From Candidatus Dormiibacterota bacterium (lineage in GTDB: Bacteria; Chloroflexota; Dormibacteria; Aeolococcales; Aeolococcaceae): 64,000 bases of DNA. The stretch spans positions 1 through 64,000 of the forward strand of contig DASXNK010000031.1 of assembly GCA_036495095.1 (NCBI GenBank). Direction: 5' to 3'. Position 1 is the stretch's first letter. Each line of letters opens with the position of its first letter. The position numbers were made by a program, and so were the translations under genes. The notes under the pieces are model-generated. The model was not told the DNA's origin. It did not search any database and was given only the letters and a program-made list of their open reading frames with translations. This document shows, piece after piece, positions 1-64,000 of this stretch.

Positions 1-30
1 GAGGCCCCAGTTCGAATCTGGGCGCCCCGA
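1..30 (+). tRNA. tRNA 3' end, probably tRNA-Pro (partial)
   Basis: The first 30 bases hold a T arm (CCCAG stem, TTCGAAT loop, CTGGG stem at 6-22), then a 7-nt acceptor strand CGCCCCG and discriminator A at 30. The inferred 5' acceptor strand would be CGGGGCG, typical of tRNA-Pro. The anticodon lies outside the window, so the identity is an inference. CCA is not encoded. Confidence 0.75.
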
Positions 31-59
31 CTTCAACTTTCCGTGTGCGGGGTGCCCGC

Positions 60-83
60 TGTAGCAACCCATGTAGTAACCCA
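60..83. repeat. Two-copy 12-bp direct repeat next to the tRNA
   Basis: TGTAGCAACCCA (60-71) is followed at once by TGTAGTAACCCA (72-83), one mismatch, 30 bp after the tRNA end. Positions 31-291 hold no convincing gene. A repeat beside a tRNA could be an integration scar, but no integrase is present. Confidence 0.4.
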
Positions 84-291
84 GCCCGAGCGAGGCTACG
101 TTCACAGAGAGGGGGAACGCAAAGAACCCGACCCTCTCCAAGTGGGCCGGGCTCTTGTGCGGAGTGACTACTCGACAGCCGCAGGAGTGGTCGGCGCACT
201 CCCCCGCGCCCGCCGCCGAGAGCGGCCGGGGCCGTTTTCACGCACGGTGGCTATGGGACGTGTAGCTCTCCCGTGCTCTTGCCGACTTGGT

Positions 292-657
292 CTAGGCTAC
301 CGCCGTCTTGGCGACAACCTGAGCGTTCGTTCTGGCGTTAGCTGCCGCCAGGGCGTTCAGGTGACGGTTGACGTGCGGCACGGCCGCGAACCACATCGCC
401 GACCAGAAGAAGGCGCGCGGCACCGACAGTGGCTTGTTATTCATCGTGCCCAGCGTGGCGATCTCGGCGTTACGAACGATGCCGTAGAACCGCCACAACA
501 CCACGAGGTTGTAGATGGGAATGAACAGCCGCCACCAATCCTGCTCAGGCGTTTCGATGCCAGCGCTGCGCAGCCACTCGCAGACATAGGAGTGCCAGAA
601 GTACCAGTAGATCCCCGCGGTGAAGAGCACCTTGACCTTGGCGCCGGACCAACGCAT
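292..657 (-). CDS. Small membrane protein, DUF4234-like
   Basis: A 121-residue protein with aromatic-rich hydrophobic stretches near residues 9-28, 41-60 and 82-95 and a basic, Ala-rich tail. The pattern (a GIYWYFW segment, a WWRLFIPIYN segment, then a third hydrophobic segment) resembles DUF4234-type membrane proteins; I assign this from pattern only. The reading frame is open far upstream into a TPR-coding region, but the ATG at 657 has a strong GGAGG seven to eight bases upstream and matches the start of the hydrophobic domain, so I take it as a separate gene. It may still be expressed as a fusion with the TPR part. Function unknown. Confidence 0.65.
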   Translation of the reverse strand: MRWSGAKVKVLFTAGIYWYFWHSYVCEWLRSAGIETPEQDWWRLFIPIYNLVVLWRFYGIVRNAEIATLGTMNNKPLSVPRAFFWSAMWFAAVPHVNRHLNALAAANARTNAQVVAKTAVA

Positions 658-1626
658 AGACGTTTCCTCCGTGCAACGAGGTGAGCTGTCACCTCTCATT
701 CTGTCAGCGTATTGATTCTGGTCTTCAGGTTCGGGATTGGCATCGAGTCGTGTCATGGCCGTGCGCATGTCGTGGTCCCGCGTGACGACTCCGTCGCAAG
801 GTACGGCCCTGACCGACTGGGGCGCTGCCGCAGCGGCAATGCCATCAGGCTGAATCTCGGTGGGTTTGATCGAACCCCAGGAGTGGTGCTGGGACCCGAA
901 GAGGGCATCGCAATCCATGGTCTGTCGTCGATCAGAGGTTCGCAACTCGATCGTCCGTGCGCGCTCGAAGCAGTGCTCGGCTGCATAGCGATCGCCCGTG
1001 TCCCAGAGGATGTGCGCCAGGTGGCGGAGATCGGCGACGACGATGGGGTGCTCGTGTCCGTAGGCTCCTGCGTCGATTGCCAGCGCGCGATGACAGGTGA
1101 TCCGCGCCTCAGCGAGTGCGCCGGCGTCCTGGAGGACACGGCTGAGGTGGCGAAGGTCAGCCGCTACGGTCGGGTGCCCGGCTCCGTGACACTGTTCATC
1201 AACGGCCGCGGCACGTTGGAGGAGCTCGACTGCGAGGGTCCGATCACCGAGGTGGCTGAGCACCCGGCCGAGGAGCTGGAGGTCGGCTGCTACATCGGCG
1301 TGAACGGGCCCGTGGGTTGCCTCATGCAGAGCCAGGGCTCGCTCCAGGAGTTCCCGGGCTTCGGCGAGCATCCCAAGGTCATGCAGAACGCAGCCGAGGT
1401 CGCGGAGGGCGATTCCCGTCTCTGCATGGTCCGAGCCATGGCGGGCGACCGCTTCGGTGAGCGCGCGCTCCATACGTGCGCGTGCGCCGCCGAGATCGTC
1501 GGCATCGTGCAGGAGCCACCGGCCGGAGTCGCCGGCCGCAAGTTGGGGGCGTTCGTAGCGTTCGATGCGCTCAGCGTGGAGAGGACGTGCGACAGCGGCC
1601 TGTCGTACCGCTCGGGCTGAGGGTGT
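658..1626 (-). pseudogene. TPR-repeat protein, probably degraded; paralogue of 26413-26961
   Basis: This frame encodes about four TPR-type helical hairpins of the kinesin-light-chain kind, with a period near 42 residues and recurring LGCVLHD, ERALA and AHILWDTGDRYAAE segments. It matches the gene at 26413-26961 along its length but carries one extra repeat. Homology to that paralogue (RPLHAERIE... PQL... DSGR) runs upstream of the only ATG (1473) to about 1593 and then reaches a TGA at 1627-1629 with no ATG, GTG or TTG in between. At the other end the paralogue stops after the last repeat (about 945), but here the frame runs on through unrelated sequence into the gene starting at 657. A lost start and a lost stop suggest decay; a shorter functional protein starting at 1473 is the alternative. 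Confidence 0.5.
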
Positions 1627-1695
1627 TCAGCTCGGCGCCTGAGCAGCCTCCCGCCAGGCACGCCGCCTCCCGAGTGCGGTCCAGAGACCGGGCCG

Positions 1696-2535
1696 TCAGC
1701 CGGGCGTGTGGAGCAGGTGCCGCAGCAGATCGGCCGTCAGGCGAACCAGCGACAGCTCGGCGATGCCGCTGGCCGAGCGTGTTGCCTGAGCAGCGAACGT
1801 GTGGCCGTCCTGGGTACGTGCCGCGCCCGTGCCGTTGGTCCAGCGGATCGAGTTGAGCCGTGCCGTCACGTCGGCCAGCGGCTCGCCCGGTACCTGTGGA
1901 GGCGGCGGCCGCACCCCCGCCCGGATCGAGGAGGACGGAAGGCTCGGCCGGTCGTGTCCTGGAAGACGCGCGGCGAGGAAGCCCCGCTCGTGGTAGAGGA
2001 GCCAGCTCTTCGCGCGCACGGGAAGGGAGTCAGCCGAGGAGAGCACAGGGCTCTCGTCCGGAGCGAGCCCCGGCACACTCCAGAGCGCCGTGCGTGCCCT
2101 CGCCCTCAGGCCTCCATCCGCACCGTGCACGAGCATGACGGCGGCCACGAGCGCCGGCTCGAGCGAGCCGGCCCACCGGAGAGTGCCCTGGTGCCACCAT
2201 CGCGGTTCGATTGCCTCCACCGGGATGGAGTGCGTCTCATGGGCCTCCACGACGGTGGTCTCAGAGAGAGCCCGAGCGCAGTGACCACCGGTGGCGATCG
2301 TGCCCGTCGCCAGGACGATGGCGTGATCTGAGAGGTTCGTCACGACGATCCGATCCGCGAGCGGCGGGTCATGCTCCGTGGGCACCGCCTCCTGAGCTGG
2401 GTGCCCGATTCGGAGCTCGTCGTTTGCGGCGGGATGGATGGGGACCACCGTCAGACCGAAGCGGTCGAGATGGGCGCCCCCCGATCGCAGGCGTCCGAGC
2501 AGTGCTGGGATCAGGGCGGCGACGTCGTGGTGCAT
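1696..2535 (-). CDS. ARPP-1-like domain protein
   Basis: A 279-residue soluble protein. Residues about 60-115 (VTNLSDHAIVLATG..., then a run ending in IPVEAIEPRWW) follow the pattern of the ARPP-1 domain, named from association with ADP-ribosylglycohydrolase and rhodanese-phosphatase genes: an asparagine-centred strand, a central Gly-rich turn and an IPV-x-x-E-x-RW motif. The biochemical role of this domain is unknown. The gene lies 64 bp downstream of the WYL regulator on the same strand, so the two may be co-transcribed. The ATG at 2535 is the first in frame; no clear ribosome binding site was seen. Assignment is from motif recall and is moderately secure. Confidence 0.55.
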   Translation of the reverse strand: MHHDVAALIPALLGRLRSGGAHLDRFGLTVVPIHPAANDELRIGHPAQEAVPTEHDPPLADRIVVTNLSDHAIVLATGTIATGGHCARALSETTVVEAHETHSIPVEAIEPRWWHQGTLRWAGSLEPALVAAVMLVHGADGGLRARARTALWSVPGLAPDESPVLSSADSLPVRAKSWLLYHERGFLAARLPGHDRPSLPSSSIRAGVRPPPPQVPGEPLADVTARLNSIRWTNGTGAARTQDGHTFAAQATRSASGIAELSLVRLTADLLRHLLHTPG

Positions 2536-2599
2536 TGTTGGGCTGGCTCGGAGCGTGTCGTGGCTGCGTGGGCGTCACCCTGCCTCAGCCAGGCGACAG

Positions 2600-3580
2600 C
2601 TATCTGTCGCCGCGGTACCGCTCCGCGGCCCGGTGGACGGCCTCGGACACGTGCGCCCGGAGCGACGGCGGCTCGAGCACCTCGACGAGATCTCCCCAGC
2701 CCAGCACCCAAGGCCGCATCTCCACCTCGCTGGACACCGTGAGGCGCATCTCGACACCGCCTCCGTCGAGCTCGGTGAGACGTGCGCTCGGATGCCAGAC
2801 GGTCTGCTTCACCCGCCGGGCGGCCCGCGGCTCGAATCGCAGGACGACCTCCTCCTCGCCATCGCCGCGCCAGATTCCCCAGGAGCCGGCAAGGTGGGCG
2901 TCCACGTCGAAGTCCTCGGGCACCTCGAAGCGGTGCGCGAGCAGCCGAGCTGAGGCGATCCGGTCGAGGCGGAAGGAGCGGACCTCCTTCGACTTCTCGT
3001 CGTAGGCGAGGACGTAGATGGTGCGCCCCTCGGGACGCGGCTCCAGGAAGTAGGGATGGATCGCCCGGCGCGTGGCCTTGCCCTCGGCGTCTTCGTACTC
3101 GATCTCGGCGACCCGTGACTGGACGAAGGCCTCGACGACGGTGCGCTCCACCTGTTGCCGCGTTGGGTTGGGCGGCCGCGCCTCGATGGCCACGATGGTC
3201 GACTCCAGGTAGCGGACCACCAGGGGGAGGCGGAGCGCGGTTGCCAACTGGGCGAGCGCTCCCACCAGCGCGGGGTCCTGGTTGGGGCGCATCTGGTGGA
3301 GCAGCCGAACCGCCAGGAGCAGGGCTGCTGCCTGGTGCTGGTCGAGCTGCATCGCCGGTAGGCGGGTGCGGTCACCGACGCGGAAGCGACCGCTCTCCTC
3401 CTCGATGTCGATTCCCGCGCTGTCCCGGAGGGTGGCGAGGTAGCGCTGGACGGAGCGGACCGTCACCTCGAGTTCTTCAGCGAGCTGGGCGGTCGTGAGC
3501 CCGGTGCGCGTCTCGCAGAGGCGCTGATACAGCTGGAAGACGCGGATGAACTTCTCGCCCGGCTCGTAGGTGCTTGGCAT
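2600..3580 (-). CDS. WYL-domain transcriptional regulator
   Basis: A 326-residue regulator with an N-terminal DeoR/HTH_11-type winged helix (about residues 10-60), a WYL sensor domain (about 140-210, with the IYVLAYDE strand and RSFRLDRI) and a C-terminal WCX-type domain. WYL proteins are ligand- or nucleic-acid-responsive regulators of DNA damage, metabolism or defence genes. The ATG at 3580 sits just before the DNA-binding domain; a GTG at 3643 would add 21 low-complexity residues. No defence genes lie beside it. The downstream ARPP-1-like gene is the most likely operon partner. The target is unknown. Confidence 0.85.
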   Translation of the reverse strand: MPSTYEPGEKFIRVFQLYQRLCETRTGLTTAQLAEELEVTVRSVQRYLATLRDSAGIDIEEESGRFRVGDRTRLPAMQLDQHQAAALLLAVRLLHQMRPNQDPALVGALAQLATALRLPLVVRYLESTIVAIEARPPNPTRQQVERTVVEAFVQSRVAEIEYEDAEGKATRRAIHPYFLEPRPEGRTIYVLAYDEKSKEVRSFRLDRIASARLLAHRFEVPEDFDVDAHLAGSWGIWRGDGEEEVVLRFEPRAARRVKQTVWHPSARLTELDGGGVEMRLTVSSEVEMRPWVLGWGDLVEVLEPPSLRAHVSEAVHRAAERYRGDR

Positions 3581-3673
3581 CCGCGGAGGGTACTGCGCTT
3601 CGGCGGCGGTCGTGCTCGACGCCACCTCCGCACCGTGGACCACTGGTCAGGAGCCGAGCCGTCGGCTCGGTGC

Positions 3674-4399
3674 TCAGACGAGCACGGCGCCACCGTCGAC
3701 GAGGATCGAGGTGCCCGTGGCCATCGGCTGCTCCATCGCGTAGAGGTAAGCGAGCGCGACGTCGGAGGGTTCACCCACGCGGCCGACGGGTAGGGTGGCG
3801 GCGAGGCCGTCGTACAGTGCCTGTTCGTCGTCGCCGGACATGCCGGCCCAGAGCGGGCTGCGGGTGACGCCGGGTGCGACCAGGTTGACCCGAAGGGGTG
3901 CGAGTTCGAGGGCGAGCTGCCGGGTGAGTGCCTCCATGGCGCCGCACACGCTCGCTGCGAGCGCCCAGCCTGGGCCGGGGCGCTGGCCGGCGTTGCCGCC
4001 GGTGAGCACGATGGAGCCGCGCTCACGCACGGCGCCGGCGACGGTGACCGCGCGGACGACGCCGAGCGCGCCGAAGTAGCGCGTCTCCCAGAGGCTCCGG
4101 GCGATCTCCGGGGTGAGGTCAGGCAGCATGGTGAGGTGGAGGGGTTCGCCGGCGGTGTACACCAGGTGGTCGATCGGTCCGGCGTGCTCGACGAGCCGCG
4201 CGATCGAGCCGGTGTCGGCGAGATCGACCGTGGCCCCCTCCGCGCGCTTGGGCAGGGTGCCGAGCGCGCGGTCGACGCTTGCAGGATTGCGGGATGCGAC
4301 GATCGGCGTCGCCCCGCGCTCGGCGGCGGCCTGGGCGACTGCGAGGCCGAGCCCGGAGGTGCCGCCGACCAGGAGGATGCGGGCTCCGTCGAGTGTCAC
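3674..4399 (-). CDS. SDR-family protein lacking the usual YxxxK pair
   Basis: A 241-residue Rossmann protein of the short-chain dehydrogenase/reductase superfamily. The nucleotide-binding GGTSGLG motif is near residue 11, and the C-terminal VNLVAPGV and LVDGG motifs are intact. The segment that normally reads YxxSK aligns with LAASVCGAMEAL, so both the catalytic tyrosine and lysine are missing. The protein may bind a nucleotide without the normal hydride-transfer chemistry, or use other residues. The GTG at 4399 starts directly at the first beta strand; a longer start at 4477 would add an unlikely Arg-rich leader. It is divergent from the FAD oxidoreductase at 4585 and could share its promoter region. 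Confidence 0.8.
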   Translation of the reverse strand: MTLDGARILLVGGTSGLGLAVAQAAAERGATPIVASRNPASVDRALGTLPKRAEGATVDLADTGSIARLVEHAGPIDHLVYTAGEPLHLTMLPDLTPEIARSLWETRYFGALGVVRAVTVAGAVRERGSIVLTGGNAGQRPGPGWALAASVCGAMEALTRQLALELAPLRVNLVAPGVTRSPLWAGMSGDDEQALYDGLAATLPVGRVGEPSDVALAYLYAMEQPMATGTSILVDGGAVLV

Positions 4400-4584
4400 T
4401 GGTCGAACCCTTCGTGAGTGGATGCGGTTCGATCTTCGCCCGTGAGCCCACGCCCCGTCCAATACCCTTCGTGGCACCCTGACCCGAACTCGACTCCGGC
4501 GAGAGAAAGGGGGGACTTCCGAGTCGACCGTTCAGTCTGTACCATTGCCCCTAATCGGCTGATCGGAGCCGTGTGAGGGCCAAC

Positions 4585-6063
4585 ATGAGCGCTGCGACGA
4601 AGGTCACCAACCGAGAGACGGAAGCGGTTGACGTGGTGGTCGTCGGCGCCCGATGCGCCGGATCCGCCGCCGCCATCGCCCTCGCCAAGGCGGGACGGCG
4701 GGTGGTGGCGCTCGACCGCGCCACCTTCCCGTCCGACACCCTGTCGACCCACGTCATCTTCCCGTCCGGCATCGCCCAGCTGGCCCGGCTGGGCGCGCTG
4801 GAGCGCGTGCTCGCCTCGGGCGTGCCGAAGTGCCGGCGGATCATGCTGAGCGCCGCCGGCGTCGATGTGGTCGAGCGCTATCGCGCCGTCGAGGGCATCG
4901 ACTACGCGATGTGCATGCCCAGGCCGGCGCTCGACCTGGCCCTGGTGTCGACGGCGCGAGGCTTCGGCGCGGAGGTCCGCGAGCACTCCGGTGTCACCGG
5001 GGTGCTCTGGGAGGGCGATCGTGCCGCCGGGGTGCGCTATCGCGCCGAGGACGGAGCCACCCGGGAGATCCGGGCGCCCCTGGTGATCGGCGCAGACGGC
5101 CGCCGGTCGACGGTCGCCTCGCTGGTCGGCGCCGAGGAGCCGTACCGCGGCTCCCGGAATGGCCGGGGTCTGGCGTTCTGGTACATGGACGACCCCAAGG
5201 CGGGCACGCCCTGGCGCGACGTCCTCGTCCAGTGGCGGATCGGAGAGGTGTTCGGGATGGTCTTCCCCACCCCCGACGACCGCATGCTGGTGCTCTTCAT
5301 GGGCCCGGCGGAGGACATCCCGCGATTCCAGAAGGACGCCAGGGGCATGTGGGAGCAGATGCTCCGGCAGCACCGGCGCCTGGCCGACCGGGTGGAGGGG
5401 GCGGGCAACCCCACCAAGCTTCGCGCCACCGCCGACACCTCCTCGTACTTCCGGGCATCGAGCGGGCCGGGGTGGGCGCTGGTGGGCGACGCAGGCCACT
5501 TCAAGGACCCGATCATCGCTCAGGGCATCGGCGACGCGCTGCTCTACGGACGCCTGGTCGGCGAGTGCGCCGGACGCACCCTCGACGACCCCCGCGCGCT
5601 CGACCGCGCGCTGCTGGAGTGGGAGGCGCAGCGCGACCGTGACTGCCTGCCGGCGTACCATTGGGCGAACAACGAGACCCGGGTCGAGCCACTCTCCCGC
5701 CTGACGGTCGAGGCGTTCCGCAGCTTCGCCGCGGCGCCGGATCAGCGGAACATCTCTGACATGTTCTCCCGCGTGCGCAGGCCGGAGACGGTCATCAGCT
5801 TCCCTCGCATGGCACTCTGGCTGGCCCGAGCTCTGATGCGGCCCGGAGCACCGCGGCGCAGCCTCGTCCGCGAGGGAGTCCGCGAGACCCGTATCCATTT
5901 CGACGTCGTCTACGAGGGATGGAGGCGGGAGTTCCGCTCGCGCCGGGTCGCTGCCTCGGACCATCCCGGTTGGAGACGTGTCCCCGCCCCCGCCGCCGCA
6001 CGCCCCACCCCCGCAGCGGCCGTGCGCACCCCCTCCGAAACCCCAGAGGAGGCACTGGTATGA
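4585..6063 (+). CDS. FAD-dependent oxidoreductase (PHBH/geranylgeranyl-reductase-like)
   Basis: A 492-residue flavoprotein. An N-terminal FAD Rossmann motif (VVVVGARCAGSAAAIAL) is near residues 17-35, an RPALD segment is near 110, and a second FAD motif (ALVGDAGHFKDP) is near 300, as in group A flavin monooxygenases, halogenases and geranylgeranyl reductases. The substrate cannot be read from sequence. The C-terminal 35 residues are Pro/Ala-rich. The ATG at 4585 follows a GAGGG; a GTG at 4573 is possible. The stop overlaps the start of the nitrilase gene (ATGA), so the two are translationally coupled and probably act on one compound. Confidence 0.82.
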   Translation: MSAATKVTNRETEAVDVVVVGARCAGSAAAIALAKAGRRVVALDRATFPSDTLSTHVIFPSGIAQLARLGALERVLASGVPKCRRIMLSAAGVDVVERYRAVEGIDYAMCMPRPALDLALVSTARGFGAEVREHSGVTGVLWEGDRAAGVRYRAEDGATREIRAPLVIGADGRRSTVASLVGAEEPYRGSRNGRGLAFWYMDDPKAGTPWRDVLVQWRIGEVFGMVFPTPDDRMLVLFMGPAEDIPRFQKDARGMWEQMLRQHRRLADRVEGAGNPTKLRATADTSSYFRASSGPGWALVGDAGHFKDPIIAQGIGDALLYGRLVGECAGRTLDDPRALDRALLEWEAQRDRDCLPAYHWANNETRVEPLSRLTVEAFRSFAAAPDQRNISDMFSRVRRPETVISFPRMALWLARALMRPGAPRRSLVREGVRETRIHFDVVYEGWRREFRSRRVAASDHPGWRRVPAPAAARPTPAAAVRTPSETPEEALV

Positions 6064-7130
6064 CCGTCTCCCGCGCACCCGAGCGCTCCCTCCGCATCGC
6101 CGTCATCCAACTCGCCGTCCGGTTGGGCGAGGTCGAGCGCAACCTGCGTCACGTCGAGGACCTCGTCGGTCAGGCGGCGCGGGAGCACCATCCCGACGTC
6201 ATCCTCCTTCCCGAGAGCATGACCACGCCGAACGTGTACTCGCCGGTGATGCGGGAGGTCGCGAGGCCCGTCGACGGCGAGCCCTACCAGCTGCTGCGCC
6301 GCCTCGCTCGCGAGTACGGATGCTTTGTGGGTGGCGGCTTCCTGGCGGTGCGCGGGGGCGATGCCAAGGGCACCTACGTGCTCGCCGAGCCCGACGGCTC
6401 CACCCACCTCCACGACAAGGACCAGCCCAGCGACTGGGAGAACAACTACTACATCGGTGGCACCGATGACGGGTTCTGCTCCACCTCCCTGGGGCCGGTC
6501 GGGTTGGCCAACGGCTACGAGTGGTGCCGCAGCCGGACGGCCTCGCGATTGCGCGGAAGCGTCAACCTTCTGCTCGGCGGCTCGTGCTTCCCCACCTTCC
6601 CCTCCTGGCGGGTGACCGCGCCCTGGTTCATGGGGCGTGAGCAGTACTGGATCACCGCACTGTGCCGGGAGATGGTCGGCCGGATGGCGCGCTGCGTCGG
6701 CACGGCCGCCGCCGTGGCCGCGCACGTCGGGGACGTCACCTTCCCCACGCCCATCATGCCGCTGATTCCGTGGCCGACGAGGATGGTCGGTGAGTCACAG
6801 ATCGTCGAGCGCGACGGGCACATCCTGCAGCGCATGGCCTACGAGGACGGTGAGGGGTTTGTGGCTGCGGACGTCCGGGTCGCCGAGCCCGAGCCACTGG
6901 ACCCGGTGTCGCCCGCCTTCTGGATGGCCCCGATGCCCTTCGGGCAGCACGCGGCCTGGCAGGCCCTCAACCTCCAGGGGCGCATCAACTACCGCCGTGC
7001 CAAGCGTGCGCGGAAGTTCCCGTGGCAGGCGTGGCCCAGCAGCGACCTGTTCGCGTATCAGCCACCGGAACCCGGCGCCGGCAAGGAGCCTGCGCCTCTG
7101 ATGGACCTCCGTACTCGGGGAGTCGGATAA
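6060..7130 (+). CDS. Carbon-nitrogen hydrolase (nitrilase superfamily)
   Basis: A 356-residue protein of the CN-hydrolase fold. Glu in LLPES (about 48), Lys in LHDKDQ (about 122) and Cys in GYEWCRSR (about 160) fit the Glu-Lys-Cys triad that cleaves nitrile or amide C-N bonds. The region before the cysteine (GLANGYEWC) departs from the more common CYD-type elbow of amidases, so the substrate is open. It is coupled by ATGA to the upstream FAD oxidoreductase; together they could oxidise and then hydrolyse a nitrogen-containing aromatic or amide. The PdxH gene is convergent 23 bp away. Confidence 0.82.
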   Translation: MTVSRAPERSLRIAVIQLAVRLGEVERNLRHVEDLVGQAAREHHPDVILLPESMTTPNVYSPVMREVARPVDGEPYQLLRRLAREYGCFVGGGFLAVRGGDAKGTYVLAEPDGSTHLHDKDQPSDWENNYYIGGTDDGFCSTSLGPVGLANGYEWCRSRTASRLRGSVNLLLGGSCFPTFPSWRVTAPWFMGREQYWITALCREMVGRMARCVGTAAAVAAHVGDVTFPTPIMPLIPWPTRMVGESQIVERDGHILQRMAYEDGEGFVAADVRVAEPEPLDPVSPAFWMAPMPFGQHAAWQALNLQGRINYRRAKRARKFPWQAWPSSDLFAYQPPEPGAGKEPAPLMDLRTRGVG

Positions 7131-7153
7131 GCGGCCCGCGCCCCGCCGGGTGT

Positions 7154-7792
7154 TCAGGGCTGGAGGCGCGACCGCATCCACGAGCCCCGCTCGCTCCGGT
7201 ACAGGAGCCGGTCGTGCAGCCTTCCGCTGCGGCCCTGCCAGAACTCGACCTCAGCGGCGACCACGCGGTAGCCGCCCCAGTGCGGCGGCTTCGGCACCTC
7301 AACGCCGGCGAAGCGCTCGCCGACTCGCTGCACCTGCTCCTCGAGCGCCTCGCGCGAGACCAGCGAGCGGCTCTGCCGCGAGGCCCACGCTCCGACCTGC
7401 GCTTCGCGCGGCCTGGTGGCGAAGTAGGCCGCCGCGGTGGTGTCGTCGAGGCGCTCCACCCCGCCGCGAACGCGAACCTGCCGCCAGGTCTCGTACCACC
7501 AGAACGTGAGGGCCGCGTGAGGCGTCTGGCCGAGCTGCTCCGCCTTCGCACTCTCGACGTTGGTGAAGAAGGTGAAGCCGCGGTCGTCGATGGCGTTGAG
7601 AAGGACCATGCGCACGTCCGGCATCCCGTCGGCGCCGACGGTCGCCAGCGCCATGGCGTTGGGCTCCTTCGCGCCAGCGCCGATCGCGTCTGCCATCCAG
7701 ACACGGAACTGGTCGAGCGGGTCGGCGGCGAATCCTCCGACGTCGAAGTCAGTACGTCTGGGGTCGGGGTCGGAGGCCGTCACGCCGGTCAT
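7154..7792 (-). CDS. pdxH: Pyridoxamine/pyridoxine 5'-phosphate oxidase
   Basis: A 212-residue FMN enzyme oxidising pyridoxamine or pyridoxine 5'-phosphate to pyridoxal 5'-phosphate. It shows the family pattern: NAMALATV, the RMVLLN strand, SAKAEQL, TFWW, RQVRVRG, SRSLVS and the C-terminal FWQGRSGRLHDR substrate/FMN motif. The length matches the usual 210-220 residues. The ATG at 7792 gives a normal N-terminus; an ATG at 7831 would add 13 residues. No ribosome binding site is obvious at either. It stands alone, convergent with the nitrilase gene. Confidence 0.92.
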   Translation of the reverse strand: MTGVTASDPDPRRTDFDVGGFAADPLDQFRVWMADAIGAGAKEPNAMALATVGADGMPDVRMVLLNAIDDRGFTFFTNVESAKAEQLGQTPHAALTFWWYETWRQVRVRGGVERLDDTTAAAYFATRPREAQVGAWASRQSRSLVSREALEEQVQRVGERFAGVEVPKPPHWGGYRVVAAEVEFWQGRSGRLHDRLLYRSERGSWMRSRLQP

Positions 7793-7878
7793 CGGAGTGG
7801 AGCCCAGCACCTGTTCATGTGCGATCCTCATGCGTCGGCATCGTCCACCCAAAGTACATGCTGGCCTCCGTCGGGGTC

Positions 7879-8757
7879 TCACGCCGCTGCCAGGAGGTCT
7901 CCGCGCTGGGCGATGAGCACGGCCCGGAGCGTCACCGGCGGATGTCCGGTCAGGCGCTCGAAGGCCGGGTCGACCACGTCGAAGTACCCCCGGCGGGCGG
8001 CGCGCCCGAACGCGATGACGGGCTGGATGAACGACAGGGGCGTGCCGATGGAGCCGAGGACCCAGGTGAGCACCGCGTCGCCGAGCTGGACGACCGTCAA
8101 CGGCTGTCCGCTCACCTCGGCGTAGAGGTCGGCCAGGTCGCGTGCGGACAGGGCCTCGGACCCGGTGATCTCGTAGGTCCTGCCGGCGTGGCCGTCGGTC
8201 GTGAGGGTGATCGCGGCCGCCTCGGCGCAGTCTTGGCGCGAGATGAAGGCGATGCGCCCGTCGCCGAGGTTCGTGACCAGCCGGTGGTTCCTGACCGCCA
8301 CCGCGGCGGGTGCGAGCTGCAGCTCGGCGAAGCTTCCGAACCGCAGCACCGTCCAGGACAGCCCGCTGCGGTGGAGGATCGCCTCGGTCTGGCCCGCCTC
8401 CCGGGCGATGGCGCCGATCGGATTCCTGGCTTCGGGTTTGACGTGTGACGTGAACACCACGTGGCCGACCCCGGCCGCCGCGGCGGCGTCGAGGGCCGCA
8501 CCATGCTGGCGTGCCCGACCACCGAGGGCATCGGTGCTGATCAGGAGCATCCGGTGGCCGCCGGCGAAGGCGTCGCGCAGCGAGGCCGGGCGGTCGAAGT
8601 CGCCGTGGCGGACCTCGGCACCGCGGGCGCTGAACTCGCGCAGGGCCTCGGGACGGCGAGTGACCAGGATGAGCTGCTCCGGCGGGATGCGCTCCAGCAG
8701 CTGTTCGGCGACCAGGCGGCCGATGTGGCCCGCCGCTCCTGTGACGATGACTCTCAT
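7879..8757 (-). CDS. NmrA-like / NAD(P)H-binding atypical SDR
   Basis: A 292-residue atypical short-chain dehydrogenase. The N-terminal TGAAGHIGRLVAEQLL motif binds NAD(P), and the VVFTSHVKPEA and LRFGSFAEL segments are as in NmrA/QorB-type proteins (NAD(P)H:quinone oxidoreductase 2 or redox sensors). Residues 190-230 carry the YEITGSEALSARDLA substrate lobe typical of this group. ATG at 8757 with GGAG seven bases upstream. It is divergent from the hydrolase gene at 8945. It may reduce quinones or sense the NADP state; sequence does not decide. Confidence 0.85.
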   Translation of the reverse strand: MRVIVTGAAGHIGRLVAEQLLERIPPEQLILVTRRPEALREFSARGAEVRHGDFDRPASLRDAFAGGHRMLLISTDALGGRARQHGAALDAAAAAGVGHVVFTSHVKPEARNPIGAIAREAGQTEAILHRSGLSWTVLRFGSFAELQLAPAAVAVRNHRLVTNLGDGRIAFISRQDCAEAAAITLTTDGHAGRTYEITGSEALSARDLADLYAEVSGQPLTVVQLGDAVLTWVLGSIGTPLSFIQPVIAFGRAARRGYFDVVDPAFERLTGHPPVTLRAVLIAQRGDLLAAA

Positions 8758-8944
8758 GGGAATCTCCGATCGGTTGACAGCAGCCTGACGACCCAGGCTA
8801 CGGAGCTCGGAGGCGCAACAGGACCGACCAAGAGATGGGGTCTACCGTACGAGAGGCCAGCCGTACCGAGGGCATCGGCGCCGTTGAATGGACGCAGACC
8901 CGACGTCGACCCGCCGCCGTGCGGTGGGAGGAGGATGCGACCCC

Positions 8945-9880
8945 ATGCCCTTCGCGAGGAACGGATCAGTCAAGCTCCACTGGGAGAGCTACGGTCAGGG
9001 ACCGGCCGTGCTGCTCGTCGCCGGACGAGGGATGATGGTCGACGGGTGGTGGATGACCATCCCGGTCCTGGCCCGCTCGTTCCGGGTGATCGCCTTCGAC
9101 AACCGCGACACCGGACGCAGCAGCCGGCTGCCGTGGTTCTACACGGTGGGGCAGATGGCGGACGACGCCGCGGCTGTCCTCGACGCCGCCGGCGAGCAGC
9201 GCGCCCACGTGTACGGCATCTCGCTGGGCAGCCTGGTGGCGCAGGAGGTGGCCCTCCGTCATCCGGACCGGGTCGAGGCCCTCGTCCTCGGATCCAGCTC
9301 CGCCGGCGGCTTCGCCGCCTATCTGCCCTCGTCGTTCGCGGGCACGTTCCTCGCCCGGGCCGGGGGGATGGGGCCGGAGGAGGCGGAGTGGGCGGCCGTC
9401 GCCTACACCTATGGCGAGAAGACCCGCCGGCATCACCCCGAGCGCATCTTCGCGGACATCGCCCATCGGATGAGCTCGCCCGTCGAACCCCTCGGCTACC
9501 TTCACCAGGCGGCCGCCGTGGCGACCCACAACGCGTTCGAGCGGCTCAACACGGTGTCCGCCCCGACGCTCGTCGTCCATGGCGAGCAGGACGTCACGGT
9601 GCCGCCCGCCAACGCGCTGGTGCTGGCCGACAAGATTCCCGGGGCGCAGCTGCGACTGTGGCCGGACGCCGGTCACATGTACGTCATCGATGAGCCGCGA
9701 GCCGATCGGGACATCGCCCGCTTCCTCCTGCAGCACTCCGCAGTCCGGGCCGCGCCGGGTGCCGGCCGGAACGGTTGCGGCCATGATGGGGGGGAACTCG
9801 AGGGGGTGCTGACCCTCCCCGCCGCATCGGCCACACCGAGAGCTCGGCGAGCGCGGCGAGGTGCTCGGGCGCGAGGGTGA
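8945..9880 (+). CDS. Alpha/beta-fold hydrolase
   Basis: A 311-residue alpha/beta hydrolase. The nucleophile elbow GISLG is near residue 93, the acid is in HGEQDVTVP (about 220) and the base in DAGHMYV (about 247), giving a complete Ser-Asp-His triad; the early FDNRDTGRSS segment is usual in esterases and haloperoxidase-like enzymes. The ATG at 8945 follows GGAGGAGG ten bases upstream. The last 45 residues (Arg/Ala-rich, after FLLQH) exceed normal family length and may be a neutral read-on. Substrate unknown. Confidence 0.87.
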   Translation: MPFARNGSVKLHWESYGQGPAVLLVAGRGMMVDGWWMTIPVLARSFRVIAFDNRDTGRSSRLPWFYTVGQMADDAAAVLDAAGEQRAHVYGISLGSLVAQEVALRHPDRVEALVLGSSSAGGFAAYLPSSFAGTFLARAGGMGPEEAEWAAVAYTYGEKTRRHHPERIFADIAHRMSSPVEPLGYLHQAAAVATHNAFERLNTVSAPTLVVHGEQDVTVPPANALVLADKIPGAQLRLWPDAGHMYVIDEPRADRDIARFLLQHSAVRAAPGAGRNGCGHDGGELEGVLTLPAASATPRARRARRGARARG

Positions 9881-9935
9881 ACGGCGTCAACCCTCGACCC
9901 CGGATGCCGCAGGCTCCAGCCGGCGACCCGCGTGC

Positions 9936-10958
9936 TCACACCGTCACCCCCCGGTCCGACTCCACGGGCCCGGAACCCGCGCCGGTCCTGAGGAGCGCCT
10001 GGGCGATCTCGGCCAGGTCCTCCCCGGTCAGCCGGAGCGAGCCGGCGCCGATCCAGCCCTCGACCTGGGCGGCATCGCGCGCGCCGACGATGGCGCCGGT
10101 CACGCCCGGCCAGGCGAGCGTCCAGGCCACGGCCACCGCCGAGACCGTCGCACCGTGGCGCTCGGCGATCGGCCGCAGCGCGTCGCGCAGGGCGAGGTTG
10201 CGCGACAGGTTCGGCTCGACGAAGGGCGCGGAGCCCCGCCGCCAGTCGTCGCCGGCCATGTTCGCGACGCGCTCCGCCGAGAACGTGTCGGTGAGGATGC
10301 CCGACTGCATCGGGCTGTAGACGATCACCCCGGTGCCGCGCGCCGACACCCAGGGAATGACGTCGGCGCCGGCGTCGCGCCGGATCAGCGAGAAGGGAGG
10401 CTGCAGCGAGTCCACGTGGCGGATCGACTCGGCCCGCTCGAACAGGGCGATGTCGAAGTTGGAGACGCCGGCGGCGCGGACCTTGCCCTCGTCCACGAGG
10501 CGGGCCATCTCGCCCCAGGACTCCTCGATCGGGGTGCCGATCGCATCGGGCCAGTGGAACTGGTAGAGGTCGATGCGCTCGACGCCGAGGCGCGTGAGCG
10601 ACGCCTCGACCTCGCGGCGGATGGACGCGGGGTGCAGGGTGCGCTGCGGCTCCTCGTAGGGCCTGGCGGGGTCGGGAACCATGCCGCCCTTGGTGAAGAC
10701 GTGGGGGCGGTCCGCCGCGGGGATCTCGCGCAGCGCCCGGCCCACCACCTCCTCGGAATGGCCGAGGCCGTAGATGGCGGCGGTATCGATCCAGTTCACA
10801 CCCCGCCGGACCGCCTCGTGGATGGCCGCGATCGAGCGGGAGTCGTCCTGCGGCCCCCAGCCGTAGGCCCAGCCGCCCCCTCCGATCGCCCAGGCTCCGA
10901 AGCCCACGGTCGTGATCTCGAGGTCGGTGGTGCCGAGCCGTCGCATGTTCAGCGTCAT
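9936..10958 (-). CDS. Aldo/keto reductase
   Basis: A 340-residue (beta/alpha)8 NADPH-dependent oxidoreductase. The catalytic tetrad is visible: Asp and Tyr in NWIDTAAIYG (about 54-63), Lys in VFTKGG (about 90) and His in YQFHWPD (about 134). The AGVSNF strand and the C-terminal GAIVGARDAAQVE motif fit the AKR11/12-like bacterial group. ATG at 10958 with GGGAG nine bases upstream. It is divergent from a MarR regulator across 89 bp holding a palindrome, the usual layout for an aldehyde- or drug-responsive pair. Confidence 0.9.
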   Translation of the reverse strand: MTLNMRRLGTTDLEITTVGFGAWAIGGGGWAYGWGPQDDSRSIAAIHEAVRRGVNWIDTAAIYGLGHSEEVVGRALREIPAADRPHVFTKGGMVPDPARPYEEPQRTLHPASIRREVEASLTRLGVERIDLYQFHWPDAIGTPIEESWGEMARLVDEGKVRAAGVSNFDIALFERAESIRHVDSLQPPFSLIRRDAGADVIPWVSARGTGVIVYSPMQSGILTDTFSAERVANMAGDDWRRGSAPFVEPNLSRNLALRDALRPIAERHGATVSAVAVAWTLAWPGVTGAIVGARDAAQVEGWIGAGSLRLTGEDLAEIAQALLRTGAGSGPVESDRGVTV

Positions 10959-11005
10959 CGGTGAGCTCTCCCTGTGTAGTTCGATATCAAGATACTCCGC
11001 AGAAT

Positions 11006-11015
11006 ACTACGTAGT
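11006..11015. promoter_or_regulatory. Palindromic operator candidate between AKR and MarR genes
   Basis: A perfect 10-bp palindrome ACTACGTAGT sits in an AT-richer divergent intergenic region (10959-11047), next to a GATATC-centred near-palindrome at about 10981-10991. MarR dimers bind short palindromes at such places and repress both genes. Inference from position. Confidence 0.45.
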
Positions 11016-11047
11016 CAAGAAGCTCCACGTCGAAGTATCATGTGCTC

Positions 11048-11623
11048 ATGACCGAGGACGCCATCGATCGGATCGTCGAGGAGTGGAACCGCGAGCGCCC
11101 CGAGCTCGACGGCTCGTCGACCCACGTCCTGCAGCGCATCACCCGGCTCTATCTCCTCCAATCGGCCAGCTTCGCGGAGGTCTTCGGTCGCTACGGCCTC
11201 ACCTTCGGCGAGTACGAGGTGCTGGCCGCCCTGGTGCGGTCCGGCCCGCCCCACCGGATGAGGCCCAGCGAGCTGGGCGGCGCCGTGGTGCTCTCATCGG
11301 GGGCGATGACCCACCGCATCGACCGGGTCGAGGCCGCGGGCATGGTGGAACGCCTCCCCGATCCCGACGACCGCCGCGGCACCCTGGTCGCGCTCAGGGA
11401 GAAGGGGCGCCAGGTCGTCGACGAGGCGGTCCGCGCCCACCTCGCCAACGAGGAGCGGCTCCTCGCTGCGCTCTCTGCCGAGGAGCGCCGGCAGCTCACC
11501 GCACTGCTGCGCAAGCTGCTCGTCTCCGAGCCCTTCGTGGCGCTGGACCCCAACCGCCCGGCCACCACGAACAGCCGGGTCGTCGACCAGGCGGCGCCAG
11601 CCCGGAGGCCACGCCGCCGCTGA
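11048..11623 (+). CDS. MarR-family transcriptional regulator
   Basis: A 191-residue winged-helix repressor. The core (about 25-145) shows FGEYEVLAALVRSG, RPSELGG, SSGAMTHRIDRVEAAGMVER and DPDDRRGTLVAL, the classical MarR recognition helix and wing. The ATG at 11048 is preferred over a GTG at 11042. It probably represses itself and the divergent aldo/keto reductase and releases DNA on binding a phenolic or oxidised ligand. The last 25 residues are basic and probably disordered. Confidence 0.9.
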   Translation: MTEDAIDRIVEEWNRERPELDGSSTHVLQRITRLYLLQSASFAEVFGRYGLTFGEYEVLAALVRSGPPHRMRPSELGGAVVLSSGAMTHRIDRVEAAGMVERLPDPDDRRGTLVALREKGRQVVDEAVRAHLANEERLLAALSAEERRQLTALLRKLLVSEPFVALDPNRPATTNSRVVDQAAPARRPRRR

Positions 11624-11727
11624 GCGAGGGGCGATGGCGTCACCACCTCCGCCAGGCCCAGGATATTGTCAGGATTGCGGCGTGGAGAGTGAACCCTCAT
11701 GGAGCGACCGGTCGACAGGAGCGGACG

Positions 11728-12189
11728 ATGAACGAGGTGCGCATCGAACGCGTCGGCCCACGTCCGCTCGCGGCGATTCGCGCGACCACCAGCCGCAGGC
11801 GGCTGGGGACGGACATCGTGAGACTTCTGGACATCATCTGGCCCGTCCTCCGCGAGCTCAAGGTCCGCACCGGGCACAACGTCGTCGTGTATCAGGGCAA
11901 CCAGGGCGGCACCCTGCTCGTCGACGTCGGCGTCGAGGCCCTCTCCGAGTTCGCAGCTCGAGGTGAGATCCGGGCGACGTCCACTCCGTCAGGGGAGGTC
12001 GCGACGACGGCGTACCACGGCGAGTACTCGGACCTCGCGCCGGCGTACGCCGCCCTGGAGCGGACCTGCAGGGAGACCGGGCGCCGCCCGGCCGGAGTCA
12101 GCTGGGAGGTCTACGGCGACTGGGACGACGACCCGGCGCGACGCCGAACCGATCTCTTCCTCCTGCTGGAGCCGGAACCGCGGGGCTGA
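11728..12189 (+). CDS. GyrI-like effector-binding domain protein
   Basis: A 153-residue stand-alone small-molecule-binding protein of the GyrI/AraC effector-binding type (SHS2 fold). It shows VRIERVGPRPLAAIRATT at the start, a central GTLLVDVGVE strand, the ATTAYHGEYSDLAPAYAAL motif and a final WEVYGDW and DLFLLLEP, all typical of this domain. The AGGAG box lies seven bases before the ATG. It may sequester toxic hydrophobic cations or drugs; no DNA-binding domain is attached. It follows the MarR gene by 104 bp. Confidence 0.8.
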   Translation: MNEVRIERVGPRPLAAIRATTSRRRLGTDIVRLLDIIWPVLRELKVRTGHNVVVYQGNQGGTLLVDVGVEALSEFAARGEIRATSTPSGEVATTAYHGEYSDLAPAYAALERTCRETGRRPAGVSWEVYGDWDDDPARRRTDLFLLLEPEPRG

Positions 12190-12208
12190 GGAGGGTGGAG
12201 CGGCCGCT

Positions 12209-12238
12209 CGCACACGCCTCGGCGCCGTGGCGTGTGCG
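12209..12238. terminator. Hairpin after the GyrI-like gene
   Basis: A 10-bp perfect stem CGCACACGCC/GGCGTGTGCG with a 10-nt loop, 19 bp after the stop at 12189. There is no T-tract, which is common for high-GC terminators. The rest of 12239-12389 shows no gene. Confidence 0.5.
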
Positions 12239-12389
12239 TACCGCCGGATGGCCGGACGCCGCCGACGTACACCATCCTGTCGAGAAGCCGGCCGCGAGAC
12301 GGACGCAGGTAGGCTAGGTGCCGGCCACCCCGGATTCAGTCGACGCCTGCCGCGGAGCGCTCCGCCCGGCCGGTGACAGGAGGACCACG

Positions 12390-13040
12390 ATGCAGCTAGG
12401 CGACACCGCCCCGGACTTCGAGGCGGACACCACCCAGGGCAGGATCAAGTTCCACGACTGGATCGGCGACTCGTGGGCGGTCCTGTTCTCGCACCCCAAG
12501 GACTTCACCCCGGTCTGCACCACCGAGCTGGGGTACATGGCGAGGATCTCGCCCGAGTTCGAGCGCCGCAACGTCAAGGTCATCGGGCTCTCGGTCGACC
12601 GCATCGACAACCACGAGAGGTGGGCCGACGACATCGAGGAGACCCAGGGCTCCCGGCCCGACTACCCGATCATCGGCGACGCCGACTTCAACGTGTCGAA
12701 GCTCTACGGGATGCTGCCGGCGAGCGTCTCCGGAGACCCGGCGAAGCGCACGCCGGCGGACAACATGACCGTCCGCAACGTCTTCGTGATCGGCCCGGAC
12801 AGGAAGATCAAGCTGATCCTCGTGTACCCGATGACGACCGGCCGGAATTTCGACGAGGTGCTGCGGGTGATCGACTCGCTGCAGCTCACCGCGAAGCACC
12901 GGGTCGCGACGCCGGTCAACTGGAAGCAGGGCGAGGATGTGATCATCGCCGGCTCGGTGTCCGACGACGAGGCGCAGCAGATCTTCCCGGGCTACAGCGC
13001 GCCGAAGCCCTACCTGCGCATCACCCCGCAGCCGCGGTAG
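12390..13040 (+). CDS. 1-Cys peroxiredoxin (Prx6/AhpC-TSA type)
   Basis: A 216-residue peroxidase reducing H2O2 and organic peroxides. The peroxidatic Cys43 is in FTPVCTTE, and the Prx6-class C-terminal domain (VATPVNWKQGEDVII) is present. No other cysteine occurs in the protein, so it is a true 1-Cys enzyme needing an external thiol. The length matches the Prx6 family. ATG at 12390 after a strong ACAGGAGG. It is followed by a long hairpin. Confidence 0.93.
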   Translation: MQLGDTAPDFEADTTQGRIKFHDWIGDSWAVLFSHPKDFTPVCTTELGYMARISPEFERRNVKVIGLSVDRIDNHERWADDIEETQGSRPDYPIIGDADFNVSKLYGMLPASVSGDPAKRTPADNMTVRNVFVIGPDRKIKLILVYPMTTGRNFDEVLRVIDSLQLTAKHRVATPVNWKQGEDVIIAGSVSDDEAQQIFPGYSAPKPYLRITPQPR

Positions 13041-13048
13041 TGGACGCA

Positions 13049-13080
13049 GCAGCTCCTCGCGGCCGGCCGCGAGGAGCTGC
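13049..13080. terminator. Perfect 32-bp palindrome, probable terminator
   Basis: Bases 13049-13080 are an exact 32-bp palindrome (16-bp arms centred on GGCCGGCC), starting 8 bp after the peroxiredoxin stop. In RNA it would form a very stable hairpin; no T-tract follows. As DNA it is also a cruciform or dimer-binding candidate. Confidence 0.6.
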
Positions 13081-13140
13081 CGCGGTCCGCCGGCGTGGGG
13101 CCCTGAGGTGATGCGCCGGACCTCGTGGCATACTGCCGCG

Positions 13141-13740
13141 ATGGCCGGGCACGACCCCAAGGCGGACCTTCTCCGCTCCCTGCAGGCCGCTCGCGAGGCC
13201 CTGCTCTGGAAGCTCGACGGGCTGTCGGAGTACGACGTCCGGCGGCCGATGACCCCGACCGGGACCAACCTGCTCGGGCTCGTCAAGCACGTGGCCAACG
13301 TCGAGTTCGGCTACTTCGGCGAGACCTTCGGCCGGCGCCCTGCGGAGCCGCTCTCCTGGTTCGAGGAGGGCGCCGAGCCCAATGCCGACATGTGGGCGAC
13401 GGCCGCTGAGACGCGGGAGCAGATCGTCGGCCTCTACCACCGGGCATGGGCCCACGCGGATGCGACCATCGAGGCGCTGCCGCTGGACGCCCTCGGGCAC
13501 GTGCCCTGGTTTCCGGAGGACCGGCGGGAGGTGACGCTGCACCGGATCCTGGTGCACGTGATCGCCGAGACCAACCGCCATGCCGGGCACGCCGACATCG
13601 CGCGCGAGCTCATCGACGGTGTGGTGGGGCTCCGCAGGGACAACTCCAACATGGCCCCGGGTGACCCGGACTGGTGGGAGGGCTACCGCGGCCGGCTGGA
13701 GCACGCCGCCCATGAGGCCTCGGCCGGCACGACCAGGTAG
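13141..13740 (+). CDS. DinB-like metal-dependent protein
   Basis: A 199-residue four-helix protein of the DinB/YfiT superfamily. A metal-binding His triad is suggested by LVKHVANVE (about 55) and HVIAETNRHAGHAD (about 145-153), spaced as in this family. Many actinobacterial DinB-like proteins are thiol-dependent (mycothiol or bacillithiol) transferases; the actual reaction is not known here. The ATG at 13141 has no Shine-Dalgarno, so it may be leaderless. It follows the peroxiredoxin but is separated from it by the 32-bp palindrome. Confidence 0.82.
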   Translation: MAGHDPKADLLRSLQAAREALLWKLDGLSEYDVRRPMTPTGTNLLGLVKHVANVEFGYFGETFGRRPAEPLSWFEEGAEPNADMWATAAETREQIVGLYHRAWAHADATIEALPLDALGHVPWFPEDRREVTLHRILVHVIAETNRHAGHADIARELIDGVVGLRRDNSNMAPGDPDWWEGYRGRLEHAAHEASAGTTR

Positions 13741-13810
13741 CCGCCGCACCGCCTCGACGGCCGGGTCCTCGATCGGGGCGCCCGAGACCGCGGGGGCACG
13801 GTCCTGGTGC

Positions 13811-13951
13811 TCATCGCTCCAGGGATCTCACGGCCTCCGGCGTGCTCACCCGCCACACCAGCCGGCCGCTGTCGTGGTCGCGGCAGAGGTGGCTCTCGAC
13901 GCGTCCGAAGGGCCGGCCGCAGGTGCTGCAGTGGTGGTCGGGGTGCTTCAC
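13811..13951 (-). CDS. 46-residue putative zinc-finger microprotein
   Basis: A short frame starting at GTG 13951. It reads HHCSTCGRPF followed by SHLCRDHD, giving a CxxC pair and a later Cys/His cluster able to hold zinc, and it ends in a charged helix. No ribosome binding site is clear. It lies in the gap between the DinB-like gene and the LuxR gene, on the LuxR strand. Supported by motif only. Confidence 0.4.
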   Translation of the reverse strand: MKHPDHHCSTCGRPFGRVESHLCRDHDSGRLVWRVSTPEAVRSLER

Positions 13952-13969
13952 GTCGCCACAAGCGTGATC

Positions 13970-16900
13970 TCACGGATCGCGTTCGGCGGCCGTACGGAAG
14001 GACAGAAGACCCCTGTCCGCCGACGCGGTCGGGGTGATCGGCTCCTTCGTCGGTGACGTCGCCGCCCACCTGCGAGCCGGCGATCGTGCCATCGCCGCAC
14101 CGCTGATGCTCGAGGTGCTCGCCATCGCCGCCCTGGTGCTGCGCATCGCCTCCGCGTGAACCGGGCGGCCGACCAGCCCGACGCCCGCCGGCCTCGCGGC
14201 CGCGGCCGGTGAGGTGCCCTCGGGTGGATCCGATCGGCGGTGGTGGGCCGGCCTGGCCGCCTCGGGGTTCGCGCCATCACGGGCGGCAGCCGCTGGTCGC
14301 CCGGGGGTGTGCTCGGGAGTTCCGGTCAACTCCATCAGCGGCGCCTGGTCGAGCTGCGTGCGCGAGGCGATCCCGAGCTTTGTGAAGACCTTGTGCAGGT
14401 GGTACTCGACGGTGCGCGGGCTGATGAAGAGCCGGGCGGCGATCACCTGGTTGGAGTGGCCGGCCTGGGCGAGGCCCGCGATCTGCAGCTCCTGCGGGGT
14501 GAGCTCGTAGGCCGTCTCCACGCTCCGCTTGCGGGCGTGCTCGCCGGTGGCGAGGAGCTCGCGGTCGGCGCGCGCGGCGAAGCCCTCGGCGCCCATGGAC
14601 ACGAACATGTCGCGGGCGGTGCGCAGCTGCTCACGCGCCTCCACCCGCCGGCGCTCGCGGCGCAGCCATTCGCCGTAGAGGAGGTGGGCCCGGGCGAGCT
14701 GCGCGGTTGCCCGGCAGCGGCCCAGCCGCTCGATGGCCTCGCGGTGGAGCTCGTCGGCGACCTCGCCGTCGCTGAGCAGCGCCCGGCAGCGGGCCTCGAA
14801 GCCGAGCGCCCACTCGGTCCCGCTCGCCTGGGTCTGCTCGGAGAGCCGGACGAGCGCCGCGGCGGCGAGCTCGGGCTCGCCGGCCCGCACCGCAGCCTCG
14901 ATGTACTCGGGGAGCACCCGGGTGGCGAAGAGCTCCTGGTGCTCGCACGCCTGCCGGGCGGCGGCGAGCGCCTCCGCATAGTTGCCCCGGCCATTCTCCA
15001 GCACCGCGGTGGCGTACTCGGTGAAGGTGATGAGCATCCCCTCGCCGCGGGCCTCGGCGTCCCGGACGCAGGCGTCGATCAGCGCCGCCGTCTCCGCCTC
15101 CCGCCCCCGCCAGGCGGCGAGCTTGAGGGCGCCGTAGCTGACCCGCGCGCCGGCGGTGGCCTCGGTGATGGCGGCCGCCTCCTCGATCAGGACCGCCGCC
15201 GTGGCGAACTCGCCGGCGTGCACGTTGAGGCCGGCGAGCTGGTTGAGGGCGATGGGCAGCCGGGAGAGCGCTCCCGCCTCGCGGGCGCGCTCCACCTCGC
15301 GGATGGCCAGGGCATAGGTGGCGTCGTCATCCCACACGTCCGCGGCGGTGCTCCAGGCGAGACCCAGCCATCGGACCTCGTCATCCTCCTGGAAGGTCCC
15401 CAGGGCGCGCCGCAGGAGGGGCACACCGGCGGCCCAGCCGTCGGTGAGCAGGGTCGCCAGGCCGTCGAGGAGGAGGTCGACCGCCCGGGGCGCACCCCGC
15501 ACCGGAGGCGCCAGCCGGGCCGCCTCGGCGGCGTCCAGGACCCCCCGGCCGCCGCCGAGCCGGCCGGCGAACATCGCCGCCTCCAGTGCCTGCAGGTGGG
15601 TCTCGCGGGCCAGCCGGGGATCGAGGGGCTCGAGCCGCCGGGCCGCCCTGATGAGCAGCGGCGGGGCGTCGCTGCCGCGGCTGGTGGCGAAGGTGATCTC
15701 GGCGCGCAGCAACTCCAGCCGGCCCCCCTGCAGCGGGTCGAGCGGCCCTGCCTCGGCCAGGGACAGGAGGCCCAGGGCAGCGTCCGGCGCCCCCGACCGC
15801 AGCTTGGCGCCGGCGGCGGCGAGGGTGCGCGCAGCCCGGCGGGCGGGGTCGGGGGTGAGGGCCGCGGCCCGCTCCAGGAAGGCCGCCGCCGCCGCCAGGC
15901 CGCCGCGAGCCTGGGCCCGGTCCGCGGAGCTCTCCAGGTCGCCGGCGACCTCCTCGTCGGATTCGAGGGCCGCCTCGGCCCGGTGCCAGGCGCGACGGGC
16001 GGGATTGAGGTCGGGGTCGAGGGCATCGGCGATCGCGCGATGGGCGTCGCGGCATTCGTCGGGCGATGCGGCGCGGTGCACCGCAGAGCGCACCAGCGGG
16101 TGACGGAAGCCGACCTGCGCGCCGATGTGGAGCAGCCCGTCGGCCTCGGCCGGGGCGGCGGCGTCGGGGCCGATCCCCATCCGCTCCGCCGCACGCCAGA
16201 GCAGCTCCGGCTCGCCGCAGGGCTCGACCGCCGCGATCAGGAGCAGCCGGCGGGTGTCCTCGGGGAGGGCCTGGATGCGGCGCAGGAAGCTCTCCTCGAT
16301 CCGGCCGGTCAGCGGCTGCGGGGCGGTCAGCCCGAAGCCGCCGGCGAGGTCGGCGGGCGTCAGGCTGCGGGGTAGCTCGAGGAGGGCGAGGGGGTTGCCC
16401 TGGGCCTCGGCGACGATGCGGTCGCGCACCCGCTCGTCGAGCCGGCCCGGGATCGCCGCGCCGATCAGCATGCGGGCGTCGGCGTCGGCCAGACCGGTGA
16501 GCTCCAGCTCGTGGATCCCCGCGAACTCGCCCGGGGGACTGGGGTCGCGCACCGCGAAGAAGAGCGCGACCGGCGCCGCGTGGAGGCGGCGGCCCACGAA
16601 CGCCAGCACCTGTGCGGAGGCCTGGTCCAGCCAGTGGGCATCCTCGACGATCCCCAGCAGGGGCCGGTCCTCGGCAACCTCGCCGAGCAGCCTCAGCACC
16701 GCCAGGCCGACGAGGAAGCGATCCGGGGCGGCGCCGGCGGTCAGACCGAAGGCCGCACTGAGCGCGTCGCGTTGCGGCCCGGGGAGGCGGTGGAGGCGGC
16801 CGAGCATCTGCCCGCAGAACTGGTGGAGCCCGGAGAAGGCGAGCACCATCTCCGACTGGACGCCGGTGGCACGCGCGTGCCGGAAGCCCGACGCGGACGC

Positions 16901-17044
16901 CGTCGCGTGGGCGAGGAGCGCGGACTTGCCGATCCCCGGAGCGCCACGCACCACCAGAGCGCCGCTCCCCCCGGAGCGGACCGAGGCGAGCAGATCGTCG
17001 ATGGCCTGGCGCTCTCGGCGCCGGCCGTGCAGCGCGACCCTCAT
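13970..17044 (-). CDS. Large STAND ATPase LuxR-family regulator
   Basis: A 1024-residue regulator. An N-terminal AAA/STAND domain has Walker A (GAPGIGKSALL, about 32-42) and Walker B-like LLGIVEDAHW (about 125-134). A long Ala-rich helical TPR-like middle follows, and then a LuxR HTH near residues 845-905 (LTPQELQIAGLAQAG, FISPRTVEYHLHKVFTKLGI). Such MalT/LAL-type proteins integrate a signal and switch on operons when ATP-bound. The ATG at 17044 precedes the ATPase; 17110 would add 22 residues. Family members end soon after the HTH, but this frame continues about 110 residues of Pro/Ala/Arg-rich sequence, probably a lost-stop tail. It is divergent from the MEDS gene. Confidence 0.88.
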   Translation of the reverse strand: MRVALHGRRRERQAIDDLLASVRSGGSGALVVRGAPGIGKSALLAHATASASGFRHARATGVQSEMVLAFSGLHQFCGQMLGRLHRLPGPQRDALSAAFGLTAGAAPDRFLVGLAVLRLLGEVAEDRPLLGIVEDAHWLDQASAQVLAFVGRRLHAAPVALFFAVRDPSPPGEFAGIHELELTGLADADARMLIGAAIPGRLDERVRDRIVAEAQGNPLALLELPRSLTPADLAGGFGLTAPQPLTGRIEESFLRRIQALPEDTRRLLLIAAVEPCGEPELLWRAAERMGIGPDAAAPAEADGLLHIGAQVGFRHPLVRSAVHRAASPDECRDAHRAIADALDPDLNPARRAWHRAEAALESDEEVAGDLESSADRAQARGGLAAAAAFLERAAALTPDPARRAARTLAAAGAKLRSGAPDAALGLLSLAEAGPLDPLQGGRLELLRAEITFATSRGSDAPPLLIRAARRLEPLDPRLARETHLQALEAAMFAGRLGGGRGVLDAAEAARLAPPVRGAPRAVDLLLDGLATLLTDGWAAGVPLLRRALGTFQEDDEVRWLGLAWSTAADVWDDDATYALAIREVERAREAGALSRLPIALNQLAGLNVHAGEFATAAVLIEEAAAITEATAGARVSYGALKLAAWRGREAETAALIDACVRDAEARGEGMLITFTEYATAVLENGRGNYAEALAAARQACEHQELFATRVLPEYIEAAVRAGEPELAAAALVRLSEQTQASGTEWALGFEARCRALLSDGEVADELHREAIERLGRCRATAQLARAHLLYGEWLRRERRRVEAREQLRTARDMFVSMGAEGFAARADRELLATGEHARKRSVETAYELTPQELQIAGLAQAGHSNQVIAARLFISPRTVEYHLHKVFTKLGIASRTQLDQAPLMELTGTPEHTPGRPAAAARDGANPEAARPAHHRRSDPPEGTSPAAAARPAGVGLVGRPVHAEAMRSTRAAMASTSSISGAAMARSPARRWAATSPTKEPITPTASADRGLLSFRTAAERDP

Positions 17045-17278
17045 GCGGTTTCCCGGGTCCGGGTGCCGGTCATGGAGACAGCGTGCGGTGCGCAGGGGGC
17101 TTTCCGCCACGTCCTGCTGGGGGAAATGGGGTGACCGGCGTTACCCGAGGCAGCCGCGGTGCCACCGTCGACGGGTGGCCTCCTGTCCCGACAGGACAGG
17201 CAGGTGAGAACAGGGTGCCCTCCGAGGACTGGCAAACACCGACGAGATCTTGTAGGATCGCCGCCCAAGGAGGCTGGC

Positions 17279-17890
17279 GTGACCGCGGCTCTCGACTTCG
17301 GCATCCCCGGGCTGAACCTGGCCCCAGGCGATCACGTCTGTGCGCTCTACATGGGCGCGGCCGAGCGTGACGCGATCCTCTTCCCCTTCCTCCAGGCCGG
17401 TCTGCGCTCGGGCCACACGTGCATCTGCATGATCGACGACCGGACCGAGGTGGTACGGGCCGGGCTCTGCGACGGAGCTGACGTCGACGCCTGCATCGCA
17501 TCCGGGCAGCTGGAGATCCACACGTCGCCGGCGGCGCATCAGGGCGTCGTCGCCGGCCGGTTCACCCCCGAGGACATGATCCACTTCCTGGAGGACTGGG
17601 TCGGAAGGGCGATGCACGGCGACGTCCAGTTCGCCCGCGTGGTCGGCGAGATGACCTGGGGCCTCCGCGACCTCACCGGACTCGACGAGCTGTGGCGCTT
17701 CGAATCCGAGTTCAACCGCTACGTGCTGCGGTACCCGCAGTGGGGGCTCTGCCTCTACGACCTCGAGCGCTTCGGCGGCGGCATCCTCGTCGACGTGCTC
17801 AAGACCCATCCCAAGATCCTGCTCGGCGGCATGGTGCTCCACAACCCGCACTACCTCACCCCGGACGAGTTTCTCGCCCAGAGGAGTTGA
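17279..17890 (+). CDS. MEDS-domain sensor protein
   Basis: A 203-residue protein matching the MEDS domain (methanogen/methylotroph DcmR sensory domain), a RecA-like fold without obvious ATP motifs. Diagnostic segments are GDHVCALYMGAAERDAIL, AGLRSGHTCICMIDD, GRFTPEDMI, VVGEMTWGL, FESEFN and CLYDLERFGG. MEDS domains are thought to sense small ligands or redox state and are usually fused to DNA-binding or kinase domains; here it stands alone. GTG at 17279 after AGGAGG. The stop overlaps the TTG start of the PucR regulator, so the two are coupled. Confidence 0.85.
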   Translation: MTAALDFGIPGLNLAPGDHVCALYMGAAERDAILFPFLQAGLRSGHTCICMIDDRTEVVRAGLCDGADVDACIASGQLEIHTSPAAHQGVVAGRFTPEDMIHFLEDWVGRAMHGDVQFARVVGEMTWGLRDLTGLDELWRFESEFNRYVLRYPQWGLCLYDLERFGGGILVDVLKTHPKILLGGMVLHNPHYLTPDEFLAQRS

Positions 17891-19593
17891 CCCGAGCGAC
17901 CCATCCCGAAGAGGGGGACGACACCGGCGCCTCGCTGCGTGGCCAGCTCTCCAACCTCCAGGGCCTCCTCGTCCTGTCGATGCGGATGACCGAGACCGGG
18001 GATGAGCAGCGGATCCTCCACCTGGCGACCACCGCGGTGCCCTCACTGAGCGCGTGCCGCCTCTGTGGCGTGCACCTCATCGACGGGGGGTGGCGGGCCA
18101 CCGCCGGTGCGTGCGAGCGTGCCGAGGTGCGCGCCGACCTCGAGGCGCAGTTCGCCGTGCTCAGCAGCGCCGGTGGGGCGGTGGCGATCCTCCACGAGGC
18201 CTGGGCCTGGGCCTTCAGCCTGCGCAGCATCCAGGGGCATTTCGGCTTTCTCCTGGTGAGCGCCGCCGCGGAGCCGCCCCCCTCACAGCAGTTCCTGCTG
18301 CGGGTGCTGGCCCAGCAGACCGGGATCGCGCTCGCCAATGCCCGTCGGGACGCCCACGAGCGGGCCAGCGCCGCCGAGCTGAAGGCGGCGAACGGCGCGC
18401 TTGCGGGCACGGTCCACGCCCTCGAGCAGAGCACCGCGATCCACCAGCGTCTCACCCAGGTCGCGATGGCGGTGGAGGGTGAGGCGGGCATCGCACGGGC
18501 GATCCACGAGCTCACCGGCTACCCGGTCGCCGTCGAGGATCGGCGCGGGCACCTGCGTGCCTGGGCGGGGCCCGACCGCCCCACCGTCGCTCCGGCGATG
18601 TCCCGCGAGCGCCGCGAGCGGATGCTCCGACGGGCGCTGGCCGAAGCCAGGCCGATCCGCGACGGCGACCGCCTGCTCACCGTGGTCAGCCCGCGCCGCG
18701 ACGTGCTCGGCGTGCTGGCGCTCATCGATCCCGCCGACACCGCGGGGGTCGTGGAGCAGGTGGCGCTGGAGCACGGCGCCACCGTGCTCGGCATGGAGCT
18801 GGCCCGCCTGCGCAGCCTCGCCGAGACCGAGCTGCGGCTGCGCCGTGACCTGGTCGAGGAGCTGCTCACCGGCATCGACGACGAACGCGCGCTGGCTCGG
18901 GCCGAGGCGCTCGGCTACGACCTCCGGCGGCCCCACCGTGTCGCCGTCGTCGAGCCCGGGATCAACCGGCAGGACGATGACGACGCCTTCTTCGACGCGG
19001 TCCGTCGGGCCACGGTCGCCGGCGACCCCGGACCGCTCATGGTCGCCCGCGGGGGCGTCGTGGTGGTGGTCTCGCACGCGGAGAGCGACTGGGAGGAGTT
19101 GCGCGCCGCGGTGCTCGCCCACCTGTCCGCAGGGCGGTGCCGCATCGGCGTCGGAGGCAGCTGCGACCACCCCGCCGACCTCCCGCGCTCCCACCGCGAG
19201 GCCCAGCTCGCGCTGCGCGTGCAGCGAGGCTCCGGCGGCCCCGACCAGACGACCCTCTTCGACCAGCTCGGCGTCTACCGGCTGCTCGCGGACGTGCGCG
19301 AGCAGGAGGGCGTCGACCGCTTCGTCCGGGAGTGGCTGGGCACGCTGCTCGACTACGACGAGGGCAGGGGAGGGGACCTGGTCGCCACCATCGGCCGCTA
19401 CCTGGAGTGCGGCGGCAGCTACGACGCCACCGCGGCGGCGCTCGGGGTGCACCGCAGCACGCTGAAGTACCGGCTGCAGCGCATCCGCGAGATCTCCGGG
19501 CGCGACCTCACCGATCCCGACACCTGCTTCAACCTGATGCTGGCCTCACGCGCCCGGGCCACGCTCACCGCAATGCGCGCCGCCGATCCCTGA
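17887..19593 (+). CDS. GAF / PucR-type helix-turn-helix regulator
   Basis: A 568-residue regulator. A GAF-like domain covers about residues 20-150 (start LRGQLSNLQGLL, ending QQTGIALANARR); a helical linker, a second sensor-like region and a CdaR/GGDEF-like segment follow; a C-terminal PucR HTH is near 505-560 (YLECGGSYDATAAALGVHRS, TLKYRLQRI). The family activates catabolic genes. The TTG at 17887 overlaps the MEDS stop (TTGA) and lies right after a GAGGAG; no other start fits before the GAF domain. A terminator-like hairpin follows at 19600. Confidence 0.86.
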   Translation: MTRATHPEEGDDTGASLRGQLSNLQGLLVLSMRMTETGDEQRILHLATTAVPSLSACRLCGVHLIDGGWRATAGACERAEVRADLEAQFAVLSSAGGAVAILHEAWAWAFSLRSIQGHFGFLLVSAAAEPPPSQQFLLRVLAQQTGIALANARRDAHERASAAELKAANGALAGTVHALEQSTAIHQRLTQVAMAVEGEAGIARAIHELTGYPVAVEDRRGHLRAWAGPDRPTVAPAMSRERRERMLRRALAEARPIRDGDRLLTVVSPRRDVLGVLALIDPADTAGVVEQVALEHGATVLGMELARLRSLAETELRLRRDLVEELLTGIDDERALARAEALGYDLRRPHRVAVVEPGINRQDDDDAFFDAVRRATVAGDPGPLMVARGGVVVVVSHAESDWEELRAAVLAHLSAGRCRIGVGGSCDHPADLPRSHREAQLALRVQRGSGGPDQTTLFDQLGVYRLLADVREQEGVDRFVREWLGTLLDYDEGRGGDLVATIGRYLECGGSYDATAAALGVHRSTLKYRLQRIREISGRDLTDPDTCFNLMLASRARATLTAMRAADP

Positions 19594-19599
19594 CGGCCG

Positions 19600-19642
19600 T
19601 CCCACGCTGGCCGGCCGGGCAGGGTCAGGCCTGTGCGTGGGA
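19600..19642. terminator. Hairpin after the PucR gene
   Basis: An 8-bp stem TCCCACGC/GCGTGGGA spans 19600-19642 with a loop of about 27 nt, itself GC-rich. It lies between the convergent PucR gene and the secreted-protein gene ending at 19668. No T-tract. Confidence 0.35.
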
Positions 19643-19667
19643 GGGACGATCACCTCGATCGGACCGG

Positions 19668-20306
19668 TCAGCGGAACCTCAGGACGTCGACCTTCAAGCT
19701 CTTGACGGTGTAGTTCTCGCCGCCCTTCGAGCATGAGTTGCCGAACTTCGCGGTCAGCTTGTGCGGGGTGTCCCGGCCCGGCTCGCTGAGCGTGCCGATG
19801 ATGAAGGGCATGGTGACGGTACCCGAGGTGGGTGGGGTGGGGGCGGCGGCGAAGGTCGTCGCGCTCCCGTCCACCGACAGCGTCAGCGCGTTCCCGAACC
19901 CGCCCGTGCAGCTCGAGGGGATGGTGATCGAGACGGTCCCCGCGAGGAGCTCGAGCTCGTTGGCGGGCTGCGTCCAGGTGCTGCCGTTGAGCGGGATGTC
20001 GGTGGACCCGCCCTTGGTCGCCACCACCGACGGCGACGCGAGACGCGCGCTGGCGCCGATGCTGCTGCCGGTCACCGCAGGCCCGGACGGATCCGCCGGA
20101 CCCGGGGTGGCGGTGGCGGCGCCGGTGCCGCCGATCCCCTGGCCGGTGAGCTGGAACGGGGTGACCGCGGAGCTGTCCACGGCGGCGGTGTGGACGCACC
20201 CCGGCCTGAGGGCCGCCGCGGCGTAGGAGGTTGCGGCGAGGGATGCGCAGAGCGCGATGTAGCCCACGGCATTGCCGCGAACGTGGGCGGAGATCCTGTG
20301 ACTCAT
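19668..20306 (-). CDS. Secreted protein with an actinobacterial-type N-terminal segment
   Basis: A 212-residue protein. Residues 10-30 (RGNAVGYIALCASLAATSYAA) form the hydrophobic leader often found in Thermoleophilia and related exported proteins, with likely cleavage after YAA. The mature part is Thr/Ser/Gly/Pro-rich with beta-strand character (VSITIPSSC, LTLSVDG) and three cysteines. No catalytic motif was recognised. ATG at 20306 with GGAG nine bases upstream. It is divergent from the persulfide dioxygenase gene. Role unknown. Confidence 0.7.
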   Translation of the reverse strand: MSHRISAHVRGNAVGYIALCASLAATSYAAAALRPGCVHTAAVDSSAVTPFQLTGQGIGGTGAATATPGPADPSGPAVTGSSIGASARLASPSVVATKGGSTDIPLNGSTWTQPANELELLAGTVSITIPSSCTGGFGNALTLSVDGSATTFAAAPTPPTSGTVTMPFIIGTLSEPGRDTPHKLTAKFGNSCSKGGENYTVKSLKVDVLRFR

Positions 20307-20488
20307 GCGAGGCTCCGATTGACGTTGGGGGGGCCGGGACAGCGTCACCTCGATCGGCTCCCGTCGCAGCCGGCCCAGGGTCCGGCACCCGCTGTCCGTC
20401 CGGCCAGCCCCGCCCTCCGGCGGACGTTCCGCAGGTTCGTGGTTGAATGAGGAGAAACGGCTCCGGACGGGGTCAGGAGGCGACGGTC

Positions 20489-21880
20489 GTGATCTTCGAG
20501 CAGTACTACCTCGAATGCCTCTCGCAGGCGTCGTACCTCGTCGCCGACGAAACCACCGGCCGCGCCGTCATCGTCGACCCTCGCCGCGACATCGACCAGT
20601 ACCTCGAGTCGGCGAGGGAGCACGGTGTCAGGATCGAGCTGGTCATCGAGACGCACTTCCATGCCGACTTCCTCTCCGGTCACCTCGAGCTGGCGCGGGC
20701 GACCGGCGCCGAGATCGCCTTCGGGGCGCGCGCGAAGCCCGAGTTCGCGGCGCGAGCGCTGCACGACGGTGAGCGGATCAGGCTCGGCGACGTGGCCCTC
20801 GAGATCCTGGAGACCCCCGGGCACACGCCCGAGTCGATCAGCATCGTCGTGTACGAGCACCCCGACGACACCGTCCCCTACGGGGTGCTCACCGGCGACA
20901 CCCTGTTCATCGGCGACGTCGGGCGGCCCGACCTGCTCTCGTCGCTCGGAGCGACCTCCGACCAGCTCGCGAGCATGCTCCACGACTCGCTGACCGGCAG
21001 GCTCATGAGGCTCCCCGACCCCACCCGTGTGTTCCCGGGACACGGCGCCGGCTCGGCGTGCGGCAAGAACCTGTCCACCGCCCTGTCGTCGACGATCGGC
21101 GAGCAGCGCGCATCGAACTACGCGCTCCAGCCGATGTCGCGCGAGGAGTTCGTCCACGTCGTGACCGAGGGTCAGTCCGCGGCGCCCGCATACTTCGCCT
21201 TCGACGCGATGCGCAACCGCGAGGCCCACGAGCTCCTCCACGAGCACGAGGCCCCGACACCGCTGACGATCGAGGCCGTCCTCGAGCACGGCCGCCGGGG
21301 TGCGGTCCTGCTCGACACCCGCGAGCCCGGTGCGTTCGCGACCGGCAGCCTGCTCGGCTCGGTGAACGTCGGTCTCGAGGGTCGCTACGCGCAGTACGTC
21401 GGCAGCGTGGTGCGCCCCGACGAGCAGATCGTGCTGCTGACCGAGCCGGGCACCGAGCTCGAGGCGAGGATCCGGCTCGGCCGGATCGGCTACGACCGCG
21501 TCGTCGGATGCGTCGAGAACCTCTACGAGGTGTTCCAGCAGCACCCCGAGCTGGTGCGGGCGGGCTCGCGGCTCACCGCCGCGGCCTTCGACGAGAGACG
21601 GCGCACCATTCCCGGCCTCCAGGTCGTGGATGTGCGAAACCCGGGCGAGGTCGAGCAGGGCTCGGTGCCGGGCGCCGCCGCCATCCCCCTGCCGCGACTG
21701 CGCGAGGAGATCGGCAGGCTCGACCCGACCCTGCCCACCGTCGTGCTCTGCGCGGGCGGCTACCGCTCGTCGATCGCTGCGAGCCTGCTGCGCCGTGTGG
21801 GCTTCGACGACGTGTCCGACGTCCTCGGCGGCTACCAGGCCTGGGAGGGCGCGCAGTCGCGCAGGGCTGTGATCACCTGA
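20489..21880 (+). CDS. Persulfide-dioxygenase-like MBL hydrolase fused to two rhodanese domains
   Basis: A 463-residue fusion. The metallo-beta-lactamase domain (about 1-230) carries ETHFHADFLSGH and TPGHTPES and a GDTLFIGDVGRPDL loop, as in ETHE1/Blh-type persulfide dioxygenases that oxidise glutathione- or thiol-persulfide to sulfite. The first rhodanese domain (about 265-350) has no active-site cysteine; the second (about 370-460) keeps Cys in VLCAGGYRS. GTG at 20489 with AGGAGG eight bases upstream, better than upstream alternatives. It should act in cytosolic sulfide/persulfide detoxification. Confidence 0.88.
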   Translation: MIFEQYYLECLSQASYLVADETTGRAVIVDPRRDIDQYLESAREHGVRIELVIETHFHADFLSGHLELARATGAEIAFGARAKPEFAARALHDGERIRLGDVALEILETPGHTPESISIVVYEHPDDTVPYGVLTGDTLFIGDVGRPDLLSSLGATSDQLASMLHDSLTGRLMRLPDPTRVFPGHGAGSACGKNLSTALSSTIGEQRASNYALQPMSREEFVHVVTEGQSAAPAYFAFDAMRNREAHELLHEHEAPTPLTIEAVLEHGRRGAVLLDTREPGAFATGSLLGSVNVGLEGRYAQYVGSVVRPDEQIVLLTEPGTELEARIRLGRIGYDRVVGCVENLYEVFQQHPELVRAGSRLTAAAFDERRRTIPGLQVVDVRNPGEVEQGSVPGAAAIPLPRLREEIGRLDPTLPTVVLCAGGYRSSIAASLLRRVGFDDVSDVLGGYQAWEGAQSRRAVIT

Positions 21881-22154
21881 CCGCCAGACCCGTGGTGTCG
21901 CTGAGGAACTCCGCCATCCCGTCGAGCTCGGGGGAGACGAGGATGGCACTGATCACCAGCGCCGCGGTGCGGCGCCCGACCGGCTTCGCCCGGAGGATGC
22001 GGCTGACCACCGCGACGCCGACCCCGGCCCTGACCGCGAGCTCGTCGGCACTGACGCCCCGTCCGTCCATCGCAGCCCGGACCCTCTCGACGTCGAGCAC
22101 GACGTAGGGGGAGTGACGGGAGGGGAAGATGGCGATCGTGGCACTGCTGGTCAT
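21873..22154 (-). CDS. Small helix-turn-helix protein
   Basis: A 93-residue protein with an XRE-like HTH (DVERVRAAMDGRGVSADELAVRAGVGVAVVSRILRAKPVG, shown here in part only: about residues 22-62) and a hydrophobic C-terminal helix. It overlaps the end of the rhodanese fusion by 8 bp convergently and is divergent from the membrane-protein gene at 22439, whose promoter region it could control. ATG at 22154; ribosome binding site weak. Confidence 0.6.
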   Translation of the reverse strand: MTSSATIAIFPSRHSPYVVLDVERVRAAMDGRGVSADELAVRAGVGVAVVSRILRAKPVGRRTAALVISAILVSPELDGMAEFLSDTTGLAVR

Positions 22155-22438
22155 GACCCAGCGATGCTGACGCGGGCGCGGGCGCGGGCCACTGGCCGGT
22201 GGGACGGCCCCGGGCGGCCCGCGCGGACGGTGACGGTGGGCACCCTCTCCGCGCCCCGGCGTCGCCACCGGGTCGCTGAGGGCGCGCATCCGGGGGGAGG
22301 TGCTGGTGTCCTGATCCGGCCAATTCAGTGCAGAACATCGTATGGACGCGCCGCCAGCAAGAACCTCGGACGGACGGTCTGAGGCTTTCTGATACCTTGG
22401 GTGGCATGAGGCCCGTCACCGAGGGAGGAGCCGGAGCC

Positions 22439-22777
22439 ATGTCGAGTAGGACGGTGTCGCGGACGCTGCTCACCGCCTGGATCCGTGCCGCGGAGGTCCT
22501 CGCGGCCGCGGTCATGTATGCGGCGGTGGCGGTTGCCGCGGCGCTGGCGCTGCACATCGTGCTCGTGTTCCTCGACGCCAACCCGGCGAACGCCATCGTG
22601 ATCTTCGTACGGGGCCTCGCCGACCGCCTCGTCGGCCCCTTCCAGCTGCTCTTCACCCCCAAGGACCCGAAGCAGCAGGTCGCCATCAACTACGGGCTGG
22701 CCGCAGCGGTCTACCTGGCGGCGGGCGGCCTCGTCTCACGGGCGATCCGTGCGCTGGGAGGCAGGTTCGCCCGCTGA
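22439..22777 (+). CDS. Small two-helix membrane protein
   Basis: A 112-residue protein with two membrane segments (about 13-43 and 81-100) and a loop containing FVRGLADRLVGPFQLLFTPKD. The layout is reminiscent of YggT-like or actinobacterial small membrane proteins of unknown function. ATG at 22439 with GGAGGAG nine bases upstream; an ATG at 22406 would add 11 residues. It lies 14 bp before the convergent esterase gene. Confidence 0.65.
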   Translation: MSSRTVSRTLLTAWIRAAEVLAAAVMYAAVAVAAALALHIVLVFLDANPANAIVIFVRGLADRLVGPFQLLFTPKDPKQQVAINYGLAAAVYLAAGGLVSRAIRALGGRFAR

Positions 22778-22791
22778 CCCGAGCCGCCACC

Positions 22792-23805
22792 TCAGGAGAT
22801 CTCGTGCATCCGCGGGTGCTCGTGGAAGAAGCGGAGCATCTCCCGGGTCGCATCGGGCCCCAGCGGATCGGTGAACGAGCCGGCACGGCTGCCTCCCGAC
22901 CAGGCGTGGCCCGCGCCGTGGATCAGCCAGCACTCGGCGACGACCTGACCGCCGGCAGCGCGGTGGATCGTGCGGGTGAACGCGCGCCCTCGCGGCACCT
23001 GTCCGCTGCTGCTCGCCGCCGTGCCGTCCGGCAGCCCGGCCGCCTCGAGCACCCGCTGCGCATTGCGGGCGTTCACGGTGGTGTCCCTGTCGCCGTGGAA
23101 GACGATCGTGGGCACGGTGGTCCTTCCGGCAGGGGCCGCCGTTCCCGACGCTCTCGGTGCACCCTGCCGCATCGCGGCGAACGCCGTGGGAAGGTCGTGC
23201 GCCGCACCGGCGGGAATGCCCGAATGGACGGCGACGGAGGCGTACAGCTCGGGGTAGGCGGTCGCCGTGATCGCCGCCATCGCCCCGCCCGCCGACATGC
23301 CGGCGAGGTGGACACGGCGATCGTCCACACGGTGGAGGGACATGACCTGCCGGGTGATCCCGGAGATGATGGCGGGCTCACCGCCGTCGCGCCGCTGGTG
23401 CGCCGGCAGGAACCAGTTCCAGCACCTCGACGGGTTGGCGGCGGTGCTCTGTTCCGGGTATGCCACCAGGAACGTGCCCTCCTCGGCGAGTGCATTCAGC
23501 CGGGTCCCGGCGGCGGACTGTTCGGGGTTCTGGGTGCAGCCGTGGAGCATGACCACCAGGGGCACCGGCTGCCCGGCGCATCCGCTCGGGACATAGAGCC
23601 GGTACGCCCGGGAGCCCGCCGCGCCGGTGTACGAGTACGAGAGGAACCGCCCCGTCGACGGCGGTGCCTCCACCGGCGGCATCAGGGCCGCGCGGGAAGG
23701 CGTGGAGACGAGCGTGGCCGGCCCGCCGCCGGCGAGGGCACGTCGAATCGTCGCGGTGGCCTCGGCCGGGTTGCCGGCGAGGGTGAGGCGCAACGCCTCG
23801 TTCAT
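22792..23805 (-). CDS. PHB-depolymerase-type esterase
   Basis: A 337-residue esterase of the LpqC/PHB-depolymerase family. The oxyanion segment MLHGCTQNPEQ is near 88, the lipase box GMSAGG near 170, the acid in FHGDRDTTVN near 240 and the base in HGAGHAWSGG near 302: a full Ser-Asp-His triad. There is no signal peptide, so intracellular polyester or a cinnamoyl/feruloyl-like ester is possible. Residues 1-50 are an Ala-rich leader, as in PhaZ-like intracellular enzymes. ATG at 23805 without a strong ribosome binding site. Confidence 0.87.
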   Translation of the reverse strand: MNEALRLTLAGNPAEATATIRRALAGGGPATLVSTPSRAALMPPVEAPPSTGRFLSYSYTGAAGSRAYRLYVPSGCAGQPVPLVVMLHGCTQNPEQSAAGTRLNALAEEGTFLVAYPEQSTAANPSRCWNWFLPAHQRRDGGEPAIISGITRQVMSLHRVDDRRVHLAGMSAGGAMAAITATAYPELYASVAVHSGIPAGAAHDLPTAFAAMRQGAPRASGTAAPAGRTTVPTIVFHGDRDTTVNARNAQRVLEAAGLPDGTAASSSGQVPRGRAFTRTIHRAAGGQVVAECWLIHGAGHAWSGGSRAGSFTDPLGPDATREMLRFFHEHPRMHEIS

Positions 23806-23899
23806 GCGGCGCCGGATCTCGTCGATGGCTGCATCTCCCGTGGATGGACTGGTGACGGTGGGTCGGTCGAGCGGGCGGGCGACGGAAGGGCGCCGCGGA

Positions 23900-24301
23900 T
23901 CACGGCGACCTGATCCGTCCCGCGAGCGCCGCCTTCACCGCAGCGGGGGCGCGGAGCGCGCCGAGGACGGCGACGGAGTCGATGGTGGCGAGGGCCAGCT
24001 CCGGTGACACGTCGGCGGCGATGCTCGCCAGCCCGAGAACGTTGATCTGCACCGTCTCACCGGCGGCGCGCAGCGCCTCCAGCTCGGGCCTCGTGTAGTG
24101 CTGCACGCCGAGCACCAGGGTCTTGCGGGCCACCGAGTGCCGCACCGCGTCGGCGTGGGTCGCGAGCTGGGTTCTGATCGCGGTGCGGATGAGGTCGGTG
24201 CGGTTGGCGTAGAAGCCCTCGAGCACCAGCAGGTCGATCTGGCCGAGATCGACCGGACCGAGGTTGATCGTGATCTTCTCGGACTCGCCGAGGGCTACCA
24301 T
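23900..24301 (-). CDS. CopG-family (ribbon-helix-helix) protein
   Basis: A 133-residue protein whose N-terminus (SEKITINLGPVDLGQIDLL, then FYANRTDLIRTAIRTQL) is a typical ribbon-helix-helix DNA-binding domain of the CopG/MetJ class; the C-terminal half is a conserved Ala/Leu-rich extension. It is divergent from the small membrane protein at 24530 across 228 bp containing an AT-rich patch, a likely operator. ATG at 24301. Confidence 0.78.
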   Translation of the reverse strand: MVALGESEKITINLGPVDLGQIDLLVLEGFYANRTDLIRTAIRTQLATHADAVRHSVARKTLVLGVQHYTRPELEALRAAGETVQINVLGLASIAADVSPELALATIDSVAVLGALRAPAAVKAALAGRIRSP

Positions 24302-24449
24302 CCGGTGACCATCCCTATGGATGGTGAGGGGATGGTGTACGGCCTGTCAAGCGCGTGCCGAGCGCTCCTCCCGGGCCGGCGGATGGCGGCCTGACGGGAT
24401 CCGGCGCGGGAGGAGGTCCGGGGCGTCCTCGCCGGGGAGAGGCGCCTGT

Positions 24450-24490
24450 GTATTAGCATACATTATGATAGTACTAATGTGTAATAATCC
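24450..24490. promoter_or_regulatory. AT-rich promoter/operator candidate
   Basis: A 41-bp patch that is mostly A and T lies inside a 70% GC region, with ATTAG and CTAAT as an inverted repeat around ATTATGA. It lies 40-80 bp upstream of the ATG at 24530 and between it and the CopG gene, so it probably holds the promoter and an operator. Inference. Confidence 0.5.
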
Positions 24491-24529
24491 ACCCAGCGTT
24501 CGCAATCCAGCGGACCGAGGAGAGAAACG

Positions 24530-24979
24530 ATGGCAGGTGGATTGGTCGCCGGCACGATTGCCGGGACGGTGGGCGCGGTCGCGATGCAGAAGGTCATGGC
24601 CGGTGCCCAGGAGTCGAACAGGATGGGCGAATCCGGTCCTGAGGCGTTCACCGGCGAGCTGCTCGACCGGGCCGACGCGAGCACCGACGCGTCCACCGAG
24701 GACAACGTGACCGACCTCGGGCACCTCGCCTTCGGGGCCGGCGCCGGCGCCCTGTTCGGGCTCGCCCTCAAGGTTCTGCCGTTCCCCGCGATGGTGGTCG
24801 GCCCCCTGTTCGGCCGCATCGTCTGGGACGCGATGTACAAGGGCGTCGCTCCCGCGGTCGGCGCGATGCCGGCCCCGGAGGACGACCATCCCGGACGCCC
24901 CGAGACGATGGAGAAGGCCCACCTCGTGTACGGCGGGGTGCTCGGCGCCCTCGTCCCCGTGCTCCGCCGCGTGCTCTGA
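24530..24979 (+). CDS. Small Gly/Ala-rich membrane protein
   Basis: A 149-residue protein with an N-terminal Gly/Ala hydrophobic segment (AGGLVAGTIAGTVGAVAMQ), a second hydrophobic region near 63-95 (HLAFGAGAGALFGLALKVL...) and a C-terminal one near 133-148. An acidic linker of Asp/Thr/Glu lies between. I do not recognise the family; DUF1440-type proteins look similar in layout. ATG at 24530 after GAGGAG. It is followed by a strong hairpin. Confidence 0.65.
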   Translation: MAGGLVAGTIAGTVGAVAMQKVMAGAQESNRMGESGPEAFTGELLDRADASTDASTEDNVTDLGHLAFGAGAGALFGLALKVLPFPAMVVGPLFGRIVWDAMYKGVAPAVGAMPAPEDDHPGRPETMEKAHLVYGGVLGALVPVLRRVL

Positions 24980-24994
24980 CCGCGCTGGCGGCGG

Positions 24995-25030
24995 GTCGGG
25001 GTCAACCTCCGGCCACGCCGCCCGACCCCG
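24995..25030. terminator. Hairpin after the small membrane-protein gene
   Basis: GGGTCGGG at 24995-25002 pairs with CCCGACCC at 25023-25030 (8 bp, 20-nt loop), 16 bp after the stop. Confidence 0.35.
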
Positions 25031-25090
25031 GGATCGATCCTCCCGGCGGGGGTTGGCCATCCCCCGGGCCGGTCACCCGTCAACCCGCGT

Positions 25091-25122
25091 GGGGCGGGAC
25101 CGCTCACGCGCGGCCCCGCCCC
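25091..25122. terminator. Bidirectional hairpin between convergent genes
   Basis: GGGGCGGGACCG at 25091-25102 pairs with CGGCCCCGCCCC at 25111-25122 (12 bp, one A:C mismatch, 8-nt loop). It lies between two convergent genes (24979 and 25142) and could stop transcription from both sides. Confidence 0.6.
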
Positions 25123-25141
25123 TCGAGGAGGGTGCTGGTGG

Positions 25142-26248
25142 CTACGCCGCGGAGGTGCGGCGGCGGGCGAGGGTCGCGAGCAGCCCGAGGCCGCCGGCGA
25201 GGAGGGCGAAGCCTCCGAGGCCGAGCGAGATGCCCGTGAACGGGGTGCTGGGCTGCACATCAGCGCTGGTCGGGCCGGCCACGACGCCGGTCTTCGGGGC
25301 CCCGGCTGCGGGGACGGTCGGAGTGGACGTCGCCGCCGCGGCGCCGGCGCTGGAGCTGGTCAGCACCCCGGCCGCCTGGCCGGGGGCGCCGAGGAGGTTG
25401 TCGACGGTGCCGATCGCGGACGCGGCCACCCCGCCGGCGGCTCCGACCTGGAGCAGGTTGATGGTGCCCACGCCGGGGAGGCTGATCGGGATCCCGCCGT
25501 CGTGCGAGGCGAGGAGCTGCTGGCCGTTGATCGAGGCGACGTACGTGGTCCCGGTCCCGTCGCTCGAGGTGTCCGAGTGGAGGACGATGATCGCCAGACC
25601 GCCGTTCAGCAGGGTGGCGTCGACGCCGTTGTTCGCGGCGTCACCATGGGACGCGGAGGGGCTGAACAGCGCGTTGCTGGTGGCCTCGAGCACCGCCACG
25701 GTGGCCACCTGGCCATTGCCCAGCGCCAGGTCCGCGAGCGCCGAGCGCGAGTGCGACGAGGAGGACAGCCCGGACGCCTGCGCCGCCGTCATCCAGTCGG
25801 CGAGCGCGAGGGCGAGCAGCGGGTTCGCGGGAAGCGTCAGCAGAGCGCCGCTCTGGGCGCCGTTGCTCGATGCCTGCCCCGCCGAGAGGTCCTGGCCGAG
25901 GAGGCGCAGTGCCTGGGCCCCCGCCTGGGACGAGCCCGAGCCGGCGACCGCGTTGGTGCAGCTGATGCAGGAGTCGATGATGCCGAGGTTGGCGCCGTTG
26001 GCGACCGCCCTGCCGGACGGGGCGCCGGCGGCGGTGGCCGAGGACGCGGCGGCCGGGGTCGCGGGGTGGACCAGGAGGCCGGTCACGAGCGAGAGCGGTC
26101 CGCCCGTGGATGCGACGAGGGGCACCGCCGAGAGGGGCGCCGAGATCGCCGACGGGAGGGTGGCAGCGGAGGCGCTGCCGGCGCCCAGGGCGAGCTGAAG
26201 GACGCCGGCGAGTGCCAGCGGAGCCGTGGTGGTCACGAGACGATTCAT
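25142..26248 (-). CDS. Secreted cell-wall or membrane-anchored protein
   Basis: A 368-residue exported protein. A signal peptide (about 1-28, cleavage near ASA) is followed by a Ser/Ala/Gly-rich body, then a C-terminal STPFTG motif, a hydrophobic helix and an RRR tail. This is the order of an LPXTG-type sorting signal with TPFTG in place of LPXTG; a sortase gene lies at 45903. CISC near residue 92 could form a disulfide. ATG at 26248 after AGGAG. The low-complexity body matches no domain I know. It is divergent from the TPR gene at 26413. Confidence 0.7.
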   Translation of the reverse strand: MNRLVTTTAPLALAGVLQLALGAGSASAATLPSAISAPLSAVPLVASTGGPLSLVTGLLVHPATPAAASSATAAGAPSGRAVANGANLGIIDSCISCTNAVAGSGSSQAGAQALRLLGQDLSAGQASSNGAQSGALLTLPANPLLALALADWMTAAQASGLSSSSHSRSALADLALGNGQVATVAVLEATSNALFSPSASHGDAANNGVDATLLNGGLAIIVLHSDTSSDGTGTTYVASINGQQLLASHDGGIPISLPGVGTINLLQVGAAGGVAASAIGTVDNLLGAPGQAAGVLTSSSAGAAAATSTPTVPAAGAPKTGVVAGPTSADVQPSTPFTGISLGLGGFALLAGGLGLLATLARRRTSAA

Positions 26249-26304
26249 GGGTTCTCCTTGTCTCCGGGCCGCGAGCCGCCACACTCTTCGACCACCTTTT
26301 TTAT

Positions 26305-26326
26305 ATCGTTCATATCAGTAAACGAT
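26305..26326. promoter_or_regulatory. AT-rich inverted repeat, operator/promoter candidate
   Basis: ATCGTT at 26305-26310 and AACGAT at 26321-26326 form a 6-bp inverted repeat across CATATCAGTA in an AT-rich gap (26285-26373) upstream of the secreted-protein gene. Six T residues at 26298-26303 precede it. Confidence 0.4.
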
Positions 26327-26412
26327 CGCTTTCATCCTAAACTTGCGGTGGAGCCGGGTACTCATGTTCAGAGTTGAGCCCGTCACCGGGCGTCGCCCTG
26401 CCGTCGCATCAC

Positions 26413-26961
26413 GTGAACCGGCAGTTGTTCTTCCGGCCGCATGCTCATCCCATCGAAACCAGGGCACTCCCGCAGCTGACAGACGACGACAGCGGCCGCC
26501 GCCTGGTCCGCGCGACCGGCGATCTGTCCGCTGTCCGGGGGGCGCTCGAGGATGCGGTCGCCGTCGCGGAGGGGGACGGTGCCGCCGACCCGGCCGAGCT
26601 CGCGCTCCTGCTCCACCATCTCGGATGCGTCCTCCACGATGTCGGCGCGGCAGCGGAGGCACGCTCCTGCCTGGAGCGGGCCCTGCACATCCACGAGGCC
26701 CTTTGCGGCTCCGGCCACTCCGCGGTGGCCAGGGACCTGCGCGCCCTGAGCCAGCTCCTCCTCGAGGCCGGCGAGCTCACCACGGCGAGGCGGAGCTGCG
26801 AGCGCGCTCTCGCCATCGACCGGGCGGCCTTCGGGGGCGGTCACCAGGTGGTTGCGACCGATCTCCTCCGGCTGGCCCACATCCTCTGGGACATGGACGA
26901 CCGCTACGGCGCTGACTGGTGCTTCACCTCGGCCCAGGACATCCAGGCGGCGACGGCCTAG
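26413..26961 (+). CDS. TPR-repeat protein, intact paralogue of 658-1626
   Basis: A 182-residue protein with about three TPR-like helical repeats, period near 42 residues (HHLGCVLHDVGAAAEAR; ALSQLLLEAGELTTAR; RLAHILWDMDDRYGAD). It ends cleanly after the last repeat. GTG at 26413 is chosen as closest to the start of similarity with its paralogue; a TTG at 26374 is possible and neither has a clear ribosome binding site. It probably mediates protein-protein contacts; the partner is unknown. Confidence 0.65.
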   Translation: MNRQLFFRPHAHPIETRALPQLTDDDSGRRLVRATGDLSAVRGALEDAVAVAEGDGAADPAELALLLHHLGCVLHDVGAAAEARSCLERALHIHEALCGSGHSAVARDLRALSQLLLEAGELTTARRSCERALAIDRAAFGGGHQVVATDLLRLAHILWDMDDRYGADWCFTSAQDIQAATA

Positions 26962-27022
26962 CGGCGCTCCGTCGAGCAGGGCACCCTCGTGGCGGCCAGG
27001 CGGTGGAGGGTCAACCCTCAGG

Positions 27023-27379
27023 TCAGGGCAGGCGGCCCAAAGCGGAGTTCAACCGCGCCATCGCCTCGGCCCTGCGTCGCTTCTCCGGATCCATCTCCTC
27101 GGGCTTCCGGGGAGCGACCGGCTCGGACGCCGGCGCCGGTGCGGCGGAGGCGCCACCGGCTGCCCACTCGCCGAGGTTGGGCCCGGTGCCGGGCGTGGGC
27201 TCGGTGAAGTCGCGGGGCTCGCGCAGGTTGCTGACCGGATCGCTGGCGTGGTCCATACAGTCCTGCTCCGCATCCGCGCGATCACGTCGCGGGGACCCGT
27301 TGTAACAGTTCGGGCACATGGCGACGAACAGGCGATTGCCGAGCGCGTCCTTGATCTCGGCGATCCTGGGCTTGTGCAT
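27023..27379 (-). CDS. Small CxxC-containing hypothetical protein
   Basis: A 118-residue protein. The N-terminal part has IAEIKDALGNRLFVAMCPNC and a later cysteine (EQDC), which may bind zinc; a Pro/Ala-rich linker follows; the end is a charged helix (PEKRRRAEAMARLNSALG). ATG at 27379 after GAGGAG. No family recognised. It overlaps the tail of the DUF4214 frame at 27282-27379. Confidence 0.6.
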   Translation of the reverse strand: MHKPRIAEIKDALGNRLFVAMCPNCYNGSPRRDRADAEQDCMDHASDPVSNLREPRDFTEPTPGTGPNLGEWAAGGASAAPAPASEPVAPRKPEEMDPEKRRRAEAMARLNSALGRLP

Positions 27380-27755
27380 CCAGTGGCTCCTCTGTCGGAC
27401 AGGGACCCATTCGCGTCGCGCGCGCCCGGTCTGCGTGCCAGGTCCCGTGGATGCAGGGAGCGTCGCCCCATCCTACCTCCCCTGTCAAAAGCGAGAGGGG
27501 CGGCGCCCCCGCCCCACCGAGGAGCAGGTTCGACCAGTAGGGTCCGCCACCGGGGTCGGCGGCCCGGTTCAGGATCTGGTGGTAGACAGTGCCCACCAGG
27601 AAGCTGCGCCCCTCGGGGCTGAACAGGAACTGCGAGGCGATGACGGCCGCGCTGTAGTGGGAGTTCCAGTAGGTCGTGCCGGCGGTGTCGGAGGCACCTC
27701 CGTCAGTCCTGCCGAGAATGTCGTTGTAGAGCGACGTGATTGCGTCCGCAGCCAT
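27282..27755 (-). CDS. DUF4214-like fragment
   Basis: The first 85 residues or so (SLYNDILGRTDGGASDTAG, then FLFSPEGRSFLVGTVYHQILNRAADPGGGPYWSN) match DUF4214, a repeat found in large secreted or S-layer proteins. After that the frame runs into Arg/Pro-rich sequence overlapping the next gene. Real DUF4214 proteins carry several copies and an export signal; here there is about one and a half copies and no signal, so this is probably a remnant. ATG at 27755 or GTG at 27767. Confidence 0.5.
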   Translation of the reverse strand: MAADAITSLYNDILGRTDGGASDTAGTTYWNSHYSAAVIASQFLFSPEGRSFLVGTVYHQILNRAADPGGGPYWSNLLLGGAGAPPLSLLTGEVGWGDAPCIHGTWHADRARATRMGPCPTEEPLDAQAQDRRDQGRARQSPVRRHVPELLQRVPAT

Positions 27756-27843
27756 CGAGTTCGCCACGTGTTATATCAAATCTGAAATATTTGCGCTCGA
27801 GCCGGACAGCCGGCGCAGCGTGCTTACCCGCAACGTAAAGTAT

Positions 27844-27860
27844 CAATACATGGGGTATTG
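27844..27860. promoter_or_regulatory. Inverted repeat in an AT-rich divergent gap
   Basis: CAATAC at 27844-27849 and GTATTG at 27855-27860 form a perfect 6-bp inverted repeat in an AT-rich gap (27770-27915) between the DUF4214 fragment and the microprotein gene. Operator or promoter element; inference. Confidence 0.4.
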
Positions 27861-27915
27861 CTGATATCATCATGTCACCGGGCACGACCCGGTCGGAGGT
27901 CATTGGAGAGGGGCT

Positions 27916-27993
27916 GTGGAACTGCTGCTGATCATCATCGTGCTTCTTCTTCTCTTCGGCGGAGGCGGCTTCTACTGGAGAGGCCGGCGCTGA
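27916..27993 (+). CDS. 25-residue hydrophobic microprotein
   Basis: A GTG-started frame encoding one Leu/Ile-rich membrane helix followed by FGGGGFYWRGRR. Such tiny one-helix proteins ending in Gly-rich and basic residues recur in many bacteria (DUF3309-like in style). The start at 27916 has GGAGAGG five to eight bases upstream, a better signal than for many neighbours. It lies 14 bp before the DUF1206 gene and is probably co-transcribed with it. Function unknown. Confidence 0.6.
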   Translation: MELLLIIIVLLLLFGGGGFYWRGRR

Positions 27994-28007
27994 GAACGGG
28001 CGCGGCG

Positions 28008-28871
28008 GTGGGATCGCAGGTCTCGCCGCCGCGCGCGGTCGAGGCCGGGGAGGCGACCGCGCGTCGCGCCTCGGACACCCCCTGGGCGCACGCGGTGGCC
28101 CGGGTCGGATTGACCGCGCGGGGACTGGTCTATGTCCTCATCGCCGTCCTCGCCGCGCAGCTTGCGCTGGGCCGGCGCGGCAACTCCGCCGACCAGAGGG
28201 GAGCGCTGCAGCAGGTCTCGGGCGAGCCGTTCGGGCGGATCGCGCTCCTCGTCCTCGCCGCGGGATTCGCCGGCTATGCCGCCTGGCGGCTGCTGACGGT
28301 GGTCACCGGAGAGCCCGGGACGCCCGACGACGACTCCGCGCGGCAGGCCGCGCAGCGCGTCGCCGCGGGGGTGCAGGCGGCCGTGTACGCCGGCCTCTGC
28401 GCGATGACGGTGGCGCTGCTGGCCGGCTCCGGGGCGGGCGAATCGGGGGAGCACCCCGCGGGGTGGACCGCACGGCTCCTGTCCCTTCCCGCCGGCCGCC
28501 TCCTGGTGATGGCCGTGGGGGCGGGTGTCGTCGTCGGTGGCCTGGCCCTCGTCTGGTGGGCGCTGCGCGACCGGTTCGAGGAGCACCTGGTCCCGGGCAG
28601 CATGGGTCCGGTGCCGCGGCGGTGGGCGATCCGCCTCGGCGTCGCCGGGTACGTGTCGCGCGGGATCGTCGTTGCCCTGGTGGGGGCGTCCCTCGTGCAG
28701 GCGGCCGCGACCCACGACCCGGGCAGGGCGAAGGGGCTGGACGACACCCTGCGCTCGGTGGCGGCGCAGCCGCTGGGCAGCGTGCTGCTGCTGCTCACCG
28801 CGCTCGGCCTGCTCGCCTTCGGGCTCTACTCGTTCGTCGAGGCGCGGTACCGGCGGCTGTCGGTTCACTGA
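28008..28871 (+). CDS. DUF1206 membrane protein
   Basis: A 287-residue integral membrane protein with six predicted helices in three similar pairs (each with ARVGLTARGLVYVLIAV-like then FGRIALLVLAAGFAGYAAWRL-like segments), the pattern of the three-fold DUF1206 repeat. Role unknown; DUF1206 genes are common in Actinobacteria and Cyanobacteria. The GTG at 28008 gives a short cytosolic leader; the ribosome binding site is weak. A 21-bp tandem repeat follows the stop. Confidence 0.82.
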   Translation: MGSQVSPPRAVEAGEATARRASDTPWAHAVARVGLTARGLVYVLIAVLAAQLALGRRGNSADQRGALQQVSGEPFGRIALLVLAAGFAGYAAWRLLTVVTGEPGTPDDDSARQAAQRVAAGVQAAVYAGLCAMTVALLAGSGAGESGEHPAGWTARLLSLPAGRLLVMAVGAGVVVGGLALVWWALRDRFEEHLVPGSMGPVPRRWAIRLGVAGYVSRGIVVALVGASLVQAAATHDPGRAKGLDDTLRSVAAQPLGSVLLLLTALGLLAFGLYSFVEARYRRLSVH

Positions 28872-28873
28872 TC

Positions 28874-28928
28874 GCCGACAGAGGGCGCACCGCCGCCGAC
28901 GGAGGGCGCACCGCCGCCGACAGGAGGA
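28874..28928. repeat. 21-bp tandem repeat, two full copies and a partial
   Basis: Units GCCGACAGAGGGCGCACCGCC (28874-28894) and GCCGACGGAGGGCGCACCGCC (28895-28915) differ by one base; a partial third copy begins at 28916. The repeat starts 3 bp after the DUF1206 stop. The rest of the gap up to 29097 shows no gene. Confidence 0.75.
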
Positions 28929-29097
28929 CGGGCTGGTTCACGGGGGGCCCGGCGGCGCGTCCGCAGCCGGCGACAACTCCACCGGACCCCACACCCGGGG
29001 CGAGAACGCGGGATTCACCCGCGCTGCTCCGCGCCGGACACTGCGCTCCGCACGGGCCGCCGGCACCCTGCCGTGGTCGGGACAGAGGAGACCAGCG

Positions 29098-30207
29098 ATG
29101 AAAGTCGACGCGGCGCTGCTGCGCGGCCTCAACGAGCCCTGGAGCGTCGAGGAGGTCGATCTCGACGGTCCCTCCGAGGGCGAGGTGCTGGTGCGGGTGC
29201 GGAGCACCGGCCTGTGCCGCACCTCCGACCACCTGGGCACGGGCGTGGTGCCCTTCCCGTACCCGGCGGTGGGCGGTCACGAGGCGGCGGGGGTGATCGA
29301 GGAGGTGGGCCCGGGGGTCACCGGGCTCGACGCCGGCGACCACGTGGTGGTGCTCTGGGAGCCTGCCTGCGGGAAGTGCCGGTGGTGCGTGCGCGGCCAC
29401 ACCAACCTCTGCGACCTGGGCGCGAACATCGTCCTGGGACCGCAGCTCGACGGCACCTGCCGCTTCCACTCCGGCGACGAGGACGTCAACCAGGAGTTCC
29501 TCATCGGCGCCTTCGCGCCCTACACCACGGTGCCGGCGGTGTCGCTGGTGCGCATCGACGAGGACATCCCGCTCGAGATCGCCGGACTGTTCGGCTGCAG
29601 CGTCACCTGCGGCTGGGGCTCGGCGGTGCGCACCGCCGGGGTCGAGCCCGGCGACACCGTGGTGGTGATGGGGGTCGGCGGGGTCGGCTCCAACGCGGTG
29701 CAGGGGGCACGCTGCGCCGGCGCCCAGCACATCATCGCCATCGACCCCGTGCCCCTGAAGCGCGAGAACGCCGAGCGGCTCGGGGCCACCCATGTCGCCG
29801 CCGACGCCGACGAGGCCTGGGAGCTGGTCAGCGAGCTCACCCGCGGCCAGCGTGCCGACAAGGCGATCATCTGCACCAACGTCTGCGAGACCGAGCACGT
29901 GACCCAGGCGCTGTCGATGGTGGGCAAGCGGGGCCGGGTGGTCATGACCGCCATCCCCCGGCCCGAGGACAACCCCATCGACATGCCGCTCTTCGAGATG
30001 CTGATGTACGAGAAGAACCTGTGCGGGCACATGTTCGGCTCCACCAACCCGCAGGCCGACATCCCGATGCTCATCGACATGTACCGGCGCGGGCAGCTGG
30101 TCGTCGACGACCTGATCACCCGCACCTACCCGCTGAGCGAGATCAACCAGGGCTATGCGGACCTGAACAAGGGGCTGAACATCCGCGGCATGGTGACCTT
30201 CGACTGA
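29098..30207 (+). CDS. NDMA-dependent (mycofactocin-linked) alcohol dehydrogenase
   Basis: A 369-residue zinc alcohol dehydrogenase of the MDR superfamily. Catalytic zinc ligands Cys40 and His61 with Glu62 (GGHEAAG) and the structural zinc cysteines 91, 94, 97 and 105 are visible, with NAD-binding GVGGVG near 195. The sequence, with FGCSVTCGWGSAV and the NQGYADLNKGLNIRG end, fits the NDMA-dependent alcohol dehydrogenase family that keeps NAD bound and passes electrons to mycofactocin. The mftF fragment at the right edge supports this. ATG at 29098 after GAGGAG. The in vivo alcohol is unknown. Confidence 0.88.
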   Translation: MKVDAALLRGLNEPWSVEEVDLDGPSEGEVLVRVRSTGLCRTSDHLGTGVVPFPYPAVGGHEAAGVIEEVGPGVTGLDAGDHVVVLWEPACGKCRWCVRGHTNLCDLGANIVLGPQLDGTCRFHSGDEDVNQEFLIGAFAPYTTVPAVSLVRIDEDIPLEIAGLFGCSVTCGWGSAVRTAGVEPGDTVVVMGVGGVGSNAVQGARCAGAQHIIAIDPVPLKRENAERLGATHVAADADEAWELVSELTRGQRADKAIICTNVCETEHVTQALSMVGKRGRVVMTAIPRPEDNPIDMPLFEMLMYEKNLCGHMFGSTNPQADIPMLIDMYRRGQLVVDDLITRTYPLSEINQGYADLNKGLNIRGMVTFD

Positions 30208-30223
30208 GCGCTGCCCGCGGCGG

Positions 30224-30238
30224 ACGCGGTCACCGCGT
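30224..30238. terminator. Short palindrome after the alcohol dehydrogenase
   Basis: ACGCGGT-C-ACCGCGT, 16 bp after the stop; a weak hairpin candidate in a 148-bp gap without a gene. Confidence 0.25.
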
Positions 30239-30355
30239 TCATGGTCCGGCGGCCGGCTACCGGCTCGCTGCCCACGAGGGCAGTGCGGCGGTGACCTACC
30301 CGCACGGCTAGACTCCACTCGCGGGGAGGCCCGCAGGGGAGGAGGTACACCGCCG

Positions 30356-32362
30356 ATGCCGCCACGCATCGCCGCCCGGCGGCGGCTGGTCTCCGCGATC
30401 GCCGCGCTGCTCGTGCTCGGTGCCACCGTCCCCGCCGCCGCGGTCCAGGGCCACGCCGTCCCCGCCACCTGGCAGCCGGGACCGCCGGTCTACGGGGTGG
30501 GCCTGACCTCGAACCTCCCCGTGACCATGGCGGACGGCACCGTGCTCCGCGCCGACGTGTACTTCCCCACCGACCGGGGCGGGACGGCGCCGGCGCCGGG
30601 CACGTTCCCTGTCCTGCTGGTCCAGACCCCGTACGGCAAGTCGCTGAGCGGCGGCGCCCAGGCGGCGCAGCAGTCGGGCGGCCTCAGCCTGGGCCTGTCC
30701 TCGTACCTGGTCGAGCGCGGCTACATCAACGTCGTCGCCGACGTCCGCGGCACCGGCGCCTCCGAGGGGACCTGGGGGCTCTTCGACCCGGTCCAGCAGC
30801 AGGACGGCGCCGCCCTGGTGCGCTGGGCGGCGGCGCTGCCCCACTCCGACGGGAAGGTGGGCACCTACGGCCCCTCCTACCTCGGCATCGACCAGCTGCT
30901 CACCGCCAACGCGCTGGGCCCCGGCTCGCCGCTGAAGGCGATGTTCCCGATCATCGCCGGCAACGACCTGTACCGCGACACCGTCACGATGGGCGGCCTG
31001 CCCGTCGACGAGTTCAACCTCCCCTACATGCTGATGACCGGCGGGTTGCACAGCGTCGACGCGCCGCTGGAGAACTCCCAGGACCCGGTCGGCTCGCTGC
31101 GGGTGGTCGCCGCTCACGACCGGGGCCTGCTCTCGCTCCAGGCACGGCTGCTGCTCTCGACCCTCACCGGCGGCCCGGAGGCGTACGACGGCGCCTACTG
31201 GCAGGAGCGGCGGCCCCAGCGGTGGCTTGCCCACGTCGCCGCGCTGGGCATCCCCACCTTCCTCGTCGGTGGGTGGTTCGACCTCTTCCAGCGCGGCCAG
31301 CCGCTCAACTACTCGGGCCTGCAGAACGCCGCGGCGGGGCGCCCGGTGGAGGCGCCGATGGTCGCCGGGCAGGCGGTCTCGGGCCGCTACCAGCTGCTGA
31401 TGGGCCCCTGGTACCACGTCGACGCCGGCAGCGGGATCGACCTGCAGAAGATCGAGCTGCAGTGGTTCGACCGCTGGCTGAAGGGGGTCGACACCGGCAT
31501 CGACCGCACCACCACGCCGCTCCATCTCTTCCAGCTGGGCTCGCAGCGCTGGCTGGACACCTCCCGCTATCCGTTCGACGGTCTCACCCCGACCACGTTC
31601 TACCTCGGCGGCGCGCAGGGCGCCGGGGCACCGTCGGCCAACGACGGCAGCCTGAGCCGGAATCCGCCCAGCGCGCCCGCCGGCGCGGACGAGACCGTCT
31701 GGACGGGGGTGAGCAGCCCCTGCAGCCGGCAGACGGACCAGTGGTCGGCGGGCGCGATCAGCGCCACCCTGCAGGGGGTGCGAGCGCCCGCCGGCAACCC
31801 CTGCGACCGCGACGACCGCAGCATCCAGAGCGGTCCCGGCGCGCTGACGTACACCACCGCGCCGTTCACCGGGAACACCGTGATCGGCGGTCCCGTCGAC
31901 GTCACCGTGTTCGCCACCTCGACCCGGCCGGAGGTCGAGCTGGTCGCCACCCTCGAGGACGTCGCCCCCTCCGGGGAGTCGACACCGCTGACCAGCGGGG
32001 CGCTGCTCGGCTCGCTGCGGGCCCTCGACACCGCGCGGACCTGGTTCGCGCCCGACGGCAGGCCGCTGCTCCCGTACCACCCCTACACCCGGGAGTCGGC
32101 GCAGGCGGTGCCGGTCGGTGCGCTGACCCGCTACGACATCGAGGTGTTCCCCACCTTCGCGCGGCTGGGGGCGGGGCATCGCCTCCGGGTCACCCTGAAC
32201 ACGTCCGACACCCCGCACCTCCTGCCCGGCCCGCAGCAGCTGCTCGGCCTCGCCGGGGGTGTGTACGCGGTGCAGCGCAACGCCGCCGCCGCGTCGTTCA
32301 TCGAGGTCCCGCTGGTGGCGGCGCCGGACGAGCGGCTGCTGAGGTGGGGAATGGGAGGGTGA
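30356..32362 (+). CDS. Secreted CocE/NonD-type (S15) hydrolase
   Basis: A 668-residue hydrolase. A signal peptide (residues 1-29) is followed by an alpha/beta hydrolase with the S15 motif GPSYLGI (Ser near 180), Asp in VGGWFDLF (about 305) and His in GPWYHVDAG (about 345), then a C-terminal jelly-roll domain (LTYTTAPFTGNTVIGGPVDVTV). This is the build of X-Pro dipeptidyl peptidases and cocaine-esterase-like acyl hydrolases. ATG at 30356 after GGGGAGGAGG (10-11 bases). The SMP-30 gene follows after 5 bp, so they likely form an operon acting on one ester or lactone. Confidence 0.87.
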   Translation: MPPRIAARRRLVSAIAALLVLGATVPAAAVQGHAVPATWQPGPPVYGVGLTSNLPVTMADGTVLRADVYFPTDRGGTAPAPGTFPVLLVQTPYGKSLSGGAQAAQQSGGLSLGLSSYLVERGYINVVADVRGTGASEGTWGLFDPVQQQDGAALVRWAAALPHSDGKVGTYGPSYLGIDQLLTANALGPGSPLKAMFPIIAGNDLYRDTVTMGGLPVDEFNLPYMLMTGGLHSVDAPLENSQDPVGSLRVVAAHDRGLLSLQARLLLSTLTGGPEAYDGAYWQERRPQRWLAHVAALGIPTFLVGGWFDLFQRGQPLNYSGLQNAAAGRPVEAPMVAGQAVSGRYQLLMGPWYHVDAGSGIDLQKIELQWFDRWLKGVDTGIDRTTTPLHLFQLGSQRWLDTSRYPFDGLTPTTFYLGGAQGAGAPSANDGSLSRNPPSAPAGADETVWTGVSSPCSRQTDQWSAGAISATLQGVRAPAGNPCDRDDRSIQSGPGALTYTTAPFTGNTVIGGPVDVTVFATSTRPEVELVATLEDVAPSGESTPLTSGALLGSLRALDTARTWFAPDGRPLLPYHPYTRESAQAVPVGALTRYDIEVFPTFARLGAGHRLRVTLNTSDTPHLLPGPQQLLGLAGGVYAVQRNAAAASFIEVPLVAAPDERLLRWGMGG

Positions 32363-32367
32363 CGGGG

Positions 32368-33270
32368 ATGGCGGTCGCGACACCGACCACGCTGCTCGTG
32401 GGGGGTGGCTTCTTCGAGGGCCCGCGCTGGCGCGACGGCCGCTGGTGGGTCTCGGACTTCTACCGCCACGCCGTTGTCACCGTGACTCCGGAGGGCGTCG
32501 AGGAGCGGGTCCTGGAGGTCGCCGGCCAACCGTCGGGGCTCGGCTGGATGCCCGACGGCTCGATGCTGGTGGTCTCGATGCGCGACCACCGGGTGCTGCG
32601 ACGCACCCCGTCCGGCGAGGTCACCGTGCACGCCGACCTCACCAGCCACTGCGGCGGCCTGCTCAACGACATCGTGGTCGACGCCGAGGGCCGCGCCTGG
32701 GTGGGCGACTTCGGCTTCGACCTGATGGGGGCGGCCGATCCGCGGACCACCTCGCTGATCCGCGTCGACGCCGACGGCGCCGCCACCGTCGCCGCCGAGG
32801 GTCTGGCGTTCCCCAACGGCTCGGTGATCACCCCCGACGGCGGCACCCTGATCGTCGGCGAGACCCTCGCCTGCCGCTACACCGCGTTCTCGATCGCCGC
32901 CGACGGGTCGCTCGGCGACCGCCGGGTGTGGGCGCAGATCGCCCCCTCGCCCGAGCTCGGCTCGTTCGCCGAGATGCTGCCCCGGGTCACCGTCGCCCCC
33001 GACGGCTGCTGCCTCGACGCCGAGGGGCACATCTGGTCGGCCGATGCGGTCGGCGGGCGCTGCATCCGGGTGGCTCCGGGCGGCGCCGTCGTCGACGAGG
33101 TGCGCGCCCCCGCCGGCCTCGGCATCTTCGCCTGCATGCTCGGGGGCGACGACGGCCGCACCCTGCTGCTCTGCAGCGCCCCGGACTACTTCGAGCACCG
33201 GCGCCGCGACGCCCGTGAGGCGGTGCTGCTCACCACCACCGTCGAGGTGCCCCACGCGGGACTGCCCTGA
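32368..33270 (+). CDS. SMP-30/gluconolactonase-type lactonase
   Basis: A 300-residue six-bladed beta-propeller of the SMP-30/LRE family. It begins with FFEGPRWRDGRWWVSDF, whose Glu is the usual first metal ligand; ND in GGLLNDIVVD and AFPNGSVIT supply the Asn ligands; the Asp ligand is expected in the IWSADAVG blade. These enzymes hydrolyse lactones with a divalent metal. The ATG at 32368 has GGAGG eight bases upstream; a GTG at 32359 overlaps the upstream stop. Probably co-translated with the CocE-type hydrolase. Confidence 0.87.
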   Translation: MAVATPTTLLVGGGFFEGPRWRDGRWWVSDFYRHAVVTVTPEGVEERVLEVAGQPSGLGWMPDGSMLVVSMRDHRVLRRTPSGEVTVHADLTSHCGGLLNDIVVDAEGRAWVGDFGFDLMGAADPRTTSLIRVDADGAATVAAEGLAFPNGSVITPDGGTLIVGETLACRYTAFSIAADGSLGDRRVWAQIAPSPELGSFAEMLPRVTVAPDGCCLDAEGHIWSADAVGGRCIRVAPGGAVVDEVRAPAGLGIFACMLGGDDGRTLLLCSAPDYFEHRRRDAREAVLLTTTVEVPHAGLP

Positions 33271-33277
33271 CCGGCGG

Positions 33278-34186
33278 TCAGACAGCGGCGGCGAGCAGTG
33301 CGCGGGTGCGGGCCCGCTCCTCGGTCGAGCCGATCTCCATCGCGATGAAGTCGGTGGCACCCGCCTCGCCGAACGCGGCGAGCCGGGCTCGGACCGCGGT
33401 CTCGTCGCCGGCGACGACGACGTCGGCGGGGCCGGCGGCGCCCTCGCGGTCGAGCATCGCCCGGTAGGAGGGCAGCTGCCCGTACATGACGAAGCCGCGG
33501 GCGGCGCGCCGGCGCGCCTCCTCGACGTCGTCGGTGACGCACACCGGCAGGCCGACCACCACCCGGGGCGGCGGCCTGCCCGCCTCCTCGGCGGCGGCGG
33601 CGATCGAGGGCACGATGTGCTCGGCGAGCGTCCGTACCCCGGTCATCCAGGTGATGGTGCCGTCGGCCATGCCCCCGGCGAGCCGCAGCATCCGCGGCGC
33701 CAGCGCGGCGAGCAGCACCGGGCAGGGCGGGGCGCCGGGGATCGTGATCGTGCCGTGGGCCCGCACCGTCTCGCCGTCGACGTTGACGCTCTCCTGGCGC
33801 AGCGCGGGCAGCAGCACCTCGAGGTACTCGCGCATGTGCCGGGCCGGCTTCTCGAACGAGTGGCCGAACATGCCCTCGATCACCACCTGGTGGGAGAGGC
33901 CGATGCCCAGCGCCAGCCGGCCTCCGATGGCCAGCTGGGTGGTCAGCGCCTGCTGCGCCATCAGCAGGGGGTGGCGGGGATAGGTGGGGATCACCGCGCT
34001 GCCCAGCTCGATCCCGGGCACCTCGCGTCCGATGACCGCCAGGGCGATGAGGGCGTCGACGCCGAAGATGTGGGGGATCCACACCGACGGGAAGCCGTCG
34101 GCCGCCGCCTGCCGGGTGCGCCGGATCAGCTCGTCGAGCGGGTCGGGAGGGCCGCCCTCGCCGAGGAAGATGCCGATGCGCATCAT
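33278..34186 (-). CDS. F420-dependent LLM-class oxidoreductase
   Basis: A 302-residue luciferase-like TIM-barrel protein. It starts MRIGIFLGEGG and carries FPSVWIPHIFGVDALIAL, YPRHPLLMAQQALTTQ, LGIGLSHQVV and GQLPSYRAMLDREG, which fit a mycobacterial-type F420-dependent family (TIGR03564 by recall). This supports coenzyme F420 in the host. ATG at 34186 (or 34183); no Shine-Dalgarno, and instead a run of G residues lies at positions -10 to -29. Substrate unknown. It is convergent with the lactonase gene, 7 bp apart. Confidence 0.85.
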   Translation of the reverse strand: MMRIGIFLGEGGPPDPLDELIRRTRQAAADGFPSVWIPHIFGVDALIALAVIGREVPGIELGSAVIPTYPRHPLLMAQQALTTQLAIGGRLALGIGLSHQVVIEGMFGHSFEKPARHMREYLEVLLPALRQESVNVDGETVRAHGTITIPGAPPCPVLLAALAPRMLRLAGGMADGTITWMTGVRTLAEHIVPSIAAAAEEAGRPPPRVVVGLPVCVTDDVEEARRRAARGFVMYGQLPSYRAMLDREGAAGPADVVVAGDETAVRARLAAFGEAGATDFIAMEIGSTEERARTRALLAAAV

Positions 34187-34195
34187 CGGAGGGTA

Positions 34196-34215
34196 CCCCC
34201 CGCCCCCCGCCCCCC
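34196..34215 (-). other. G-run tract (G6-C-G6-C-G6) upstream of the LLM gene
   Basis: On the minus strand, three runs of six G are separated by single C residues, ten bases before the ATG at 34186. Such DNA or mRNA can form a G-quadruplex and would sit where the ribosome binding site should be. Regulatory effect is inference. Confidence 0.5.
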
Positions 34216-34237
34216 GCGCCGTGGCCGGCGCCGGCGG

Positions 34238-34867
34238 TCAGGAGTCGCCGTCGAGCACCTCGAGGGCGCGCTCGAGCAGCCGCGGGATCGAGGGAGCGAG
34301 CAGCTCGTAGTGGGGGTCGACCCGCTTGCCGCGGCGGTGGAGCATGAGGTTGAAGGCGGCGATCACCGCGAAGGCGTACCCGGCCAGGGCGCGGTGCCAC
34401 GGCAGCGCGTCCACCTCGCCGCCATGCTGGGCGTACAGGGTGGCGAGCCGCTCCGGCGGGGCGGTCGCCGACCACATCCCCGGCATCTCCCAGGAGCCGG
34501 GGTCGCTGAAGACGCAGAGCCAGCCGAGGTCGTGGAGCACCGGGCCGGTGGAGGCGAGCTCCCAGTCGAGCACCGCGAGCAGCCGGCCCCGGTGGAAGAG
34601 CAGGTTCGACCACTGGAAGTCGCCGTGGCGCAGCCCCAGGCGCGGCGCCCGCGGTGGTGCGACGAGGAGTCGCCCGCGCACCCCGGCGGGGGGCAGGCGG
34701 AGGACGTGGCGCGGCGGCCCGTCGCCCCCGCGCAGCGCGAAGCCGAAGCTGAGGCCGCTGTGCCCCGGCATCGCCCGCAGCCCCACGACCTCAGCGCCGG
34801 CGCCGGCGTGGGCCCGGCAGAAGTCCGCCAGCCGGTCGCGCAGGCCCTCGTCCTCCGACCGCTGCAT
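34238..34867 (-). pseudogene. Aminoglycoside-phosphotransferase-like protein with internal deletion
   Basis: A 209-residue frame of the APH/EcKinase fold. The N-terminal lobe begins normally (GHSGLSFGFALRGG, HVLRLPPAG) but jumps at about residue 65 to the catalytic loop HGDFQWSNLLF and the AVLDWE metal motif. Family members are about 330-350 residues and have some 120 residues between these parts (beta sheet, hinge and helices), so most of the N-lobe is missing in frame. The C-lobe is intact. It is probably inactive as a kinase. The junction region is Arg/Pro/Gly-rich. Confidence 0.65.
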
Positions 34868-34953
34868 CCGGTCAGCTTCGCACTTGCGAAGGAGCGCGTG
34901 CTGGCCCCACCATAGGCGCGGGTGGAGAGGGAGAGAGGAGCGAAGCCGACCAC

Positions 34954-36186
34954 GTGAGCCTGTTCCAGACGGTGATGAGCGGCCTGCAGGCGGTGGCCTC
35001 CCGCCGGATGCGCTCGCTGCTCACCTCCCTGGGCATCCTGATCGGCGTCGGCGCGGTGATCATCACCGTCGGCATCGGCCTCGGCACCCGCACCAGCATC
35101 GCCTCGAACATCAGCCGGCTCGGCACCAACCTGATCACGGTCACGCCGGGCAGCCTCACCACCGGCGGGGTGCGCACCGGGCTGGGCAACGCCACCACCC
35201 TGACCATGGACGACGCCGCGGCGCTCCAGAACCCCTCGGTCGCGCCCGACGTCGGCGCGGTCGCCCCGGTGGTGTCGCGCCAGACCGCGACGATGACCGC
35301 CGGCTCCCAGAACTGGACGGCGGGGGTCACCGGGAGCACCGGAGGCTGGCTCGTCGCCAACGCCCGGGTGGTCTCCGACGGCACCTTCTTCACCGACTCC
35401 GACGTGAAGAGCCACGCCCAGGTCGCCGTCCTCGGACCCACCACCGCGGCGAAGCTCTTCCCCGCGGGCGACGCCCTCGGCAACCTCATCACCATCCAGC
35501 ACGTGCCCTTCCGGGTGATCGGCATCCTCGTCCCCCGCGGCGCCCAGGGGCTGTTCAACCCCGACGACCTCGCCGTGGTGCCGGTGACCACCGCCCAGGG
35601 TGAGCTCATCCAGGGCGGGTCGCTGACCTCGGTGCAGCGCATCCTCATCAGCGCCACCAGTCGCGACGCCATCGGGCCCGCGTATCAGGAGGTCAACGAC
35701 CTGCTGATGCAGACCCACCGCATCAGCGACCCCGGCCAGGCCGACTTCACCATCACCACCCAGGAGTCGATCCTGGCGACCCTCGACTCGACCAGCACCG
35801 CGATCACCCTGCTGCTCGCCGGGGTGGCGGGGATCTCGCTGCTGGTGGGCGGCATCGGGGTGATGAACATCATGCTGGTGTCGGTGACCGAGCGGATCTC
35901 GGAGATCGGGCTGCGCAAGGCGCTGGGCGCCACCCGCGGCGACATCCTCCGCCAGTTCCTCATCGAGGCATCGGCGCTGAGCGCCGCCGGCGGGGTGCTC
36001 GGCATCGGGCTCGGCGCCGGCTCGACGTTCCTGCTCAACCACTTCACGTCGCTGCTCGCGGTCTTCTCGCCCTCGGCGGCGCTGATCGCGCTGTTCATCG
36101 CCGCGGGCATCGGCCTGGTCTTCGGGGTGTTCCCGGCGATGCGGGCGGCGAGGCTGGCGCCGATCGAGGCGCTGCGCGCCGCGTAG
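34954..36186 (+). CDS. MacB-like ABC transporter permease
   Basis: A 410-residue FtsX/MacB-type permease. One N-terminal helix (about 20-45, SLLTSLGILIGVGAVII) is followed by a periplasmic MacB_PCD domain (about 50-265) and three C-terminal helices with the family signature VTERISEIGLRKALGATRG near 305. Such proteins form mechanotransmitters exporting peptides, drugs or lipoproteins. The usual ATPase partner is not adjacent; the nearest neighbours are a small membrane protein and a peptidase. GTG at 34954 with a distant GAGGAG. Confidence 0.86.
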   Translation: MSLFQTVMSGLQAVASRRMRSLLTSLGILIGVGAVIITVGIGLGTRTSIASNISRLGTNLITVTPGSLTTGGVRTGLGNATTLTMDDAAALQNPSVAPDVGAVAPVVSRQTATMTAGSQNWTAGVTGSTGGWLVANARVVSDGTFFTDSDVKSHAQVAVLGPTTAAKLFPAGDALGNLITIQHVPFRVIGILVPRGAQGLFNPDDLAVVPVTTAQGELIQGGSLTSVQRILISATSRDAIGPAYQEVNDLLMQTHRISDPGQADFTITTQESILATLDSTSTAITLLLAGVAGISLLVGGIGVMNIMLVSVTERISEIGLRKALGATRGDILRQFLIEASALSAAGGVLGIGLGAGSTFLLNHFTSLLAVFSPSAALIALFIAAGIGLVFGVFPAMRAARLAPIEALRAA

Positions 36187-36189
36187 CGG

Positions 36190-36474
36190 TCAGAGCCAGA
36201 CGTCCCGCACCGCCTCGCAGAGCAGGCCGGAGCTGAGCAGGACGATCCCCACGCCGAGCTGCTGGTTGTTGTCGTAGGCGAGGGCGAGGGCGATGAAGGC
36301 GATGCCGACGACGATCGGCGCGACGATCAGGATGGTGATGCCGCTCACCCCGAGCACCACACCGAGCAGGGTGAGGCTTCCCGGCCCACCCCGGTGCGCG
36401 CGCCGCAGCGAGGACCCCGCGCGCATCGCCGCGATCCCGATGCAGACCACCAGCAGCAGTGGCCACGCAGACAT
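36190..36474 (-). CDS. Small membrane protein
   Basis: A 94-residue protein with three hydrophobic segments (about 4-17, 33-52 and 54-85) separated by a basic SSLRRAHRGG loop. ATG at 36474 after GGGAG. It is convergent with the MacB-like permease (3 bp apart). Family not recognised. Confidence 0.6.
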   Translation of the reverse strand: MSAWPLLLVVCIGIAAMRAGSSLRRAHRGGPGSLTLLGVVLGVSGITILIVAPIVVGIAFIALALAYDNNQQLGVGIVLLSSGLLCEAVRDVWL

Positions 36475-36661
36475 GCTCCCGCCCTCCTCCCGCTCCGCGG
36501 GTGCCCTGGAGTCTACGCGCTCTCCGGGGTTCCGCCAGGGTGCTCCCCAGCCTTGACGATGCGCGCGACCGTCGCCCGATGGGAGAATCGGACGATCCGG
36601 AACGGCCGCCGCCGAGGGAGGGCAGGCGGGGCGGCGTTCACCCCCAGGAGCAGCTGCACAC

Positions 36662-39271
36662 ATGGTCAATCGACTCACCCGCGGCGTCTGTGCGGCGGTC
36701 GTCACCGCCGGTCTCGTGCTCTCGGGGGCGGCCGGCCTCCGGGCGGCGATGCTCACCGCTCCGGCATCGCCGGCGCAGGAGGTGACCGCGAACGTCCTGC
36801 CGGGCCTCGACCGCCTCGCCCCGCGGGGGCTGCCCTCGCCGCTCACCGAGCTGCACGTCGGCATCGGCCTCGCCGCCGCCGACCCGGCCGGCCAGCTCGC
36901 CCTGTACGAGCGGCTCTACGACCCCGCCAGCCCGCTCTACCACCAGTTCCTGACGCCCGCCGAGGTGGCGGGGCGCTTCGGAGTCCCCGAGAAACGGTTC
37001 CGCGCGGTCACCGGCTGGCTGGAGGGCGGAGGGCTGCGGGTCTCCCACGTCGACTCCGCCCGCACCTACGTCCAGGCGGTGGGCACCGTGGCCCAGCTCG
37101 ACCACCTCTTCGCCACCACCCTGCGGAGCTACCGCGCCGGCGGGGTCGACTTCGTCGCCAACGACCGGCGGCCCTCGGTGCCGCCGGGGCTGGGTGTGGT
37201 CTCGGTGATCGGGCTCAACACCCTGCAGCGGTTCTCGGTGCCCGCGCGGGTGCAGCCGAAGCCCGGCGTCGGCGGCCTCTACACCGACGCCTACACCCCC
37301 CAGGCGCTGTGGTCGCTCTACGACCAGCCCGCCGACAACCTCGGCCAGGGCCAGACGATGGCGATCATCGGCGCCGGGGCGAGCGACTCGGTGATCGGCG
37401 ACCTGCGCCGCTTCGAGGACCTCAACCACCTGCCCCACGTCCCGGTGGCGGTGAAGCACGCCGGCGCCGGCCCCTTCAAGGACAACACCGGTGGCGTGGA
37501 GTGGGACCTCGACACCCAGTCGAGCACCGGGATGGCGCCGCTGGTCAAGCGCGAGGACCTCTACTTCGGCGCCACCCTCAGCGACGCCGACGTCCTCGCC
37601 GCGTTCTCGCTGTGGGCGAGCGATCCCGACGCCCCCCGCCAGGCCGACGCCTCCTTCGGGGAGTGCGAGACCAATCCGCTCAACCCGGTGTTCGGCAATC
37701 CGTCCGCCAACCCGCCCGGCAACTTCGGCCAGGGCCTGGGCGACAACCTCGAGCCGGTCGGCGACCAGACCCTCCTCCAGGCCACCCTGGAGGGCCGCAG
37801 CCTCTTCGCCTCCGCCGGCGACACCGGCTCGTCCTGCCCGATCGCGGTGCTGCCCATCGTCGGCGCCGGCAACGGCGTGGCCAACCAGGCGATCCCCCTC
37901 CAGGGCTACCCGGCGGCGAGCAAGTACGCCGTCGCCGTCGGCGGCACCGTCCTCTACTCCTCGGCGGGCGCGCCGCCGTCGCGCCGCACGGTGGAGTACG
38001 CGTGGACCTTCACCGGCGGCGGCTCGTCGGTGTTCATCGACGAGCCCGGCTACCAGAAGGGCATCGCCGCCATCAACCACCCCTGCGTGCTCGACCCCAG
38101 CGGCAGGCCCTACCCGCCGGGCACGCTCTGCCGCGGTGTGCCCGACGTGGCCGCGATCTCCGGCGACCTCGCCGGGAACGGCTACACCATCGTCAACAAC
38201 ATGAAGATCAGCCCCGGCGGCGGCACCAGCCTCAGCGCGCCGCTGTGGGTGGGGATGTGGACGCGTGTCCAGGCCGCGGCCCCCGACCAGGCCCACGGCC
38301 TCGGCTTCGCCAACCCCACCCTGTACCGGCTGGGCACCGGGCCGCGCGGCGCCCAGGACTTCCACGACATCACCGTCGGCGGCAATGGTCTCTACGCCGC
38401 CACCCCGGGATGGGACTACGTCAGCGGCTTCGGCAGCCCCAGCCTCACCAACCTGATGCGCGATGTCGACGGCCGGACCGCGCCGGTGCTGAACACCACC
38501 CCCGCGACGGTGCCGGCGCCACCGCTGGCCACCCCCTGCGACCCGGTCTGGACCGGCCTCCCGGGCAACGCCGCCGACCCGGTGACCACCGACCAGGTGC
38601 CGCAGCTCGACCTGCTCCGCGGCGACCTGAGCCTCAGCCCCGACGGCAGGACCCTGCGCGCCGCGCTGACCGTCGCCAAGCTCGACGGCTCGCTGCCGCC
38701 GGACGCCAGCGCGGCGAACTGGACGATGTACTGGACCTACGGGGGGGTGACCTACCTCGCCCACGCCCGGCTCGACAAGCTGGGCGCGGTCACCTTCGGC
38801 GACGGCGTCTCGGACGCCAAGGGCGCGGGCGACGCCCACACCGACGACACCGGCAGCCTCACCATGGGCAGCCCCGGCCGCGTCGAGATCGACGTCCCCC
38901 TCACCCACGTCGGCAACCCGCCACAGGGGTCACGGCTCACCTATCCGCTCGGCGACGCCGGGCTCGAGGTGGGGATCCTGCCGGCCACCGTCGACGTCGG
39001 CGGCACCCAGCTCGACGCCCAGCTCGTCCCCTGCGGGTCGCCGGTCACCACCAAGGCGCCGCCCGGCGGCGGGGCACCGCCGCTGCCGATCCCGCTGCCG
39101 CTGGGGGTCGCGCAGCCGCCGCCCGCCGCTCCTGCCCCGGCGGCCGGCACGGCACCGCCCGCGCCCGGCTCACCGTCGCTGCCGCTCCCGCTGCCCTCGC
39201 TGCCGCGGGCGGTGGTCGGGGTGCGTTCGGTCACCGGCTCGCTGCTGGGGATCCCGGTCTCCGGCGGCTGA
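36662..39271 (+). CDS. Sedolisin-type (S53) serine-carboxyl peptidase
   Basis: An 869-residue secreted pro-peptidase. A signal peptide (1-29) leads into a pro-domain (about 45-200, with YERLYDPASPLYHQFLTPAEVAGRFG, quoted in part) and the S53 catalytic domain (about 210-605). Visible catalytic residues are Glu and Asp in GGVEWDLDTQ (about 278-282), Asp in SAGDTGSS (oxyanion, about 385) and Ser in GGGTSLSAPLW (about 525). The GWDYVSGFGSP calcium site is near 585. A C-terminal domain of about 200 residues ends in a Pro-rich stretch. The enzyme should act at acid pH outside the cell. Confidence 0.9.
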   Translation: MVNRLTRGVCAAVVTAGLVLSGAAGLRAAMLTAPASPAQEVTANVLPGLDRLAPRGLPSPLTELHVGIGLAAADPAGQLALYERLYDPASPLYHQFLTPAEVAGRFGVPEKRFRAVTGWLEGGGLRVSHVDSARTYVQAVGTVAQLDHLFATTLRSYRAGGVDFVANDRRPSVPPGLGVVSVIGLNTLQRFSVPARVQPKPGVGGLYTDAYTPQALWSLYDQPADNLGQGQTMAIIGAGASDSVIGDLRRFEDLNHLPHVPVAVKHAGAGPFKDNTGGVEWDLDTQSSTGMAPLVKREDLYFGATLSDADVLAAFSLWASDPDAPRQADASFGECETNPLNPVFGNPSANPPGNFGQGLGDNLEPVGDQTLLQATLEGRSLFASAGDTGSSCPIAVLPIVGAGNGVANQAIPLQGYPAASKYAVAVGGTVLYSSAGAPPSRRTVEYAWTFTGGGSSVFIDEPGYQKGIAAINHPCVLDPSGRPYPPGTLCRGVPDVAAISGDLAGNGYTIVNNMKISPGGGTSLSAPLWVGMWTRVQAAAPDQAHGLGFANPTLYRLGTGPRGAQDFHDITVGGNGLYAATPGWDYVSGFGSPSLTNLMRDVDGRTAPVLNTTPATVPAPPLATPCDPVWTGLPGNAADPVTTDQVPQLDLLRGDLSLSPDGRTLRAALTVAKLDGSLPPDASAANWTMYWTYGGVTYLAHARLDKLGAVTFGDGVSDAKGAGDAHTDDTGSLTMGSPGRVEIDVPLTHVGNPPQGSRLTYPLGDAGLEVGILPATVDVGGTQLDAQLVPCGSPVTTKAPPGGGAPPLPIPLPLGVAQPPPAAPAPAAGTAPPAPGSPSLPLPLPSLPRAVVGVRSVTGSLLGIPVSGG

Positions 39272-39281
39272 GGCGGCCCGC

Positions 39282-40184
39282 TCAGCCGGCGGCGAGCTCC
39301 GACCAGCGGCGCTGCGCGCTCTCGTTCCAGCTCTCGTGCCGGGACTGGAAGAGGGTCGCGGCACGGGCTCCGCTCCAGCCGGGGGGCAGCAGGTCCTGGG
39401 GAAGCCGCGGGTCGAGGAAGGGAAAGCGCCGCCACTCGTGGACCAGCCGGGTCTGGGCGAGGAGCACGCCGTCACCGGGCGCGGGCGCCTCGCCGCCGAC
39501 CTCCTGGATGAAGGCCTCGTAGTGGGCGCTGATCTCGTCGACGTCCCAGGCCTGGGCGACCAGGGCGCGCTGCTCGCCGATGCCGCCGAAGCGGGCCCGG
39601 AAGGACATCGCCGCCGACCGCAGCCCGAGCTCGACCAGGACCGCGTCGCACTCCACCTCGCGGTCGGGGTGGGGGCTCAGCCACATGCCCGGCGCGGGCG
39701 AGCCGAATCCCGCCCAGGTGAGCCGGGTGCGGAGCCGGTGCCGGAGCGCCCGCTGGGCCTCGGGCACGGAGACGAGCAGCAGCAGCCACTCGCCGTCCCA
39801 CTGCGGCAGCGCCGCGTTGAACGAGTAGATGCGCTCAGCGCCCTCGGTGAGCAGCCGCCGCCCCGGAGGGCTGAGCGACCAGCGCACCCGGCGGCCGGTG
39901 CGCTCCGAGACCAGCCAGCCCTCCGCCGCGGTCCGCGCCAGCGCCTGCCGCGCCGACTTCTCCTCGACGCCCAGGCGGCCGAGGACCGCGACCAGCGTCG
40001 AGGTCCACACCGGTTCGCCCCGGGGCAGCACGAACTCGCCGAGAATGGTGAGCAGCAGCGACCGCGCGCTGGCGGCGCCCACCTGGCGGCGGCGGCTCAG
40101 GATCGGGCGCACCGCCCGGGCGTCGCGCCGCGGGGCCCGGGGGGATGGCGAGGCGGACGACGCGAGCGGCCGTGGTGGGGACAT
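39282..40184 (-). CDS. PaaX-family repressor of the box cluster
   Basis: A 300-residue regulator of the PaaX type: an N-terminal winged helix (about 40-100, TILGEFVLPRG, LGVEEKSARQALARTAAEGWL), a central domain (WDGEWLLLLVSVPE, RHRLRTRLTWAGFG, APGMWLSPH) and a C-terminal PaaX_C region (FPFLDPRLPQDLLPPGW). PaaX proteins bind aryl-CoA thioesters and derepress aromatic catabolism. It is divergent from boxC-boxB, so it most likely controls benzoyl-CoA breakdown. ATG at 40184; an upstream frame extension is Arg-rich and unlikely. Confidence 0.87.
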   Translation of the reverse strand: MSPPRPLASSASPSPRAPRRDARAVRPILSRRRQVGAASARSLLLTILGEFVLPRGEPVWTSTLVAVLGRLGVEEKSARQALARTAAEGWLVSERTGRRVRWSLSPPGRRLLTEGAERIYSFNAALPQWDGEWLLLLVSVPEAQRALRHRLRTRLTWAGFGSPAPGMWLSPHPDREVECDAVLVELGLRSAAMSFRARFGGIGEQRALVAQAWDVDEISAHYEAFIQEVGGEAPAPGDGVLLAQTRLVHEWRRFPFLDPRLPQDLLPPGWSGARAATLFQSRHESWNESAQRRWSELAAG

Positions 40185-40291
40185 CGACTGGACTATCCCA
40201 CGTCGGCGGGAGCCGCGGCGCCGGGTGAACATACTACAGGTACTTGACGCACATGGATCCAAACGTAGAAGATAGGGAGAGGAGGAGCGAC
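40185..40291. promoter_or_regulatory. Divergent PaaX/boxC promoter region
   Basis: A 107-bp gap, AT-richer than its surroundings (ACATACTACAGG, then TTGACG at 40244 as a possible -35 element with a TAGAAG-like -10 at 40266). It ends in GAGGAGGAG, the boxC ribosome binding site. The PaaX operator is probably here but no textbook site is evident. Confidence 0.45.
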
Positions 40292-41997
<1,706 letters not shown>

Positions 41998-42001
<4 letters not shown>

Positions 42002-43425
42002 CCACGATGGCCGGCAGCATCGACTACGGCGAGCGTATCCCCAACAACGTCGACCTGGCGAACGACCGGCGGCTGCAGCGTGCCCTGGAGTCGTGGCAGC
42101 CCAAGTTCCTGCAGTGGTGGCAGCAGATGGGCCCGGAGCTGCCCCACCGCGACGTCTACCTGCGCACCGCGGTGGCGGTGGGACGGGAGGGCTGGGCGCA
42201 CTTCGACCGGGTCGTGCTCCCCGAGTACCGCTGGGGCATCTTCCTCGCCGAGCGCGAGCCCGGGCGCACCATCGGCTTCGGTGCCCACCAGGGCGAGCCG
42301 GTCTGGCAGCAGGTGCCAGGCGAGTACCGCTCCGAGCTGCGCCGGCTGATCGTGATCCAGGGCGACACCGAGCCCGCCTCGGTGGAGCAGCAGCGCCACC
42401 TGGGGATGACCGCGCCCAGCCTCTATGACCTGCGCAACCTCTTCCAGATCAACGTCGAGGAGGGCCGTCACCTCTGGGCGATGGTCTACCTGCTCCACGC
42501 CTACTTCGGCCGCGACGGCCGCGACGAGGCGGAGGCGCTGCTGATGCGCAACTCCGGGAGCAGCGATGCCCCGCGCATCCTCGGCGCCTTCAACGAGCCC
42601 ACCGCGGACTGGCTGGCGTTCTTCATGTTCACCTACTTCACCGACCGCGACGGCAAGTTCCAGCTGGGCACGCTCAAGGAGAGCGCCTTCGACCCGCTCT
42701 CGCGCACCTGTGAGTTCATGCTCAAGGAGGAGGCGCACCACATGTTCGTGGGCACCACCGGGGTCGACCGGGTGGTCGAGCGCACCGCCCAGCTGATGCG
42801 CGAGCACGACACCGACGACATCCGCAGCCACGGCGGCATCCCCCTCGACATCATCCAGAGGTACCTCAACTTCCACTTCAGCGTCTCGCTCGACCTCTTC
42901 GGCGGCGAGACCTCGAGCAACGTCGCCGCCTACTTCACGGCCGGGCTCAAGGGACGCTGGCAGGAGACCCGCCGCCAGGACGACCACCGGCTCGTCGACT
43001 CGATGATCGCCGTCGACAGCGTGGTCGACGGGCGGCCGGGCAGCATCGAGGTTCCGGCCGTGACCGGTCTGAACCAGGATCTGCGCCGCGAGTACGTGCA
43101 GGACTGCGAGAACGGCCTGAACCGCTGGAACCGCATCCTCGAGGAGGCGGGGATCGAGCGCCGGCTGGCGCTTCCCCACCAGGCCTTCAACCGTCATGTG
43201 GGCGCCTTCGCCGCAATCCACGCGACCCCCGCCGGCGAGGTGCTGGACGACGCCGAGTGGGAGCGCCGCCGCGACGAGTTCCTGCCCAGCCGCGCCGACC
43301 TCGACCTCGTCGGCTCGCTGATGCAGCCGGTGCACGAGCCGGGGAAGATCGCCGGCTGGGTGGCGCCGCCGCGGGTGGGCATCAACGACCACGGCTTCGA
43401 GTACGACTACGTGCGGTTCGGCTAG
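41998..43425 (+). CDS. boxB: Benzoyl-CoA 2,3-epoxidase subunit B
   Basis: A 475-residue di-iron oxygenase. The metal-binding motifs are visible as NVEEGRHLWAM (about 156) and KEEAHHMF (about 243), each an ExxH pair, with further Glu on neighbouring helices. BoxB uses O2 and two electrons to make 2,3-epoxybenzoyl-CoA, normally supplied by BoxA. The GTG at 41998 overlaps the boxC stop and lies five bases after AGGAGG; the ATG at 42007 is an alternative. Translationally coupled to boxC. Confidence 0.93.
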
Positions 43426-43431
43426 CGCGCC

Positions 43432-44004
43432 ATGGAGGGTCTGCCCGCCACCGAGCTGAGCGACGAGGAGCTGGAGCGGCAGGGCGCGCACGCGCATGCC
43501 ACCCGGAACTGGGTCTTCCTCCACGGCACCGCCGAGCAGTTCCGCACCCACACCGATCGGATGCTCGAGCTGGAGCAGGAGTACCTGCGCCGCCACCCCA
43601 AGCGAACCTGGCAGGGGAGTGGCGGCGCGGCCGGCGAGCCGCCGCCCGGCGAGTCGCTGGGCGACATCGACCGCGCCCTGCGGATGCGGAACCTGCTGCG
43701 GCAGTTCACCCGCGAGATGGAGGAGCTGCTCGCCCCCGCGGCCGCGGAGCCCGCGCCGCGCACCCTGGGGCGGCGCGAGGCGCTGCTGCTGGCCCGCTTC
43801 GAGAGCGCTCCCGGGGGCAGGCTCCACAAGCTCGAGGCCCACCAGGCGGCGCGCGAGCTCGCCACTGACCGCCGCGCCCTCGCCCACCTGTACACGCAGC
43901 ATCCGCCGCTGCTCGCCACCGACCGCGAGCACCGCCAGATCACCCCCGCGGGGCGTGCCTGGCTCGAGGACCACCGCTCGCTGCTCGGCGACGGACCGGC
44001 CTGA
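43432..44004 (+). CDS. Helical protein linked to boxB, DUF6158-like N-terminus
   Basis: A 190-residue soluble protein. The first 60 residues (LSDEELERQGAHAHATRNWVFLHG, then THTDRMLELEQEYLRRHP) resemble short actinobacterial DUF6158-type proteins, placed by recall. The rest is helical, with an Arg-rich middle and an ITPAGRAWLEDHR end that looks like a partial winged helix. It starts 6 bp after the boxB stop, so it is in the operon. The role is unknown; position suggests a BoxB assembly factor, a regulatory subunit or an electron-transfer helper. Confidence 0.65.
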   Translation: MEGLPATELSDEELERQGAHAHATRNWVFLHGTAEQFRTHTDRMLELEQEYLRRHPKRTWQGSGGAAGEPPPGESLGDIDRALRMRNLLRQFTREMEELLAPAAAEPAPRTLGRREALLLARFESAPGGRLHKLEAHQAARELATDRRALAHLYTQHPPLLATDREHRQITPAGRAWLEDHRSLLGDGPA

Positions 44005-44015
44005 GGACACCGGCG

Positions 44016-44348
<333 letters not shown>

Positions 44349-44403
44349 CCGGCTCATCCCGGGCGGGCCCGGGCCGGCGGCCGCCTCCAGCACCCGCCGG
44401 AGG

Positions 44404-45840
44404 TCACTCCAGCCCCGACAGCCCCTCCCGGAGATCCCCCGCCACCGCCCGCCCCGCGGGAAACAGCTGCGCCGCCGCCTGCTGCACCGCCAGAGCCATC
44501 GTCGGATAGGCATGGATGGTCTGCGCCAACCGCCCCGGGAACGCCCCGGTCTGCATCGCCACCGCGAACTCGTGCACCAGCTCCCCCGCCCCCGGCCCGA
44601 TCAGATGCGCCCCCAGCAGAGAACCCCCGCCGAGGTGCCCCACCACCGGCCGTCCACCGGTGATCACCTTCACCAACCCCCGCACCTCGCCCTGGATCAC
44701 CGCCCGGTCCACCGCCGTCAGGGGCAGGACCGCCACGGTCACGTCGTCCCCGTGCAGCCGCCGCGCCTCCGGCTCGGTGAGCCCGAGATGGGCGATCTCC
44801 GGATCGGTGAAGGTCACCCACGGCATCACCCGGTAGTCGGCGCGCCGCCGCTCCCCCAGGGCGGTCCCGGCGGCGATCCGCCCCTGGTACGCGGCGGCGT
44901 GGGTGAACGGATACAGGCCGGTCACATCACCGGCAGCGAGGATCCCCGGGACCGAGGTCCGCATCCGGTCGTCGACCACGATCCCCCGACCCTCCACCCG
45001 CACCCCCGCAGCCAGGAGCCCGAGCCCCTCCACCGCAGGCCGCCGCCCGGTGGCCACCAGCAGGGCGTCGCCCTCCAGGCTGAGCTCCTCGGCGCCGAGC
45101 CGCAGCGTCAGCCGGTGGATGCCCTCCTCGAACGAGGCGGCCTCGACCCGCACCCCGAGCCGGATCCGCACCCCCTCGGCGGCGAGCGCGTCGCCGGCGA
45201 GGCGGGCGATGTCCGGGTCCTCGCGGGGGAGCAGGCGGTCGAGCACGTCGACGACGGTCACCTCGCTGCCCAGCCGGCGGAAGGCCTGGGCCATCTCCAG
45301 CCCGATCGATCCGGCGCCGATCACCAGCAGGTGCCGGGGCTGCTCGGTGAGCTCGAAGAGGGTCTCGTTGGTGAGGTACGGCACCGAGTCGAGGCCCGGC
45401 ACCGGGGGAATCGCCGGCCGGCTCCCGGTGCAGAGCACGATCCGGCCGGCGGCGACCGGCTCGCCGTCGACGCGCAGGTCGGCCGGCGCCGCCAGGGTGG
45501 CCCGGCCGCTGCGGACCGTGATCCCCGCCGTCTCGAGGTGGGCGGCATCCTCGTACCCGGCGATCCGCGCGATCGTATCGCGCACCCGCGCCATCACCCG
45601 GGGGAAGTCGACGGTCACTCCCGTGGCCTCGATGCCGAAGCGCGGCGCCCGGCCGATGGCGTGGGCGTGCCGGGCCGCCTCGATCAGCGACTTCGAGGGC
45701 ACGCAGCCGTTCCAGGTGCACTCGCCGCCCAGGCGGGCAGCCTCCACCAGCACCACCCGGCGGCCGCTCGCCGCCACCACCGCGGCGGCGCTGAGCCCGG
45801 CCGACCCGCCGCCGATCACGGCGACGTCGAAGCCGCTCAT
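44404..45840 (-). CDS. Pyridine nucleotide-disulfide oxidoreductase (Lpd/MerA-like)
   Basis: A 478-residue flavoprotein. FAD motif GGGSAGLSAA near 10, the redox-active disulfide in GGECTWNGCVPSKSL (about 41-46), the NAD motif GAGSIGLEMA near 173 and the C-terminal dimerisation domain with HAYPTMALAVQ. Family members are lipoamide dehydrogenases, mercuric reductases or mycothione/quinone reductases; the terminal His is followed by AYPT, not AHPT, and the usual Lpd Glu is absent, so it is probably not Lpd. ATG at 45840 after GGAGGAG. Substrate unknown. Confidence 0.82.
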   Translation of the reverse strand: MSGFDVAVIGGGSAGLSAAAVVAASGRRVVLVEAARLGGECTWNGCVPSKSLIEAARHAHAIGRAPRFGIEATGVTVDFPRVMARVRDTIARIAGYEDAAHLETAGITVRSGRATLAAPADLRVDGEPVAAGRIVLCTGSRPAIPPVPGLDSVPYLTNETLFELTEQPRHLLVIGAGSIGLEMAQAFRRLGSEVTVVDVLDRLLPREDPDIARLAGDALAAEGVRIRLGVRVEAASFEEGIHRLTLRLGAEELSLEGDALLVATGRRPAVEGLGLLAAGVRVEGRGIVVDDRMRTSVPGILAAGDVTGLYPFTHAAAYQGRIAAGTALGERRRADYRVMPWVTFTDPEIAHLGLTEPEARRLHGDDVTVAVLPLTAVDRAVIQGEVRGLVKVITGGRPVVGHLGGGSLLGAHLIGPGAGELVHEFAVAMQTGAFPGRLAQTIHAYPTMALAVQQAAAQLFPAGRAVAGDLREGLSGLE

Positions 45841-45902
45841 CCGTCGCTCCTCCACACGACCGTGGCCCGCCGTGGTGCCCGAGGGTGGAATGATGGGCTG
45901 CG

Positions 45903-46568
45903 ATGTCCTCCAGCCGTGCCCGCGCCTCCGCCCGTCCCGGCTCCGGCCGCCGCCTCGGCCCCTTCCGCCTGGTCGGCGTGCTCGTCGGCCTCGTCCTGGT
46001 CGGCTTCGGCCTGGCGCTGATCGTGCCGCCGCTCTGGGCCCTGTGGCAGCGGAACAGGGTGGACGACAACGCCCTCAACCAGTGGAACGGGGGCGGCTCC
46101 CAGGCGCTGGTGGGCGGCGGCGCCGCCAACTACGCCGGCCAGTGCGGCACCGGCGACGCGGCGACGAACTACGCCCGGGTCTCCTTCCCCAGCCTCGCCC
46201 AGTACGGCTACGCCGGGGTTGCCGGCGACGGCACCTGGGACCTGCTCCTGCACCGCTCGATGGTCCACTACCAGGGCACCGCGGCTCCGGGCCAGAAGGG
46301 CAACGACATCATCGCCTTCCATCGCGAGCCCGAATACGAGCACATCGACCAGCTCAACGTCGGCGACATCGTCGACGTCCAGGACCGCAGCTGCAAGACC
46401 TGGGCGTACCGGATCACCGGCCGCTGGCAGCTGGCCCCGTCGAAGGTCACCCAGCTGACCTCCACCGACGGCCACGACCTGACGCTGATCACCTGCACCC
46501 CCTTCTGGGTGGACAGCCAGCGGCTGGTCTGGCGGGCCACGCTGGTCACCGGCACGGGCGCGCAGTAG
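45903..46568 (+). CDS. Sortase (class D/E-like)
   Basis: A 221-residue membrane-anchored transpeptidase. An N-terminal helix (about 20-45, VGVLVGLVLVGFGLALIVPP) is followed by a beta-barrel with the sortase active site: His in NDIIAFHREPE, Cys in LTLITCTPF (TLxTC) and Arg in RLVWRATL near the end. It may attach proteins bearing LPXTG-like signals to peptidoglycan. The TPFTG protein at 25142-26248 is a possible substrate but is 20 kb away. No other sorting signal adjoins it. Confidence 0.82.
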   Translation: MSSSRARASARPGSGRRLGPFRLVGVLVGLVLVGFGLALIVPPLWALWQRNRVDDNALNQWNGGGSQALVGGGAANYAGQCGTGDAATNYARVSFPSLAQYGYAGVAGDGTWDLLLHRSMVHYQGTAAPGQKGNDIIAFHREPEYEHIDQLNVGDIVDVQDRSCKTWAYRITGRWQLAPSKVTQLTSTDGHDLTLITCTPFWVDSQRLVWRATLVTGTGAQ

Positions 46569-46576
46569 GGCTCCCC

Positions 46577-47500
46577 CTGAGCTCCAACCGCTGGCTCAGC
46601 TCGCGCTCCGAGGGCGGCGACGAGTACGACCGCCGCCTCGCCGAGCGCCCCACCACCGGTCCCGGCGTCCACGGCGAGGCCGACCTGGTCGCCAGCCTGC
46701 AGCCGGCGACGGTGCTCGACGCCGGTTGCGGCACCGGCCGGGTCGGGATCGAGCTGGCCCGGCGGGGGATCGAGGTGCTGGGCGTCGACATCGACCCGGA
46801 GATGCTCGCCACCGCCCGGCGCAAGGCGCCCGACCTGACCTGGGTCGAGGCCGACCTCGCCCGGGTCGCCCTGCACCGGCCGCCGGGCGAGCTCCGCCGC
46901 TTCGAGGTGGTGGTGCTCGCCGGCAACGTGATGATCTTCCTCGCCCCCGGGAGCGAGGGCGCGGTGGTCGCCAACCTGGCGCGCCACCTCGTCCCCGGCG
47001 GCGCCCTGGTGGCCGGCTTCCAGCTCCAGCCCGGGCGTCTCGGCCTGGCCCGCTACGACCAGCTCTGCGCCGCCGCCGGGCTCCGCCTGGAGCAGCGCTG
47101 GGCGACCTGGGAACGGCATCCGTGGAGCCCGGGCGGTGACTACGCCGTGTCGCTCCACCGCACCGCGTCGCTAGATCGCGCGGAGGTCGCGCACCCGCTG
47201 GCGGGGACCGAAGCGGGGGGCCCGCAGGCCGGCGGCGAGGAGCAGCCGCAGCACCCGGCCGCGGTGGCCGGGGTAGGGCGCGAGCAGCTCGAGCATCTCG
47301 GCGTCGCTCCCCCGCGGCCTGCCGGTGAGCGCGAAGGTCACGGTGTGGGGGAGGTTCCAGTCGCCGAGCGGCACCGCGTCGGCGTCGCCGAGGGCGGCGA
47401 GCGCCACCGAGTTCGCCGTCCAGACCCCCACCCCCGGAACCGCCTGGAGCCGCGCCAGGGCGTCGGCGGCGGCCATGCTCCCCGCCTCCTCCAGCCGTGA
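46577..47500 (+). CDS. Class I SAM methyltransferase without a canonical start
   Basis: The conserved body (about 195 residues) has VLDAGCGTGRVGIELARRG (motif I), VDIDPEML (II), WVEADL (III) and a late YAVSLHR end, all typical of Methyltransf_11/25 proteins. Similarity begins at a CTG (46577, reading LSSNRW...EYDRRL) with no ATG, GTG or TTG nearby, so the start codon is CTG, was lost, or lies inside the sortase gene in another frame. The frame also runs about 110 residues past the normal end, antisense to the glycosylase gene. Substrate unknown. Confidence 0.7.
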   Translation: MSSNRWLSSRSEGGDEYDRRLAERPTTGPGVHGEADLVASLQPATVLDAGCGTGRVGIELARRGIEVLGVDIDPEMLATARRKAPDLTWVEADLARVALHRPPGELRRFEVVVLAGNVMIFLAPGSEGAVVANLARHLVPGGALVAGFQLQPGRLGLARYDQLCAAAGLRLEQRWATWERHPWSPGGDYAVSLHRTASLDRAEVAHPLAGTEAGGPQAGGEEQPQHPAAVAGVGREQLEHLGVAPPRPAGEREGHGVGEVPVAERHRVGVAEGGERHRVRRPDPHPRNRLEPRQGVGGGHAPRLLQP

Positions 47501-48097
47501 CGCCGCCCGGGCGGCGCGGCGGATGGTGTCGCCGCGCTGGCGCTCGATGCCGAGCCGGTGGTAGTCCCAGCTGGGGGTGCCGGCGAGCACCGCGGGGGAG
47601 GGGGGGAGGAGCAGGCCTCCGGGGCCGGGGGCGGGCTCGCCGAGGGCCCGCACCAGCGCCGCGAAGCCGGTCCACGCCTCCTTCCCGCTCACCCGCTGCT
47701 CCACCACGGTGGCGACGAGCGGCTCGAGCACCCCACCGGTGCGGGCGAGGCGCAGCCCCGGCAGCCGGCGGCGCAGCGCCGCCACCAGCCCGCCCGCGGG
47801 GCGGAAGTCCGAGTCGTCGTCGAGCTGGCCGGCGAGCGCGGCCGCGCCCTCGAGCGCCCACGTCGCCCCCGGGCCCCACGCCTCCGCGGTCAGGCCGCCG
47901 TCGCCGGCGCGCAGCCGCAGGGTGGCGGCGCCGAGCGGGGTGCGGGTGGCGCGCCACACCTCCCCGTCGCCGAGCCGCATCGACGGGTCACGCCCGCCCC
48001 GCCAGAGCGGGAACAGGGTGAGCCGGAGGTCGACCGGCAGCCGGGTGCGGAGCAGGGTGCGGAGCGGAGGGGCGGGGGAGGGGTCGACGGCGGTCAT
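47171..48097 (-). CDS. AlkA-type DNA-3-methyladenine glycosylase
   Basis: A 308-residue DNA-repair enzyme of the HhH-GPD superfamily, with an N-terminal AlkA_N-like domain and a helix-hairpin-helix (LQAVPGVGVWTANSVALAALGDADAV, positions about 217-242) followed by GDWNLPH carrying the catalytic Asp. It removes alkylated bases by flipping. ATG at 48097; an upstream M at 48130 would add 11 Arg-rich residues. It overlaps the C-terminal read-on of the methyltransferase frame antiparallel. Confidence 0.83.
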   Translation of the reverse strand: MTAVDPSPAPPLRTLLRTRLPVDLRLTLFPLWRGGRDPSMRLGDGEVWRATRTPLGAATLRLRAGDGGLTAEAWGPGATWALEGAAALAGQLDDDSDFRPAGGLVAALRRRLPGLRLARTGGVLEPLVATVVEQRVSGKEAWTGFAALVRALGEPAPGPGGLLLPPSPAVLAGTPSWDYHRLGIERQRGDTIRRAARAASRLEEAGSMAAADALARLQAVPGVGVWTANSVALAALGDADAVPLGDWNLPHTVTFALTGRPRGSDAEMLELLAPYPGHRGRVLRLLLAAGLRAPRFGPRQRVRDLRAI

Positions 48098-48242
48098 CGC
48101 CCGCCATCGTGGCAGCCGGCGCGGCCTCACGGTACGTGTCCTGAATTGGCGGCGCAGGAAAGTGCACGGACCCGCGTTGCACGAGGTGCAGCCATGTCAC
48201 AGGATCCACACCGGATCTTTTGCGGGCTGGGCGGAGCATCGC

Positions 48243-48497
48243 ATGGTGAGTGCGGCCATCCCGTCCCGTGGCCGCCCTCCCGCCGCGTGGGACGGTCGAG
48301 GCACCACGGTGACCAGCTGGAACTGTCCCAAATGCGGCCGGTGGCACGACCTCAGGGCGTGCGACGAGGGGGTGGCGCTGGAGCGCTTCGCCCAGCTTCT
48401 CGAGCTTGCGACCGAGACCGACGAGGCCAGCAGGGCCGCCGACGAGGATCTGCGCCGCTACCTCGGACGCACCCGGGGAGAGCGTCCCGCCGCCTGA
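48243..48497 (+). CDS. Small zinc-ribbon/helical protein
   Basis: An 84-residue protein. TSWNCPKCGRWHDLRAC gives a CxxC and a later Cys able to bind zinc; a long charged helix with a final RRYLGRTRGE follows. ATG at 48243 (GGAG eight bases upstream) or GTG at 48309 (GAGG ten bases upstream). It is convergent with the zinc-ribbon membrane gene 16 bp away. Function unknown. Confidence 0.5.
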   Translation: MVSAAIPSRGRPPAAWDGRGTTVTSWNCPKCGRWHDLRACDEGVALERFAQLLELATETDEASRAADEDLRRYLGRTRGERPAA

Positions 48498-48513
48498 GCG
48501 GAGGGAGCCTGAA

Positions 48514-48759
48514 TCAGGAGCGGAGGTAGGTGAGCACCACCAGGATGCCCATCGCCAGCGAGACCAGGAGCAGCACCACCATGCCCGGCCAGAACAGGTC
48601 GCGGCCGGTGCGGCCCACGTAGCTCTCGCCGCCCGGGGCCTGCCAGTCGCAGAGCGGGCAGCGCCCCTCGGTGTAGCGGGGGGTGAACACCCACTGGTCG
48701 ACCGGGCAGATCGCCTGAGGGTCGCTGTGGCGGCGCAGCCGTGCCATGGCCAAGCTCAT
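48514..48759 (-). CDS. Zinc-ribbon single-pass membrane protein
   Basis: An 81-residue protein. CPVDQWVFTPRYTEGRCPLCDW at about 18-39 is a likely zinc ribbon, and a C-terminal membrane helix (about 58-80) ends in TYLRS. The ATG at 48759 overlaps the upstream stop (ATGA), with GAGG nine bases before it, so it is translated together with the secreted protein and the transporter operon. Function unknown. Confidence 0.65.
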   Translation of the reverse strand: MSLAMARLRRHSDPQAICPVDQWVFTPRYTEGRCPLCDWQAPGGESYVGRTGRDLFWPGMVVLLLVSLAMGILVVLTYLRS

Positions 48760-50234
48760 GCTGCCGTCCTCGCCGCCCGCCACCACCACAGGCTCACCGC
48801 GGCGCCGATCACCAGCGCCTGCCACATGAAGTAGAGCAGCAGCAGCCAGAGCGGCTTCTGCCGGGTCACCCCGGTGGCCACCATGCTCGGGGCCAGGCCG
48901 CTGCGCGCCCCGGTGGCGCCGCGCGGGGTCGAGCCCGAGCTCGAGCCCGAGAGGGACGACGCGCCCCCGCCCGTGCTCCCGCTCAGGCTGCCCGTGCCCG
49001 CTCCGAGGGAGGAGCCCCCGGTGGACGAGCCGGACTGGCCGGTGCTCGCCAGCGCCGTCCCCGTCCCCGGCGACAGCGGCAGCAGCGGCAGCAGCTCGGG
49101 CAGCGGCGCCGCCGGCACCGCGAGCGAGTCGGCGAAGACCTCGCCGACGGTGTGCTCGACGAACTGGGTGGGCACGCCGGGCGCGGTCGCCGGCTGCTGG
49201 ACGTCGACGTGGATGCCGGTGGCGTCCACGGTCACCTGGTTGCCCGAGGAGGTCACCGCCGGAGCCACCGCGCGGAGGGTCAGCCCGCCCTTGGCGAGTG
49301 CGGTGTTGAGCTGCTCGGTCGCCTGCTGGAGCTGGTCGAGGGGCACCACCGCGCCGCCCCCCGGGCTGACCCCGCCCGAGCCCACGCTCACCGGCATGCC
49401 GCCCACGGTCACCTGGCCGAGGTCGACGGTCGAGGTCTGGTGGGGGGTGCCGGCGTTGGTGACCGAGACGCTGACGTGGATGTTGCGGATGAGCACGCTG
49501 CCGCCCCCGAAGGAGGCGCTCCCGACCCGCGCGTCCCCGCTGTCGACGAGGCCGGTGGCCGGGTCGATCACGACCGAGGCGCTGCTGGTGCCGGCGAGGA
49601 CGCCGTCGGGCTCGGCCGCGTCGGGATGGACGGCCGGATACGCCAGCGCCGCCGCCGGGGTGAGGAAGCGCGCCCGCCAGGCCTGCAGGGCGGCGTCGAG
49701 CGCGGCGAGCTGGGCGCCGCGCCCGGCGCTCTGCCCGCCCGGCGCGGGAGGACCTGCGGGGACGCCACCGCCGGCCATCGTCGCGGTGGCCGTCGCGGCC
49801 CCGGGGACGGCGGTGACATGGGCGTATGGACCGCCCGGCGAGCCGAACGTGTCGGCGGTGTTGTCGGCCTTGGGGTAGCGCGCCTCGGCGTACTGCGGCT
49901 GCTGCTTGCTCGCCGTGCCCGCGACGGTCTGCGCCCCCGGCCCGGTGTCGAGCGGGGTCGCGGTGCCCTCGGCGAAGGGGGAGTTGTCGACGTGGGCGTG
50001 GGAGAGCGGCACCCAGCTGTCGATGGCGCCGCTCTTGAAGTTGGGGAAGATGCCGCTGCCGACGGCCACGTGGTCGGCGCCGGCGTTGACGGTGCCGTTG
50101 GCCACGCCGAGGCCGACCGCCGCCCGCACCGGGCTGGCCCCGCTGCCCAGCCCGGCGGCGGCGCCCAGGGCGACGGTGCCGGCCAGCGCCGCGATCACCA
50201 CGCCTCGCATCGTCCTCATCCCCATGGTCCTCAT
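48756..50234 (-). CDS. Secreted/membrane-anchored protein of the leftward ABC operon
   Basis: A 492-residue exported protein. A signal sequence (about 8-38) precedes a Val/Gly/Thr-rich extracellular body with repeated short beta segments (HVAVGSGIFPNF, TVDLGQVTVGGMPVSVGSGG, VTVDATGIHVDVQQPA), then a Ser/Gly-rich linker (about 400-455) and a C-terminal membrane helix (LLLLYFMWQALVIGAA) with a basic end. No known domain recognised. Start ATG at 50234 has GGAGG eight to nine bases upstream and overlaps the LivF stop (ATGA). Position suggests a surface partner of the importer. Confidence 0.72.
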   Translation of the reverse strand: MRTMGMRTMRGVVIAALAGTVALGAAAGLGSGASPVRAAVGLGVANGTVNAGADHVAVGSGIFPNFKSGAIDSWVPLSHAHVDNSPFAEGTATPLDTGPGAQTVAGTASKQQPQYAEARYPKADNTADTFGSPGGPYAHVTAVPGAATATATMAGGGVPAGPPAPGGQSAGRGAQLAALDAALQAWRARFLTPAAALAYPAVHPDAAEPDGVLAGTSSASVVIDPATGLVDSGDARVGSASFGGGSVLIRNIHVSVSVTNAGTPHQTSTVDLGQVTVGGMPVSVGSGGVSPGGGAVVPLDQLQQATEQLNTALAKGGLTLRAVAPAVTSSGNQVTVDATGIHVDVQQPATAPGVPTQFVEHTVGEVFADSLAVPAAPLPELLPLLPLSPGTGTALASTGQSGSSTGGSSLGAGTGSLSGSTGGGASSLSGSSSGSTPRGATGARSGLAPSMVATGVTRQKPLWLLLLYFMWQALVIGAAVSLWWWRAARTAA

Positions 50235-50986
50235 CCCCGAGATCCTCCCACCCCTGCGGGCGCGCCCGCATCACCGAGATAGGAGCCGCGCACGAAGGAC
50301 TCGTCGGCGGCCAGGGCCGCGGCGCTCCCCACGTAGCTGAGCTCGCCCTTCTCGAGCACGTAGGCGCGCGAGGCGAGGGCGAGGGCGCGGCTCACGAACT
50401 GCTCGACCAGGAGCAGCGATGTGCCCCGGGCGGGCAGCGTCGCCACCAGCGCGAAGAGGGCGTCGACCACCGTCGGGGCCAGGCCCTGGGACATCTCGTC
50501 GACCATCAGCAGCCGCGGCCTGTGGATCAGCCCGCGGGCGAGGGCGAGCATCTGCTGCTCGCCGCCGCTGAGGTGCCGGGCCGCCTGGCCGCGCCGTCGG
50601 GCCAGCGAGGGAAAGGTCGTGTACATCTCGTCGAGCGTGCCCGCGACCTCGCGCCGCGGCACCCCGGCCATGCTGGCGGCGAGGCGCAGCGTCTCCTCGA
50701 CCTCGAGGGAGGGGAAGACCCCGCGCCCCTCGGGGATGTGGACGATGCCGAGGCGGGCGAGCCGCTGCGCGGGCAGGCCGCTCACGGTCTCGCCGCCCAG
50801 GCTGACGCTCCCCGCCATCAGCGGGATCATCCCCGAGACTGCGCGCAGGGTGGTGGTCTTGCCCGCCCCGTTGGCGCCGAGCAGGGCGACGATCTCGCCC
50901 TCGCCGACCTCGAGGTCGACCTGGAAGAGCACCGGGATGCCGCCGTACCCGGCGCGCAGGCCGCGGACGCTGAGGAGCGGCGTCAT
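50231..50986 (-). CDS. livF: Branched-chain-type ABC importer ATPase (LivF-like), leftward system
   Basis: A 251-residue ATPase. Walker A GANGAGKTT near 36, signature LSGGEQQM near 138 and Walker B RLLMVDEMSQGL near 158, with the H-loop region (LLLVEQFVSRA) near 190. In family members LivF pairs with LivG to power uptake of branched amino acids, amides, urea or aromatic acids. The ATG at 50986 overlaps the LivG stop (ATGA); its own stop overlaps the start of the secreted-protein gene. Confidence 0.92.
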   Translation of the reverse strand: MTPLLSVRGLRAGYGGIPVLFQVDLEVGEGEIVALLGANGAGKTTTLRAVSGMIPLMAGSVSLGGETVSGLPAQRLARLGIVHIPEGRGVFPSLEVEETLRLAASMAGVPRREVAGTLDEMYTTFPSLARRRGQAARHLSGGEQQMLALARGLIHRPRLLMVDEMSQGLAPTVVDALFALVATLPARGTSLLLVEQFVSRALALASRAYVLEKGELSYVGSAAALAADESFVRGSYLGDAGAPAGVGGSRG

Positions 50987-51753
50987 GCCGCGCTCTCGCC
51001 GAGGTAGGCGCGGACCACGGTGGGGTCCTCGCGGATGCGCTCCGGGGGCCCCTCGGCGATCAGCCGCCCGTAGTCGAGCACGGCGATGTCGTCGCACACG
51101 CGCATCACCAGCGACATGTCGTGGTCGACCAGCAGCATGGTGGTGCCGAAGCGCTCGCGGATGCGGTTCAGCACCCCGGCGAGCTCGGCGGTCTCGCGCG
51201 AGTCGAGGCCGGCGGCGGGCTCGTCGAGGAGCAGCAGGGTGGGGCGCAGCGCCAGGGCACGGCCCAGCTCGACCCGGCGCTGGATGCCGATCGCCAGGTC
51301 GCCCCCGGGGATGCCGGCGACCTCGGCGATCCCGAGGAAGTGGAGCAGGGCGCGGGCGCGCTCGTCGGCGCGGTGCTCCTCGAAGCGCGCCCGGGGCAGG
51401 CGCAGGGCGTCAGCGATCAGGCCCCGCCGGGCGGCGGCGTCGACCGGCACCATCAGGTTCTCCAGCACGGTGAGCTCGCGGAAGAGCTCGAGGGTCTGGA
51501 AGGTGCGGGCGATGCCGAGGCGGGCGCGGCGGTGCGGCGCCAGGCCGTGGAGGTCGCGCCCGGCGTAGCGGATGTGCCCGCCGTCGACCCGGAGCACGCC
51601 GCAGACGCAGTTGAACAGCGAGGTCTTGCCCGCGCCGTTGGGCCCGATCAGCCCCTTGATCTGGCCCCGCTCCACCCGGAAGGAGACGTCGGAGAGGGCC
51701 TGCACGCCGCCGTAGCGCTTGGAGACGCCGTCGATCTGCAGGAGAACGGTCAT
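50983..51753 (-). CDS. livG: ABC importer ATPase (LivG-like), leftward system
   Basis: A 256-residue ATPase. Walker A GPNGAGKTS near 39, a LivG-type YAGRDLHGLAPHRRARLGIARTFQ segment (quoted in part), a degenerate signature LAIGIQRRVEL in place of LSxGQ, and Walker B LLLLDEPAAGLD. The C-terminal LivG tail VVRAYLGE is kept. It partners LivF and the LivH/LivM permeases. Starts at ATG 51753, two bases after the LivM stop. Confidence 0.92.
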   Translation of the reverse strand: MTVLLQIDGVSKRYGGVQALSDVSFRVERGQIKGLIGPNGAGKTSLFNCVCGVLRVDGGHIRYAGRDLHGLAPHRRARLGIARTFQTLELFRELTVLENLMVPVDAAARRGLIADALRLPRARFEEHRADERARALLHFLGIAEVAGIPGGDLAIGIQRRVELGRALALRPTLLLLDEPAAGLDSRETAELAGVLNRIRERFGTTMLLVDHDMSLVMRVCDDIAVLDYGRLIAEGPPERIREDPTVVRAYLGESAA

Positions 51754-51755
51754 TC

Positions 51756-52763
51756 TCAGGCCACCCTGGCGACGGGGTCGCGCCGGCGGCGTCCGGAGAG
51801 CAGCCGGCCGAGCCGCGCGATGTCGTGCCGGGTGCGCACCACCGCCCCCTCGGGCACCAGCACCAGCTGGAGGATGAGGGTGCCGCCGATGAGCAGGGGG
51901 AACCAGGTGGAGGAGACCGAGATGCCGCTCAGCACCTCGGGGCCGAAGACGGTGGCGATGCCGGCGGCGGGGGCCGCGGCGATGGCGCTCACCCCCATCA
52001 CGGTGGCGAGCGCGGTGAGCTGCACGGAGTGGAGGAAGTCGTAGGAGCCGGGGCTCACCGAGCCGATCCGCACCGCGAGCAGGGCGCCGGCGAGCCCGGC
52101 GATCCCCGCGGAGAGCCCGAAGGCGGCGAGCTTCCAGGCGGTGACGTCCAGGCCCACGGTGGCGGCGGCGAGCTCGGAGTCGCGCACCGCGCGCAGCACC
52201 CGGCCCGCCTTCCCGCGGCGGAGGTTCCACACCAGCACCACCGCGACGCAGAGGATGGCCAGGGCGAACAGGTAGTACGCGTACGAGCCGGTGAGGGGGG
52301 CGCCGAGCAGCGACGGCCGGGTGGGGTGCCAGGGGACGGCGCCGCCGCTGAATCCGTCCCAGGTGCCGGTGACCAGCAGGAACCGGTCGGTGAAGAGCGC
52401 CACCGCCACGGTGAGCACCGCGAGCAGCAGGCCCGAGAGGCGCAGCGCGGGGATGCCGACCAGCACCCCGGCGAGCACCGCCACCGCGACCGCGACCGGC
52501 AGCGCCAGCCAGAACGACCAGCCGTGACCGTCCATCAGCGACCCCACCGTGAAGGCGCCCATGGCGGCGAAGGAGTACTGGCAGAAGGAGATCTGCCCGA
52601 CGAAGCCGGTGAGCACCACCACCGAGAGCACCAGGAGGGCGATGATCACGGCGTCGGAGTCGAGCCCGCGCTGGAAGTCGGACTCGAGGGCGGGGAGCAG
52701 CGCCACCGCGGCCACCAGCGCGGCGAGGCCGAGCCGCCGGTTGCGCGACACCGCCCCGGTCAT
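51756..52763 (-). CDS. livM: ABC importer permease (LivM-like), leftward system
   Basis: A 335-residue permease with about nine membrane helices. The Q-I-S-F-C-Q motif (GQISFCQYSFAAMGAF), the LRDSELAAATVGLDV-like coupling helix (VRDSELAAATVGLDVTAWK) and the MGVSAIAAAPAAGIATVFGPEVL end are LivM features. Start ATG at 52763 overlaps the LivH stop (ATGA). Acts with LivH as the membrane channel. Confidence 0.9.
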   Translation of the reverse strand: MTGAVSRNRRLGLAALVAAVALLPALESDFQRGLDSDAVIIALLVLSVVVLTGFVGQISFCQYSFAAMGAFTVGSLMDGHGWSFWLALPVAVAVAVLAGVLVGIPALRLSGLLLAVLTVAVALFTDRFLLVTGTWDGFSGGAVPWHPTRPSLLGAPLTGSYAYYLFALAILCVAVVLVWNLRRGKAGRVLRAVRDSELAAATVGLDVTAWKLAAFGLSAGIAGLAGALLAVRIGSVSPGSYDFLHSVQLTALATVMGVSAIAAAPAAGIATVFGPEVLSGISVSSTWFPLLIGGTLILQLVLVPEGAVVRTRHDIARLGRLLSGRRRRDPVARVA

Positions 52764-53677
52764 CCGCGTCCCCGTGATGCGGCCAGCCCCGGCCGGAACA
52801 CCACCGCGAGGGTGATCAGCGCCAGGACGAAGGTGCTCAGCTCGCTGAGCCCGGCCTGGGTGAAGAAGGCCTTGGGGTAGTACTGCACCAGTCCCAGCAG
52901 GATCGCCCCGACGACGGTGAGGGGGAGGTTGGTGAGGCGCCCGATCAGCGCGGCGGTGAAGGCGTCGATCACCAGCACGGTGAGCGAGTAGGTGTCGAAG
53001 TTGAGCAGCGGGGTGATCAGCACCCCGGCGACCGCGGCCATCGCCGAGCCGATCATCCAGGAGGCCGCCGAGACCCGGTCGACGTCGATGCCCCAGAGCC
53101 GGGCCGCCTGGGGGTCGTCGGCGACGGCGCGCATCTGCGCCCCCAGCGAGGTCCAGCGCAGCAGCGCCGAGGTGCCCAGGGAGAGCCCGATCGCGACCAG
53201 GAAGATGGTGAGCTGGTCGAATCCCACCACCACGTTGGTGAGCGGCACGGTGAACCCGTTGCTGCCCACCAGCTGCACCGGGCGGTGGTAGCCGGTGGAG
53301 CCCCAGATGATGCCCGCCGCGGTCTGCAGCACCAGCAGCCAGGCGATCGTCACCGCCACCTTGGTCAGCGGTGGCCGTCCGGTGAGCGGCCGGATGGTGA
53401 GGAACTCGATGACGAATCCCAGCAGGGCGCCGGTGGCGACGGCCGCGAGCAGGCCGATCAGCGAGGGGATCCCGGCGACCACGGAGACCTGGTAGGCGAC
53501 GAAGGTGGAGAACATCGCCACCGCCCCGTGGGCGAAGTTCAGCACCCCGGAGACCCGGTAGATCAGCACCAGCCCGGTCGCGGCGAGCGCGTAGACGCCG
53601 CCCAGGGTGAGCCCGATGACCGTGTAGCTGGGCAGCAGCGAGAAGCCGGACAACGACGCGATCACAGACGGGGACAC
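52760..53677 (-). CDS. livH: ABC importer permease (LivH-like), leftward system
   Basis: A 305-residue permease with about eight helices: GLTLGGVYALAATGLVLIYR, NFAHGAVAMFSTF and the coupling segment MRAVADDPQAARLWGIDV near 195. GTG at 53677 (or 53665), 4 bp after the binding-protein stop; no clear Shine-Dalgarno, so it probably depends on upstream translation. Confidence 0.9.
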   Translation of the reverse strand: MSPSVIASLSGFSLLPSYTVIGLTLGGVYALAATGLVLIYRVSGVLNFAHGAVAMFSTFVAYQVSVVAGIPSLIGLLAAVATGALLGFVIEFLTIRPLTGRPPLTKVAVTIAWLLVLQTAAGIIWGSTGYHRPVQLVGSNGFTVPLTNVVVGFDQLTIFLVAIGLSLGTSALLRWTSLGAQMRAVADDPQAARLWGIDVDRVSAASWMIGSAMAAVAGVLITPLLNFDTYSLTVLVIDAFTAALIGRLTNLPLTVVGAILLGLVQYYPKAFFTQAGLSELSTFVLALITLAVVFRPGLAASRGRG

Positions 53678-53681
53678 GCGG

Positions 53682-55103
53682 TCAGAAGCAGTTCCAGCCG
53701 GAGTACGTGTGCCACGTGCCCTGCTGGTTGCGGATCCACTGGACGCAGTGGTTCGGATCGTGCGGCCCCGGGGTGAAGGTGAGCGGCACCGTCAGCCCGT
53801 TGTCCCACCTCGTGATGTGGTCGAGCGAGTCGACCAGCGACCGGCTGGTGGGCGGAGTCGTCCCGAGGCGGCGCACCGCCTCGACGAAGAGCTTGGCGGC
53901 CACCCAGGTCCCCTCGGAGAAGACGTCGAGGGCGTCGACCTGGGCGGGGTAGTAGCGCTGCACCGCCCCGTAGTACTCGCTCATCGCCGGCAAACTCATG
54001 TGCTCGTCTGGCTCGATGAACGGGGTCACCGACTCCGCGTTGTACGCCGCGGGTCCGTACTGCTTCTCCGCCGACTTCTTGTCCATGCCGAAGCCGAGGA
54101 AGGTGGGGTGGAAGTTCTGCCGGTCGAGCGCCTGGAAGAAGCGCGCGTACGAGAAGGGGTCGAGGCCGGCGATGATCGAGTCGGCGCCCTCGAGGCGGAT
54201 CTTCACCGCCAGGTCGGTGTAGTCGGGCTTGGTGGCGTCGGCGAGGTCGACGCTCTTCTCGTGGATGCCGTGCCGGTGGAGGCTGTCGGTGATCCGCTGA
54301 GCCACCGGACCGGTGAAGGGGCTGTTGATGACCACCACCGCCGGTGCGTGGATGCCGAGGTCGACGGCGTGCGCGGCCAGCCCCTCGACCGTGGGGCCGA
54401 GCAGGTTGGGGCTGACCGGGAAGGACAGCGGCGACTCGAACTCGGCCGGGACGCCGAGGCCGCCGACCACGGGGACGCCCTGCGATGCGAGGTAGGCGGT
54501 CTCGGCCTGCTCGCTGCTCGCCGACAGCCAGCCGACCATGGCGAGCACCCCGGAGCCGACCAGCCGCTCCGAGCACTGGTGGCCGCGGGTGGGATCGAAG
54601 GCGGAGTCGCAGTCGACGAGCCGGAACCGGTAGCCGTTGACCCCGCCGGTGGCGTTGACCTGGTTGAAGTAGGCGCGCACGGTATCGCGCTGCACGGTGG
54701 CGTCGAGCGGGCCGGTCTCGTCGAAGATGCCGCCCACGGTGATGACCCCGCCGGAGACGCCCGCGGCCGCGCCCGCAGCCGGGACGGGGGTGCCGGGGCG
54801 GGCATGGGTGCCGCCGGTGGCCGCCCCGGTGCCGGTGCCGGGGCCGGCGACCGGCCCCTGCACGCCCGGTGCGGTGGCGCCGGTGGAGCCGGTGGAGCCG
54901 GTGGAGCCGCCGGGCGTGCCCGTCACCGGATCCTGCGGTGCCGCGGTGCCGGAGGTGTCGCCGGTGCCGGGTGGGATCATCCGCAGCGCGGTGCGGTCGT
55001 AGACGGGGTGCGCGAAGCGCCAGGCGACCACGCCGCCGAGGCCGAGGGTGGTGACGATCGCCACCGTCAGGAAGACGACGACGACCCGCTCGCGCAGCTC
55101 CAC
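53682..55103 (-). CDS. Substrate-binding protein, membrane-anchored, leftward system
   Basis: A 473-residue type I periplasmic-binding protein (Peripla_BP_6). An uncleaved-looking N-terminal helix (about 8-28) without a lipobox is followed by a Thr/Gly/Pro-rich linker of about 80 residues (GSTGSTGSTGAT repeat) and then the two-lobed binding domain (VITVGGIFDETGPLDATVQRDTVRAYFNQVN, quoted in part). Ligand unknown. GTG at 55103 after GGAGG five bases upstream. First gene of the leftward operon. Confidence 0.85.
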   Translation of the reverse strand: MELRERVVVVFLTVAIVTTLGLGGVVAWRFAHPVYDRTALRMIPPGTGDTSGTAAPQDPVTGTPGGSTGSTGSTGATAPGVQGPVAGPGTGTGAATGGTHARPGTPVPAAGAAAGVSGGVITVGGIFDETGPLDATVQRDTVRAYFNQVNATGGVNGYRFRLVDCDSAFDPTRGHQCSERLVGSGVLAMVGWLSASSEQAETAYLASQGVPVVGGLGVPAEFESPLSFPVSPNLLGPTVEGLAAHAVDLGIHAPAVVVINSPFTGPVAQRITDSLHRHGIHEKSVDLADATKPDYTDLAVKIRLEGADSIIAGLDPFSYARFFQALDRQNFHPTFLGFGMDKKSAEKQYGPAAYNAESVTPFIEPDEHMSLPAMSEYYGAVQRYYPAQVDALDVFSEGTWVAAKLFVEAVRRLGTTPPTSRSLVDSLDHITRWDNGLTVPLTFTPGPHDPNHCVQWIRNQQGTWHTYSGWNCF

Positions 55104-55237
55104 GGGAACCTCCGTTCACCAGTGACGCAGCGCGCCACGCCGTCAGGATAGCGAGACGGTCGCGCCGCCCGTCCCGGGGCATCGGCGGGACGCTCTGGGG
55201 CAAGATGGGGCGGCGGTCCGACAACAGGGAGAACGGC

Positions 55238-55690
55238 ATGGAGCGGTTCGAGAGCCCGGAGGCGATGCGCGCGGCGCAGGGCAGCCACCTCGGTCACAGC
55301 GCCTGGCGCGAGATCACCCAGGACCAGGTGAACCGGTTCGCCGACGCCACCGGTGACCACCAATGGATCCACGTCGACCTCGAGCGCGCCGCGGCGGGCC
55401 CCTTCGGCGGCACCATCGCCCACGGCTTCCTCACCCTGTCGATGCTCCCCGAGATGATCTTCGAGCTGCTCCAGGTCGACGGCGTCGGGATGGTCATCAA
55501 CTACGGGCTCAACCGGGTGCGCTTCGTGACCCCGGTGCGGGTCGGCTCCAGGATCCGCGCCGGCGCCGAGCTCACCACCGTCGAGGAGGTGAAGGGCGGC
55601 CTCCAGGCCACCGTCACCGTGACCTTCGAGATCGAGGGTGTCGACAGGCCCGCCTGCGTCGCCGAGTCGCTGATGCGCTTCCACGTGTAG
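55238..55690 (+). CDS. MaoC-like (R)-hydratase
   Basis: A 150-residue hot-dog-fold enzyme. FADATGDHQWIHVD (about 32-45) carries the catalytic Asp and His of (R)-specific enoyl-CoA hydratases, and PFGGTIAHGFLTLSMLP (about 55) the substrate-loop motif. It could hydrate an enoyl-CoA from fatty or aromatic acid breakdown. ATG at 55238 after AGGGAGA. It is divergent from the leftward operon, between the two transporters. Confidence 0.9.
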   Translation: MERFESPEAMRAAQGSHLGHSAWREITQDQVNRFADATGDHQWIHVDLERAAAGPFGGTIAHGFLTLSMLPEMIFELLQVDGVGMVINYGLNRVRFVTPVRVGSRIRAGAELTTVEEVKGGLQATVTVTFEIEGVDRPACVAESLMRFHV

Positions 55691-55857
55691 CCGCCCCGCC
55701 CGCCAGCCCCTCGAGGCTGACCTGATCTCCACATCATGCATTTGTAGGTATCAATGTCGGGAATCCGCCGGTCACGATCAGGCGGCCGTGGCATCGGATA
55801 CCATCCGGGCCGCATCTGCGAGGCCACCGGCCGCGCTTTGGGGGCGAGGCGCATTCG
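55691..55857. other. Intergenic promoter region upstream of the rightward transporter
   Basis: A 167-bp gap without a gene, with an AT-rich patch near 55730-55765 (CATCATGCATTTGTAGGTATC), the only such patch here, and a GAGG ribosome binding site for livF. It probably carries the operon promoter. Confidence 0.45.
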
Positions 55858-56652
55858 ATGCTGACCGTACGCGAGTTGAGGGTGACCTACGGGGGGGTGG
55901 TGCAGGCCCTCCGTGGCGTTTCTCTGTCGGTCGCCGAGGGCGAGGTGGTCGCGGTGCTCGGCAGCAACGGCGCGGGCAAGTCCACGCTGCTGCGGGCGAT
56001 CTCGTCGACGCTGCGGATGTGCGGCGGGCACATCGCCGAGGGCAGCCTGGAGTTCGAGGGCCGGCGGCTCAACGGGCTGCCCCCGGCCGAGGTGGTCGAC
56101 GGCGGGATCGTCCAGGTGCCCGAGGGCCGGCGGATCTTCACCCGGCTCACCGTCGACGAGAACCTCCGCGCCGGGGGATACAGCGTCCGTGACCGCAAGC
56201 AGCTCGGCAACGCGCGCCGCCGCGTCGTCGAGCTCTTCCCGATCCTCCAGGAGCGCGCCGAGCAGCGCGCCGGGCTGCTCTCCGGAGGCGAGCAGCAGAT
56301 GCTCGCGATCGGCCGAGCGCTGATGTCCTCGCCGCGGCTGCTGCTGCTCGACGAGCCGTCGCTCGGGCTGGCGCCGCTGGTGGTGGGGCGGATCGGCGAG
56401 ATCATCGCCCAGATCAACCGCCAGGGAACCACGGTGCTGCTCGTCGAGCAGAACACGACGATGGCGCTGGAGGTGGCCGCGCGGGCGGTGGTGCTCGACC
56501 TCGGGCAGGTCTCGCTCACCGGCACCGCCGCCGAGCTGTCGGCGAGCACCGAGGTGCGCGACCTGTACCTCGGCCACGGCGGTGAGCGGGCCGTGGCCGA
56601 GGCGGCGTCCGGCACCACCGCGCGTCGCCGGCTGGGGACCTGGGTGCCGTGA
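55858..56652 (+). CDS. livF: ABC importer ATPase (LivF-like), rightward system
   Basis: A 264-residue ATPase: Walker A GSNGAGKST near 37, signature LSGGEQQM near 144, Walker B RLLLLDEPSLGL near 160 and an H-loop LLVEQNTTMAL. A C-terminal 30-residue tail is basic. First gene of this operon, ATG at 55858 with GAGG ten bases upstream; the stop overlaps the LivG GTG (GTGA). Confidence 0.92.
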   Translation: MLTVRELRVTYGGVVQALRGVSLSVAEGEVVAVLGSNGAGKSTLLRAISSTLRMCGGHIAEGSLEFEGRRLNGLPPAEVVDGGIVQVPEGRRIFTRLTVDENLRAGGYSVRDRKQLGNARRRVVELFPILQERAEQRAGLLSGGEQQMLAIGRALMSSPRLLLLDEPSLGLAPLVVGRIGEIIAQINRQGTTVLLVEQNTTMALEVAARAVVLDLGQVSLTGTAAELSASTEVRDLYLGHGGERAVAEAASGTTARRRLGTWVP

Positions 56653-57695
56653 GCAGCCCCGGGTCCGGCTCCACCCTCGCCGTCAGCGGCATCACCGTCC
56701 GCTTCGCCGGTCTGACCGCGCTCGACGACGTCTCGTTCTCGGTCGAGCCGGGCACGGTGCACGCCCTCATCGGGCCCAACGGCGCCGGGAAGTCGACGAT
56801 GTTCAACGTTCTCTCCGGCGTCTACCGGCCCGCGTCGGGATCGGTGAGCTTCGGCGGCGTCGATCTGGTCGGGCTGGCCCCTCACGCCATCGCCGGCCTG
56901 GGGGTGGCGCGCACCTTCCAGAACATCGCCCTCTTCCCCGCCGCAACGGTGGAGGAGAACCTGATGCTGGGCCGCCACCACCTCACCCGCGCCGGCTTCC
57001 TCGGCGCCGGGCTGCGGCTGCCCTTCGCGACCCGCGAGGATCGCCGCCACCGCGCCCGGGTCACCGAGATCGCCGAGTTCCTCGGCATCGGCGGGCTGCT
57101 CCGGCTTCCCGCCGGCGAGCTCTCCTACGGCGACCAGAAGCGGGTGGAGATGGCCCGGGCGCTCTGCGTCGAGCCCGCCATCCTGCTGCTCGACGAGCCG
57201 GTCGCCGGCATGGACGCCGCCGAGACCGCACAGATGGCCACCGCCATCCGCGACATCCGCGAGGGGCTGGGGATCTCCATCCTGCTGGTCGAGCACGACA
57301 TGGGCCTGGTCATGACCATCGCCGACCAGGTGACCGTGCTCGACTTCGGCCGGCGCATCGCCGACGGCCCGCCGGTGCAGGTGCGCTCCGACCCGGAGGT
57401 GATCCGCGCCTACCTCGGCACCGGCCACGACGGCGCCGCCGCGGCCGCCCCGCCCGCGGCGGCCGCCCCCGCACCGCCGCCGGCCGCCCCCGCGCCGCCG
57501 CCGGGGGCCCTCGCGCCGCCGGGCAGGGACGGGCGCCCCGGCTTCAACCCCAACTCCTACCGGGAGCCGTCGCTGCCGGCGTCCCCTCCCGCCGCCGCCC
57601 CACCAGCCGCCAGCCCCCCACCACCCGCGCCGCCGTCACCCCAGGGTGCGCCCCCGGCCTGGGCATGGAACGAGAGCGAGGAGCCGCCGTCGTGA
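56649..57695 (+). CDS. livG: ABC importer ATPase (LivG-like) with long Pro/Ala tail
   Basis: A 348-residue protein. The first 258 residues are a normal LivG ATPase (Walker A GPNGAGKST near 39, LSYGDQKRVEM near 158, Walker B LLLLDEPVAGMD near 178, end VIRAYLGTGHDG). The last 85-90 residues are almost wholly Ala and Pro with few charged residues, absent from normal LivG (about 250 residues). The stop overlaps the LivH GTG (GTGA). The tail may be a disordered linker to a partner or a neutral expansion. Confidence 0.9.
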   Translation: MSSPGSGSTLAVSGITVRFAGLTALDDVSFSVEPGTVHALIGPNGAGKSTMFNVLSGVYRPASGSVSFGGVDLVGLAPHAIAGLGVARTFQNIALFPAATVEENLMLGRHHLTRAGFLGAGLRLPFATREDRRHRARVTEIAEFLGIGGLLRLPAGELSYGDQKRVEMARALCVEPAILLLDEPVAGMDAAETAQMATAIRDIREGLGISILLVEHDMGLVMTIADQVTVLDFGRRIADGPPVQVRSDPEVIRAYLGTGHDGAAAAAPPAAAAPAPPPAAPAPPPGALAPPGRDGRPGFNPNSYREPSLPASPPAAAPPAASPPPPAPPSPQGAPPAWAWNESEEPPS

Positions 57696-58588
57696 AGGAC
57701 TTCGTCCAGTTCGTGTTCAACGGCCTGTCGCTGGGCTCGATCTATGCGCTGCTCGCCCTCGGGTTCGTGATCATCTTCAAGGCCACCGAGGTGGTGAACT
57801 TCGCCCACGGCAGCATCCTCGCCCTGGGCGCGTACTCGATCTCGCGCTTCAGCTACACCAACCACCTCAACTTCTACCTGGCGGTGCTGCTCGGCGTCGC
57901 CATCGCCGGGGTGCTCGCGTTCGTCATCGAGCGCGGCCTGGTGCGCACCATGGCGGGGCGGTCGGTGATCGCGGTGAGCATCATGACCATCGGCGTCGAC
58001 CTGATCGTCCGCACCGAGACCACCCGCCGCATCGGCGTCGACGTGCTGACCCTGGGCGATCCCTGGCGCGACGGCATCGTCCACTTCGCCGGGCTGACCG
58101 TGCCGACGGCGCGGGTCTGGGCGATCGGCACCGCGCTGGTGATCCTCGCCGCCTTCTTCGCCTGGTTCAAGTTCTCCTCGTTCGGGGTCGCCATGCGCGC
58201 CTCCGCCGAGGACCCCGAGACCGCATCGCTGATGGGAATCCGGCTGGGCCGGATCTCGTCGGTGGCCTGGGTTCTCGCCGGCGCCCTCGCCGCGGTCGCG
58301 GGAGTCTTCCTCACCGCCTTCCCCAGCGCCGGGCTGGACGCCAGCACCGGGGACGTGGCGCTGCGCGCCTTCCCCGCCGCGATCCTCGGCGGCCTCGACT
58401 CCACCGGTGGCGCGGTGGTCGGCGGGCTGATGATCGGGGTCGCCGAGGTGCTCACCGCCGGCTACCAGTCGAACCTCACCTTCCTGGGGCGCGGCTTCGA
58501 CCAGGTGATGCCCTACGTCGTGATGGTGGCGGTGCTCCTGGTGCGGCCCACCGGGCTCTTCGGCACTCGGGAGGCCACCCGTGTCTGA
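57692..58588 (+). CDS. livH: ABC importer permease (LivH-like), rightward system
   Basis: A 298-residue permease with the usual GLSLGSIYALLALGFVIIFK start, NFAHGSILALGAY and the coupling segment MRASAEDPETASLMGI near 170. GTG at 57692 overlaps the LivG stop; the gene overlaps LivM by 8 bp. It translocates the substrate with LivM. Confidence 0.92.
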   Translation: MKDFVQFVFNGLSLGSIYALLALGFVIIFKATEVVNFAHGSILALGAYSISRFSYTNHLNFYLAVLLGVAIAGVLAFVIERGLVRTMAGRSVIAVSIMTIGVDLIVRTETTRRIGVDVLTLGDPWRDGIVHFAGLTVPTARVWAIGTALVILAAFFAWFKFSSFGVAMRASAEDPETASLMGIRLGRISSVAWVLAGALAAVAGVFLTAFPSAGLDASTGDVALRAFPAAILGGLDSTGGAVVGGLMIGVAEVLTAGYQSNLTFLGRGFDQVMPYVVMVAVLLVRPTGLFGTREATRV

Positions 58589-59771
58589 GGTCGCCGTCAG
58601 CAGCCTCGAGAGCGCCGCCGACGCCGCCGTCGCCAGGAGCCGCTCCGGCCTGCGGACGGTGGTGGCGCGGATCGTGGTGGTGGCGCTCATCGCCCTCGTT
58701 CCCCTGGTGCTGGGCACGATCGACACCGAGGGCCAGGACTTCTGGCTGCAGTCCGGGGTGTTCGCCTTCGCGGCGATGATCGCGGCGCTCGGGCTCACCC
58801 TGCTGGTGGGCGGCGCCGGGCAGCTGTCGCTGGCGCACTCGTTCTTCGTCGCCGTCGGAGCCTACGCGTACACCTACCTCGCCTCGGCGACCAAGGGCAC
58901 CGGCACCACGATCGCGTCGTCGATCCAGGGCGGCTTCGGGCTGCCCACCCCGATCGCGATGATCGGCGCGGTGCTCATCGCCGGGCTCGCCGGCCTCCTC
59001 TTCAGCCCGATCTCGTCGCGGCTCCGCGGCATCTACCTGGGCGTCGCCTCACTGGGGCTGGTCTTCGTGGGCCTCCACATCGCCTTCAACGCGCAGAAGC
59101 TGAGCGGCGGCTTCAACGGCCGCGACGTGCCCGACTTCAACCTCTTCGGGTTCGCCTTCGACAGCTCGCCGCTGAGCGTCCTCGGGGTGCCCTTCACCCG
59201 CAACAGCAAGCTCTGGTACCTCGGCCTCGCCGGCACGGTGGTCGCCTACGTGTACTTCGTCAACGTGCTCAAGGGGCGGCCGGGACGGGCGCTGCGCTGC
59301 CTGCGCGACAGTGAGGTGGCCGCCTCGGTGCTGGGGGTCAACGTGGTGCGCTACAAGGCGTACGCCTTCACCCTCTCCTCGATGTACGCGGGCCTGGGCG
59401 GCGGCATCCTCGCGCTCGCGTACCACCACGTCGTGCCCGACACCTTCGGGCTGGGGCTGACGGTCTCGTTCCTGGCGATGATCGTCATCGGCGGGCTGGG
59501 GTCTCCGGGGGGCGCTCTGGTCGGCGCGCTGTTCGTCACCGCACTGCCGCTGGTCCTCGCGAAGTACAGTGACTCACTGCCCTTTCTCGCACCCACCGGC
59601 TCCGGCGGCGTGACTGCCGCGGTGGCCGCCCAGTTCGTCTACGGCGCCGCCGTCATCCTGCTGCTGGTGTTCGAGCCCGGCGGTGTGGCGGCACTCGGCC
59701 GGCGTCTGCCACGGCTTGCATCCAGACTTCGGCGATCCCCCCATCCATCCACCCAGAAGGAGGCAGCATGA
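58581..59771 (+). CDS. livM: ABC importer permease (LivM-like), rightward system
   Basis: A 396-residue permease with about ten helices, QLSLAHSFFVAVGAY and the coupling segment LRDSEVAASVLGVNVVRYK near 235, plus GLGSPGGALVGALF near the end. It has extra length at the N-terminus and in the loops compared with LivH. GTG at 58581; stop overlaps the binding-protein ATG (ATGA). Confidence 0.9.
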   Translation: MSEVAVSSLESAADAAVARSRSGLRTVVARIVVVALIALVPLVLGTIDTEGQDFWLQSGVFAFAAMIAALGLTLLVGGAGQLSLAHSFFVAVGAYAYTYLASATKGTGTTIASSIQGGFGLPTPIAMIGAVLIAGLAGLLFSPISSRLRGIYLGVASLGLVFVGLHIAFNAQKLSGGFNGRDVPDFNLFGFAFDSSPLSVLGVPFTRNSKLWYLGLAGTVVAYVYFVNVLKGRPGRALRCLRDSEVAASVLGVNVVRYKAYAFTLSSMYAGLGGGILALAYHHVVPDTFGLGLTVSFLAMIVIGGLGSPGGALVGALFVTALPLVLAKYSDSLPFLAPTGSGGVTAAVAAQFVYGAAVILLLVFEPGGVAALGRRLPRLASRLRRSPHPSTQKEAA

Positions 59772-61030
59772 AGCCACGTGTACGCACCTGGAGATACGTT
59801 GCACTCGCCACCACCGGTGTGCTGGCGATTGCCGCCTGCGGCAGCAGTGGGAGCAGCGGCGGCGGCGCATCCACCCCCGGCATCCCCACCGGACCGGGGG
59901 TGACGTCGAGCAAGATCACCCTCGGCGTGCTGACCGATCTCACCGGCGCGTTCGCCGCACTCGGGAAGTCGGTCACGCAGGGCGCCACCCTCTTCTGGCA
60001 GGACCAGAACAAGAAGGGCGGCGTGTGCGGCCGCACCGTCGAGCTGCTCACCAAGGACCACGGGTACAACGTCCAGAACGCGGTCGCCCTCTACACCTCG
60101 ATGCAGCCCCAGGTGCTGGCGTTCCAGGAGCTGCTGGGCTCGCCGATGACCGCGGCGCTGCTCAACAGCATCGCCAGCGACACCGTCCTCACCCAGCCGG
60201 TGTCGTGGTCGTCGAAGCTGCTCACCAACCCCTACATCGTCCTCAGCGGCGCCAGCTACGACCTCGAGATGATCGACGGCCTCGACTGGCTGATGAAGAA
60301 CAAGGGCCTCAAGGCGGGTGACAAGGTCGGTCACATCTACCTCGAGGGCGAGTACGGCGAGGACGGCCTGCTCGGCACCACCACGTACGCGAAGGCCAAC
60401 AACCTGACCGTCGTCTCCCAGAAGATCCAGCCCACCGACAAGGACATGACCGCCCAGGTCCAGGCGATCAAGGCGGCCGGGGCGAAGTTCATCATGCTGA
60501 CGAGCACCCCGACCCAGGCGGCGTCCGCGGTCTCCATCGCGGAGGCCCAGGGATTCGACGCCACCTTCCTCGGCAACAACCCGACCTTCGTCCCCACCCT
60601 GCTGTCCGGGCCGGCGAAGACCGGGCTGCAGAAGCGCTTCTTCCTGGCGGCCTCGTCCTCGCCGTTCGCCGGCGACGCGCCGGGTGCGAAGACGGTCCGT
60701 GACGAGTACCTCGCCGCCTACCCGCAGGACACCCCCAACGCGGGCGTCGATTTCGGGTACGGGCAGGCCGAGATCATGTATGCGGTCCTCAACGCGGCCT
60801 GCAACGCCGGGTCGCTGGAGCGGTCGGCGCTGCTGAAGGCGTTCCAGAAGCAGAGCAGCATCGACACCCAGGGCCTGATCGCCCCGCTGGACTACTCGAA
60901 GCCCGGTCAGCCGCCGGCCCGCCAGGCCTACGTGCTCCAGCCGGACTCCGCCGCCCAGGGCGGTCTCAAGGTCGTGCAGCCCCTCACCGCCGCTCCGCTG
61001 GCGGAGACCTACAAGTGCCCCTGCCTCTGA
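59768..61030 (+). CDS. Substrate-binding lipoprotein, rightward system
   Basis: A 420-residue type I binding protein with a lipobox IAAC near residue 24, a short Gly/Ser linker and the Peripla_BP_6 domain (ITLGVLTDLTGAFAALGKS, then NKKGGVCGRTVELLTKDHGY). The end (ETYKCPCL) has two extra cysteines. It delivers the ligand to LivHM; ligand not identifiable. ATG at 59768 after AGGAGG. Confidence 0.9.
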   Translation: MKPRVRTWRYVALATTGVLAIAACGSSGSSGGGASTPGIPTGPGVTSSKITLGVLTDLTGAFAALGKSVTQGATLFWQDQNKKGGVCGRTVELLTKDHGYNVQNAVALYTSMQPQVLAFQELLGSPMTAALLNSIASDTVLTQPVSWSSKLLTNPYIVLSGASYDLEMIDGLDWLMKNKGLKAGDKVGHIYLEGEYGEDGLLGTTTYAKANNLTVVSQKIQPTDKDMTAQVQAIKAAGAKFIMLTSTPTQAASAVSIAEAQGFDATFLGNNPTFVPTLLSGPAKTGLQKRFFLAASSSPFAGDAPGAKTVRDEYLAAYPQDTPNAGVDFGYGQAEIMYAVLNAACNAGSLERSALLKAFQKQSSIDTQGLIAPLDYSKPGQPPARQAYVLQPDSAAQGGLKVVQPLTAAPLAETYKCPCL

Positions 61031-61354
61031 TCGGGCGGGATCACTGACCGGAGGGGGGCGGCGCCGGGCGCCGCCCCCTCACCCGGCGCCAGGGCCTCCG
61101 CAGAGGCGGAGATTCCCCGGGCAGGGGGCCACCCCGGAGAGGGGTGGGTTTGGGACGCGCGGCACGTGTGCCGGTCGCCGCTCCAGTTTGCAGCGGAGCG
61201 GGGTGCCTGGCGCCAGCAGATTGCAGCCGGCCGGCGCCGCACGCTTGGCCGTCACAGGGGGTGGCGGCCGCGCGTCCCACCAGATAAGACAGCCGTGCCC
61301 TGCCGGTTGTTTCAGCTCCGAGTTCTTTCCCTGGAGAGGACCTCCCCGGGCTGC
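61031..61354. other. 324-bp gene-free gap between convergent operons
   Basis: It holds the hairpin at 61054-61078 and a weaker CCGCTCC/GGAGCGG inverted repeat at 61178-61201. No ORF with a ribosome binding site was found. It separates the rightward transporter from the convergent response-regulator gene. Confidence 0.5.
61054..61078. terminator. Strong hairpin after the rightward transporter operon
   Basis: GGGGGCGGCGCC (61054-61065), a single G, then GGCGCCGCCCCC (61067-61078): 12 complementary bases per arm, 23 bp after the binding-protein stop. The hairpin loop would open a few pairs. No T-tract. Confidence 0.65.
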
Positions 61355-61987
61355 TCAGAGGAGGCCGCGGGACCTCGCGTTGGCCAGGGCCTGGATGCGG
61401 CTGGTCGACTGGAGCTTGGAGAGGAGCGACTGGCAATAGCTCCGCACCGTGTTCGGGGCCAGGCCGAGGGCGGTGGCCATCTCCTTGCCCGACATGCCCT
61501 CGGCGAGCAGCCGGAGGACCTCGTGCTCGCGCTGGGTCAGGGTGGCGTCGAAGATGTGGGGGTCGGTCGGCGACCCGGCGGCGGTGGCCTGGACCCGGTC
61601 GTCGATCACCACCCGGCCGGACCGGATGCGGCGGAGGTCGCTGACCAGGTCGAGCTCGTGGGCGTCCTTGAGGAGCACCCCGGAGACGCCCGCGGAGAGG
61701 CAGGAGCGGAGCAGGGCGCCCTCGACGAACGCGGTGAAGATCACCACCTGCGCCGACGGCACCGTGGCCCGGATCCGGCGGCAGAGATCGGCGGAACGGA
61801 CGTCCGGGAGCCGGAGGTCGAGGAGGATCAGGTCGGGTGCGGTGGCGATCGCGGTCTCGACCGCGTCGCGGGCGGTGGAGGCCTGGCCCACCACCTCGAA
61901 GTCGGGCGCGTGGGCGAGCAGGCGCCGGATCCCGGAGATGACGATGGGGTGGTCGTCGACCAGCAGGACCCTAGTACGGGTCGCCAT
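61355..61987 (-). CDS. LuxR-type response regulator
   Basis: A 210-residue NarL/FixJ regulator. Receiver domain with acidic pocket Asp11/Asp12, phospho-acceptor Asp57 (LILLDLRLPD) and the conserved Lys in VLLKDAHE; LuxR HTH near residues 145-205 (LTQREHEVLRLLAEGMSGKEM, quoted in part, and TVRSYCQSLLSKL). ATG at 61987 overlaps the histidine-kinase gene by 17 bp, so the pair is coupled. Targets unknown. Confidence 0.92.
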   Translation of the reverse strand: MATRTRVLLVDDHPIVISGIRRLLAHAPDFEVVGQASTARDAVETAIATAPDLILLDLRLPDVRSADLCRRIRATVPSAQVVIFTAFVEGALLRSCLSAGVSGVLLKDAHELDLVSDLRRIRSGRVVIDDRVQATAAGSPTDPHIFDATLTQREHEVLRLLAEGMSGKEMATALGLAPNTVRSYCQSLLSKLQSTSRIQALANARSRGLL

Positions 61988-63158
61988 CACCCCGTCCGGT
62001 GGGGATGCAGACCCGCAGCGTGGCGCCGCCGTCGTCATTGTTGAAGAGCGACACGTCACCGCCCAGGGCCTGGGCGCGACCGAGGATGGCGGGGAGGCCC
62101 CAGCCGCGGCCGTGGTCGGGCGCGACCTCGAGCTCGAAGCGGCGGGGCAGGCCGCGCCCGTCGTCCTGGACCACCAGGGTGACGTGCTCGGCGTCGTACT
62201 TCACGGTGATCGCCACCGAGGCGGCGCCGGCGTGGCGCTCGATGTTGTAGAGCCCCTCCCGGACGCTGGAGAGCAGCACCCCCTGCACCGTCGGGCTGAG
62301 GGTGCGCGGCGAGCCCAGCACCACCAGCGAGACGGGGATGCCGCTGCGCTGGCTGAAGGGCTCGACCTGCATCTGGAGCACCGACGAGAACGCGCACTCC
62401 GCGGAGGCGGGGGCGAGGTCGCGGAGCGCCTCACGCAGCTGCGAGGAGGCGCTCGACGCCTGGCTCTGGATGTCGTCGAGGTCGGCGATGAGGTCGGGGA
62501 CGTCCTCGGCCACGCGCTCCCGCGCCTTCCGGGCGGAGATGCCGATTCCGAAGAGCAGCGGGCCCAGCGAGTCGTGGAGCTCGCGGCCGATGCGCTGGCG
62601 CTCGGCGCTGACCCGCAGCCGGGTCTGCTGCTCGGCGTGGCGGGCGGCGGTGATCAGCGGCCCGACGGTGCGGGCGAATTCGAGCATGTTGGTCTGGGCG
62701 CGGTCGCCGATCGTGCCCACCCGGCGGATGCCGGCGTACAGGACGCCGATCACGTCCTCGCCGTCGTCGATGGGCACGCAGGCCAGGCCGCGCAGCCCCT
62801 CGGCCGCCACCACCGGGTTGAAGTGGTGGGAGATGGTGTCGTCGTTCTGGTAGTCGGCGACGGTGATCGGCCGGCGCTCCAGCAGGACGCGCCCGCCCAG
62901 CCCCTTCCCGGCGGGCACCTTGAGGGTGCGGATGGGTTTGCTGTTGGCCTGGCAGGTGCCGCGCATCGCCAGCAGGCTGGCGTTCTCGGTCACCGCGAGG
63001 GAGGTGAAGTCGGTGCCCGCGAGGTTGTGAGCCTCCTGGGCCGCGCGCGCCGCCAGCACCGAACTGTCGAGCAGCCCGCACAGCCGCCGGGTGGCTAGGT
63101 GGAGGGCTCGCAGATCCTCCAGGGCCGAGACCGCCGCCTCTTCCGGGCTTCGCCTCAT
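61971..63158 (-). CDS. GAF-domain histidine kinase (HisKA_3 type)
   Basis: A 395-residue cytosolic kinase. An N-terminal GAF domain (about 25-175) is followed by the HisKA_3 dimerisation segment (RQRIGRELHDSLGPLLFG, phospho-His near 197) and HATPase_c (REGLYNIERHAGAA N box; DDGRGLP G box). No membrane helix. It would sense a cytosolic ligand, redox or gas signal through GAF. ATG at 63158 after GAGAGG. Confidence 0.9.
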   Translation of the reverse strand: MRRSPEEAAVSALEDLRALHLATRRLCGLLDSSVLAARAAQEAHNLAGTDFTSLAVTENASLLAMRGTCQANSKPIRTLKVPAGKGLGGRVLLERRPITVADYQNDDTISHHFNPVVAAEGLRGLACVPIDDGEDVIGVLYAGIRRVGTIGDRAQTNMLEFARTVGPLITAARHAEQQTRLRVSAERQRIGRELHDSLGPLLFGIGISARKARERVAEDVPDLIADLDDIQSQASSASSQLREALRDLAPASAECAFSSVLQMQVEPFSQRSGIPVSLVVLGSPRTLSPTVQGVLLSSVREGLYNIERHAGAASVAITVKYDAEHVTLVVQDDGRGLPRRFELEVAPDHGRGWGLPAILGRAQALGGDVSLFNNDDGGATLRVCIPTGRGDGDPY

Positions 63159-63299
63159 CCTTGCCTCTCATCCGTCTCGCCGGGTCACCGGAGTGACACG
63201 TCTCGTTCGGAATAGACAAGTGACGCCGATGGATCTTTCACCGGGGGGCGGACGGGGAGTGAACGGCGGTTTTCCACAGGCCGATGCGGCCAGTCCGGC

Positions 63300-64000
63300 T
63301 CAACGCTCCAGACGCGGCAGCAGTGGGCTGAGAGTGCGCTCCCTGACGCAGCCTGCCCAGACCCCGGCGCCGTAGGCGGCGGCGTCGGCGAGACGCAGCG
63401 CACCATAGCTCACGGGGTCGAGGGGCGGCCGCTGCCGCCACCACTCCGCCAGCGGGGGCAGCAGCGCCACGGCGGCGAGGGGGCGGCGGGTCCGCGGCAT
63501 CAGCAGCGCCGCGGCCAGCGCCGCCGGCCACCAGGCGCGCACCAGCTGCTCGGCGAGGACCCGGGCGGTGGTGCGGTGGCCGGCCATGGTCAGCCGTGAC
63601 GCCTCCCCCCAGGGGTGGTCGAGGGGTCGCAGCCGGCGCCCCAGCCGGGCCGTCCCCAGCGCTGCCAGCGCCGCCGCGGGCAGCGGCCGCCCGAGCACCA
63701 GCAGCCCCCAGCCCAGCGCGGCGGCGGGGGAGAGGCGCACCGCGGCGAGGCGCCCGGGATGGCGGCGGGCGAGGGCCGCGGCCGAGGTGCCGTAGGCGGC
63801 CCGCTGCCGCAGCCAGCCGGCGGCGCGGGCGCGGGGCTGGTGGAGGGCGCGCACCGCGGGGTCGTAGCGCGCCACCCAGCCCGCCGCCGCCAGCCGCCAG
63901 ACGAAGTCGACGTCCTCGCCGACCCGCATCGCCTCGTCGAACCCGCCCAGCGCCCGCGCCGCCTCGCGCCGCACCAGCAGCACCGCGGCGGGCACGTACG
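63300..64000 (-). CDS. mftF: Mycofactocin glycosyltransferase, C-terminal part (window edge)
   Basis: At least 233 residues, truncated at the right edge. The visible part starts inside a GT2-like catalytic domain (VLLVRREAARALGGFDEAMRVGEDVDFVWRLAAAGW, quoted in part), where the ED of GEDVDF is the usual metal/catalytic pair, followed by RYDPAVRALH and a C-terminal hydrophobic, Arg/Ala-rich region with DPVSYGALRLADAAAYGAGVW, characteristic of MftF. MftF adds oligoglucose to mycofactocin. It indicates that a mycofactocin cluster continues beyond the window. Confidence 0.82.
   Translation of the reverse strand, partial: YVPAAVLLVRREAARALGGFDEAMRVGEDVDFVWRLAAAGWVARYDPAVRALHQPRARAAGWLRQRAAYGTSAAALARRHPGRLAAVRLSPAAALGWGLLVLGRPLPAAALAALGTARLGRRLRPLDHPWGEASRLTMAGHRTTARVLAEQLVRAWWPAALAAALLMPRTRRPLAAVALLPPLAEWWRQRPPLDPVSYGALRLADAAAYGAGVWAGCVRERTLSPLLPRLER

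Follow-up and report, generated by a model that had tools for sequence, protein, structure and literature searches.

Considering that Liv-type importers are usually described as five-part machines, the locus analyzed here, in which two additional genes follow livF without interruption, raises the question of whether the two encoded proteins belong to the importer or merely share its operon. The locus is located on a DNA stretch of 64,000 nucleotides from a Candidatus Dormiibacterota bacterium (contig DASXNK010000031.1; this whole stretch is referred to as the window). All seven leftward open reading frames reported in a preliminary description were retrieved on the minus strand in the order SBP-livH-livM-livG-livF-SEC-ZR (Table 1), and the joints between them correspond to what had been reported, being either ATGA overlaps (livH/livM, livG/livF, livF/SEC and SEC/ZR, four altogether) or gaps of 4 bp (SBP/livH) and 2 bp (livM/livG). 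The SBP gene starts with a GTG codon and is preceded by a GGAGG-like site. A pattern scan for terminator-like sites returned none in the region, a single scan of GC-rich DNA being weak evidence in this respect.

Table 1 The seven genes of the cassette, in leftward order, with window coordinates.
Gene	Product	Coordinates	Strand	Supporting evidence
SBP	substrate-binding protein	53682..55103	-	Peripla_BP_6 PF13458 E=2.9e-46
livH	permease	52760..53677	-	BPD_transp_2 PF02653 E=7.7e-36
livM	permease	51756..52763	-	BPD_transp_2 PF02653 E=8.5e-29
livG	ATPase	50983..51753	-	ABC_tran PF00005 + BCA_ABC_TP_C PF12399
livF	ATPase	50231..50983	-	ABC_tran PF00005 E=3e-24
SEC	secreted anchored protein	48756..50234	-	conserved family; structure model; ATGA overlap with livF
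ZR	zinc-knuckle + TM protein	48514..48759	-	alignment of 18 homologues; structure model

The first five genes encode a complete HAAT (Liv) importer, i.e., a Peripla_BP_6 binding protein, two BPD_transp_2 permeases and two ATPases, of which LivG carries the BCA_ABC_TP_C domain. The cassette thereby shares with LivKHMGF the same five core genes, their order and their Pfam families, but differs from it by the addition of two membrane proteins, by a TM-anchored binding protein with a long linker, and by livG-livF or livH-livM fusions among its relatives: livG-livF is a single fused frame in family f4 (L055-L068), and livH-livM is fused in the Actinomycetota copies L052 and L053. SBP consists of an N-terminal membrane anchor, a Gly/Ser/Thr/Pro-rich linker and then the Peripla_BP_6 domain; the anchor contains no lipobox, as was the case for 12 of the 13 readable N-termini, and sequence and structure model suggest a binding protein tethered by its N-terminal helix. 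The window contains another complete liv operon, with the gene order livF-livG-livH-livM-binding protein (55858-61030, plus strand), which points away from the cassette with a MaoC-like gene between the two; a motif scan detected neither SEC nor ZR in it.

The preliminary description had noted that the two downstream genes lack a transport domain, in agreement with the finding that neither SEC nor ZR is matched by any Pfam or NCBIfam family; searches against PDB sequences retrieved nothing usable for either of them. SEC is predicted to comprise a signal peptide, a beta-rich ectodomain (residues ~40-375), a disordered Ser/Gly linker (~380-461) and a C-terminal TM helix (462-491), features which, together with a position after livF, define the SEC family and are all displayed by the window copy. 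Such a protein would be anchored in the membrane by its C-terminal helix and exposed on the outer face by means of the linker, which would be flexible. The structure model attains a pLDDT of ~80-90 across much of residues 40-375; the overall pLDDT being 69, details of the model are unreliable. Foldseek analysis of this model returned only a beta-barrel-like background with TM scores below 0.3, and since no solved fold matches convincingly, the role ascribed to SEC is drawn from its architecture only. It had been proposed that the surface protein may capture or process the ligand. The first of these possibilities fits an outward, tethered, beta-rich domain suited to capture or docking. The second, in which SEC would be an enzyme acting outside the cell to release or process the substrate, agrees with a secreted and anchored protein that is produced together with the importer, but appears very improbable given that no catalytic family was recognized in Pfam, NCBIfam or PDB sequences, that no fold match to an enzyme was obtained, and that the residues invariant in 18 SEC homologues are mostly Gly, Pro, aromatic or structural.

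ZR is composed of an N-terminal zinc-knuckle of the form CxxD-x(12)-CPxC followed by one TM helix (residues ~48-80), as deduced from both sequence and structure model. The original designation of “zinc-ribbon” is thus appropriate with regard to the zinc-type motif and the TM helix, but not with regard to the ligands: the window motif CPVD...CPLC provides three Cys and an invariant Asp, and not the two CxxC knuckles of a standard Cys4 zinc ribbon. Residues C18, D21, F25, Y29, G32, C34, P35 and C37 are invariant in 18 homologues, and the conservation of the three Cys and one Asp makes zinc binding plausible. A net positive charge precedes the TM helix in 17 of these 18 homologues, and the head is therefore most likely cytosolic, so that ZR would present a putative zinc-binding head on the cytosolic face of the membrane. 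Cys4 heads do occur in the copies of G275 (the canonical CPVC...CPVC) and of two other clusters of the source genome (C23 and C85, see below), and these three produce sub-threshold matches to zinc-ribbon families. A small N-terminal zinc head and one TM helix are shared with membrane-anchored zinc-ribbon proteins (Zn_ribbon_3, DZR), from which the window ZR differs by its Cys3-Asp motif, by its lack of a family match and by its genetic association with a liv importer. Foldseek matches of the ZR model were set aside, as they did not go beyond short fragments of zinc fingers and had E near 1. In genome G002, the ZR frame (L014:7950-8140) is broken by a deletion and the first half of the zinc motif is gone in that assembly, reflecting either a real loss, with ZR being dispensable there, or an assembly error. 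A second zinc-motif miniprotein is encoded beside the cassette by a gene of ~62 aa (window 48309-48497, plus strand; CPKCGRWH...C), convergent to ZR and also kept in G002 (L014:7737-7934).

The distribution of the two genes bears most directly on their connection to the importer. Homologues of SEC and ZR were found in 24 genomes (all of them MAGs), namely 20 of the same class in two families, three labelled Actinomycetota and one from another Chloroflexota class, and at every locus whose contig permits checking they are located behind livF. No other location was found, although homologues residing mostly away from liv operons, which would have argued against a common system, were searched for. 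Within the order (50 genomes), SEC is confined to the source genome, two of its congeners and a single further genus, always directly after livF. ZR accompanies it in all of these but G001, where the contig stops inside SEC. A profile search of the 110 genomes of the class added 16 SEC genomes, all from family f4; the first 14 of these loci (L055-L068) all carry SEC and ZR, with the upstream liv genes on the same contig barring contig breaks such as that of L060, where the liv half terminates at the edge of another contig. The order SBP-livH-livM-livG-livF-SEC-ZR is common to the window, G002, G010, the f4 loci and, up to its contig end, G001. A scan of GTDB contigs recovered three loci in Actinomycetota MAGs, of which L052 and L053 keep the whole cassette order and L054 does so as far as its contig reaches; these are the only SEC loci of that Actinomycetota order (3 of 129 genomes). 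In a phylum-wide search of 301 genomes, the order livM-livG-livF-SEC-ZR-SBP was encountered in G275, the only SEC-bearing genome of the 47 of its class. SEC profile matches in G037 and G048 were rejected, as they lack cassette or ZR context and contain internal stop codons. No SEC match was found in a plasmid collection, and a motif scan detected no downstream ZR extension at binding-protein relatives of families f19, f69 and f32.

The overlaps recur as well. For livF and SEC, 17 of the 18 loci scored share an overlap of exactly 4 bp; L051 is the exception with 11 bp, and L055 did not enter the count, its SEC being frameshifted. SEC and ZR overlap by 4 bp in all 18. Judged from the sequences, the recurrence of order and 4-bp overlaps in independent genomes of two phyla is not due to chance. 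The expectation of an accessory surface protein and a membrane zinc protein made with the importer, with synteny conserved in distant species, is thereby borne out.

Such constancy does not by itself distinguish subunits of an importer from ordinary cell-surface genes that are simply co-expressed in its operon. The latter explanation draws on the fact that no domain match links SEC or ZR to transport, and on the much faster divergence of SEC (~29% identity between f1, the window's family, and f4) compared to the liv proteins (40-60%). It is nonetheless rather unlikely, since order and overlaps are held across two phyla while the genes flanking the cassette differ between the genera examined, and since SEC is present or absent in concordance with the binding protein. 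The cassette binding protein occurs in 19 and SEC in 20 of the 110 class genomes (two spurious hits removed), and both sets contain the same genomes apart from contig breaks: the contigs of the SEC-only genomes (G071, G087 and G103) begin inside liv genes, and those of the binding-protein-only genomes (G080 and G089) stop either in livG or within the binding-protein gene.

Congruence of the liv and SEC trees is a further argument against mere co-expression. In a livM+livG+livF tree, obtained by a quick method and with long branches flagged, the window's family joins the Actinomycetota copies (SH-aLRT 100), f4 being their next neighbour, and the larger clade (96) that unites them also takes in G275 and the C23 operon; most liv operons without the extension fall outside it. 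The SEC tree contains the same f1+Actinomycetota clade (99/99). Considering that f1 and f4 belong to one class and that Actinomycetota represents another phylum, yet f1 groups with the latter, transfer of the entire cassette would be the simplest reading of both trees, the Actinomycetota origin being as given by the MAG labels. Such a transfer is what a functional unit would be expected to show.

The source genome (G000), in which Liv-type importers are heavily duplicated (32 permease-domain hits), provides another comparison. A small gene with a zinc motif and a TM helix was found in three of the ~14 liv clusters scanned (the window, C23 and C85) and in none of the remainder, in each case 1.5-2.0 kb downstream of livF and on the same strand. 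In C23 (L118), an SEC-like gene (7371-5800) is followed by CHDC...CPIC + TM, and in C85 (L119) an SEC-like gene (~12023-13759) is followed by CPRC...CPLC + TM. The C23 protein aligns with the SEC family profile (hhalign 96%, E 1.4e-9), while that of C85 falls below significance, its N-terminal region being alike by eye; in the rest of the order, no orthologues of the C23-type SEC were recovered. The statement that liv operons normally end at livF is therefore correct for most clusters of this genome, but two others besides the window carry the same type of extension, and divergent versions at the same place speak against co-expression only. In G010, a liv operon on C1 (livHMGF-SEC-like-SBP) bears an SEC-like gene (L137:4678-6333) between livF and the binding protein, again below significance against the SEC profile. 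As no recognizable ZR was found in this operon, the SEC+ZR pair is not obligatory.

LivF of most other cassettes (those of G010, f4, the Actinomycetota and G275) ends in a ribbon-helix-helix-like C-terminal tail, unlike that of the window's genus, whose short tail lacks this part. The loci with the tail are L051, L052, L053, L055-L068, L084, L119 and L136, the last being a liv operon without SEC. The coexistence in most cassettes of an outside domain, membrane helices, a cytosolic zinc head and this tail would be compatible with a transceptor, in which SEC senses the ligand or the loaded binding protein outside, ZR relays the signal inside, and the LivF tail passes it to DNA or protein, thus coupling uptake to gene control. 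We regard this as unlikely, if less so than co-expression alone: the window's genus has no such tail, just one of the LivF proteins tested (the G010 orthologue, L051) exceeded the Pfam cut-off for RHH_1, and the ZR heads may merely hold the protein together.

The two extra membrane proteins are thus probably working parts of the importer and not chance neighbours. There is strong reason to view the seven genes as a single functional unit that encodes an ABC importer of the liv type (HAAT family), in which translational coupling would make the seven proteins in register. As for the individual roles, the most likely reading, advanced tentatively, is that of a platform for SEC and an adaptor for ZR: the SEC ectodomain would provide a platform for docking or capture, keeping the tethered binding protein with its ligand close to LivHM, and ZR, anchored in the membrane, would serve on the cytosolic side as an adaptor that touches the ATPases and has a part in assembling or regulating the complex. 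In most relatives ZR might also contact the ribbon-helix-helix-like LivF tail, which cannot be its partner in the window as this genus has lost the tail. Taken as a whole, the best explanation, in which we have moderate confidence, is a liv-type importer equipped with two accessory subunits of its own, platform and adaptor.

The closest binding proteins of solved structure are only distant relatives of SBP (best profile E 2e-12), and the substrate is therefore not necessarily a branched-chain amino acid. The source genome also encodes an orphan SBP paralogue (G000:C113:24276-25697; L114:7280-8701) which is 57% identical, has no liv permease nearby and adjoins pyrK-pyrD-like genes; more orphan paralogues are present in G002 (L115, L116) and G010 (L117). 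Several binding proteins may feed one importer. Deduction of the substrate from gene neighbourhood was abandoned, as flanks differ between loci and the pyrK-pyrD context is absent in L115 and L117.

AcrZ and KdpF are small single-TM regulatory subunits working with larger bacterial transport complexes. By description, ZR resembles them as a small single-TM protein encoded with a transporter, and differs from them by its putative cytosolic zinc head and by a partner gene encoding a large ectodomain. Open-access literature searches returned no description of such a seven-gene operon, which may nevertheless exist elsewhere; the biology is new in detail and of a known kind, that of a liv-type importer. 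There is a small possibility that SEC, ZR and the LivF tail form a regulatory module in a widespread, undescribed class of liv importers of soil Chloroflexota and Actinomycetota, in which case the importer would be a sensor as well as a transporter, with SEC as its fast-evolving outside receptor. A seven-part importer would offer a lead to the function of two protein families that are without annotation, and SEC+ZR may serve as a genomic marker for one transporter subtype, raising the question of whether such importers depend on a platform at the surface and on a cytosolic partner that requires zinc.
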